NCBI GenBank assembly: GCA_002722055.1
Contig: PBKD01000011.1
Coordinates: forward strand, 64,791-107,330
Direction: 5' to 3'
DNA from: Rhodospirillaceae bacterium
Lineage (GTDB): Bacteria > Pseudomonadota > Alphaproteobacteria > SHVP01
Length of the DNA: 42,540 nucleotides
Both the position numbers and the translations under genes were made by a program. The notes beneath the pieces were generated by a model. The model saw only the letters and a list, made by a program, of their open reading frames with translations, did no database searches and was not told the origin of the DNA. How positions within the stretch are numbered: the stretch's first letter is position 1; the number at the start of each line of letters is the position of its first letter. Positions 1-42,540 of the stretch are shown piece by piece.

Positions 1-589
1 TTTCATTGATTGACTCAGTCTTAAAATTTTCATTAATATTTAAATCATAAAGATTTTTTTCTAGTCTATTTAAATTAGAATATAAACTTGTTTTTTCTGT
101 AAAAATATCTTTTAAGTCATTTTTTATTGCAAGATTTTGGGCATATTTGTCTAATAACTTCATTTGAGTATTAATAGAAAATAAATCATTTTCAGAACGC
201 TGCGATTGTAATTCTGCTATTCTATCTCCTACTTTTTTTAGATAACTAACTGAAACAGGAATATCATTACAGTAGGCTTTGCTTTTTCCATCGATAGTTA
301 AAATTCTTCTTAAATTAACTGAGTCTTCTGCATCAATATCATTTTTTTGAAGAATATCTCTAGCTTCTTGATTATTACTGATATTGAATGTAGCAGAAAC
401 TGTTCCTTTTATGGTATTAGTTCTTATAAGAGAAAAATCTGCTCTATTTCCCAAAGCTAGACCAAGCGCATCTAATAGAATACTTTTACCTGCACCAGTT
501 TCACCTGTCAAAACGCATAAACCTTTTCCAAAATCTATATCTAGTTTTTCAACCAGCACGATATTTCTTATAGATAAAGTCTCAAGCAT
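1..589 (-). CDS. recN: DNA repair protein RecN, N-terminal part (cut by window edge)
   Basis: RecN is an SMC-like ATPase that acts in recombinational repair of double-strand breaks. I read the ORF directly: the ATG is at 587-589 and the frame stays open to base 1, giving about 196 codons of a protein usually near 550 residues. The start reads MLETLSIRNIVLVEKLDI, followed by the Walker A motif GETGAGKS at about residues 28-35. Further on comes the RecN-type stretch RRILTIDGKSKAYCND, and then the beginning of the coiled-coil arm. The start lies 5 bases after the bamD stop, so it is probably co-transcribed as the last visible gene of the dcw/lpxC/bamD run; recN after bamD is a familiar alphaproteobacterial order. 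No LexA-type palindrome is evident in front of it. Confidence 0.93.
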   Translation of the reverse strand, partial: MLETLSIRNIVLVEKLDIDFGKGLCVLTGETGAGKSILLDALGLALGNRADFSLIRTNTIKGTVSATFNISNNQEARDILQKNDIDAEDSVNLRRILTIDGKSKAYCNDIPVSVSYLKKVGDRIAELQSQRSENDLFSINTQMKLLDKYAQNLAIKNDLKDIFTEKTSLYSNLNRLEKNLYDLNINENFKTESINE

Positions 590-594
590 AATAA

Positions 595-1407
595 CTAAAA
601 TATTTTATTATATACTCTTGAAAAAAAGGATGGTTTTTCAACTTTTGTTATCGGTTTCCCTTTAATTAAACTAAATGCTTCTTTGTACCAGTTACTATCT
701 GGAAAATTATAACCCAATACAGCAGCAGTTTTTTCTGCTTCTTGTTTTAAGCCTAAAGAAATATATGATTCGACCAGCCTAAATAATGCTTCTGGAACGT
801 AACTTGTTGTTTGATAATTTTTTACAACTCCAGAAAACCGATTAATTGCAGCTAAAAACTGTTCTTTCCCTTGATAGTACCTGCCTATTTCCATTTCACT
901 ACCAGCTAAGTTTGCATAAACCAAGTCAACCTTCAATCTTGCATCAGCAGCATAGTCACTTGATGGAAACCTACTTATAACTTGATTAAGACTTTCTAAT
1001 GCAAGTTCAGTAGCTGCCTGGTCTCTTTTAAAATCTGATATTCTCTGGTAATAAGATAAAGCAATAAGATAATAAGCATATGGAACTTCTGGCGAAGCAG
1101 GGTGAAGCTGTATATATCTCTCGCCGGCCAAAACAGCGTCATTATATTTTCCTGCCTTATAATGAGAAAAGATAGACATAAGTTGCGCTCTAGTTGACCA
1201 TACAGAGTATGGATGTAATCTATCTAATTTATTAAAAACTAATACAGCTGAACCATATTTACCGCTTGAAAGAAGTTCCATTGCTTCTTCATAGATTTGC
1301 TCCGCGGGTATTTTTTGTTCATCTATAAATTGTGTTTTTTTTGAGGTACAACTTGAAAATCCAAGGAGTAATAAAGTAAAAAAAGTAATATAGATTCTTG
1401 AGTTCAT
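595..1407 (-). CDS. bamD: Outer-membrane assembly lipoprotein BamD (ComL)
   Basis: BamD is the essential lipoprotein of the BAM complex; it sits on the periplasmic face of the outer membrane and helps insert beta-barrel proteins. The protein has 270 residues, a normal length. A short hydrophobic signal sequence ends in the lipobox FSSC, with the lipidated Cys at residue 20. The rest is five TPR-like helical hairpins, with recognisable family segments such as YEEAMELLSSGKYGSAVLVF, PYSVWSTRAQLM and YAYYLIALSYYQRI. The start is ATG at 1407. It follows lpxC after a 150-base AT-rich gap and runs almost directly into recN. The product assignment is secure from the lipobox, repeat architecture and gene order. 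Confidence 0.93.
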   Translation of the reverse strand: MNSRIYITFFTLLLLGFSSCTSKKTQFIDEQKIPAEQIYEEAMELLSSGKYGSAVLVFNKLDRLHPYSVWSTRAQLMSIFSHYKAGKYNDAVLAGERYIQLHPASPEVPYAYYLIALSYYQRISDFKRDQAATELALESLNQVISRFPSSDYAADARLKVDLVYANLAGSEMEIGRYYQGKEQFLAAINRFSGVVKNYQTTSYVPEALFRLVESYISLGLKQEAEKTAAVLGYNFPDSNWYKEAFSLIKGKPITKVEKPSFFSRVYNKIF

Positions 1408-1450
1408 TAAAGTATTCTCATTTGACTAGATTAAAGAATTCTATCCACTT

Positions 1451-1529
1451 AAATTTAAATATAGTGTATGTATCTAAATTTAAAATATAGACTATTTTAT
1501 AGATAATAATCTATAAATTTAAAATATAT
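1451..1529. repeat. Three short direct repeats in the lpxC-bamD gap
   Basis: The core AAATTTAAAATATAG occurs at 1476-1490, with near copies at 1451-1464 (one A shorter) and 1515-1529 (last base T). The repeats fill much of the 150-base gap between lpxC and bamD. They could be binding sites or a curved promoter element for bamD-recN, or simply low-complexity AT-rich sequence. I see no clear promoter hexamers or hairpin terminator here. Confidence 0.4.
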
Positions 1530-1557
1530 TTATTAATGATATTATGAAAATTATAAG

Positions 1558-2505
1558 CTAAGCAAGAGCTGCCATTCCGGCAGATTCCCAATTATCTTGG
1601 GTTTTACTTGTTTCTTCTTGAAAACTCCAACAATCTCTTTGTTTAAAAATTTTATGTAATAATTCATTATTGAGTGCATGCCCTGACTTATCTGCATATA
1701 TGTTTGCAGATATTCTATGTCCTGACAGGTAGAGATCGCCAAGAAGATCTAAAATTTTATGTCTAACAAACTCATCTTTATATCTCAAACCATCCTTATT
1801 TAGAACCTTATTACCTGCAACAACCACAGCATTCTTAAGAGAACCACCTTTAGCAAATCCAGCTTTTCTAAGTTTATCAACATCAGATTCAAATCCATAA
1901 GTTCTGGCGTTACAAATTTGGTCCTGAAAATCATCTTTCTTTAAACTATAACTATAAGTTTGCTTCTTGATGAATGTATCCTCATAATCTATCACAAAAT
2001 TAAGTACTAAATCATCAGAGTTGCAAGGCTCTACTCTTATTGATGAATTTTTATCTCTTACTTGAATCGGCTTTTTTACCTTAATTATTTTTCTTTTATA
2101 AGGTTGTTCAATTGTTCCTGCATACTCAAGTAAAGATACGAATGCATTTGCGCTACCATCCATAATTGGAATTTCAGGTCCATCAACCTCAACAATCAAA
2201 TTATCAATTCCACACCCATGAAGCGCTGACATCAAATGCTCAACAGTAGATATTAAAACCTTATTTTCTTTTCCTAAATTTGTACTGAGTTGTGTGTTTA
2301 CAACATTCTTATACAAACCTTCTATTATTTCACTTTGATATCCTGGCCTATTGTATACAAATACAATTCCAGTATTGGGTTCAGCGGGACTAAAATTTAA
2401 ATTTACAACTATTCCAGAATGAAGGCCAATTCCCCTACAAGAAATACTTCTCATAATCGTGTGCTGATTTGGACTCATTAATATGTTATTAGATATATCA
2501 AACAA
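1558..2505 (-). CDS. lpxC: UDP-3-O-acyl-N-acetylglucosamine deacetylase LpxC (TTG start)
   Basis: LpxC is the zinc deacetylase that commits UDP-acyl-GlcNAc to lipid A synthesis in the cytoplasm. The protein has 315 residues. The TVEHL motif gives Glu89 and zinc ligand His90. The second motif, HKILDLLGD, supplies His249 and Asp253, and SGHALNN contains the probable catalytic His276. The start is TTG at 2505, chosen because GAGG lies 7 bases upstream (complement at 2513-2516); the alternative ATG at 2478 has no ribosome-binding site but would still leave the fold intact. The C-terminus ends in a small hydrophobic tail, AGMAALA, reminiscent of the protease-recognised tails of some LpxC proteins; that role is inference. 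It lies downstream of ftsZ, as is usual in the dcw region. Confidence 0.95.
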   Translation of the reverse strand: MFDISNNILMSPNQHTIMRSISCRGIGLHSGIVVNLNFSPAEPNTGIVFVYNRPGYQSEIIEGLYKNVVNTQLSTNLGKENKVLISTVEHLMSALHGCGIDNLIVEVDGPEIPIMDGSANAFVSLLEYAGTIEQPYKRKIIKVKKPIQVRDKNSSIRVEPCNSDDLVLNFVIDYEDTFIKKQTYSYSLKKDDFQDQICNARTYGFESDVDKLRKAGFAKGGSLKNAVVVAGNKVLNKDGLRYKDEFVRHKILDLLGDLYLSGHRISANIYADKSGHALNNELLHKIFKQRDCWSFQEETSKTQDNWESAGMAALA

Positions 2506-2547
2506 AAAACTACCTCAATAAGCAATACAATAAATTGATTAAACCTA

Positions 2548-2582
2548 TGAGAGCTTTGTAATAACTGTATTCAAAGCTCTCA
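2548..2582. other. Perfect 11-bp inverted repeat between ftsZ and lpxC
   Basis: TGAGAGCTTTG at 2548-2558 is the exact reverse complement of 2572-2582, with a 13-base loop. It sits in the 143-base ftsZ-lpxC gap. Neither strand has a U-rich tail directly after the stem, so it is not a classical terminator. An RNA-processing or attenuation hairpin, or a dyad operator, is possible. Confidence 0.5.
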
Positions 2583-2648
2583 AGTCAATCTTTGTTACAT
2601 TTTCTTACCAAAAATGACAATTAAAAATGGTTTCAAAAATAACCAAGA

Positions 2649-4304
2649 TTAATTAGCCTGTCTCCGCAGAAATGCTGGGATTTCTAAAAGATCTTTACTT
2701 GGCTCATCAATTAAATCTCCTTCACTCTCAGCACCCTTAGATATTGGATCATTAGACATATTATTTGATTGAGACATTTCTTCTGATAATTTGTCTTCTA
2801 AATCTAATGTATCTTCACTTCTTTCCAGAGTCGGCTCTATCTTTTCAGGTGCAACATTTTCACTATTTGAGTCCTTTTTTCTTAAACTAACAGAAACCAT
2901 TTTATCAAGTAATGCTGATGATTTCTTTCCTTGTTTTAAAGGCTCACTTTTTGAATTAGCAAGTGCTGCCTCCGCAAAAGGATCAGGTTTGTCTAGTTCT
3001 TCCTCTACACCACCGGGTTTAATTGCCGGAGGAGGAACAAAAGCCTCAGTTTCACTTGATTCATAATCATTATAGACGGACTCATTAGTGTCTTCGACAA
3101 AACTATCTCCTCTATCCTCTAGATTACTTTCAATAGACTTTTCTTCTTGATTGATAGTTTGATCCATAACTAATTCTTTTTGAGGCAGAATTTCATCTTC
3201 TTTTTGTTTAGAATTCACCTCTTTAGCTAAAGGTGTTTGAGAACGAATTCCAAAAGATGCACTATTTGATATTGTTTGGCTATTAAGATTTTCATCAGCA
3301 TCAGAGTATAGTGAGTGAATTGTTGGTTTTTGCATACTCTCTTTTTCAATACCAGTTGCAACAACAGAAACTCTAATTTTGCCCTCAATATCAGTTTCAA
3401 AAATCGAACCAAATATTATGTTTGCATCTGGATCAACCTCATCTCTAATTCTATTGGCTGCTTCATCAACCTCGTATAATGTCATATCTGGTCCACCAGT
3501 AATATTAATCAACACACCTCGGGCACCTTTCATAGAAACATCATCTAATAATGGGTTTGCAATTGCAGCCTCTGCTGCTTCAATTGCCCTATTTTCTCCC
3601 GAAGACTCACCAGTACCCATCATCGCTTTTCCCATTTCCATCATAATAGATCTTACATCAGCAAAATCTAGATTGATTAGACCTGGCATTACCATTAAGT
3701 CTGTGACACTCCTTACACCAGAATATAAAACATCATCTGCCATTTTAAAAGCATCAGCAAATGTTGTTTTTTCATTAGCAACTCTAAATAAGTTCTGATT
3801 CGGAATTATTATTAATGTGTCAACACATTCCTCTAAAGATTTTGTTCCAGCCTCTGCAATAGACATGCGATGAGCACCCTCAAATTGAAAAGGCTTTGTA
3901 ATTACTCCTACTGTTAGTATACCAGCTTCTCGACATGCTTTAGCTATTACCGGAGATGCGCCACTTCCGGTTCCACCACCCATACCAGCTGTAATAAAAA
4001 CCATATGAGATCCTGATAATGCCTCCATGATTTCTGGAAGAGATTCTTCAGCAGATTTTTTTCCAACTTCTGGATTGGAACCTGCACCAAGACCTTGTGT
4101 AACACCAACACCTAACTGAATTCTTCTTTCAGCAAGTGATTGTGATAACGATTGTGAGTCTGTATTTAATACCATAAACTCAACACCTCCTAAATCGGCG
4201 TCAATCATATTATTTACAGCATTACCACCAGCACCTCCAACACCAATAACAGTAATTTTTGGGTGTAGTTCTGCTGGCTCAGGAATACTTAAGTTAATTG
4301 TCAT
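2649..4304 (-). CDS. ftsZ: Cell division GTPase FtsZ (long-linker form)
   Basis: FtsZ is the tubulin-like GTPase that forms the cytokinetic ring. The GTP-binding signature GGGTGSG is at residues 109-115, and the catalytic T7 loop NLDFAD at 211-216. The polymerising domain ends near residue 325. About 210 residues of acidic, Ser/Glu/Pro-rich linker follow, then the conserved C-terminal peptide [13 protein letters not shown] (539-551), which binds FtsA and other partners. At 551 residues it is much longer than the roughly 380 of Escherichia coli; long linkers are common in alphaproteobacteria. The start is ATG at 4304 with GGAGAAG just upstream. It lies 89 bases after ftsA, so it may be co-transcribed, although the gap could hold a separate promoter. 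Confidence 0.98.
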
Positions 4305-4393
4305 TTTTCTTCTCCATTATTAACCAGTTAAAAACACCTCTTTCTATGTTTTTCCTCTTTTTTTTGGATATTCTTGATGTACCCATTTAAATA

Positions 4394-5638
4394 CTAAAAA
4401 TTTTGAAAAAACCATTTTCCTAATTTTGTTATATTATTTCCATTATACTTGCTCCATGTTAAATTATTTACTTCCTCAATTACTGGAATAGATTTTCTAG
4501 TTGCATAAATTAGCAAACCAGCACAAGCAGAAAACGCTGGCCCATTTGTCGCCTCAGCTAAGCCAGGTATATTAATTGGTTTTCCTATTCTTACTTGTTT
4601 ATCTAGAACTCTTGCCGCTAACTCAGATATACCTTGAAGTTGACTAGAGCCTCCTGTTATCACAACCCTTCTACCGGCAATAATATTAGCACCTGACATT
4701 TCGATTTTTTCTCTAACCATTTCAAGTATCTCTTCCACTCTAGGTCTAATTATACCCAGCAAGATTGAACGCGGCACCTGATTTGAGTTTGAACCCTCAT
4801 CACCAAGAGAGGGTGTTTCAATTATTTCTCTATCATCATTAGGACCAGGAAAAACATTTCCATAAAGTGTTTTTATTCTCTCTGCGTGAACAGAAGGTGT
4901 ACCTAAACCCCTTACTATATCACTAGTTATATGACCACCACCAATTGGTATAGAGGTCGAATATATCATCTCATTATTACTAAAAACAGATATTGAAGTA
5001 GTTCCCTCACCAATATCAATTAAAGTTGCACCAAGCCTTAATTCATCTTCAACCATGGTAGATAAACCAGCAGTATAAGACGAAAGTGCAAAACCATTCA
5101 CAGAAACATGACCTCTTTCTGCACATAATCTTAAATTATTCAAAGGACCTGATAATGCAGAAATAATATGACTTTGTATTCCTAATTTTGATCCAAACAT
5201 ACCTCTTGGATCCCTAATGCCTGTTGTTCCATCAATTGAAAAACCAATTGGTAATTCATGTAAAATTTCATAATTGTTTTTAATATTTGGCTTTACCTGT
5301 TGTATAACTCTTTTCAAATCTGAATTTTTTATTAATTCACCGGTGACTGTAGTTTCCTCATTTAATATTTCTGAAGAAATTTTTGCTCCGCTAAAACATA
5401 TATATGTTTCTTTAATCTTCTCACCTGCCATTTTTTCAGCTGAATCGATTGCACCTCTTATGGAATCTTCAGTTTTTTGCATATCTACAACCGAACCACC
5501 TTTTATACCTTTAGAAATTTGATGCCCTATACCTATGATTTCAAAATCATCATTATTAATAAATCTTGCAATGAAACAACAAACTTTACTGGTACCTACA
5601 TCTAGAGCGGATAAAAGTTTATTTCTTGATACAGCCAT
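4394..5638 (-). CDS. ftsA: Cell division protein FtsA
   Basis: FtsA is an actin-fold ATPase that tethers FtsZ filaments to the inner membrane and recruits later divisome proteins. The protein is 414 residues, close to the family norm. The phosphate-1 motif is DVGTSKVCCFIA near residues 13-24, the second nucleotide motif is LIDIGEGTTSI, and the adenosine motif is VVITGGSSQLQG. The FtsA-specific 1C domain lies between the first two. The last dozen residues, ITKLGKWFFQNF, form the amphipathic membrane-targeting helix. The start is ATG at 5638; AGGAG lies about 13 bases upstream, a rather long spacing. It follows ftsQ by 14 bases and precedes ftsZ, the conserved ftsQ-ftsA-ftsZ order. Confidence 0.97.
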   Translation of the reverse strand: MAVSRNKLLSALDVGTSKVCCFIARFINNDDFEIIGIGHQISKGIKGGSVVDMQKTEDSIRGAIDSAEKMAGEKIKETYICFSGAKISSEILNEETTVTGELIKNSDLKRVIQQVKPNIKNNYEILHELPIGFSIDGTTGIRDPRGMFGSKLGIQSHIISALSGPLNNLRLCAERGHVSVNGFALSSYTAGLSTMVEDELRLGATLIDIGEGTTSISVFSNNEMIYSTSIPIGGGHITSDIVRGLGTPSVHAERIKTLYGNVFPGPNDDREIIETPSLGDEGSNSNQVPRSILLGIIRPRVEEILEMVREKIEMSGANIIAGRRVVITGGSSQLQGISELAARVLDKQVRIGKPINIPGLAEATNGPAFSACAGLLIYATRKSIPVIEEVNNLTWSKYNGNNITKLGKWFFQNF

Positions 5639-5652
5639 TTAAATAAAAACTC

Positions 5653-6450
5653 CTAAGTCATTTCTTTAGATTGATTAATTTCATCAATGACACCTGGCAT
5701 TAATCTGATAATCAAACGATTTCTATCTCTAAAATCTATCATTGATATTTTTCTATCTAATATATTTTTTGTTTTCTGTAATCTTATTAACTCTTGCCAA
5801 GCATATAAATAATCATACTCGGGAAGTAAGATTTTTATTCTTCCATCAATTAATATATTCCATCTCCTCATCCCTACTCTAGTTGATGCAGTAATTCTTT
5901 TATAAATTTCTAAATCTGAATTAATTAACTTTACTAACTTTTCTACATGCTTTTGAGCATCTGGACCCACTACCAATGGAAAATCTTTATAATAATCTAT
6001 ATTTTTTTTAGTAATAACTTCACCATTATTAGTAATTAAATATAATTCATTATCATTTTGCCATAATGCAAATGGAGATTTTTCTAAAATTTTAATAAAT
6101 ATTTTATCAGGTAACACTCTTTTGACTTCAGCAGTATCAACCCAATCTAATTCTTCTAAACTATCTTTTATATTACTAATATCTATGAAAATAGTTGCCT
6201 TTCCATAAATACTATTTGTTACAATATTAATTTTATTTATATCAGAATTAACCAGCCCAGTTACTTGAACATATTTAATACTAATACCAAATTTTTTTGT
6301 AAATTTTTTTATGGAGTCATTTGTAAGTATATTTAAATTACCATATTTATTGAAATTATTAATAGAAGTAAAAATTAATATAGCAAACAAAATCCATAGA
6401 AGAAAAATTTTTCTAATTTTAGATACTTTAATGTACTTAGAGTAGATCAT
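5653..6450 (-). CDS. ftsQ: Cell division protein FtsQ
   Basis: FtsQ is a bitopic inner-membrane protein that links the early and late divisome; its periplasmic part contacts FtsB and FtsL. The sequence shows a basic N-terminus, one membrane segment at about residues 14-31 (IFLLWILFAILIFTSI), then a POTRA-like domain beginning IKYVQVTGLVN. The FtsQ beta domain follows, with LDWVDTAEVKRVLPDKIFIKI as its clearest family segment. The length, 265 residues, is typical. The ATG start at 6450 overlaps the ddl stop as ATGA, so the pair is translationally coupled. The primary sequence is divergent, as usual for FtsQ, but position plus topology make the call firm. Confidence 0.93.
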   Translation of the reverse strand: MIYSKYIKVSKIRKIFLLWILFAILIFTSINNFNKYGNLNILTNDSIKKFTKKFGISIKYVQVTGLVNSDINKINIVTNSIYGKATIFIDISNIKDSLEELDWVDTAEVKRVLPDKIFIKILEKSPFALWQNDNELYLITNNGEVITKKNIDYYKDFPLVVGPDAQKHVEKLVKLINSDLEIYKRITASTRVGMRRWNILIDGRIKILLPEYDYLYAWQELIRLQKTKNILDRKISMIDFRDRNRLIIRLMPGVIDEINQSKEMT

Positions 6451-7358
6451 TTATTACAACCTGCGTCTCTAATTAACCAATCAACTATTTCATCAAAATT
6501 TATTCCTGCATATGATGCTATTTCTGGAAATAATGAAATAGGAGTTAATCCTGGCTGAGTATTTAATTCCATTAAATATAGTTCATCTAAACCAGAATTT
6601 GAATCATACCTTATATCTGCTCTAGTAATTCCTCTACAACCAAGAGAACGATGAGCCCTTATTCCAATATCTAATGCCTCATTATATTTATTTGTAGAAA
6701 TATTCGCAGGAATATAATGTTTTGATGAATTTTTTTGGTATTTTGCGTGATAATCATAAACTTTACTATGATATTCTATTTCGGTAACTCCTATTGCTTT
6801 GTCTTTAAAAATTGCAACTGTAAGTTCTTTTCCTGGAATATACTTCTCAACTAAGATTTTTTTTCCAAAAGACCAATTATTATTATTTTTAAAATTTATT
6901 TTATCTTCTTTATTAAAAATTATATTTACTCCAACACTTGATCCCTCATTTATAGGTTTCACAACATATGGAAAATCCATAACTTCATTACTTAAGAAAT
7001 CATCTAAGACAAATACGTCTCCAGAAGTGCATTTTATTCCAACACTCTCAAATATCTTCTTTGAAAAAAATTTATCCATTGCGAGAGCTGAAGCAAGAAC
7101 ACCTGAGTGTGTATAAGGGATTTTATATGTTTCTAATAAACCTTGTATAAACCCATCTTCACCGAACCTTCCATGTAAAGCATTGAAAACAATATCTGGT
7201 GAAATAACTTGAATTTGAGATAGTTGCTCGTTACTAGGATCAAATTTTGTAACTTTAAAACCAAGATTTTTTAGTGATTTAGAAACCTCTAATCCAGTTC
7301 TCAATGAAACTTCTCTTTCAGCTGAGTTTCCACCCATCAATACTAAAACATGAATCAT
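6447..7358 (-). CDS. ddl: D-alanine--D-alanine ligase
   Basis: Ddl is the ATP-grasp enzyme that makes the D-Ala-D-Ala dipeptide later joined to the muropeptide by MurF. I place the start at the ATG at 7358 (303 residues, beginning MIHVLVLMGGNSAEREVSL) because it forms an ATGA overlap with the murB stop; an upstream start at 7400 would add a non-homologous 14-residue tail inside murB. Family motifs include the N-terminal GGNSAEREVSL, HGRFGEDG, the ATP-binding VVKPINEGSSVGV, and the metal-binding end LMELNTQPGLTPISLFP. It lies between murB and ftsQ, the classic position in the alphaproteobacterial dcw cluster. The symbol ddlB would be equally fair. Confidence 0.96.
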   Translation of the reverse strand: MIHVLVLMGGNSAEREVSLRTGLEVSKSLKNLGFKVTKFDPSNEQLSQIQVISPDIVFNALHGRFGEDGFIQGLLETYKIPYTHSGVLASALAMDKFFSKKIFESVGIKCTSGDVFVLDDFLSNEVMDFPYVVKPINEGSSVGVNIIFNKEDKINFKNNNNWSFGKKILVEKYIPGKELTVAIFKDKAIGVTEIEYHSKVYDYHAKYQKNSSKHYIPANISTNKYNEALDIGIRAHRSLGCRGITRADIRYDSNSGLDELYLMELNTQPGLTPISLFPEIASYAGINFDEIVDWLIRDAGCNK

Positions 7359-8293
7359 GACGAAACCTCTAATACGTTTCCAACTCTCTCTATTTCCCAA
7401 TCAAGAGTCACGCCAGTTGAGTATAAAACTTTATTTTTAATATCATTTCCAAGTTCTTCTAATTCAAAAGCTGAAGCTGTGCCAGAATTTACAAGAAAAT
7501 TACAATGAAGATCGGAAATTTTTGCACCACCTTTTTCCATTCCTCTACAACCAGATAATTCAATTAGCTCCCAAGCTTTATAATTTGAATCTTCAGGGTT
7601 TTTAAAAGTACTACCTCCAGTTTTTTTTCTTACAGGTTGTGTTTCACTTCGTAATTTTTTTATCTCTCTAATTTTTTTTTCTATTTCTAGTTTATCTTCT
7701 TTATAGCCCTTTAAGCATGCGCTTAATAAAATTAAGTTTTTTTTAATCTTTGATGATCTATAAGAGAATTTTATATCTTTTGATTCAATATTATGAATAT
7801 TTCCCGACCTATCAACTGCTTCTATACTAATTAAAATATCTGATATTTCTTTTCCATACGCACCAGCATTCATAAAAATTGATCCACCAATTGTGCCTGG
7901 GATACCACTTAAAAATTCAAGCCCTCCAATACCTCTTGAAGCAGCAAATTTTGATACGACAATATCCAAAGCACCTGCACCTACAAAAATATAATCCTCC
8001 TTATTTTTAATTGATTTAAAGTCTTTGCCTAATTTAATCACTACGCCGTCAAGACCTCCATCCCTTATTAATAAATTAGAACAAGCACCAATTACAAAAA
8101 GATTAAATTTATTAATGATAGTATTTTTTAAAAAATTTATTAAATCTTCCTTATCTTTTGGGATAAACATTAATTCTGCTGGCCCACCAACTTTAAACCA
8201 AGCAACTTTAGACAAAGGATAACCATGCCTATAGCTACCTTTAATAATAGGTAATAAGTTTTTAGAAAGAGAAGAAGTGCTATTTTTGCTCAA
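7355..8293 (-). CDS. murB: UDP-N-acetylmuramate dehydrogenase MurB (TTG start)
   Basis: MurB is an FAD enzyme that uses NADPH to reduce UDP-GlcNAc-enolpyruvate to UDP-MurNAc. FAD-binding motifs are visible: AWFKVGGPAELMF, LSGIPGTIGGSIFMNAGAYGKE and SYRSSK. The active-site serine lies in GGSTFKNP and the C-terminal domain contains GAKISDLHCNFLVN. The frame opens with a TTG at 8305, but I prefer the TTG at 8293 because GGAG (complement at 8300-8303) lies 6 bases before it; this gives 312 residues and a 14-base overlap with murC. The stop overlaps the ddl ATG. Both candidates are TTG codons, so the exact N-terminus is less certain than the function. Confidence 0.93.
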   Translation of the reverse strand: MSKNSTSSLSKNLLPIIKGSYRHGYPLSKVAWFKVGGPAELMFIPKDKEDLINFLKNTIINKFNLFVIGACSNLLIRDGGLDGVVIKLGKDFKSIKNKEDYIFVGAGALDIVVSKFAASRGIGGLEFLSGIPGTIGGSIFMNAGAYGKEISDILISIEAVDRSGNIHNIESKDIKFSYRSSKIKKNLILLSACLKGYKEDKLEIEKKIREIKKLRSETQPVRKKTGGSTFKNPEDSNYKAWELIELSGCRGMEKGGAKISDLHCNFLVNSGTASAFELEELGNDIKNKVLYSTGVTLDWEIERVGNVLEVSS

Positions 8294-9722
8294 AATATAC
8301 TCCAAATTTCGAATTGTTTTTTCTTAAATCATTAATTTGCATTGGTAAATCATTCGCCCATTTAGTAATTGAACCAGCTCCCATACAAATAACTGTATCG
8401 TTGGATTTTGCTAAATTATTAATCATTGATGGAAGATCCTTATGATTATCTAGGGGAAGCACGTTCCTATGACCATGATCACCTATTCCCTCTAATAGAG
8501 TTTGCTTATTTATTCCAAGTATGGGGTTTTCACCAGCCTCATAAATATCGGAGATAATTACTATGTCTGCATCATTAAATGAAACACAAAATTCATCAAA
8601 AAGGTCTCTCAATCTTGAAAATCGGTGTGGTTGCATAACAGCTATAACTTTACCGCTAGTTACAGATCTTGCCGCACTTAATACTGACTTGATTTCAACA
8701 GGGTGATGAGCATAATCATCAATTATTTTAATATCATCAATTATACCAGTTATAGTAAATCTTCTTTTTACTCCAGAAAAGTTTTTTAAGCTGTTTATTA
8801 TTAATCTATCATCAATTCCAAGCTCTAAACCTACTAGAAAAGCTGCAAGAGCATTTTGAACGTTATGTTTACCTGGCATAGATATACCTACATTATTAAT
8901 TCTTCTAGATTTAAAAATTGGTTCATTCAGGATAAGATCAAATTCGGAGCCACCTGGGCCGATTTTTATATTTTCTGCTCTTAAGTCTGCATTTGAACTT
9001 AATCCATAAGTAATTATTCTTCTATCAGAAACCTGACTACATAGAACTTGTACTTCGGGGTGGTCAATACACATACATGCAAAACCATAAAAAGGGATAT
9101 TTTCTACAAAATTTTTAAATGCTTTTCTTTCATTATCAAAGTTTTTATAGAAATCTAAGTGTTCTGGATCAATATTTGTTACAATAGCTACAGTTGCTGG
9201 TAATTTTACAAAACTTCCATCAGACTCATCTGCTTCAACTACCATCCAGTCACTTGACCCCTTTCTAGCATTTGTATTGTATGCATTGATTATACCTCCG
9301 TTAATAACAGTTGGATCAAACTGAGCACTTTCTAAAACAGAAGCTACCATAGATGTTGTAGTAGTTTTTCCATGGGTTCCGCCAACAGCAATAGACCACT
9401 TGAATCGCATGAGCTCTGCCAACATTTCAGCTCTTTTTACAACAGGAATAAAATTTTCTCTCGATGCTATCAATTCAGGATTATCAAAATTTATTGCTGA
9501 AGAAACTACGACTACACCAACATTATTTATATTTTTCTTACTATGACCTATTTTAATTTTGATTCCTAATTTTTTTAATCGCATAATGTTAGGATTCTCA
9601 GAAACATCACTTCCCTGAACCTTATACCCTAGTCCATGCATAATTTCTGCGATACCACTCATACCTATGCCACCTATTCCAACGAAATGTATCGGCCCAA
9701 TATTCAAAGGAAGTGTTCTCAT
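8280..9722 (-). CDS. murC: UDP-N-acetylmuramate--L-alanine ligase MurC
   Basis: MurC adds L-alanine to UDP-MurNAc, the first amino-acid step of the cytoplasmic muropeptide pathway. Family motifs are clear in 480 residues: the N-terminal nucleotide-binding HFVGIGGIGMSGIAEIM, the ATP-binding P-loop GGTHGKTTTTSM, the central VTNIDPEHLDFY, and DDYAHHPVEIKS at the entry to the C-terminal domain. The length agrees with the family. The ATG at 9722 overlaps the murG stop as ATGA, and the 3' end runs into murB. Nothing unusual is seen in the catalytic motifs. Confidence 0.97.
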   Translation of the reverse strand: MRTLPLNIGPIHFVGIGGIGMSGIAEIMHGLGYKVQGSDVSENPNIMRLKKLGIKIKIGHSKKNINNVGVVVVSSAINFDNPELIASRENFIPVVKRAEMLAELMRFKWSIAVGGTHGKTTTTSMVASVLESAQFDPTVINGGIINAYNTNARKGSSDWMVVEADESDGSFVKLPATVAIVTNIDPEHLDFYKNFDNERKAFKNFVENIPFYGFACMCIDHPEVQVLCSQVSDRRIITYGLSSNADLRAENIKIGPGGSEFDLILNEPIFKSRRINNVGISMPGKHNVQNALAAFLVGLELGIDDRLIINSLKNFSGVKRRFTITGIIDDIKIIDDYAHHPVEIKSVLSAARSVTSGKVIAVMQPHRFSRLRDLFDEFCVSFNDADIVIISDIYEAGENPILGINKQTLLEGIGDHGHRNVLPLDNHKDLPSMINNLAKSNDTVICMGAGSITKWANDLPMQINDLRKNNSKFGVYFEQK

Positions 9723-10846
9723 GATTCTTCCCCTTTAAATTTAATATCAAAAAAATTATTGTCTATAATATTAACAAAATCCTTTGCTGCATTAGGTTTA
9801 GCAAAGTTACCAGCTTTGATTGATTTATTTAATAAAATGTCTAATGAAGAAAATATTTGATGAAGTAATTCTAGTAGTTTTTCATCAATCAAATTATCCT
9901 CTTCAATTGTCCAAGAAGCACCTGCAGTTGTTAGTTTATTTGCATTTAGTAACTGATGATTATCTTTAGAGTACTTAAATGGAATAATAATTGATGGAAT
10001 ATTAGCAACTAATATTTCTGATAAACTTGATGCACCTGCACGTGAGATAACTAAATGCGCCGTATTAAGAACTTCAGATATATTAGAGATAAAACTTTCT
10101 GTTTTATGACTGATTGAATTGTCAGTATAATATTTATTCACTTTTTGAATGTCTATCTCCCTGCACTGATGAGTAATTTTAAGCCTATTTTTTATATTTC
10201 TTGGAATTTGACTAAGAACCCTTGGAACTACATCAGAAAATAACTTTGCACCTTGACTGCCTCCTAAAATCAAAATATGTATTTTTTCACTTTCATTAGG
10301 CAGCATAAATTCGTTATTTTTAATAAAACTACTTCTTACTGGGTTACCAACAACATATGAACGATTGTAAATTTTTTCTGGTATATCTGATGTTTGATCA
10401 AAAGATAATAGAAGAAATTTTGCGTATTTTGATAAAAATTTATTTGCCCTTCCAACAATAGCGTTTTGTTCATGTATTACTGTTGGAGTTCGAAGATATG
10501 CTGCTACAAGCAAAGAAGGTAATGACGCAATACCTCCAAAACCTAAAACAACACAAGGCCTCACTTTCAGGAGAATATAAATTGACTTGAATATACTCAA
10601 TAATAATAAATAAATATTCTTAATTACCTGTAATATATTGATTGAATGAAAATTTTTTATTGGCAAGATCATAGTATCTATTTTGTAATCCCTTGTTATA
10701 AACTTTTCTCCACGTTTATCACACAGGAAAATAGGTTTTACACCTATTGAAACTAGTTCATCTGCAACAGCTAATGCAGGAAAGATATGACCTCCAGTTC
10801 CTCCTGTTGCTATAATTACTCTATACTCTGCGGTCTTTGCCTGCAT
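9719..10846 (-). CDS. murG: Lipid II synthase MurG
   Basis: MurG is the peripheral inner-membrane glycosyltransferase that transfers GlcNAc onto lipid I to make lipid II. The N-terminal glycine-rich loop ATGGTGGHIFPALAV has GGTGGH at residues 15-20. The C-terminal half has the second glycine loop LILGGSQGAKLFSDVVP, the donor-site motif SRAGASSLSEI, and KDNHQLLNA. A hydrophobic patch around residues 75-100 fits membrane association next to MraY. The protein has 375 residues. The start ATG at 10846 overlaps the ftsW stop as TAATG, and the stop overlaps the murC ATG, so translation is coupled on both sides. Confidence 0.97.
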   Translation of the reverse strand: MQAKTAEYRVIIATGGTGGHIFPALAVADELVSIGVKPIFLCDKRGEKFITRDYKIDTMILPIKNFHSINILQVIKNIYLLLLSIFKSIYILLKVRPCVVLGFGGIASLPSLLVAAYLRTPTVIHEQNAIVGRANKFLSKYAKFLLLSFDQTSDIPEKIYNRSYVVGNPVRSSFIKNNEFMLPNESEKIHILILGGSQGAKLFSDVVPRVLSQIPRNIKNRLKITHQCREIDIQKVNKYYTDNSISHKTESFISNISEVLNTAHLVISRAGASSLSEILVANIPSIIIPFKYSKDNHQLLNANKLTTAGASWTIEEDNLIDEKLLELLHQIFSSLDILLNKSIKAGNFAKPNAAKDFVNIIDNNFFDIKFKGEES

Positions 10847-11991
10847 TAATTAGCTCCTTCAGGTATAGATTTTGTAAACTTTAAATTTGCCCGCCTTCTC
10901 GTTAGGGCGATTACTACTCCTATTCCAAAAGATAAGGCTAATAAACTTGAACCTCCATAACTAATAAATGGCAGTGTCATACCTTTTGCCGGCAATAAAC
11001 GCATGTTTACTCCCATATTGATTACCGCTTGAAGCCCAATCTGAGTAAGTATTCCTGAGGTAGTCAGAAATATAAATGAATTATTTTCATTCAAAATTTT
11101 TGAAAAACCTCTTAAAACTAAAAAAGCAAATAAAATAATTATAATTAATACTAAAATTATTCCGAATTCTTCTCCAGCAACAGCAAATATAAAATCTGCA
11201 TGAGCATCGGGAAGTATCTCTTTAACAACACCCTCACCTGGACCGGTTCCAAGGAGACCACCATTATCAAAAGCATTTAAGGCTGTATCCACCTGATATG
11301 AGTCTCCACTTTTTGGATCAAGAAATCTATCTACTCGACTTGCCACATGAGGGAAAAATAAATATGAGAAAAAAGCAATAACCATACCAAATATTGAAAA
11401 TAAAATGACAAAATATATCGATAGACCTGCGATAAACATCTGAACAAACATCACAGCACTGATAACCATAGCCATTCCAATATCTGGTTGAAGGAAAAGA
11501 ATAGTTAATATAAGCAAACTTACTCCTATAGTTATTGTATAACCTGGGAATGTACGATCAGACATTTTTTCGGAAAGCATCCAAGCAGTAAAAATTACCA
11601 AGGTTGGCTTAATAAATTCTGACGGTTGAAGAAGAAAACTTCCAAATTGAAGCCACCTTTGAGCACCTTTAGTTTCATAGCCAATTATTAAGGTGAGAAT
11701 AAATAGTATTAAGAATAAGCAGAAAGACGCTACTCCTATTCTTCTTATCCATAATGGGGGCAATAATGAAACTGATAACATTATAAAAATAGAGGGAAGG
11801 ATGAAGAATAATTGCCTTCTTACAAAGTGAAAAGAGTCAAAACCTATCCTATCTGCAACAGCAGGGCTTGAAGCCATTATCAAAATAACACCAATAAACA
11901 TTAAAATAAAAACAGTTAAAATAAATAGTCTATCCACTGTCCACCACCAATGACCAATAATACTTCTATCCGTCCTCCCAAGATTAATCAT
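10846..11991 (-). CDS. ftsW: Peptidoglycan glycosyltransferase FtsW (SEDS family)
   Basis: FtsW is the SEDS-family polymerase of septal peptidoglycan, working with FtsI. I start at the ATG at 11991 (381 residues, beginning [22 protein letters not shown]), which overlaps the murD stop by 8 bases; the longer frame from 12066 would extend the N-terminus through murD sequence. About ten hydrophobic helices are visible. Conserved SEDS features include the first-helix motif MASSPAVA, LLQPSEFIKPTLVIF, LQPDIGMAMVI, and the signature KGMTLPFISYGGSS near the end. The final TRRRANLKF lies in the cytoplasm. Position between murD and murG separates it from RodA. Confidence 0.96.
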   Translation of the reverse strand: MINLGRTDRSIIGHWWWTVDRLFILTVFILMFIGVILIMASSPAVADRIGFDSFHFVRRQLFFILPSIFIMLSVSLLPPLWIRRIGVASFCLFLILFILTLIIGYETKGAQRWLQFGSFLLQPSEFIKPTLVIFTAWMLSEKMSDRTFPGYTITIGVSLLILTILFLQPDIGMAMVISAVMFVQMFIAGLSIYFVILFSIFGMVIAFFSYLFFPHVASRVDRFLDPKSGDSYQVDTALNAFDNGGLLGTGPGEGVVKEILPDAHADFIFAVAGEEFGIILVLIIIILFAFLVLRGFSKILNENNSFIFLTTSGILTQIGLQAVINMGVNMRLLPAKGMTLPFISYGGSSLLALSFGIGVVIALTRRRANLKFTKSIPEGAN

Positions 11992-13363
11992 GAGAAGCAC
12001 CCACATATTTGAATACCATATCTCTAAATTTTTCACCTCTATCTTCAAAATTTTTAAATTGATCAAAAGAAGAACATGCAGGAGAAAATAGAATCACCGA
12101 TTTTTTTAGTTTACTTATTTTGATAAAATTAATAGATTTACAAAAAGCATTTTCTAGAGATGAAACAAAGTCTACTTTAACTTTACCATGCAACTGTTTA
12201 GCTAATATTTCTCCTGACTCACCTATAGTAAATACATGCTCAACTCTGCTTAAGTAAGGAAATAAGTAATCTATTTTTTCATCCTTTGATCTTCCACCTA
12301 ATATCCAAATTATTGATTTAAACGATTTCAAAGCATATGAAGTAGCGTAAACATTAGTTGCTTTACTATCATTAATATATTCTATTTGACCGTCTTTATA
12401 AACTAGCTCTAGTCTATGAGGTAAACCTTTAAATGACATAAAAGCTGATTTTATTGTATCGTTAGATAAACCGATCTTCTTAGCGACAATATATGCAGCA
12501 GCTGCATTTTGCCAATTATGTCTACCCCTTAAATTATGTATATTTTTTATATCAATTTTATAATTAAATCTAGAATCATATATAATTCCATCAATTACAT
12601 ACACACCACCGGATATTTCCTTTTTGGTAGATATAGGAACTATTAGCCTATTTTTATTTTTTAAATCTTTATATATTTTTTCTGAATAAAAATCATCAAT
12701 TCCAATAACTCCCAAACTGTTCTTTTTCCTAGATTCAAAAATTTTCTTTTTAATTTTATAATAATTTTCAATAGAACCATGCCTGTCTAAATGATCTGGC
12801 TGTATATTTAGTAATACTGATATATCTAAAGAAATATTCGAAGATAGATCTAATTGATAGGAAGATATTTCCAATACATAAAATCCATCAGTATCTATTT
12901 TATCAAGAGACAGTACTGGGGTACCAATATTTCCACCAGCCTGAACCTCAATAGATCGATATTTAAGAATATGAGTTATTAAAGATGTTGTTGTTGATTT
13001 TCCATTTGTTCCGGTAATACCAATAAAATTTGCTTTTAATTTTGATCTAAAAAATAATTCAAAGTCTCCAATAACCTCACATCCAGCAATTTTTGCTCTT
13101 TCTACAACCGGATGAGGTTTAGGGAAATTAAGAGGAATACCGGGACTTAAAACTAAAGAGGAGATATTTTTAAAATCTAATTGCTCTAGATTAAAAATTT
13201 TGTATTTCGTTTTATCTAATTTAGAAAAAATTTCTGAATTATCATCCCATGCAAAAATATTTGCACCTACTTCAGCTAAAGACTTAACAGTTGCAATACC
13301 ACTTTTACCCAAACCTAATACGGCAACATTTTTTCCTTTATATTCTTTTGCTGTAATCATCAT
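11984..13363 (-). CDS. murD: UDP-N-acetylmuramoylalanine--D-glutamate ligase MurD
   Basis: MurD adds D-glutamate to UDP-MurNAc-L-Ala. Visible motifs are the N-terminal [16 protein letters not shown], the ATP P-loop [29 protein letters not shown], and the C-terminal HRLELV and YINDSKATN segments. I take the ATG at 13363 (459 residues, beginning [17 protein letters not shown]), which overlaps the mraY stop as ATGA. A second ATG follows directly at 13360. The frame upstream, to 13417, lies wholly inside mraY and is not MurD-like. The gene overlaps ftsW by 8 bases. Confidence 0.96.
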
Positions 13364-14448
13364 CTTAACTTTAATGTTGCAAGACCGATTAAGGCTAGTA
13401 TTACTGCAATTATCCAAAATCTAATTACAATCGTAGCCTCAGGCCAACCCTTCTGTTCATAATGGTGATGTAATGGAGCCATTCTGAAAACTCTTTTTCC
13501 AGTTAATTTAAATGATGTAACTTGGACAACTACCGAAACTGTTTCTAAAACAAATAATCCTCCGATAATTAATAAAACTATCTCATGTTTTGTTACTACA
13601 CTTATTATGCCAAGGGCGCTGCCCATAGATAAACTTCCTGTGTCACCCATAAACACACTTGCTGGAGGAGCATTAAACCATAAGAAACCTAAGCCAGCCC
13701 CAACTAGTGCTCCACAAAAAACTGTTAGCTCACCAGCACCTGGTACACCGTGTATCTGTAAATAAGAAGAGAAGACTACGTTACCAACTAAATATGCAAT
13801 TAATGCATAAGATGAAGCTGCAATCATTACGGGAACAATCGCTAAACCATCCAAACCGTCGGTAAGGTTAACGGCATTTGAAGAACCTACAATAACAATT
13901 ATTGCTAATGGAATAAAAAACCAACCCAGATTTATTAACATATCTTTAAAGAAAGGAACTGCTAAACTAAGAGATAAGGGTGGTGCAGTAATATTTACTA
14001 TCCAAATAACAGCTAATAAAGATAATATAATTTGAAGAAAAAGTTTAGTAAGCGCAGAAATTCCTTCATGGCTATTCTTTGTTACTTTCAAATAATCATC
14101 TAAAAAACCTATAAAACCAAACCCTAATGTTACAGTCAATGTAGCCCACACATAGCCATTACTTAAATCAGCCCAAAGCAAAGTAGAAACCCCAAAACTA
14201 AGTAGAATAAGTATACCTCCCATAGTAGGAGTCCCTGCTTTTGATATTATATGGCTTTTCGGCCCATCGTCTCTTATAGGTTGACCGCTATGTTGCCTTT
14301 TCTTAAGCCACCTAATAATGCTCGGACCTAATAAAAAACTTAATACCATTGCAGTTATGATTGCACCGCCAGTTCTGAATGTTAAAAATCTGAAAAGATT
14401 AAAAAATATAAAATCTTCTGAAAGAGGTGCAAATAAATTATATAACAT
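13360..14448 (-). CDS. mraY: Phospho-N-acetylmuramoyl-pentapeptide transferase MraY
   Basis: MraY moves phospho-MurNAc-pentapeptide onto undecaprenyl phosphate, forming lipid I on the inner face of the cytoplasmic membrane. The protein has 362 residues with about ten transmembrane helices. Catalytic and signature segments are [16 protein letters not shown] (paired Asp), [27 protein letters not shown], and the histidine-rich [15 protein letters not shown]. The extended C-terminal helix [16 protein letters not shown] is typical. It starts with ATG at 14448, 12 bases after murF, and its TGA stop is shared with the murD ATG. Confidence 0.97.
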
Positions 14449-14460
14449 TAGTTAATATAC

Positions 14461-15873
14461 CTATCTATATTCATTTTTTTTTTTATAACTTTCATCAAGA
14501 TCTCTTACGATTACACCCATCTTACTACCGAATGAACCCTTAACCATTACAACATCACCTGCTCTTAATTTCGATTTTATTGAAGAGGTTAATTCATATG
14601 CTTCGCTCTTCCATTCTTTATAAATTCCTTCTGGAAGAACTTTATATAAAGATTTCATATATTGACCTGAACAAAACACCATATCAACACACGCTTTTTC
14701 AATGAACTTTGATAACCCTTCATGAAAAGATAAACTTTTCACTCCTAATTCTAGCATGTCACCTAGTACAGCTATTCTTCTTCCGTTATTTTTTAAATTA
14801 GATTGCCCTAAAAGTTGCAAAGCAGCTTTCATCGAAGCTGGACTAGCATTATAGCTCTCATCAATCAATTCTATTTCACCATCTTCAATGGTAAACGTCT
14901 TTCTGTTTCCTCTTCCTGTCGGCAATTTCAGTTCGGAAAAAGAAATGCTAGCTAAACTTAGATCACCACCGATTGCCTGAACAACCGCTAGAACAGATAA
15001 GCAATTATTTATAACATGCAAACCTGGAGATCCAATTTTTAAAACCATATTTTGCCCCTTGATATCAGATTTGACACAAGAGCATTCATCATGCAAAACA
15101 TAGCTAAGAAGCTTTACATCAGCCTTTTTATTTGCACCAAAGGAGATTACTTTTAAATTATGTTCTTTAGCTTTTTTTGATAATTTATTAAAAAAATTAT
15201 TATCTCTATTTAATATAGCGATTCCTTTATTTTCAACACCCTCAAAAATTTCTGCCTTTGCTTCAGCTATTCCATCTATTGAACTAAAAAACTCGAGATG
15301 AGCTGCTTCAATAGCTGTTATTAAAGCATAATTAGGCTTAGCAATCTTTGTGAGTTCACGAATCTCTCCAGAATTATTCATGCCAAGTTCTAAGATTGCA
15401 AAATCTGTTTGAGCGGGTATTCTTGCTAAAGACAATGGAACACCTATCTGATTATTCAGATTCCCCTGACTTGCATATACTAAAAATTGATTTTTCAAAG
15501 CAGTATACAAAATTTCTTTTGTAGTTGTTTTTCCAACACTTCCAGTAATCGCAATAATTTTAGCTTTTGTTCTAGATCTTGAGTATTTTGCAAGATCTTC
15601 TAAACTCAATAGTGTGTTTTTAACAAAAATATAGTTTTTATTTGCAAAATTTTTTATTTTTTTAGAAACAACCGCAGCAATTGCTCCTTTTTGAAAAGCC
15701 TCATCAATATAAGAATGACCGTCGAATTTTTCACCATCAATAGCTATAAAAATATTTCCAGGCATAATTGTCCTTGAGTCAATTGAGACTCCATTTGCTT
15801 CCCAAAAGTTTTCACTTGAAGGAGTCCCCTTTATAGCATTTAAAACTTCGTTAGATGTCCATAATGGTGTCAA
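14461..15873 (-). CDS. murF: UDP-MurNAc-tripeptide--D-Ala-D-Ala ligase MurF (TTG start)
   Basis: MurF joins the D-Ala-D-Ala made by Ddl to the muropeptide, completing the pentapeptide precursor. Motifs over 470 residues are GVSIDSRTIMPGNIFIAI in the N-terminal domain, the P-loop AITGSVGKTTTKEIL, the central ELGMNNSGEIREL and AIEAAHLEFF, and IDESYNASPASMKAAL at the start of the C-terminal domain. The start is TTG at 15873, well supported by AGGAGGG (complement at 15883-15889) 9 bases upstream, within the end of murE. The murE stop lies one base before the murF start codon, so the two are closely coupled. Confidence 0.96.
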   Translation of the reverse strand: MTPLWTSNEVLNAIKGTPSSENFWEANGVSIDSRTIMPGNIFIAIDGEKFDGHSYIDEAFQKGAIAAVVSKKIKNFANKNYIFVKNTLLSLEDLAKYSRSRTKAKIIAITGSVGKTTTKEILYTALKNQFLVYASQGNLNNQIGVPLSLARIPAQTDFAILELGMNNSGEIRELTKIAKPNYALITAIEAAHLEFFSSIDGIAEAKAEIFEGVENKGIAILNRDNNFFNKLSKKAKEHNLKVISFGANKKADVKLLSYVLHDECSCVKSDIKGQNMVLKIGSPGLHVINNCLSVLAVVQAIGGDLSLASISFSELKLPTGRGNRKTFTIEDGEIELIDESYNASPASMKAALQLLGQSNLKNNGRRIAVLGDMLELGVKSLSFHEGLSKFIEKACVDMVFCSGQYMKSLYKVLPEGIYKEWKSEAYELTSSIKSKLRAGDVVMVKGSFGSKMGVIVRDLDESYKKKNEYR

Positions 15874-15874
15874 G

Positions 15875-17329
15875 TTATTTTTCCCTCCTAAAAATCACCG
15901 CTCTTTTAACCTCATCCCTATCGTCAAATGGTTTAACATCATTATTATAAATTTGATCTGTTTCATGACCTTTACCAGCTATTAGTAAAATATCTCCAGG
16001 GCTTAATTCAGAAACTGCTATAGATATAGCTTGACGCCTATCTCCTATCTCTTGAGCATTATTACAGCCACTTAAAATTGCTTTACGAATTCTTTCAGGG
16101 TTTTCATTTCTTGGATTATCATCGGTAATATAAACTTTTTGTGCATACTTATAGGCTATCTTTCCCATAGTAAATCTTTTAGCTTCATCTCTATCACCTC
16201 CACATCCAAAAACTAAATTGAGATTTCCTTTAGTATGATTTTTTAGTGATAATAATGTTTTTTCTAATGCTTCAGGAGAATGAGCGTAATCTATAAAAAT
16301 TTTTGACCTATTTGGTAACTCTACTACTAATTCTAACCTTCCTTTTACACCTGTCAGGTGACCTAATGAATCTAGGGCAGACTCAATCCTTGCTCCTGAT
16401 ACAATTACTAAACAAAGCGCACAAATTGCATTATATACTTGAAAATCCCCAAACAATGGAAATAATATTTTCTCCTTTTTTCCATTGATCTTTAATAATA
16501 TTTCTTGACCTATATTTTTAGTTTTAATTGATAAGATAGAAACATCAGATTGATTACTCCTACCGTAACTCATTATGGATAGTTTATTTTGTTTTGCTGC
16601 ATCTTGGAATTCATAAAACTCTTTACTATCTCTATTAAGTATTGCAACACCATTTTTATTAACTAAATCTTTAAATAATCTGATTTTAGCTTTCTTGTAT
16701 TCTTCAAATGTAGAATGGTAGTCTAAATGATCGTGTGATAGGTTTGTAAAAGCTGCAGCGTCAAATTTAATTCCATCCAATCTAGACTGATCTAAGCCAT
16801 GACTTGAAGCTTCGATGACAGCATAATCTAAACCTCTGCTATATATTTCAGAAAGCTCCTTATGCAAAGTTACGGGTTCTGGAGTGGTCAGTTCTAAATC
16901 AGATTTATAATTAATACTATTTATCCCTAAAGTCCCAATAGCAGCGCCATTTAAACTCATTGTTTTCCATAACTGAAATGTAAAATTAGCTACTGAAGTT
17001 TTACCATTTGTGCCTGTAACAGCTCCTAACCAATTAGGTTTTTCTTTATAAAATTTTGATGCAATTTTTGCATATTTAGATCTAGGATTATCAGAAGTGA
17101 TAAGAACAGTATCCGAGTCATTTATTTGTGTTCCTGTTTCTGCAATAACAGCAACAGCACCCTTTCTTATTGCATCATAAATAAAACTTTTTCCATTATT
17201 TTTTTTCCCTGGTAAAGCTGCAAAAATGAATCCAGGCAACACATCACGACTATCTGAAGTAAGACCATTAATCTTTATTGAAGAAATATTTTCTTCAGCG
17301 CTTATTAAATCTGATAAAAATTTACTCAT
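15875..17329 (-). CDS. murE: UDP-MurNAc-L-Ala-D-Glu--diaminopimelate ligase MurE
   Basis: MurE adds the third residue of the peptide stem. The P-loop AVTGTNGKTSVANF has TGTNGKT at residues 105-111, and TTPEPVTLH matches the UDP-MurNAc-binding loop. The specificity motif DNPR is present at residues 404-407 (ITDDNPRNENP), which in this family indicates meso-diaminopimelate rather than lysine and fits a Gram-negative wall. The protein has 484 residues. The ATG at 17329 overlaps the ftsI stop by 8 bases. The segment LLIAGKGHETDQIY near the end is the usual MurE C-terminal signature. Confidence 0.97.
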   Translation of the reverse strand: MSKFLSDLISAEENISSIKINGLTSDSRDVLPGFIFAALPGKKNNGKSFIYDAIRKGAVAVIAETGTQINDSDTVLITSDNPRSKYAKIASKFYKEKPNWLGAVTGTNGKTSVANFTFQLWKTMSLNGAAIGTLGINSINYKSDLELTTPEPVTLHKELSEIYSRGLDYAVIEASSHGLDQSRLDGIKFDAAAFTNLSHDHLDYHSTFEEYKKAKIRLFKDLVNKNGVAILNRDSKEFYEFQDAAKQNKLSIMSYGRSNQSDVSILSIKTKNIGQEILLKINGKKEKILFPLFGDFQVYNAICALCLVIVSGARIESALDSLGHLTGVKGRLELVVELPNRSKIFIDYAHSPEALEKTLLSLKNHTKGNLNLVFGCGGDRDEAKRFTMGKIAYKYAQKVYITDDNPRNENPERIRKAILSGCNNAQEIGDRRQAISIAVSELSPGDILLIAGKGHETDQIYNNDVKPFDDRDEVKRAVIFRREK

Positions 17330-19031
17330 TAGACTTTACCGAAATATATGTTGCTTCAAAATTCTTCCAATAATTCTTAGTTTTAGTAGGCATGACATCC
17401 AATAATGGACCAACTCTCTCAATAATATTTCCTACTGTGGGTGCCGCAGTCCATCCAGCACTACGATAAAAATGTGTCTCTTTTATGCCTTTTGGCTCAT
17501 CTAACATTATTGCAATTACGTAACTAGGCCTATCCATGGGAAAAACACCAATAAAAGATGTAATAATTGAATCCTTTTGATAACCTCCTTTAGTTGGCTT
17601 TTCAGCAGTTCCTGTTTTTCCACCTATTTCATACCCTATTCTATCGGCTTTCTTAGCTGTTCCAGATTTGACAGTTAATCTCAAAAGACCTCTTATTTTT
17701 TTTGATGTTTCTTCAGAAATAACTCTTTCATTATTAACATATCCATTGGATTCATTGTCGTTATTTAACAGTATTGTAGGAGTAATTTTTTTTCCTCCAT
17801 TAACAAGTATTGCATATGCGTTGGCTACTTGAAGTAAGTTTACAGCAATACCGTGTCCATAAGAGATAGTCATAGAATTAATTTCTCTCCACGTTCTAGG
17901 AATTATCGGCTTACCAACCTCAGACAATTCTACTTTAGAGCGGTCTAAAATGCCGAGTTTCTTTAATAATTCTTTTTGCTTTTCCACACCTAGATCTTTA
18001 GCCATCTGAGCCATACCAATATTTGATGAATATTTAAATATTTCTGGGACACTTAACCATCTTTCCTTTGGATGATCGTCTCTAATTATAAACCTAGAGA
18101 CTTTAAGTGGCTTAGTAGCATCATAACCATCTTTTAAACTTATAACTTTATTCTCAAGAGCTGCAGCTACAGTAAAAGGCTTGAAAGTTGAACCCATTTC
18201 ATAGCTTCCTAATGTCACTCGGCTGAATGCTGCATCATCTGATGGTTTAATTTTAATATTTGGGTTAAAATCTGGTAAAGAAACAAGTCCTATTATTTCA
18301 CCACTATTTACATTCATTACAACACCAGCCGCTCCAATAGCATTGAATTTTTTCATAGATAAATAAAGCTCTTGTCTTAAAGCATGTTGAACTCTTGTAT
18401 CAACTGTAAGGAAAATAGATTTAGTGGAGTCTAGCAATCTTTTATTTAATTTTTTTTCTACCCCAGATAAGCCCTGATTATCTACACCTACTGATCCAAT
18501 AACATGAGCAAATAAAGATTCTTGAGGAAAAATTCTTTTTAGTTCTTCCTGAAATTTAATCCCAGGTATTCCTAACTTATTGACTTCAAAATGTTCTTTT
18601 GGGCTTACTTGTCTTTTGATCCAAATAAAAGACTTTCCAGAAGTAAGTTTCTTTTCAATATCTGAAAAATTTTGATTATTTAAAACTGATGCAAGTTTGA
18701 TGGAAGCTTCAGTTTTATTAATTATTTCTGCTGGTTTTGCGTAAATTGAGGCTGAGTTAACATTTGTTGCTAACAACATATTATTTCTATCAAATATATC
18801 TGCTCTATTTTTCTCATTAATTATAGAATTACTGGAAGAAAAATTGTTTTTTGGCGTTTGATTTAGAAGAATTAAATCTACCGATCTTAAAAATAAAGAA
18901 ATGAACAATATAGAAAAAATTCCAAAAATAACAACTAGCCTTACTTGACTTAAATCTATCAAATTTTTTTCATTATCTTTGTTACTATTTTCAATTATAT
19001 TTTTTATCATTTTATTAATTTTTTTCACCAT
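17322..19031 (-). CDS. ftsI: Division transpeptidase FtsI (PBP3)
   Basis: FtsI is the class B penicillin-binding protein that cross-links septal peptidoglycan together with FtsW. Counting from the furthest possible start (TTG at 19040), one membrane anchor lies at about residues 33-57. A PBP-dimer domain follows, then the transpeptidase domain with all three catalytic motifs: STFK (Ser284, Lys287), SSN (338-340) and KTG (475-477). The start is uncertain: TTG at 19040, ATG at 19031 and ATG at 19010 are in frame and none has a good ribosome-binding site. I use 19031, which overlaps ftsL by 17 bases. The C-terminus lies in the overlap with murE. Length and motifs are otherwise normal. Confidence 0.95.
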   Translation of the reverse strand: MVKKINKMIKNIIENSNKDNEKNLIDLSQVRLVVIFGIFSILFISLFLRSVDLILLNQTPKNNFSSSNSIINEKNRADIFDRNNMLLATNVNSASIYAKPAEIINKTEASIKLASVLNNQNFSDIEKKLTSGKSFIWIKRQVSPKEHFEVNKLGIPGIKFQEELKRIFPQESLFAHVIGSVGVDNQGLSGVEKKLNKRLLDSTKSIFLTVDTRVQHALRQELYLSMKKFNAIGAAGVVMNVNSGEIIGLVSLPDFNPNIKIKPSDDAAFSRVTLGSYEMGSTFKPFTVAAALENKVISLKDGYDATKPLKVSRFIIRDDHPKERWLSVPEIFKYSSNIGMAQMAKDLGVEKQKELLKKLGILDRSKVELSEVGKPIIPRTWREINSMTISYGHGIAVNLLQVANAYAILVNGGKKITPTILLNNDNESNGYVNNERVISEETSKKIRGLLRLTVKSGTAKKADRIGYEIGGKTGTAEKPTKGGYQKDSIITSFIGVFPMDRPSYVIAIMLDEPKGIKETHFYRSAGWTAAPTVGNIIERVGPLLDVMPTKTKNYWKNFEATYISVKSNE

Positions 19032-19314
19032 TCTTTTCAATAAAAAAAGGTATCTTTTCTATATCTCCTATTTGTTTTATATTTAAAACTCTTAGATCTA
19101 AAAAATTTTCTGATAAAATTTCAATTCTTGATGGGTTAGTCAAATAACTCCATTCCGCTTTTAAGACTTTGAGAGATTCTTTCTCTTTCTGTATCAAAGA
19201 TTGATTAACAATTAAATTTCTTTCAAGTTTTACAACTTGATGCTTCAATTGAAATAATGAAGCTACTATTACAATTAATATTAGTCCAAAGAGTAAATAG
19301 AACCTTCTATTCAT
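19015..19314 (-). CDS. ftsL: Cell division protein FtsL
   Basis: FtsL is a small bitopic protein of the FtsQLB subcomplex that activates FtsWI. The 99-residue product has a short basic N-terminus, a membrane helix at about residues 5-21 (FYLLFGLILIVIVASLF), then a heptad-like coiled coil (LKHQVVKLERNLIVNQSLIQKEKESLKVLKAEW). It ends in the conserved alphaproteobacterial stretch YLTNPSRIEILSENFLDL. The ATG at 19314 overlaps the rsmH stop as ATGA. Its sequence is poorly conserved, but topology and position between rsmH and ftsI settle it. Confidence 0.92.
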   Translation of the reverse strand: MNRRFYLLFGLILIVIVASLFQLKHQVVKLERNLIVNQSLIQKEKESLKVLKAEWSYLTNPSRIEILSENFLDLRVLNIKQIGDIEKIPFFIEKNGEKN

Positions 19315-20261
19315 ACAAAATCATCCTTAAATAATGTCTCCGCATCTGTCCTCATTGCTGCTCTAAGTTTAGCAGAACTTGACCTTGGATTAATTAATAT
19401 TTCTTTTTCAGAAGGCCTAAGCATTTTTGTAACAGTACTAAATGTTGGTAGATATTTTTCTAATTGAGGAAGGTGTCTATTATTTGAAATCCTACCACTT
19501 CTCTCTAAAAAAAATTTCTTAACAATTCTATCCTCTAAAGAATGAAATGATACGACTACAATAACACCACCGGGTAGTAGACTTTTCTCAGCAGCAAGAA
19601 GTATTTTTTTCAATTCTTTTAGCTCCTCATTTACAGCTATTCTCAATGCTTGAAATGTTCTAGTTGCAGGATGAATCTTGGATTTACCCCTCCTAACAAC
19701 TTTTGATATAATTAAACTTAACTCTTCAGTTGTAATAATTGGTTTTTTATTTCTGTAGAAAATTATAGCTCTTGATATTTTATTTGCATATTTTTCCTCG
19801 CCAAAATTCTTTATTAATTTATACAATGATTTTTGATCAAGGTTATTTACTATTTCAGATGCACTCATACCTGATGAGCTCATTCTCATATCTAAAGGTC
19901 CATTTCTCATGAAAGAAAAACCTCTGTCCGCATTATCGATCTGTAACGACGAAACTCCAAGGTCAATTGCAATACCATTAACTTTTAAAATATTATTTTT
20001 CTTAAGAATTCCCTCTAGATTACCAAAGCAATCATTTACAAGTTTGAGTCTGTTAGAATACTGTTTTCTTAGTTCAAAGCCTCCTTCGATAGCTGTCTGA
20101 TCTCTATCAATAGCAATAACTTTACAACCCGTCTTATTTAATAAATGTTTTGTATAACCACCTCCTCCAAATGTACCATCAACATAAAGACCCTCATCAA
20201 CTGGATTAAGAAATTTAATAACCTCTTCTATCATTACAGGAGTATGATTACTTTCATTCAT
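19311..20261 (-). CDS. rsmH: 16S rRNA (cytosine-1402-N4)-methyltransferase RsmH (MraW)
   Basis: RsmH uses S-adenosylmethionine to methylate N4 of C1402 in the decoding centre of 16S rRNA. The protein has 316 residues. The N-terminal HTPVMIEEVIKFLNP is typical, followed by the SAM-binding loop VDGTFGGGGYTKHLL. Further signatures are AIDLGVSSLQIDNADRGFSF, the RTFQALRIAVNEELKEL helix, and VVSFHSLEDRIVKKF. The ATG at 20261 overlaps the mraZ stop by 8 bases. It is the second gene of the cluster, directly after mraZ, as in most bacteria. Confidence 0.97.
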   Translation of the reverse strand: MNESNHTPVMIEEVIKFLNPVDEGLYVDGTFGGGGYTKHLLNKTGCKVIAIDRDQTAIEGGFELRKQYSNRLKLVNDCFGNLEGILKKNNILKVNGIAIDLGVSSLQIDNADRGFSFMRNGPLDMRMSSSGMSASEIVNNLDQKSLYKLIKNFGEEKYANKISRAIIFYRNKKPIITTEELSLIISKVVRRGKSKIHPATRTFQALRIAVNEELKELKKILLAAEKSLLPGGVIVVVSFHSLEDRIVKKFFLERSGRISNNRHLPQLEKYLPTFSTVTKMLRPSEKEILINPRSSSAKLRAAMRTDAETLFKDDFV

Positions 20262-20721
20262 CTTTAAAATCCGAAATTTTTATTTTTAAGGATGTATGCT
20301 TATCCCTAACTCTTTTCAAAACATCTATTTCTAATTCTTTTAATTTTAATGGCTCCCAGATTTGAAATGTTCTTCCTTGACCAACAAATACCATTTGTTC
20401 TTTAATATTGGCATGTAGAAGAAGTGAGTCAGGTATTATTATTCTTCCATCCCTATCAAACTGAAGTTGGTAAGCTTGTCCAAAAATAGCCTTAGTAAAG
20501 TCGTCATGCACCTCACTAAATGGGTTTAGATCATCAATTCCATCAGCTATTTTTTCAAATCTATCCATTCCACTTCCTTCAATCGAAGGATGTTTTAGTG
20601 ATGGATATAGAACAATACCTTGAAAGTGCTGATTAGATAGAGCTGACCTAAAGGTTGCAGGAACAGATACGCGACCTTTTTTATCAATCTTATTCAAAAA
20701 GGTGGACAGGAATAATGCCAC
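20254..20721 (-). CDS. mraZ: Transcriptional regulator MraZ (GTG start)
   Basis: MraZ is a DNA-binding protein that controls the dcw cluster, including its own gene. The 155 residues contain two AbrB-like half-repeats, each with the D-x-K/D-GR-x-x-x-P pattern: KIDKKGRVSVPATFRSAL near residues 11-28 and FDRDGRIIIPDSLLL in the second half. These assemble into the ring that contacts DNA repeats. The start is GTG at 20721, supported by AGGGGG about 6 bases upstream. A promoter (20738-20765) and an array of TGG repeats (20771-20813) lie just upstream. It is the first gene of a roughly 20-kb run of cell-wall genes. Confidence 0.95.
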   Translation of the reverse strand: MALFLSTFLNKIDKKGRVSVPATFRSALSNQHFQGIVLYPSLKHPSIEGSGMDRFEKIADGIDDLNPFSEVHDDFTKAIFGQAYQLQFDRDGRIIIPDSLLLHANIKEQMVFVGQGRTFQIWEPLKLKELEIDVLKRVRDKHTSLKIKISDFKDE

Positions 20722-20737
20722 CGCTGCCCCCTATCTT

Positions 20738-20765
20738 AGTATAATATTCCGATAAAAATTATCAA
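20738..20765 (-). promoter_or_regulatory. Probable mraZ/dcw promoter (sigma-70 type)
   Basis: Read on the minus strand, TTGATA (20765-20760) and TATACT (20743-20738) are separated by 16 bases. Transcription would begin a few bases before the AGGGGG ribosome-binding site of mraZ, giving a very short leader. It adjoins the TGG repeat array. The assignment is by consensus match and position only. Confidence 0.6.
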
Positions 20766-20770
20766 AATAA

Positions 20771-20813
20771 TGGGAATATATGGGATATCATGGTCTTTAA
20801 TGGTCGTCAATGG
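20771..20813. promoter_or_regulatory. Probable MraZ operator: five TGG cores at 10-bp spacing
   Basis: On the plus strand, TGG recurs at 20771, 20781, 20791, 20801 and 20811, exactly one helical turn apart; the first two cores read TGGGA. Described MraZ operators are direct repeats of a TGGG-type core with 5-base spacers, so the same face of the helix is presented at each repeat. The array lies just upstream of the mraZ -35 hexamer. Its cores read against mraZ transcription, and three of the five are degenerate (TGGT, TGGT, TGGA). Confidence 0.7.
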
Positions 20814-20889
20814 AATCAGTTAATTGTTTTTCAATTCTTTATTAAAAAACTTAATTAAAAATTATATGTTCACTTTATGTTCTAAAAAC

Positions 20890-21245
20890 GTGCCAGATAG
20901 TCTATAAGCCGGGTTCTGTACCATTGATGGTGATGACTATTCATCTAGGACAATTGTTACCAAATGCCTCAAGCGACCTACCCGAGTAAAGTTCAGAGAA
21001 ATACTTTTGTAAAAAAATTACATTTACTCCTATTTGGTCTTGCTCCCAGTGGGGTTTACCAAGCATTCAACGTTACCGTTAAATCGGTGAGCTCTTACCT
21101 CACCTTTTCACCCTTACCTATTATGGCGGTATACTTTCTGTTGCACTTTCCCTAAGGTTTCCCTTGCCGGGTGTTACCCGGCACTGTTTCTCTGTGGAGC
21201 CCGGACTTTCCTCAGTAATTACTGCAGCCATCCAACCATCTGACA
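20890..21245 (-). ncRNA. rnpB: RNase P RNA (bacterial type A)
   Basis: This is the catalytic RNA that trims tRNA 5' leaders. Read on the minus strand, the 5' region contains GAGGAAAGTCCGGGCTCC, the universally conserved CR-I sequence. The middle has AGGGTGAAAAGGTG and the 3' region has AGAACCCGGCTTATAG, the partner block of the P4 core. The 5' TGTCAGATGG pairs with the 3' CTATCTGGCA to form P1, which sets the ends to within a few bases. A run of five T follows the 3' end and may terminate it. Length is about 356 nt. It sits upstream of mraZ, a placement I know from other alphaproteobacteria. Confidence 0.95.
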
Positions 21246-21252
21246 CAAAATA

Positions 21253-21281
21253 AAAATACAACTTTGCAATTAACTAAGCAA
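21253..21281 (-). promoter_or_regulatory. Probable rnpB promoter
   Basis: On the minus strand, TTGCTT (21281-21276) and TATTTT (21258-21253) are separated by exactly 17 bases. The predicted start, about 7 bases beyond the -10, falls at 21245-21246, which is also where the P1 helix of the RNA begins. The agreement between promoter spacing and RNA end is the main support. Confidence 0.65.
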
Positions 21282-21340
21282 GAACTTCTAATCAAATATA
21301 AAGTCTAATTAGATAAGAAAGATAACATAAATATTAACTT

Positions 21341-22069
21341 TTAGATATTTATTAAACTATTGACACTATGTATCATCATCCCAGTTATGTTGTCAAAACA
21401 ACCATCAAATTTATTACTTCTAAACCTTCTTTGAAATGCTTGTAACACTAATTTTGTTTCAGCCCCATAGTAAGCGTCTTGATTTATTTTATAACCAATT
21501 TCTGACAGCGATTTTTGAACTTTCAAAACGCTCCTACTTTTTTCTCCTATTGAAATATTATTAAATGGATTAAGTAAAATTTTCTTCGGCCAAATTGAAA
21601 GATTTTTTTTTGCAAGTCTTTTCCATTCAAAAAATTCTCCAGGATCCTTTTTCCTTAACGGAGCTATATCAGAATGACCGACTATGTTATATAATGGTAT
21701 ATTATATTTTTTAATTAAATAACTAATTAGTTTCTCTAAAGATACCATCTGTGATTCTGTAAATGGTTTATAACCATATTCATGACCTGGGTTGTCTAAC
21801 TCTATGCCAATTGAAGAGCTGTTTATATCATTTTCACCATTCCAAAAAGAAACTCCTGCATGCCATGCTCTTTTTTCCTCCTCTACTAAAGAAAAAATAT
21901 CCCCTGAATAGTTAATTAGAAAATGTGAGCTAACTTTAGAAGATGTATTACATAATTGTTCTAAAGATTCCTGTTCTGATTTCATCCCAGTGTAATGTAT
22001 TACAATTATATCTATTTTTGATTTCCTATCATTAAAATTCGGTGAATATTTTTCATATATTATTTTCAT
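21341..22069 (-). CDS. AmpD/AmiD-family N-acetylmuramoyl-L-alanine amidase with C-terminal peptidoglycan-binding domain
   Basis: This zinc amidase (Amidase_2 fold) cleaves the MurNAc-L-Ala bond, most likely in muropeptide recycling. The zinc ligands are recognisable: the His in IVIHYTGMKS (residue 25 from the chosen start), and the His and Asp in GHSDIAPLRKKDPG. WHAGVSFWNG and SIGIELDNPG are also family motifs. The last 65 residues look like a PG_binding_1 repeat (VLKVQKSLSEIGYKINQDAYYGAETKLVLQAFQRRF). I see no signal peptide, which favours a cytoplasmic AmpD-like role over a secreted enzyme. The start is ATG at 22069, two codons after the stop of the upstream transporter remnant; a TTG one codon earlier is also possible. 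Confidence 0.85.
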   Translation of the reverse strand: MKIIYEKYSPNFNDRKSKIDIIVIHYTGMKSEQESLEQLCNTSSKVSSHFLINYSGDIFSLVEEEKRAWHAGVSFWNGENDINSSSIGIELDNPGHEYGYKPFTESQMVSLEKLISYLIKKYNIPLYNIVGHSDIAPLRKKDPGEFFEWKRLAKKNLSIWPKKILLNPFNNISIGEKSRSVLKVQKSLSEIGYKINQDAYYGAETKLVLQAFQRRFRSNKFDGCFDNITGMMIHSVNSLINI

Positions 22070-22072
22070 CAA

Positions 22073-22915
22073 TTATCTCTTTTTATCGACCCTTGACCCA
22101 TATGATATTACAGCAACTCCAGTTAGTGTTAAAACTCCTCCAAAAACCAAATACCAAGTTATAATATCATCTCTAAAGATTATACCAAATAGAGAAGCAA
22201 AAATAGGTGATAATAATAACAAAGGGTTGACTAGACTTACTTCATACCTTTTCAAAAGATAATAGAGGAGTCCATGACCAATAAGTGAAGCTGCTATTAC
22301 TGAGTAAATAATTGATAAAATAGGCTCTATTGGTGCATTGATTATTAACGATAACTGGTCATGTTCAAAAATTATAGTTAAAAATATATATGGAACAACT
22401 GCGACAAAACCAGTCCATGCCTGAATTTGAAGCGTATTAATTCCGTCCAGCTTCCTCATTAATATTGTAGTTATAGCCATGGGAACTGAACTTGTAGTAA
22501 TCAATATTAGGGAAATTAAATTATTAAAAACTGTATTATCAAACCCTCAAATAATAACCCCTGAAAAAGCAATAAAAATGGCAATCCAAGTTTTAAATTT
22601 AATTTCTTCTTTAAGCAAAAAGAAAGCTAAAATTGCCCCAAATGGAACAAATAATTGAGTTGTTATTGCTGGCGAGGTTAGCTCACCTGCTAAATCAAGC
22701 CCTACAAAATTTAACGAAAAATATAAAACACTGCTTACAAACGATAATAATATCACAGAAGGAATTTTATTTTTTGGAATCTTTAAGAAAGGTAATAGAA
22801 TAATTACTAAAAGAGAGAATCTTAATAAAAGCACCAAGAAAGGTGGAAAATAATTCATAGCTGTTTTTGCAGCAAGAAAGTTAAACCCCCATGCTAAATT
22901 AATTATTACTATCAA
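22073..22915 (-). pseudogene. EamA/DMT-family transporter copy interrupted by an in-frame TGA
   Basis: Two same-frame pieces, 22547-22915 and 22073-22504, form one EamA-type drug/metabolite transporter. Translating the 42 bases between them in the same frame gives GFDNTVFNNLISLI, which aligns without gaps to the intact neighbour at 22958-23821: FSGVII-stop-GFDNTV here against FSGVIFMGFDPIA there. The only lesion is the TGA at 22547-22549. The frame begins at a TTG at 22915 with no ribosome-binding site, and the alignment starts a few residues late, so initiation may also be impaired. The two halves keep the usual ten-helix EamA layout. It may be a young pseudogene, a TGG-to-TGA sequencing error, or a read-through product. 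Elsewhere TGA clearly ends genes. Confidence 0.8.
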
Positions 22916-22957
22916 AAAAAAATGAAAAGGAGAAAAGTTATGACCTAAAAATATAAT

Positions 22958-23821
22958 CTAAAATAATTTTGAATTTTTATTCATGAAAGTTATGATTGTA
23001 ACCCCAACCATTGTAAGTATACCACCAATAATTATCCTATAAGTCAGTTCATCTCCATAAACAATAACACCACTTAAAATTCCTACTATAGGCATAAGAA
23101 GCATTAGCGGACTAACAATACTAACTGGATATCTTCTTATTAGGTAATACCAACCACCGTGAAAGATCAATGAACCTGCAAAAATACCATATATTAATGC
23201 AGCCCACCCCTCCCAAGAAGCAGTCTCTAGTTCATACCATAGATGCCTTTCAAATAATAAAGAAATTAGAAATAATGGAATTAAAGCAATGATTGCTATC
23301 CAACCCTGTAGCTGTAATACATTAATATCAGACAACCTTCTCATAAAAATTGAAGAAACTGATAAAAATAAAGCAGATAAAATTACAATTAAAATTGCAT
23401 CTATATGAGATAGAGCTATTGGGTCAAATCCCATAAAAATTACTCCAGAAAAAGCAATAATGATTGCTAACCACCTAAAGAAATTTACTTTTTCTCCTAA
23501 AAAGATTACAGCAAGTATTACAGAAAGAGGAACATATATTTGATTAGTAATTGCAAGTGTTGATACATCTGTTGACAACCTTAAAGCAAGAAACATGAAG
23601 CCAAATTGGAATACACCCAATGTTATTGCAACCATAAAAACATTAAATACTTGACCTTTAATTGACCTTAGCCACGGTAGTAGACAAATTGCAATTATAA
23701 GAAAACGCATAACTATAGTCATAAAGGGAGGGAAATAGTCAACAGAAATTTTTGCGCCGACCCAATTAGTTCCAGCTCCAGATGCTATTAAAATTGCAAA
23801 AAATAAATGAATTGGTTTCAA
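22958..23821 (-). CDS. EamA-family (DMT superfamily) transporter
   Basis: This is an inner-membrane permease of the drug/metabolite transporter superfamily; the substrate cannot be told from sequence. It has 287 residues and about ten hydrophobic helices arranged as two EamA repeats. Characteristic elements are the N-terminal GAKISVDYFPPFMTIVMRF, the half-way helix with LGEKVNFFRWLAIIIAFSGVIFMG, and the second-repeat motif PLMLLMPIVGILSGVIVYGDELT. The start is TTG at 23821 with only a weak AGAAGA upstream. It is 12 bases after djlA and directly precedes a second, broken copy, so the pair arose by tandem duplication and then diverged. Confidence 0.9.
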   Translation of the reverse strand: MKPIHLFFAILIASGAGTNWVGAKISVDYFPPFMTIVMRFLIIAICLLPWLRSIKGQVFNVFMVAITLGVFQFGFMFLALRLSTDVSTLAITNQIYVPLSVILAVIFLGEKVNFFRWLAIIIAFSGVIFMGFDPIALSHIDAILIVILSALFLSVSSIFMRRLSDINVLQLQGWIAIIALIPLFLISLLFERHLWYELETASWEGWAALIYGIFAGSLIFHGGWYYLIRRYPVSIVSPLMLLMPIVGILSGVIVYGDELTYRIIIGGILTMVGVTIITFMNKNSKLF

Positions 23822-23833
23822 TGAAATAATCTT

Positions 23834-24562
23834 CTATTTATTATTATGTATTTTTTCTATTCTATCATAAGCATTATTTATTGCTGATATTTTTTTATTA
23901 GCAACATCAATTAACTCTTTTGGCACACCTTGCGCAATCAACTTATCGGGATGATATTCTTTTATTAATTTTTTATATTTCTTTTTTACTTGATCAAAAT
24001 TAGCTTCACTATCTATACCTAATATTTTATAGGGATCAGAAATTTCTTGTGAATTATGTCTTTCCTTAATAGTACTAAATTCAGATTCATTGAAACCAAA
24101 AATCAATGAAACTTGTCTCAAATAATCTATCTCAGATTGATGTAAAATATTATCGGCCTTAGCTATATGAAAGAGTCCATCTAGTAAATCTTCTAAAACA
24201 TTTCTTCTACTTTTAAACAATTCTGCTATTTGTGAGGCATATGGCTCAAAACCTTTAGAGTCTTTTTTTGCTTCATCAAAAATTTTACCAACATTTCTCA
24301 TATCTTGTTCTGGAACATGAAAAACTTCTTTAAAGGCTTTTATTTCTTCAACACTAACCGAACCATCAGCTTTAGCCATTTTTGCACCTAATACAATTAT
24401 AGCTACTGTAAATGCCACCTGATCAGATTGAATATTTGAGTTTTTCCTTGAACTAGATTTTTTATCTAAAACATGGCCAGCAACACCCCCTAGTATTGCT
24501 CCTAAAGGACCACCAATAGCAAAACCGGCAGCACCACCAATTAATGTTCTCCAAATACTCAA
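23834..24562 (-). CDS. djlA: DjlA-like membrane-anchored J-domain co-chaperone (TerB + DnaJ; TTG start)
   Basis: DjlA-type proteins are inner-membrane J-domain partners of DnaK. Three parts are visible in 242 residues. A glycine-rich hydrophobic N-terminus (LIGGAAGFAIGGPLGAILGGVAGHVLDKK, residues 7-35) resembles the dimerising anchor of DjlA. A TerB-like helical domain spans about 48-165. The J domain covers about 176-238 (DPYKILGIDSEANFDQVKKKYKKLI), with the essential HPD triad at 204-206. The start is TTG at 24562, supported by GGAG 7 bases upstream. The glycine-zipper anchor and overall order favour DjlA over other TerB-J proteins. It is divergent from the oxoprolinase gene and upstream of the two transporters. 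Confidence 0.85.
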   Translation of the reverse strand: MSIWRTLIGGAAGFAIGGPLGAILGGVAGHVLDKKSSSRKNSNIQSDQVAFTVAIIVLGAKMAKADGSVSVEEIKAFKEVFHVPEQDMRNVGKIFDEAKKDSKGFEPYASQIAELFKSRRNVLEDLLDGLFHIAKADNILHQSEIDYLRQVSLIFGFNESEFSTIKERHNSQEISDPYKILGIDSEANFDQVKKKYKKLIKEYHPDKLIAQGVPKELIDVANKKISAINNAYDRIEKIHNNK

Positions 24563-24668
24563 TAAATTACTCCAATTTAAATATTATTATTAATAATATT
24601 CTTATATTATATTATTTGCTAAATCATTAAAAATATTTAAATTAACCAATTTAATTGAGTCTATTACA

Positions 24669-27600
24669 ATGAACGAAACTTTGAAAAAAGATAATGCATG
24701 GCAGTTCTGGGTCGATAGAGGTGGAACCTTTACAGATATACTTGCAAAAAAACCAAATGGAGAAATTGATTCATTAAAATTGTTATCTGAGAATTTAGAT
24801 TCATATTCGGACCCAATAGAAAAAGGAATAGAAATATTTTTTAAAAAAAATAAGAAATTAAATCCAAAAATCGAAAATATAGAAGTAATAAAAATAGGAA
24901 CAACAATTGGAACTAATGCACTTCTAGAGAAGAAAGGAATAAAAACTGCACTAATTACAACTGAAGGTTTTAGAGATATTCTAAAAATTGGTTTTCAAAA
25001 TAGACCAAATTTATTTGATATAAATATAAGGTTACCTGATCAACTTTATGAAGAAGTTATTGAAGTTGAGGAAAGAGTTTTATCGGATGGAACAAAAATA
25101 AAAAATTTAGAAATAAATAAAACTAGAGATGAATTAATTAAATTATTTAAAAAAGGAATTAAATCCTTAGCAATAGTATTTATGCATGGATATAAATACC
25201 CTGACCACGAAAAAAAAGTGTCAAATATCGCATCTGAAATTGGATTTAAACAAATCTCCTGCTCTCACGTTATAAGTCCAACAATCAAATTTATTAACAG
25301 AGGCGATACTACAGTTTTAGATGCATACTTATCTCCTATAATTTATAATTATACCCGTACTTTAAAATCAAAGTTCCCAAAAACAAAATTAATGTTTATG
25401 CAATCTAATGGTGGCTTAGCAGCTGCGGAATATTTTATGGGCAAGAACTCTATCTTATCTGGACCAGCTGGAGGAGTCATAGGAGCAATAGTTACATCTA
25501 AAAATGCAAATATTGATAAAATAATTGGATTTGATATGGGAGGAACATCTACGGATGTATGTCATTATAATGGTAAAATAGAGAGAACTTTTAATTCAGA
25601 AATTTCAGGTATAAAAATGCAAACACCTATGATAGCTGTTCATACTGTTGCTGCAGGTGGGGGATCAATACTTCACTTTGATGGTTCAAGATTTAGAGTT
25701 GGTCCTGACTCAGCCGGAGCAAATCCAGGGCCAGCATGCTATGACAAAGGAGGACCTCTCACTGTAACTGATGCTAATTTCATTTTAGGTAAGCTCCAAA
25801 AAGAATTCTTTCCTTCAACATTTGGATCAAATAGTGAAAGTCCAGTAAATATAGAAATAGTTAAAAAAAAGTTTAGAACTCTATCATTGGATATACAAAA
25901 AATTTCAAGAAAAAAAATGAGTATTGAAGAGATAGCAAGTGGTTTTATAAAAATCGCAGTTGAGAATATGTCTAATGCTATCAAGAAAATTTCAATTGAA
26001 AAAGGTTATAACGTAAAAGACTATACCCTCTGTTGCTTTGGAGGAGCAGGTGGTCAGCATGCATGCTTAGTTGCTGAAGCATTGGGCATAAATAAAGTTT
26101 TTATACACCCTCTCTCTGGGGTCCTTTCTGCTTTAGGAATTGGTAATTCAAAGTTAACAATTATCAAAGAAAAAACAATAGAATTACTTCTAGATAAAAT
26201 TAATTTAAATGATGTAAATTCTAATATTAATGAATTAGTAAAAGATGGAATTGAAGAAATATATAAACAAGACTCATCTGAACCAAAGATTATTTCAAAT
26301 GTGAGTTTTAATATTAAGTATGATGGGTCTGACTCAACTCTAAATATTCCGTTTACAAATTTAGATAGCACAAAGAAAAACTTTACTGAAGAGCATGTTA
26401 AATTATTTGGATTCTTTTCTCCAGAAAAAAAAATGATAATAGAATCTATTGTTGTAGAGTTGAAGATCAAAAATAAAGATACCATTTTGAGTGAAGATTT
26501 AAAAAAAATAAATAAGAAAAAAATATTTTGTGAAAAAAAAATAAAAGTTTATATGAAAAGTAAATGGTATGAAACAAGTCAAATAAATAGAGACGATATG
26601 GAATTAGGGAAAATATATAAAGGACCCATAATAATATTAGAGCCTAATGCTACTATAGTTGTTGAGCCCGAGTGGGAAGTTGCCCTAAATAAAAACTCTG
26701 AACTTCTACTGAATAGATATAAATCTGAGTTTAAAACAACTATTCAAAAGAATAAGTCAGATCCAATCATGTTAGAGGTTTTTAATAATTTGTTTATGTC
26801 AATAGCTGAACAAATGGGCGTTACTCTCCAAAAAACCTCAAGTTCTGTAAACATAAAAGAAAGATTAGATTTTTCATGCGCTATTTTTGATAAAAGAGGA
26901 AATTTAATTGCTAATGCTCCACATATTCCTGTTCATTTAGGATCAATGAGTGAAAGTGTAAAATCAATTCTAAAGCAAAATAAAAAATCACTTAGGCCAG
27001 GAAATTTTTATATGCTTAACTCTCCATATAACGGAGGAACTCATTTACCAGATATTAGTATAATTGCACCTGTATTTGACATGACAGGTAAAAATTTACT
27101 TTTTTTTACAGGTAGTAGAGGCCATCACGCAGATATTGGAGGAATAACACCAGGTTCAATGCCATCAAATTCTAAAAATATACTTCAAGAAGGAATAATT
27201 ATTGAAAATTTTTTATTAGTAGAAAATAACCACTTTTATGAAGATGAAGCAATAGAATTGTTCAAAAATTCAAAATACCCTTCAAGAAATGTAGACAATA
27301 ATATTGCAGATCTTAAAGCTCAAGTTGCTGCTTGCAAAAAAGGTATACGAGAATTACACAATATAATAGATCAATATGGTATAAGTACTGTAATTGCATA
27401 TATGAATTTTGTTCAAGATAATGCTGAAAATTCTATAAAAAATGTAATTAAAAAGCTTACCAATAGTTCCTTCACTTATGAGTTTGATGATAGCAGAAGG
27501 ATTTCAGTAAATATTGATTTAGACAAAAGAAATGAAAAAATTAACATAGACTTTTCCGGCAGTTCTAAACAAGATAAAGGAAATTTTAATACACCTATAG

Positions 27601-28292
27601 CGGTAACAACTGCTGCAGTTTTATATGTTTTTAGAACTCTGGTAGCTGATAACATTCCACTTAATGCAGGCTGTCTAAAACCAATAAATATAATTATTCC
27701 TGATGACTCAATCCTAAATCCATCATTTCCAAGTGCGGTTGTTGCAGGTAATGTAGAAACATCTCAGAATATTACAGAGACGCTAATTGGAGCACTAAAG
27801 CTTTCTTCAGGTTCGCAGGGAACTATGAATAATTTAACCTTTGGGAATAAAACATATCAATATTACGAAACTATTGCTGGAGGAACAGGGGCTGGGCATG
27901 GCTTTCATGGCACCAGAACTGTGCAGGCTCATATGACAAACACAAAGATTACTGACCCAGAAATATTGGAAAATAGATTCCCAGTTATTTTAGAGTATCA
28001 CAAGATCAGATATGGCTCAGGAGGAAAGGGGAAGTGGTGTGGTGGCGATGGAGCAATAAGAAAGATAAAATTTAATGAGAAAATGACTGTAAGCATTTTG
28101 TCAAGTCATAGAGAAATAGCTCCATTTGGTTTAAATGGAGGACAAAGTGGTCAAAAGGGAGAGAATTGGATAGAAAAAAAAGACGGTAAAGTAATAAAAA
28201 ATTTATCAGGAAACTGGGTGACTGATGTTGATCCTGGAGATAGTATTATCATTAAAACTCCAACAGGTGGAGGTTACGGCAAAGAGGAATAG
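24669..28292 (+). CDS. 5-oxoprolinase / hydantoinase, fused HyuA-HyuB subunits
   Basis: Family members hydrolyse 5-oxoproline to glutamate with ATP, or act on hydantoins. The 1207-residue protein is a full fusion. The HyuA-type part (about 1-690) has the ATPase motifs DRGGTFTD (16-23) and GFDMGGTSTDV, and HTVAAGGGSI. The HyuB-type part begins near residue 697 (PIMLEVFNNLFMSIAEQMG) and contains NAPHIPVHLGSM, GHHADIGG and GGTGAGHGFHG. Single-chain length and domain order match eukaryote-like and bacterial 5-oxoprolinases (OplAH), the most likely identity, but hydantoinase or acetone carboxylase relatives cannot be excluded. It stands alone on the plus strand, with a 106-base divergent promoter region shared with djlA, and ends 6 bases from the convergent phhB. 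Confidence 0.88.
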   Translation: MNETLKKDNAWQFWVDRGGTFTDILAKKPNGEIDSLKLLSENLDSYSDPIEKGIEIFFKKNKKLNPKIENIEVIKIGTTIGTNALLEKKGIKTALITTEGFRDILKIGFQNRPNLFDINIRLPDQLYEEVIEVEERVLSDGTKIKNLEINKTRDELIKLFKKGIKSLAIVFMHGYKYPDHEKKVSNIASEIGFKQISCSHVISPTIKFINRGDTTVLDAYLSPIIYNYTRTLKSKFPKTKLMFMQSNGGLAAAEYFMGKNSILSGPAGGVIGAIVTSKNANIDKIIGFDMGGTSTDVCHYNGKIERTFNSEISGIKMQTPMIAVHTVAAGGGSILHFDGSRFRVGPDSAGANPGPACYDKGGPLTVTDANFILGKLQKEFFPSTFGSNSESPVNIEIVKKKFRTLSLDIQKISRKKMSIEEIASGFIKIAVENMSNAIKKISIEKGYNVKDYTLCCFGGAGGQHACLVAEALGINKVFIHPLSGVLSALGIGNSKLTIIKEKTIELLLDKINLNDVNSNINELVKDGIEEIYKQDSSEPKIISNVSFNIKYDGSDSTLNIPFTNLDSTKKNFTEEHVKLFGFFSPEKKMIIESIVVELKIKNKDTILSEDLKKINKKKIFCEKKIKVYMKSKWYETSQINRDDMELGKIYKGPIIILEPNATIVVEPEWEVALNKNSELLLNRYKSEFKTTIQKNKSDPIMLEVFNNLFMSIAEQMGVTLQKTSSSVNIKERLDFSCAIFDKRGNLIANAPHIPVHLGSMSESVKSILKQNKKSLRPGNFYMLNSPYNGGTHLPDISIIAPVFDMTGKNLLFFTGSRGHHADIGGITPGSMPSNSKNILQEGIIIENFLLVENNHFYEDEAIELFKNSKYPSRNVDNNIADLKAQVAACKKGIRELHNIIDQYGISTVIAYMNFVQDNAENSIKNVIKKLTNSSFTYEFDDSRRISVNIDLDKRNEKINIDFSGSSKQDKGNFNTPIAVTTAAVLYVFRTLVADNIPLNAGCLKPINIIIPDDSILNPSFPSAVVAGNVETSQNITETLIGALKLSSGSQGTMNNLTFGNKTYQYYETIAGGTGAGHGFHGTRTVQAHMTNTKITDPEILENRFPVILEYHKIRYGSGGKGKWCGGDGAIRKIKFNEKMTVSILSSHREIAPFGLNGGQSGQKGENWIEKKDGKVIKNLSGNWVTDVDPGDSIIIKTPTGGGYGKEE

Positions 28293-28298
28293 TTTTAA

Positions 28299-28622
28299 TT
28301 ATGAAATTTTATCAATTTTAGATGCTAATATAAAATCATTTTTGTGTAACCCATTAAGATCATGAGTATGAATAGATATTTTAGCATACCCCCAACCAAA
28401 AGATATATCTGGATGATGATTTTCTTGCTCTGCTAATTCGGAAACTAAATTTATAAATATAAGTGACTCTTTGTAATTATTGAAGGCAAATTTTTTTTCA
28501 ATATATTTATTATCGATTAATTTCCATAAATTAATTTTAGATAAATAAGAATCTATCTCTTTTGGTTTCAAAGAAGTAGATGAGGTATTTAATATAATAC
28601 ACTTTTGATTAAATAATTCCAT
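28299..28622 (-). CDS. Pterin-4a-carbinolamine dehydratase family protein
   Basis: Members dehydrate 4a-hydroxytetrahydropterins formed by aromatic amino-acid hydroxylases, and some have been linked to other pterin or molybdopterin roles. The 107-residue product carries the catalytic motif ENHHPDISFGWGYAKISIHTHDLNGL, with the paired histidines HH and the later HTHD. It is the last gene of the sahR-metF-metH run, 23 bases after metH part 2. No phenylalanine hydroxylase gene is in the window, so the substrate here is open; the folate-related context suggests a pterin or folate salvage role. The C-terminus lies 6 bases from the convergent oxoprolinase gene. The symbol phhB would presume the hydroxylase role. 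Confidence 0.88.
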   Translation of the reverse strand: MELFNQKCIILNTSSTSLKPKEIDSYLSKINLWKLIDNKYIEKKFAFNNYKESLIFINLVSELAEQENHHPDISFGWGYAKISIHTHDLNGLHKNDFILASKIDKIS

Positions 28623-28645
28623 ATGTTACCTTTCAACCTATGAAT

Positions 28646-31270
28646 TTAATATCCTAAGTTAGAAGCAAGCCTATTTTCTATAGATTGAACAGGTGAACCT
28701 ATACGTTTTGCATAATCCTCTATTTGATCCCTACCAATCCTGCCAATACCAAAATAACGAGATTCTGGATGACTAAAATAAATACCAGCTACCGATGAGG
28801 CAGGATACATCGCATAATTTTCAGTCAAATTTACACCTATAGATTTTTCTACATCTAGAAAATCAAATATTTGCTTTTTTTGATAATGATCTGGACAAGC
28901 AGGATAACCTGGAGCTGGACGAATTCCAACATAATCCTCATTAATAATTTGAGAATTATTGAAGTTTTCTTCACTTGAAAATCCCCAAAATTCTTTTCTA
29001 ACTTTTTCATGCATTCTTTCTGCAAAAGCTTCTGCAAGTCTATCAGCTAAGGCTTTAATCATAATATCATTATAGTCATCGTAATCTCTTTTAAATTCTT
29101 CAATTTTATTTTCAATGTTAATTCCAGTGGTTACCACAAAAAAACCAACATAGTCTTTTATGCCCGATTTTTCTGGTGCAATAAAATCAGCAAGACACAA
29201 ATTTGATTTATCTGAATTTCTAATCATTTGCTGTCTCAAGAAATTAAGTACCATCTTCTTTTTTCTCTTACCTTCATTTGAATAAACTAAAATATCATCA
29301 TTTATAGAATTTGAAGGAAAAAAACCAATCATTGCTTTTGCGTGAAGCCATTTATCATTAATTATTTGATCTAACATTTTCTGCGCATCATTGAAGAGGG
29401 AGTTAGCCGCCTCACCTACTTTAATGTCACTAAGAATATTTGGAAATTTACCAACTAGTTCCCAGGTGCGAAAAAATGGAGTCCAATCTATTCTATTCAC
29501 AAGATCACTTAATTCATAGCTTTCAAAAATTTTTGTTCCAATAAAAGTAGGTTTAGTAATTTTTGTCTCTTTCCAATCAATCTTGAAACTATTTTCTCTA
29601 GCTACTTCTATAGAGGCTAATTTTTTAATATTTCTATTTAAATATTTCTCTCTTAGTTTTGCATATTCATTTTTATGATAATTAATAAGACTATTCTTTT
29701 TCTCATCACTAACTAAGTCATTAACTATCGGGACAGATCTAGATGCATCAACAACATGTAAAGTAGGTCCTAAATATTTATCTGCTATTTTAACTGCAGT
29801 ATGAATTTTTGATGTGGTAGCCCCTCCAATCAAAAGAGGTATACTAAGTTTTTTTAAATTCATTTGAGAAGCTACATATTGCATCTCATCCAAGGATGGT
29901 GTTATTAACCCTGATAAACCTATGATATCAACATCATTTTTAATTGCTTCTTCAATAATTTTTGATGCATGCACCATTACCCCAAGATCAATTACCTCGA
30001 AATTATTACATTGCAAAACTACGCCAACAATATTTTTACCTATGTCGTGAACGTCACCTTTAACTGTAGCCAGAAGCACTTTACCTTTAGTTTTTTTAGC
30101 TGAAGTTGAGTTCTTCTCAATAAATGGAAGCAAGTATGAAACCGCTTGCTTCATTACTCTCGCACTCTTTACAACTTGAGGTAAAAACATCTTTCCAGAA
30201 CCAAATAGATCACCAACTTCATTCATACCATCCATCAAGGGGCCTTCAATAACCTCTATAGGATTATTACTGGTTTTTCTAGCTTCCTCAGTATCGTCAA
30301 TTATGTAATCAGATATACCCCTTATTAAGCTATACGAAATTCTTTCCTTAATTTCTGATGACCTCCACAAAGAACTCTCTTTTTTTGATTTTTTTCCCTT
30401 TAATTTATACTCTTGAGCAATGTCTAGCAGTCTTTCAGTTGCGTCGGGACGTTTATTTAAAATAACATCCTCAACCCTGTCCCTTAATTTTATCGGTATA
30501 TCTTCGTAAACAATTAATTGACCTGCATTCACTATACCCATATCAAGTCCTGCTCCAATAGCATGGTAAAGAAAAACAGAATGCATAGCTTCTCTTACTT
30601 GATTATTCCCCCTAAAACTAAAAGATATATTTGAAATACCACCTGAGACATAACTAAAATCTAAATTACTTTTTATTTTTTTAGTAGCTTCAATAAATTC
30701 TACCGCATAGTTGTTATGTTGTTCAATACCCGTAGCAACTGCAAAAATATTAGGATCAAAAATTATATCTTGAGGGGAGAAGTTTACTTCATTAATTAAA
30801 ATATTATATGCGCGTTCACAAATTTCATACTTTCTTAAAGCCGTTTCTGCTTGACCCTCTTCATCAAAAGCCATAACAACAACTGCACTGCCATATAGTT
30901 TTACTAGATTCGCTTGTTCTTTAAATATTTGCTCACCTTCTTTTAAACTAATTGAATTAACAATAGACTTTCCCTGCAAACATTTAAGACCTGCCTCTAT
31001 AACATTCCATTTAGATGAATCAATCATTATTGGGACTCTGGATATATCTGGTTCTGAAGAAACTAGATTTAAAAACTTCTTCATGGCTTTTTCCGAGTCC
31101 AACATACCCTCATCCATATTTATATCAATTATTTGAGCACCATTCTCTACCTGATCTCTAGCAACCTTAAGTGCCTCTAAATAATTTTCTTCTTCAATCA
31201 GTTTCCTAAATTTTGCTGATCCAGTAACATTAGTTCTTTCACCTATATTTATAAAACTACCTATCGTCAT
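28646..31270 (-). CDS. metH: Methionine synthase, folate/cobalamin/activation part (split MetH)
   Basis: This is the part of cobalamin-dependent methionine synthase that takes the methyl group from 5-methyltetrahydrofolate, carries it on B12 and reactivates the cofactor. Domains in 874 residues: a pterin-binding barrel from about 5 to 280 ([15 protein letters not shown]), the B12 cap near 310-385, and the B12-binding domain with DVHDIG (Asp406, His408, Gly411; His408 is the cobalt ligand). The AdoMet-binding activation domain ends the protein, with RPAPGYP at 784-790 and [17 protein letters not shown]. The homocysteine domain is absent; it is encoded by the upstream ORF, whose stop overlaps this ATG as ATGA. 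The two are clearly a split enzyme, not a frameshift, as both have proper start and stop signals. Confidence 0.95.
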
Positions 31271-32331
31271 GAGAGTATTCCAAAAGGTTCTAAACCTGAA
31301 AGCTTTAAAGTTTTTTCTATTTTGGGAACAGCCCTTGGGCTGAATCTAGAAACTTCTTTAGAGATTCTATTTATGTGTTCTGGAGTTGTCCCACAACAAC
31401 CGCCTACAATATTGATAATTCCATTTTTTGCCCATTGGGCAAGATATGAAGCCGTTAATTCAGGGGTTTCATCATATTCCCCCATTGGATTTGGCAAACC
31501 CGCATTTGGATAAGCCAAAATATTTGTATCTGCAACTCTCGATAACTCTTCTAAAGCAGGTGTTAAGCGTTCCGCACCAAATGAACAGTTTAAACCTATG
31601 GATAATGGCTCAGCATGTTTAACCGAATTCCAAAAAGCTTCTACTGTTTGTCCCGATAAATTTCTACCTGAAAAATCTGTAATTGTTCCAGAAATCATAA
31701 GTGGAATCTTATAGGTTCTTTTCTGGTTTATTTCCCCTATCGCAAATATTCCTGCTTTTGCATTTAATGTATCAAAGATTGTTTCCAGAATTAAGAAATC
31801 AACACCCCCATCAATAAGAGAAATAGCTGCTTCTTTATATACATCCTTAAGCTCATCAAAAGATACGTTTCTATATGCAGGATCATCAACTTTAGGAGAT
31901 ATAGATGCAGTTTTATTTGTTGGACCAATAGCACCAGCAACAAACCTAATTTTTTCTGGATTTTTGTCTGAGAATTTATCAGCAACCTTTCGAGCTAGTA
32001 ATGCAGCACTATAATTCATCTCTGTTGAGTGATCCTCTAAACCATAATCAGATTGTGAAATTTTGTTTGAGTTAAACGTATTAGTTAAAATTATATCAGC
32101 ACCAGAATCAAGAAACGCACTATGAACATCACTTATAACTTTACTATTTGTAATATTTAATACGTCTCCATTTCCCTTTAGATCAATTGACCAATTTTTG
32201 AATCTTGAATTCCTAAAATCGCTCTCACTCAAATTTTTCTTTTGAATCATTGTGCCCATTGCACCATCCATAATTAATATTCTTTTATTTAAGTAATTAA
32301 GTAAATTATTAATTCGATTCTTTTGGGACAT
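31267..32331 (-). CDS. metH: Methionine synthase, homocysteine-binding part (split MetH)
   Basis: This ORF supplies the zinc-dependent homocysteine-activating barrel of methionine synthase. In 354 residues it has [11 protein letters not shown] near the N-terminus, the first zinc Cys at residue 249 (GLNCSFGAE), and the Cys pair at 312-313 ([11 protein letters not shown]). All three ligands are in place, so it should be active in trans with the second part. It begins at ATG 32331, overlapping the metF stop as TAATG, and ends with TGA inside the start of part 2. The alternative is a stand-alone homocysteine methyltransferase (BhmT/MmuM), but the overlap with the cobalamin half argues for a divided MetH, an arrangement known in alphaproteobacteria. 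Confidence 0.94.
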
Positions 32332-33239
32332 TATTTCTTATTTGAATTTTGTGTTAAGCCCAAAATATGACAAATTGCATATGTAAGGTCAGCTCTATTT
32401 AAAGTATAAAAGTGAAAGTCCAATATACCTTCAGCCTGAAGTCTTCTGCACTGTTCAGCTGCAACAACTGCACCAACAAGCTTTCTAGTTTCTTGATCCT
32501 CATCTAAATTGTTGAATAAGCTTTTAAGCCAACCTGGAATAGAAGCACCACATAGTTTACAAAATCTAACAGTACTCAAGAAATTAGTAATGGGCATAAT
32601 GCCTGGAATTATAGGGATACTTATTCCTGAAGCTCTTACTTTTTCTAACCATCTTAAGAAAATTTCATCATCAAAGAATAGCTGAGAAATGGCATGACTT
32701 GCACCTGAGTCAATTTTCTTCTTAAGATTATCTAAATCATCCTCAAAGTTTTTTGACTCAGTATGCATTTCAGGATAACAAGCTACAAATATATCAAAAT
32801 CAGCAATACCCTTGATACCTTTAACTAAATCTGCCGCATTTATATAACCTTCTGGGTGAGGCGCATACTTTTTTGACTGTTCAGGCGGATCTCCTCTCAA
32901 AGCTACAATTTTTCTTACACCTAAATCCCAATAGGAACTCGCTACTTCATCAACAGATAATTTGCTAGCACCAACACATGTTAGATGCGCTGCTGGAGTA
33001 AGATCAGTATTTTCAATTATTTTTTTTATAGTTTTATGAGTTCTCTCTCTTGTTGAACCCCCAGCTCCGTAGGTAACAGAAACAAAATTTGAACTAAAGT
33101 TTGAAAGTCTATCTATCGATGACCATAAAGTTTTCTCCATTTCTTTTGTCTTGGGAGGGAAAAATTCAAAAGATACACCAGGCTTTTCTCCGGTTATTAC
33201 TCTATTAATAATTGGCTTTAATGTATTCAAATTTGTCAT
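32331..33239 (-). CDS. metF: Methylenetetrahydrofolate reductase MetF
   Basis: MetF is the FAD enzyme that reduces 5,10-methylene-THF to 5-methyl-THF, the methyl donor for MetH encoded just downstream. The N-terminal segment GVSFEFFPPKTKEMEKTLW contains the conserved Glu of the family. Other signatures are FVSVTYGAGGSTRERTH, HLTCVGAS, VALRGDPP, and SQLFFDDEIFLRWLEKV. I place the start at ATG 33239 (302 residues), which overlaps the regulator's stop as ATGA; a longer frame to 33257 adds six residues inside the regulator. It is the second gene of the methionine operon. Confidence 0.96.
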   Translation of the reverse strand: MTNLNTLKPIINRVITGEKPGVSFEFFPPKTKEMEKTLWSSIDRLSNFSSNFVSVTYGAGGSTRERTHKTIKKIIENTDLTPAAHLTCVGASKLSVDEVASSYWDLGVRKIVALRGDPPEQSKKYAPHPEGYINAADLVKGIKGIADFDIFVACYPEMHTESKNFEDDLDNLKKKIDSGASHAISQLFFDDEIFLRWLEKVRASGISIPIIPGIMPITNFLSTVRFCKLCGASIPGWLKSLFNNLDEDQETRKLVGAVVAAEQCRRLQAEGILDFHFYTLNRADLTYAICHILGLTQNSNKK

Positions 33240-34201
33240 AATTTTTCCCCTACCCATATCCCAACAGTTAGTGGATCACCCTTTAAATGTTTGGAAGATA
33301 AAAATTTTAAATCTGATTCTTTGAACCATTCATTTATTTCATCATCAGAAAAACCTAATCGTATATGGGCATGTTCTTGTTTTAAAATTTCTACGTCGTG
33401 AGATACGAAGTCGATAATAACCAACATTCCATTACTTTTTATTACCCTTGAGGCTTCCTTAAGTACATTTATAGGATATTCTGAGAAATGTAATACTTGA
33501 TGTAAGGTGACTGCATCCATAGAACTATCTTCAAGAGATAAGTTATACATGTCAGCTAATCTTGCATGACAATTTTTTAGATTCTTTTTTTCAATATTCG
33601 CCCTTGCAATAGATAGCATTTGTTTTGATGTATCTATACCCAGTGCTGAATCTACAATTGGGGAGAGCAATTCCAGAATTCTGCCCGTACCAGTACCTAT
33701 ATCTAAAAAATTATTAAATTTTTTGACCGAAAAAAGTTTCAGTAAATTTTTTTCAACTTCCAATTCAGGTACATGGAGAGATCTAATATCATTCCAACTT
33801 TTTGCAATATCATCAAAATATTTTTGTGCTTGTATAGCCTTAGTCTCTTTTAATTTATCTAATTTACTCAAATCCGATGTGTTTGAGAAACCTCCGAATG
33901 ATAAAGCATTTATGCTTTTAACTAAATTTGCAAAAGGACCATCTGGAACAGCTCGATAAAAGACTGATGTCCCTTCCTGAAAACGCTGTATTAGACCTGC
34001 ATCACATAACAGTTTTAAGTGCCTGGAAACTCTTGGCTGACTCTGGCCTATAATATTAGTAATATCTGATACTTTTAATTCTGATTTTGTAATTAAATTT
34101 AGCAGTCTTAACCTAGTTGGCTCACCTGCTGCTTTTAATACATTTAGCGTAGAGACCGGGCCTACATTTGCGATGGTATTATTTTGAATTAAGTTATCCA
34201 T
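33236..34201 (-). CDS. sahR: ArsR-type regulator fused to a SAM-methyltransferase-like domain (SahR type)
   Basis: This is a two-domain protein of 321 residues. Residues 15-95 form an ArsR winged helix (LKAAGEPTRLRLLNLI, then the recognition helix SQPRVSRHLKLLCDAGLI). Residues 125-320 form a class I methyltransferase fold with the SAM-binding loop DIGTGTGR at 167-174 and LHQVLHFSEYP. This architecture next to metF and metH matches SahR, a repressor of methionine-cycle genes that senses S-adenosylhomocysteine. No metal-binding Cys pair of classical ArsR is seen. It heads the operon, and a 20-bp palindrome lies 9 bases upstream of its ATG. No ribosome-binding site is visible there, so the message may be nearly leaderless. 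A true methyltransferase function is less likely but not excluded. Confidence 0.85.
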   Translation of the reverse strand: MDNLIQNNTIANVGPVSTLNVLKAAGEPTRLRLLNLITKSELKVSDITNIIGQSQPRVSRHLKLLCDAGLIQRFQEGTSVFYRAVPDGPFANLVKSINALSFGGFSNTSDLSKLDKLKETKAIQAQKYFDDIAKSWNDIRSLHVPELEVEKNLLKLFSVKKFNNFLDIGTGTGRILELLSPIVDSALGIDTSKQMLSIARANIEKKNLKNCHARLADMYNLSLEDSSMDAVTLHQVLHFSEYPINVLKEASRVIKSNGMLVIIDFVSHDVEILKQEHAHIRLGFSDDEINEWFKESDLKFLSSKHLKGDPLTVGIWVGEKL

Positions 34202-34210
34202 GATATAAAC

Positions 34211-34230
34211 ATATAAATATATCTTTATAT
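34211..34230. promoter_or_regulatory. Near-perfect 20-bp palindrome, likely operator of the met operon
   Basis: The half-sites ATATAAA (34211-34217) and TTTATAT (34224-34230) flank TATATC. Only one symmetric base pair of the 20 (positions 8 and 13) breaks the dyad. It lies 9 bases before the ATG of the ArsR-type regulator, where binding would block initiation, so it is a good candidate for autoregulation of sahR-metF-metH. The surroundings are very AT-rich, which lowers its significance. Confidence 0.6.
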
Positions 34231-34401
34231 TTACATATATATTAATATTTAATTAATATCAATAAAAAAATTAAATAAATTATTAATATTACGTAAGGTA
34301 ATATGAAAAAATATTGAAGCAAAACTCTTCTTCAAAAAAGTTATCCTCATAATTTTTTTTTTCCAATCTTTTTTTATGAATAAAATGGTGCTTATTTATA
34401 T

Positions 34402-34428
34402 ATCTTATAATTTGTTGTTTTATAAGAT
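34402..34428. other. 9-bp inverted repeat upstream of mlaA
   Basis: ATCTTATAA (34402-34410) and TTATAAGAT (34420-34428) are perfect complements around a 9-base loop. It lies in the 280-base gap between sahR and mlaA, about 55 bases before the mlaA ATG. The stem is AU-only apart from one G-C pair and lacks a T tail, so an operator or a weak leader hairpin is more likely than a terminator. Apart from this and the met palindrome, the gap is AT-rich sequence with no other element I can name. Confidence 0.35.
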
Positions 34429-34481
34429 TTAACCACTATATGTGTTACATATCGCTAAATTTTTTAGTCGTGCGTTGGTCA

Positions 34482-35270
34482 ATGAAAAATTTATTAATTA
34501 AATTTACAATAACTATTATTATAGTATTAGTGTTTTGCAAAATAAGCGTTTCTCATGCCGAAGAGCAAACACCTGATCCTTTTGAAAAAATTAATAGAGC
34601 TGTCTTTGTTTTTAATGACTCTATCGACACTGCATTCTTGAAACCGATAGCAACTCTTTATTCAAATGTACCAGAGCCTGGTAGAAATGCCTTAAGAAAT
34701 ATTTTTAGAAATCTTGAAACCCCAATTATTCTTACGAATAATATTTTGCAAGTAGATATATATAATGCCCAAACTACTACTCTAAGATTTTTTATAAATA
34801 CTATTTTTGGATTAGGTGGGATTTTTGATACAGCAAGTAAACTAGGCATTGAAAGAAACGATACAAATTTCGGGGAAACACTTGAAAAATATGGATTTGG
34901 ACCTGGCTTTTATATAGTACTCCCAATCCTGGGGCCTTCAACATTCAGAGATGCAATAGGAATTGGTGTAGACCAAATTATTGATCCATTAAACATATCT
35001 ACGAAAAATATTCAAAATAATTGGTTACAACCAACCAAAACATCTATTAGGGGAATTGATTTTAGGGAGAGAAACCTTGATACACTTGATAATTTAAAAG
35101 AAACCTCGTTAGATTATTATGCCACACTAAGAAGTCTGTACCTTCAAAGAAGAAAAAATATTAAAAATAATGATAATTATGCTATTCCTTCACTTGATTT
35201 AGACGATGATGATGATTTAAATGATGATGGCACTTGTTGTGTCTATGTTGAAACTTCTAAAGATGAATAG
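34482..35270 (+). CDS. mlaA: MlaA/VacJ-family phospholipid-transport protein
   Basis: MlaA is the outer-membrane part of the Mla system that removes misplaced phospholipids from the outer leaflet. I start at ATG 34482 (262 residues) because a signal peptide begins there (MKNLLIKFTITIIIVLVFCK, cleavage probably after VSHA at residue 26); an ATG at 34440 would add an unlikely 14-residue leader. Family motifs are DPFEKINRAVFVFND, NIFRNLETP, RFFINTIFGLGGIFD, and GPGFYIVLPILGPSTFRDA. Unlike E. coli MlaA there is no lipobox: the Cys at residue 19 is preceded by Phe. The C-terminus carries an odd Asp-rich tail, LDLDDDDDLNDDGTCCVYV. It is followed 8 bases later by mlaC. Confidence 0.92.
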   Translation: MKNLLIKFTITIIIVLVFCKISVSHAEEQTPDPFEKINRAVFVFNDSIDTAFLKPIATLYSNVPEPGRNALRNIFRNLETPIILTNNILQVDIYNAQTTTLRFFINTIFGLGGIFDTASKLGIERNDTNFGETLEKYGFGPGFYIVLPILGPSTFRDAIGIGVDQIIDPLNISTKNIQNNWLQPTKTSIRGIDFRERNLDTLDNLKETSLDYYATLRSLYLQRRKNIKNNDNYAIPSLDLDDDDDLNDDGTCCVYVETSKDE

Positions 35271-35278
35271 GTTAATCA

Positions 35279-35884
35279 TTGAAAAATATTAGCATAAACG
35301 TATTTTTTACTTTTTTAATTCTCTTTTTGTCACAATTTGTATTTCTAAACTTTTCAAATAGTGCAGAAAAAGATGATGCTCAAAAATTTATACAAAGCTT
35401 AGGTAATAAAGCTATAGCAATGCTCTCAAATAAAAATTCTACTAAAGTTCAAAAAATTTCTGATTTTGAAAAACTTTTAGATGAAGGTTTTGAAGTCCAA
35501 CTTATAGCTAGGTATGCACTTGGAAAATATTGGAGAAAAACTCAAAAAGATAAAAAAGATGAATATATTCTTGCATTTAGAAAATTTATTATAGATTCCT
35601 ATGCATCACGACTTGGTCAATTTGGAGGAGAAAAGTTTTCTGCTGTTGGTGTAAGAGAAGATGGGAAAAGAGGCTTTATTGTAAATAGCTTAATAGAAAC
35701 TCCCAATGGCACTAAGGTAAAAGTAGATTGGAGAGTGAAAAAAATTAACAATGCTTTTAGAATTTATGATGTAGTTATTGAAGGTATCAGTATGGTAATT
35801 ACTCAGAGAGATGAGTTTTCATCTATAATACAAAGGTCAGGTGGTAATATTGACCCATTAATTAAAAAACTTCAAAATTTTTAG
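35279..35884 (+). CDS. mlaC: MlaC-family phospholipid-binding protein (TTG start)
   Basis: MlaC is the periplasmic shuttle carrying phospholipids between MlaA and the inner-membrane MlaFEDB complex. The start is TTG at 35279, with AGG about 7 bases upstream, and a signal peptide follows at once (ISINVFFTFLILFLSQFVFLNF, cleavage near residue 29). The mature protein has the family features FEKLLDEGFEVQLIARYALGKYWR, FIIDSYASRLGQFGG, and KVDWRVKKINNAFRIYDVVIEGISMV. The length, 201 residues, is normal. It lies directly after mlaA. The ABC components (mlaE, F, D, B) are not in this window. Confidence 0.92.
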   Translation: MKNISINVFFTFLILFLSQFVFLNFSNSAEKDDAQKFIQSLGNKAIAMLSNKNSTKVQKISDFEKLLDEGFEVQLIARYALGKYWRKTQKDKKDEYILAFRKFIIDSYASRLGQFGGEKFSAVGVREDGKRGFIVNSLIETPNGTKVKVDWRVKKINNAFRIYDVVIEGISMVITQRDEFSSIIQRSGGNIDPLIKKLQNF

Positions 35885-35914
35885 ATATATAAAATATAAT
35901 TATTAAAATTGTTA

Positions 35915-35991
35915 TGGTAGCGGGGGAGGGACTCGAACCCCCGACACCGGGATTATGATTCCCGTGCTCTAACCAGCTGAGCTACCCCGCC
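35915..35991 (-). tRNA. tRNA-Met (CAT), elongator type
   Basis: A 77-nt cloverleaf is read on the minus strand. The acceptor GGCGGGG pairs with CCCCGCT (a G-U at the end). The D-arm is GCTCAGCTGGTTAGAGC. The anticodon stem CGGGA/TCCCG encloses ATCATAA, with anticodon CAT. The T-arm contains GGGGGTTCGAGTCCCTC, and ACCA is encoded at the 3' end. The first base pair and anticodon stem differ from initiator tRNA, so it is elongator Met; a lysidine-modified Ile2 tRNA is the main alternative. No other tRNA is adjacent. Confidence 0.93.
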
Positions 35992-36055
35992 AAATAAAAA
36001 AGTTATAAACTATTAAACTTTAATTGACTACAGATTTGTATGATTAAAATAATAG

Positions 36056-37156
36056 TTAATAGGCCTCAGTTATCCAACCTCCTCCTACCAACATGTCTCC
36101 TTTGTAAAACACACAAGCTTGCCCAGGAGAAACACCCCTCTCAGACTTCTTAAGTGTTACCTGCCAATCATCTCTATTTTTTTCTAAATTTGCCTCAACT
36201 GGATCTTGGGTTGATCTTAACTTCACTTTAATGTCTGAATTATTTTTGTTTAAATTACCTATCCAATTAACATTATTTAAATTTACTTTATTTACAAAAA
36301 GTAAATCTTTGTGACCGACTATAACTTGATTTTTTATAGCATCTATCTTTAATACATAGTAAGGGAAGGAATTACCAATCTTTATACCCCGTCTCTGGCC
36401 AACAGTAAAATTAATAATACCGGAGTGAACTCCTAAAACGTTTCCATTTTGGTCAACGATGTTTCCTGGTTTCTTTTTATCTTTAGCAATTTTTTCAATA
36501 GTTTTTACATAATTACCATCAGGAACAAAACATATATCCTGACTATCTTTCTTATCTGCAACCAATAGGCCATATTCCGCCGCTAGAGATCTAACTTCAG
36601 ATTTATGATAGTCACCTAGTGGGAATCTCAAAAATTTAAGTTGTTCTTGGGTTATACTAAACAAAAAATAGCTTTGATCCCTTGAACAGTCTACAGCTTT
36701 ATGAAGTGTAGTAATATTATTATCTGTAACTCTTCTAATATAATGTCCCGTAGCCATAGCATCAGCATTAAGTTTTTTTGCGGTTTCCAATAAATCTTTA
36801 AATTTTACTTCTTGATTACAATTAATACATGGAATTGGGGTTAAACCCTTTTGATAAGATGAAATAAATTCATCAATAACCTTATTTTTAAAAGCTTTTT
36901 CATAATCAAAAACGTAGTGCTTAAAACCTAATGTATCAGCAACTCTCCTAGCATCAATTACATCCTGACCAGCACAACAAGTTTTTGTTTTTTGTTTAGA
37001 ATTATCAGAACTATATAATTGAAGTGTTATACCAATAACTTCATAACCCTCATCTTTTAGTATAGCTGCTACTACAGAAGAGTCTACACCTCCTGACATT
37101 GCGACCACCACTCTGGTGTTTGAAGGTTTTTTTGGTATACCTAAAGAATTTTTCAT
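36056..37156 (-). CDS. mnmA: tRNA-specific 2-thiouridylase MnmA
   Basis: MnmA thiolates U34 of tRNAs for Lys, Glu and Gln. The PP-loop AMSGGVDSS is at residues 19-27. Catalytic cysteines are Cys113 in PCINCNQEVKF and Cys209 in SQDICFVPDG, both present. Other signatures are ATGHYIRR, DQSYFLFSI, FTVGQRRGI and the C-terminal VSPGQACVFY. Length is 366 residues, typical of the family. The ATG start is at 37156. It lies between tRNA-Met and flgL without overlap and looks like a single-gene unit. The neighbouring tRNA is not a known substrate, so the adjacency is probably incidental. Confidence 0.96.
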   Translation of the reverse strand: MKNSLGIPKKPSNTRVVVAMSGGVDSSVVAAILKDEGYEVIGITLQLYSSDNSKQKTKTCCAGQDVIDARRVADTLGFKHYVFDYEKAFKNKVIDEFISSYQKGLTPIPCINCNQEVKFKDLLETAKKLNADAMATGHYIRRVTDNNITTLHKAVDCSRDQSYFLFSITQEQLKFLRFPLGDYHKSEVRSLAAEYGLLVADKKDSQDICFVPDGNYVKTIEKIAKDKKKPGNIVDQNGNVLGVHSGIINFTVGQRRGIKIGNSFPYYVLKIDAIKNQVIVGHKDLLFVNKVNLNNVNWIGNLNKNNSDIKVKLRSTQDPVEANLEKNRDDWQVTLKKSERGVSPGQACVFYKGDMLVGGGWITEAY

Positions 37157-37248
37157 AGACTAATGATTAAATCATTACAAACTCAATTTCTACAAAATAT
37201 TATTACTTTTAATGTTTTTTTTGTAACAATTGAGAATAGGTAAAGAAT

Positions 37249-38178
37249 TTATATAAATCTCAATAAACTAAGTGAATTTAGTTGGCTGAAAACTCTAAAA
37301 GATGCCTCTAAAGCAGTTTGATCATTGTTCAATTTGGACACTGCCTCAGCAACGTTTATATTTTCAATATCTGAAATAAATTTATTTACTAACATTATTT
37401 CATTCTCATGCCTAGCAGCTGTTTCTTCTACCAAGCGAGCCGCAACTCCATGCTGAGCCTGAATCAAATTTATTGTATCAAAAGCTATGTCTGCCTCTGG
37501 AAACTTACTGATGACAAATTCTCTTTCACTATCAGTTAAAGGCTTTTCAAAACCTCCTGGAGATGCAGTCGCTGCAATCATTAAATCTTGAAATATGTTA
37601 AATAAATCTGTAGCAACTTCACTGGCAATTACACCATGTGTAATTTCTAATCCATCATCAATTAGAGCTGTTGGCCTTATTGAGTTATTAACAAATGCTT
37701 GAGCATGATTACCTGCACCAAGAGCTTCTAAATTCGCAGGAAGAAGACTTTGTACAGGAGCAACATCGGTTCTGGTACCTCCAAATAAGAATCTACCATT
37801 CTCTTTTATATTAAGTAAATTTACTGCATCAGTATATAGATTATCGATTACAGTTTTAAAACCTACACCTCCTCCTGGCTGGCTAGCAGTAATCATTTCT
37901 ATTTTTAGTTGTTTAGCAATATCACTTAAACCTTCTAGAACTATATTTTGAACGTCCGTAATTCTCGAGAGATCTCTATGGGCAATTAAAAATTGTTCAG
38001 ATTTAGACTTAATTGATTTTGCAGCTGCTAGCGCTTGAACATCTAAGGCTAAACCTTGATAATTAGAGGATTTACTTTCACTAGAAATTTGTCTCGTACC
38101 TTCAGCGATTCTTTTCTGGATATCAAAAATATCTGTAAGTAAAAAATCGTTTTGACCTACTGTAGAAATCCTAGTCAT
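37249..38178 (-). CDS. flgL: Flagellar hook-associated protein 3, FlgL
   Basis: FlgL is the second junction protein between hook and filament. The protein has 309 residues and the flagellin-like plan of helical ends around a variable middle. Its N-terminus is MTRISTVGQNDFLLTDIFDIQKRIAEGTRQISSESKSSNYQGLALD, and GRFLFGGTRTDVAP is the conserved FlgL motif. The C-terminal coiled part is AEAVSKLNNDQTALEASFRVFSQLNSLSLLRFI. It follows flgK by 18 bases and is presumably in the same transcript. It could be mistaken for flagellin, but the FLFGGT motif and partner gene settle it as FlgL. Confidence 0.92.
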   Translation of the reverse strand: MTRISTVGQNDFLLTDIFDIQKRIAEGTRQISSESKSSNYQGLALDVQALAAAKSIKSKSEQFLIAHRDLSRITDVQNIVLEGLSDIAKQLKIEMITASQPGGGVGFKTVIDNLYTDAVNLLNIKENGRFLFGGTRTDVAPVQSLLPANLEALGAGNHAQAFVNNSIRPTALIDDGLEITHGVIASEVATDLFNIFQDLMIAATASPGGFEKPLTDSEREFVISKFPEADIAFDTINLIQAQHGVAARLVEETAARHENEIMLVNKFISDIENINVAEAVSKLNNDQTALEASFRVFSQLNSLSLLRFI

Positions 38179-38196
38179 AATTATTCCCTTATATAT

Positions 38197-40353
38197 TTAT
38201 CTTGCTATTGATAATAGCTCTTCAAACATTTCTCTTGTTGTAGCAACTAACCTTGCAGATGCATTAAACGCATTTTGAAATAGAATCATATTTGCTAATT
38301 CTTCATCGATGTTAACACCTGAGTCATTTTTTACTCTTGCAGATAGTTCAGCTTTCAGTGCACTTGAATCCTTATAACGACTTTCAGCTTCTTCTGCTTT
38401 TATGGATAAATCTGACAAAACCATAGCTGCATATTCTTGTAATGATTTTGTGGTAGCTGAAATATCGCCAGCTTCATTAAATGTAATTTTTAAATCTGAT
38501 ATATTTTGAAAAGCCTTAACCCCTCTATTATCACCTACTGTTAAAGCTGGAGCATTTCCTGCTAATGCAGTAGCACTTAAATCTAATTGAGCTAAGGATA
38601 AATTAGTTGCATTATCAATAATATCTGATCTTACTGATACTCCAAAGGCCTGATCTATTTTAGAGCTTCTTGCTAAGCCAAATAAATTTGATAATGACTT
38701 ATTAGTTCCTCCTCTCAAACTAGTATCAGTATTTGAAGAAAAATGATAATTTTTTAAATTTGCAGCAGGTGTTCCACTAAGTTTTCCATTTGAATCTAAA
38801 GAAAATGTTGCAAAACCTGTAAATGCAGAGTTAAGAGAATTGACTATGTCTTCAAATGTTGTAGCACCTGCCGTTGCAAAGTCGAAGTTAAAGCTTTTTA
38901 TATTTTGACCCCTCGGGCCTATTAAGTCTAGAGTCATGACTCCTGTGGAACCGAATCCATGGGCATCAGAACCTTGAAACCCTGTTTCAAAATGTGATGG
39001 TGAGTTTGATTGAAGTAAATCATTCAATCCAAAATAATCTGCAAAACCTCTTCCTGCTCTACTACTTGGGGAATCTGTATCTTGTAAAATTGCAACACCA
39101 GTTCCAGTGGCAGCTTGAAGAGATAACTTACCACTTACGAGAGAAAGTGCTGTTGCACCAAATTGAGCGTTCACAGCAGTGATAACGTTATTTATAGTAT
39201 TCCCACCTATTGCAGCTGCTGCGCCACCATTCTTTGATACTGTGCCATTTGTGAAGTCAATTAGTACTCTGTCTACAAGAGTATTATTTGCATTTACAGT
39301 TCCTATGGTAACAGAACCTGTAAAGTTATGGTTATCTGTGGATAGTAAACCAACATTTCTTCCAGTAAAAAGCGCAGGAGGCGGCACAGGAGAACTGTTA
39401 TTATGAACTGAATTAAATTTATCAATAACTTTTGATGATAATTCTCCTAAAGATAATAGCATATTCGGAATTTGCACATCTCTCATATCAAGAAGGCCAA
39501 AAACACTTCCAGAGGTAATAAATGGATCAAGAACATCTACTTGAGCAGTTGTTCCGTCAGTATTAATTTTTTGGATTTTTATCTGCTCAAATTCTGTAGA
39601 ACTTGTAATTGTGCCTACAGATGAATAATCTAATTTTCTGTCTAGGTGATCCAAGAGAACTTGCCCTCTTCCAGTGGTAATTCCTATAGCACCTCCATCC
39701 ATCTCAAAAGTTGTTATGTCAACAAATTCAGATAATTTTTTTATAGAAATATCTCTTTGTTCAATAAGTGTAGTTGTATCATCACCGAGACTCAGGCCTT
39801 TAACTATTTTTGGGTTTAGTTGACTCACGACATTAATCTCAGAATTTATCTTCGCAAGAGCTTGCTCAATCCTTACATCTGCATCACGTCTTAAATCCTG
39901 AAGTAATTTGGAAACACGGTTTATTTCATCACTAAAATCTTTCAACTTATTTACCGCAGTAACTCTTGGCACAGCTCCTGAAGGATCAACGGCAAGCCCA
40001 GTTATTTCTCGAAAAGCTCTATCCAGTTGACCAGTAAATGTTAAATCATCCTTAGGGGAACCTAAAAGTGATTGAAATTGTTCGTGTATCAATTTCATAG
40101 ACTCAAATCGTTTTTCCTGAGCAATAACAGTTCTTTCTTCATTTACAAGAAATCTATTTATAGCCCTTGTAGCAGGAGAAGCTGAGACTCCTACAGGATT
40201 TCCACCTAAAACTTTTGACTCAAAACCTACATTTCTTTTAACATAACCATCAGTATTTACATTTGCAATATTATTGGATGTCGTGTTTAGGGCAACTTGG
40301 TTGGCTTGCAACCCTGAAACACCTGTCCTTAAAACAGAGTCAAGGCTAACCAT
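38197..40353 (-). CDS. flgK: Flagellar hook-associated protein 1, FlgK
   Basis: FlgK forms the first hook-filament junction layer. The N-terminus, TGVSGLQANQVALNTTSNNIANVNTDGYVKRNV, is the flagellar rod/hook motif. The C-terminus (GVNIDEELANMILFQNAFNASARLVATTREMFEELLSI) is the matching helix of the family. At 718 residues it is longer than the roughly 550 of enteric FlgK, the extra sequence being a Gly/Asn/Thr-rich middle domain (about residues 330-600). The ATG at 40353 shares bases with the stop of a 33-codon upstream ORF as TAATG. Its own ribosome-binding site is weak, whereas the short ORF has a strong one, so translation may be coupled. A sigma-54-type promoter lies at 40490-40505. Confidence 0.95.
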   Translation of the reverse strand: MVSLDSVLRTGVSGLQANQVALNTTSNNIANVNTDGYVKRNVGFESKVLGGNPVGVSASPATRAINRFLVNEERTVIAQEKRFESMKLIHEQFQSLLGSPKDDLTFTGQLDRAFREITGLAVDPSGAVPRVTAVNKLKDFSDEINRVSKLLQDLRRDADVRIEQALAKINSEINVVSQLNPKIVKGLSLGDDTTTLIEQRDISIKKLSEFVDITTFEMDGGAIGITTGRGQVLLDHLDRKLDYSSVGTITSSTEFEQIKIQKINTDGTTAQVDVLDPFITSGSVFGLLDMRDVQIPNMLLSLGELSSKVIDKFNSVHNNSSPVPPPALFTGRNVGLLSTDNHNFTGSVTIGTVNANNTLVDRVLIDFTNGTVSKNGGAAAAIGGNTINNVITAVNAQFGATALSLVSGKLSLQAATGTGVAILQDTDSPSSRAGRGFADYFGLNDLLQSNSPSHFETGFQGSDAHGFGSTGVMTLDLIGPRGQNIKSFNFDFATAGATTFEDIVNSLNSAFTGFATFSLDSNGKLSGTPAANLKNYHFSSNTDTSLRGGTNKSLSNLFGLARSSKIDQAFGVSVRSDIIDNATNLSLAQLDLSATALAGNAPALTVGDNRGVKAFQNISDLKITFNEAGDISATTKSLQEYAAMVLSDLSIKAEEAESRYKDSSALKAELSARVKNDSGVNIDEELANMILFQNAFNASARLVATTREMFEELLSIAR

Positions 40354-40454
40354 TATTTAAACCTGCAATTATTACCTACAAAAATAGATAAAGTAGGTAA
40401 AATATTCATAAATTTATTTTTGATCACAACTTGAAAAAGCAAGAAGAATCTCAT
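40353..40454 (-). CDS. Possible 33-residue leader peptide coupled to flgK
   Basis: I read a short ORF by hand: ATG at 40452-40454, 33 codons, TAA at 40353-40355. Its stop overlaps the flgK ATG as TAATG. A strong AGGAG (complement at 40463-40467) sits 8 bases upstream of the ATG, whereas flgK has only a weak CAGG about 10 bases before its own start. The predicted peptide begins MRFFLLFQVVIKNKFMNIL; it is hydrophobic and basic. It also begins about 25 bases after the predicted sigma-54 transcript start, so it would be the first thing translated. No homologue is known to me. It could be a leader that sets flgK translation, or chance in AT-rich sequence. Confidence 0.45.
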   Translation of the reverse strand: MRFFLLFQVVIKNKFMNILPTLSIFVGNNCRFK

Positions 40455-40489
40455 TATAAAAACTCCTAATAATAATCATATTTATATAT

Positions 40490-40505
40490 TGCAATCTATA
40501 GGCCA
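40490..40505 (-). promoter_or_regulatory. Sigma-54-type promoter for flgK-flgL
   Basis: Read on the minus strand: TGGCCT (40505-40500), five bases, TTGCA (40494-40490). This matches the RpoN consensus TGGCAC-N5-TTGCA with the invariant GG and GC correctly spaced. The transcript would start near 40479, about 25 bases before the short leader ORF and 125 before flgK. Two similar elements precede the neighbouring flagellar-region genes. RpoN control of flagellar genes is established in several alphaproteobacteria. Confidence 0.65.
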
Positions 40506-40508
40506 AAA

Positions 40509-40534
40509 AAAACGCTGACCTAAATCAGCGTTTT
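40509..40534 (-). terminator. Rho-independent terminator after the Sel1-repeat gene
   Basis: AAAACGCTGA (40509-40518) and TCAGCGTTTT (40525-40534) form a perfect 10-bp stem with a 6-base loop. On the minus strand the stem runs into eight T residues, as expected for termination of the gene ending at 40555. The T run abuts the sigma-54-type element of the next unit. Confidence 0.85.
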
Positions 40535-40554
40535 ATTTGGTCTAGTATAAAGTT

Positions 40555-41271
40555 TTACTCAGTCTCTAAATCGTTTATTACTTCTTTTAAGGTTTCTAGG
40601 TTTTCTTTAGCTAATTCATGCCCTTGGTCTGCCGCCTTAGAAAACAAGTCATAAGCTTTCTCAATATCTGCAGATCCATTTGCTCCCGTAGCATATAATA
40701 CTCCAAGATTGTATTGAGCTGGTGATAGTCCTGCATCTGCAGCAATAGTATAAAGGGTTATTGCTCTCTTTATATCTGTCTCTAGGCCTGTTCCATTTTC
40801 ACATAAAACACCTAAATTAAATATCGCAACAACATAACCTAGCTCAGCTGCTTGACTATACAGTTCAACGGCACGAAGATAATCTCGTGTAACACCTTCT
40901 CCACTTTCATATAATGAACCAAGATTACATTGAGCCTGTGGGTGATTTTTTTCTGCTGCTCGATGATACCAGTATGCTGCTTCCGCTGGATCCTCTTCAA
41001 CACCAAATCCCATATTATATAAAACCCCTAGGCTGTATTCGGCCTCTGTATGCTCTTCATCTGCGGCTTTATTAAAATAGTAATGGGCTTTTTCATAACA
41101 TCTTTCGATACCAGTACCATTTGCATACATCAAACCTAGGTTATAGCAAGCTTCAATATTATTATCTTCAGCAGCTCTTTCCCATACAGAATGGGCTTTT
41201 TCAAAGTCTTTAGCATAAAAAGCATTTGCACCTTTATCAAAATTTATTTGGGCTTCCTCATGGGCAAGCAT
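40555..41271 (-). CDS. Sel1-repeat (TPR-like) protein in flagellar region
   Basis: The 238-residue protein is built almost entirely of five tandem 36-residue Sel1-like repeats at about residues 39-74, 75-110, 111-146, 147-182 and 183-218. Each follows the pattern A-x-x-x-L-G-x-x-Y-x-x-G-x-G ... A-x-x-Y/L-x-x-A-A-(D/E). A TPR-like N-terminal helix pair precedes them. There is no signal peptide, so it is probably a cytoplasmic scaffold. Its neighbours are flgK-flgL and a FliK-like ORF, and a sigma-54-type element lies upstream, so a role in flagellar assembly or its regulation is plausible but inferred. The ATG at 41271 has AAGGA about 9 bases upstream. The gene ends in a clear terminator. The precise function is unknown. 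Confidence 0.85.
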   Translation of the reverse strand: MLAHEEAQINFDKGANAFYAKDFEKAHSVWERAAEDNNIEACYNLGLMYANGTGIERCYEKAHYYFNKAADEEHTEAEYSLGVLYNMGFGVEEDPAEAAYWYHRAAEKNHPQAQCNLGSLYESGEGVTRDYLRAVELYSQAAELGYVVAIFNLGVLCENGTGLETDIKRAITLYTIAADAGLSPAQYNLGVLYATGANGSADIEKAYDLFSKAADQGHELAKENLETLKEVINDLETE

Positions 41272-41314
41272 TTTGTTATCCTTTCGACTAATAAATCAAA
41301 AACTAATCACTACT

Positions 41315-41330
41315 TGCGAATTTCATGCCA
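41315..41330 (-). promoter_or_regulatory. Sigma-54-type promoter for the Sel1-repeat gene
   Basis: On the minus strand: TGGCAT (41330-41325), five bases, TCGCA (41319-41315). The invariant GG and GC and their spacing agree with RpoN promoters, with one deviation (TC for TT at -14/-13). It is embedded in the inverted repeat CTACTTGC/GCAAGTAG, which may be a regulator site. The predicted start, near 41304, leaves about a 33-base leader. Confidence 0.55.
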
Positions 41331-41553
41331 ACTTGCAAGTAGAATATATTAAATCAAATTTTTTTTGACTAATGGATATATATAAACTTTAAAAAAGTTA
41401 ACAAAACTTTTATAAGAAAAATTTTCCTTACCTAGGAAAAAAATTATTATTTATTCTTTAACAAAAGAAAATAAATTGATACGAAAGAAATAATTCAAAA
41501 AAAATTGTTTATATTTCAATTAAGAAAATAGTTAAAATTTGTTAACTAATTAT

Positions 41554-41569
41554 TGGCTCAGCAATTGCT
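41554..41569 (+). promoter_or_regulatory. Sigma-54-type promoter for the FliK-like ORF
   Basis: TGGCTC (41554-41559), five bases, TTGCT (41565-41569) matches TGGCAC-N5-TTGCW with the invariant GG and GC in place. The transcript would begin near 41580, about 30 bases before the ATG at 41611. The -12 half lies within the palindrome AGCAATTGCT (41560-41569). Confidence 0.6.
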
Positions 41570-41610
41570 AATATTACATCGATATTTTTAATTAATTATG
41601 ATTTTATGAA

Positions 41611-42540
41611 ATGACTATCGAAAATATATATATACCAGAGTTTGGTAAAAAAAATATTAAAAATACTGAGAAATCAGTTTTTTCTGATGACTTAAATAAT
41701 GACAAATTTAAGGATATCTTGAAAGAAAATGATTTCAATCTTAGAGAGAATGGTCATTCTTCTAAATATTCAAACATTAGAGAAAATAAAAAAGATAAAG
41801 AACATAAATATACTGATAGAGAAAACCCATCTCACAAAGAAGTAAGTCTAGAAAATATTACTATTAGTGATAAAAGTCATGAATCAAAAGAAGGCTCTTT
41901 ATCAGATGAAAAAGATAACCAAAGCGACCAATCTATTCAAAAAGAAAATACCTATATTTCTAATGAAGAAAATTATTATGAAAAAGATAATAATATAATC
42001 AGTGAAAAAAATATTAACGATACCCAAAATAAATTAAAGACTAATAAATCTGATGATAGTCAAAAGATAGAAACTAATAATGAAAACCAAGCGAAAGAAA
42101 GTAAAAATATAACTACTTCAGAAGGTTCTATTGATAAAGGTTCTATTGATAAAAAGACTCCTACTGATAGTATAAACCAACAAAATATATTTATGAAAGA
42201 ATCAAACATTGGCAATGAAATTAAAGGGGAAAACCTAAATATCATTCAATCTGATAAGATAAATATACCTGTTGAACAACTCGTAAATTTACTTAATCAA
42301 GCTCAACAGCAGCTAACAACTCCAGCAGAAGTTAGCCAACCTTTAGAAAATCAAACAGCTAAACCTGTTGAACAACTTGTAAATTTACTTAATCAAGCTC
42401 AACAACAGCTAACAACTCCAGCAGAAGTTAGCCAACCTTTAGAAAATCAAACAGCTAAACCTGTTGAACAACTCGTAAATTTACTTAATCAAGCTCAACA
42501 GCAGCTAACAACTCCAGCAGAAGTTAGCCAACCTTTAGAA
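41611..42540 (+). CDS. FliK-like repeat protein, N-terminal part (runs off window)
   Basis: I read this ORF directly: ATG at 41611 and 310 open codons to the window edge. Residues 1 to about 219 are low-complexity and very hydrophilic (Lys, Asn, Asp, Glu, Ser). From residue 220 a 32-residue unit is repeated at least 2.8 times; it begins PVEQLVNLLNQAQQQL and continues TTPAEVSQPLENQTAK. Gln/Pro/Thr-rich N-terminal halves are typical of FliK, the secreted ruler that sets hook length. The setting beside flgK, flgL and a sigma-54 element supports this, but the diagnostic C-terminal hook-length domain lies outside the window. No ribosome-binding site precedes the ATG. Another secreted repeat protein is the main alternative. 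Confidence 0.6.
   Translation, partial: MTIENIYIPEFGKKNIKNTEKSVFSDDLNNDKFKDILKENDFNLRENGHSSKYSNIRENKKDKEHKYTDRENPSHKEVSLENITISDKSHESKEGSLSDEKDNQSDQSIQKENTYISNEENYYEKDNNIISEKNINDTQNKLKTNKSDDSQKIETNNENQAKESKNITTSEGSIDKGSIDKKTPTDSINQQNIFMKESNIGNEIKGENLNIIQSDKINIPVEQLVNLLNQAQQQLTTPAEVSQPLENQTAKPVEQLVNLLNQAQQQLTTPAEVSQPLENQTAKPVEQLVNLLNQAQQQLTTPAEVSQPLE
42124..42153 (+). repeat. 15-bp tandem duplication inside the FliK-like ORF
   Basis: GGTTCTATTGATAAA occurs twice in direct succession (42124-42138 and 42139-42153), encoding GSIDK twice and preserving the frame. It is a second, smaller sign of in-frame slippage in this gene. Confidence 0.85.
42268..42540 (+). repeat. 96-bp near-identical tandem repeats (32 residues each)
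   Basis: Units begin at 42268, 42364 and 42460, each 96 bases, and the third is cut by the window end. Over the compared stretch, units 1 and 3 are identical. Unit 2 differs at two third-codon positions (CTC/CTT and CAG/CAA), both silent. The period is a multiple of three, so copy-number change would keep the frame. The array lies in the FliK-like ORF and may extend further. Confidence 0.95.

Follow-up and report, generated by a model that had tools for sequence, protein, structure and literature searches.

An in-frame 96-bp repeat array in fliK, the putative hook-length ruler gene of an uncultured marine alphaproteobacterium

The DNA analysed here (the window, 42,540 nt, corresponding to G000:C11:64791-107330) closes on an open reading frame that enters a tandem repeat and is still open where the contig ends, which raises the question of whether this frame is the first part of fliK, the gene for the flagellar hook-length ruler, and, if so, what a changing number of repeat units would mean for the length of the hook.

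The array itself is readily described. It occupies positions 42267-42540, consists of about 2.85-2.9 units of 96 bp (32 aa) with 97% matches and no indels, and is the strongest in the window as judged by TRF (score 534). The reading frame in the ORF list runs across it uninterrupted. Comparison of the units confirms what the original prediction had read from the letters, as units 1 and 3, at 42267-42362 and 42459-42540 when counted from the start of the array, are identical over 82 bp, and unit 2, at 42363-42458, departs from unit 1 only by two silent changes, C>T at position 16 of the unit and G>A at position 43. A chance origin can be excluded because the repeated 40-mers of the window are confined to the 96-bp array. 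Upstream of the array, the same gene also contains a perfect 15-bp duplication, encoding GSIDK twice (42122-42153, + strand).

Identity of the gene and its continuation on a second contig

Contig C11 stops at base 107330, inside the array. Elsewhere in the 2.16-Mb genome a search places the unit only at C14:1-80, where that contig begins with the tail of one unit and a further copy of 57-58 bp, followed by an open frame of 411 codons. The last 8 bases of C11 are the first 8 of C14, and the minimal join over them is in frame and yields a protein of 719 aa with four copies of a predicted helix motif, to be read as at least four since the array is interrupted by the assembly gap. An estimate of unit number from assembly k-mer geometry was dropped as unreliable. 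We infer that the two halves, between which no contig spans the join, belong to one gene: the repeat is found only at the two contig ends, the frame is kept, and the same arrangement occurs in a sister species, G002.

The half-gene on C14 carries a Flg_hook domain (PF02120) at C14:846-1094, with an E-value of 2.8e-14 and 49.5 bits against a Pfam cut-off of 29.8 bits (the genome search gave 53.8 bits), and it is followed by flgD and then by a flgE-type frame homologous to the flgE-type protein of G002; a flgE-type frame lies downstream of fliK in both species. Since the C14 half starts in the same repeat, in frame, and has both this domain and these neighbours, identification of the repeat-bearing protein as FliK is supported at the level of sequence. 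The assignment had earlier been made from context and composition, with the suggestion that the hook domain be sought downstream, and it is there that the domain was found. FlhB is the switch partner of FliK, and the genome encodes one FlhB homologue. A match of the N-terminal half to a pyroglutamyl-peptidase model of NCBIfam (20.8 bits against a cut-off of 271) was rejected as a composition artefact.

The features of the locus are collected in Table 1. Between flgK and fliK, and divergent from fliK, lies a gene for a Sel1-repeat protein (40555-41271, - strand) that is retained in each of the three genomes from this genus. Farther away in the window, two adjacent overlapping frames (28646-32331, - strand) resemble, when read by eye, the halves of metH (methionine synthase); they adjoin what by the same reading are a methylenetetrahydrofolate reductase-like gene and an ArsR-methyltransferase fusion.

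Table 1. Coordinates of the flagellar genes and repeat features in the window
Feature	Position	Strand	Basis
flgL-like gene	37249..38178	-	Pfam Flagellin_C; position beside flgK suggests FlgL
flgK	38197..40353	-	Pfam FlgK_D1, Flg_bb_rod, Flg_bbr_C
fliK 5' part, 310 codons, open at contig end (3' part, C14:3-1238)	41611..42540	+	ORF list; Flg_hook on C14
Conserved N-terminus MTIENIYIPEFGKK, probable export signal	41611..41652	+	14/15-identity windows between two species; present in G001
Repeat unit 1, 32 aa, PVEQLVNLLNQAQQQLTTPAEVSQPLENQTAK	42268..42363	+	TRF and unit comparison
Predicted helix VEQLVNLLNQAQQQL, conserved, in unit 1 and recurring every 96 bp	42271..42315	+	14/15 identity to sister species; low-confidence helix prediction
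Repeat unit 2, two silent differences	42364..42459	+	Unit comparison
Repeat unit 3, identical to unit 1, cut by contig end	42460..42540	+	Unit comparison

The array in a sister species

Family- and order-level genome searches led to the same 10 genomes, and a scan of genome contigs returned one match, the sister MAG G002 (MarineAlpha2_Bin1), from a marine lineage placed in the GTDB order GCA-2701885 (PMC8879329). G002 has a homologous 96-bp unit at the same place in fliK, and its gene, too, is split: contigs C57 and C16 each stop within the homologous unit. The overlap of 10 bp between them implies the same 96-bp period, and the minimal join gives 650 aa with two motif copies, the array spanning an assembly gap, so that the unit counts of both species are minima. 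From the start of the last motif onward both proteins have 402 aa, and before the motif they differ by 5 aa; the minimal joins, both of them gapped in the array, thus differ by 69 residues, of which two repeat units make up 64. The fliK of G001, from the same genus, is truncated short of the expected start of the array and is uninformative on this point. Both assemblies are interrupted at one and the same point of the unit (near CCTYTAGAA), the overlaps being 8 bp for C11/C14 and 10 bp for C57/C16, a coincidence that is probably a matter of assembly-graph geometry and not of biology.

Over 51 shared bases, the copies in G000 differ from one another by 0-2 silent changes and the two copies in G002 by 3, whereas units of the two species differ by 11-14, mostly silent, corresponding to an identity of 94-100% within a genome versus about 75-80% between species. 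The copy on C14 is a mosaic that combines the C at position 16 of units 1 and 3 with the A at position 43 of unit 2. Uniformity within each genome and divergence between species, together with this mosaic copy, would be best explained if the array expanded or was homogenised after the species split, in keeping with the earlier suggestion that it is either young or kept uniform by recombination.

Conservation along the protein is uneven. The two species share 43% of residues upstream of the array, 53% in the stretch linking the array to the C-terminal part, and 99% within that last part, tail included (L001:827-1238; homologue in L022). In the helix motif 14 of 15 residues (93%) are shared, and 7 of 14 codons have changed silently. 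The one other region with 15-residue windows at 14/15 identity, if the array and the C-terminal part are set aside, is the extreme N-terminus. In an AlphaFold2 model of the 310 N-terminal residues, which is of low confidence (mean pLDDT 45.7), the chain is disordered save for a helix of 15-19 residues in each unit. A unit comprises a short conserved stretch, predicted at low confidence to be helical, and a proline-containing linker.

Repeat arrays in other FliK proteins

The unit had no match in 384 further genomes from the class, a sample evidently without G002, and in 120 other FliK frames its best scores (47 and 42) were not convincingly above those of shuffled sequences (41). The N-terminal half had no match among the viral contigs scanned. 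Arrays of other kinds were surveyed in a further 126 alphaproteobacterial FliK frames (123 genomes, almost all belonging to different families of the class). Those with a TRF score of at least 100 numbered 10 in 225 kb of FliK frames, against a single one in the 317 kb of DNA flanking them, and those with a score of at least 200 numbered 6 versus 0. Periods in FliK ranged from 15 to 117 bp, and for the indel-free arrays scoring at least 100 all were divisible by three. Unrelated arrays occur, for example, in the frames L108 (G209; 117 bp), L180 (G015; 63 bp), L166 (G180; 27 bp) and L133 (G115; 15 bp). Some are demonstrably specific to a lineage, as G056 lacks the five-copy 27-bp array of its congener G180, and G023 the 42-bp array of its congener G155 (L092). 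In G112, from a different family, the contig again ends inside an array in fliK, here of 1.9 copies of 72 bp that are 98% identical (L181, G112:C10:35964-36101). Unrelated in-frame arrays thus arise repeatedly in alphaproteobacterial FliK, lineage by lineage. FliK is unusually disordered, which makes the flanking genes an imperfect control, and the enrichment may merely reflect a disordered, weakly constrained region.

Ruler length and competing explanations

In Salmonella the N-terminal part of FliK is the ruler and the C-terminal part binds FlhB (PMC6972891), and the hook lengthens linearly by 0.2 nm per residue inserted (PMC6126814). By analogy with these findings and with YscP of Yersinia, it is plausible that repeat number tunes the hook in steps of 32 residues: copies would be added, removed and homogenised by unequal recombination between units or by their misalignment during replication, and each unit would shift the ruler by 32 residues, or about 6 nm of hook (some 6.4 nm if the Salmonella value holds exactly). 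The explanation that we favour, and hold to be probable, is that this is the fliK of an uncultured marine alphaproteobacterium with three or more full units and a fourth copy of 57 bp in an in-frame array, an ordinary minisatellite in a region that tolerates changes in length.

It could be objected that the array lies exactly at a contig end, where copy number is not readable, and that misassembly created or multiplied the repeats. This is hardly credible and largely refuted by the variant units, as unit 2 has two private changes, the C14 copy has a third combination, and the sister species has a homologous unit in the same place with many silent differences; genuine repeats, moreover, break short-read contigs. 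It is a tentative possibility that the repeated helices serve as additional sites to which the hook protein, the hook cap or the export channel binds, in which case copy number would affect binding or the secretion pause and not simply length. Conservation of the 15-residue motif, but not of its surroundings, goes beyond what a pure spacer needs, and in Salmonella the loss of FliK residues 129-159 lowers FlgE binding and lengthens hooks (PMC6972891). However, the helices come from a low-confidence predicted structure, and binding and ruler roles are compatible with each other.

The conserved helix motif also weighs against a neutral minisatellite, one in which a disordered, A+T-rich region accepts in-frame duplications while hook length is not measurably altered. 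The arrays of unrelated sequence and period in the FliK of many lineages speak for such neutrality, but hook length in Salmonella is linear with ruler length (PMC6126814), and we think this explanation unlikely. Still less probable is a dedicated contingency locus, with hook length switching from one generation to the next. Highly identical units in a long direct-repeat array are indeed a recombination-prone type of sequence, yet the units here are few and long and never break the frame, and there is no sign of a regulated mechanism; we are equally doubtful that unit number varies in natural populations so that recombination, and not regulation, adjusts swimming mechanics through hook steps of about 6 nm. 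The array is most likely an ordinary evolving minisatellite and not a dedicated switch. The part of the original prediction that proposed a slippage-based tuning device finds no support here, and units as long as 96 bp would make misalignment or recombination likelier than slippage of the microsatellite type.

No description of repeat-number variation in flagellar FliK was found in the literature searched, although such variation is documented for injectisomes. The kind of phenomenon is known from YscP. A conserved and homogenised unit in a flagellar protein, together with the recurrence of arrays in FliK throughout the class, adds modestly to it. Recurrent lineage-specific arrays would provide natural variants with which the evolution of hook length could be tested. 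Short-read assemblies can also break at such arrays, hiding variation and splitting fliK so that it seems missing or truncated.

Like other members of its family (PF02120), the protein has a C-terminal Flg_hook domain and a gene beside flgD and flgE, and its N-terminal part may, by the low-confidence model, likewise be largely disordered; it differs in its uniform 96-bp array and in its size, at a minimal 719 aa versus 405 in Salmonella, and the class has many large FliK frames, from 399 to about 1,200 aa. Engineered Salmonella variants, in which added ruler residues lengthen the hook (PMC6126814), are similar in principle, but their insertions are not natural repeats. A natural parallel is YscP of the Yersinia injectisome, a secreted length ruler with internal repeats, of 14, 25 and 46 aa, whose number varies among strains (452-538 aa) with needle length linear with protein length (PMC3469391). 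There, copy-number variation is documented at the level of strains, whereas here it is the minimal joins of two species that differ, in a flagellum and with a repeat of another length.
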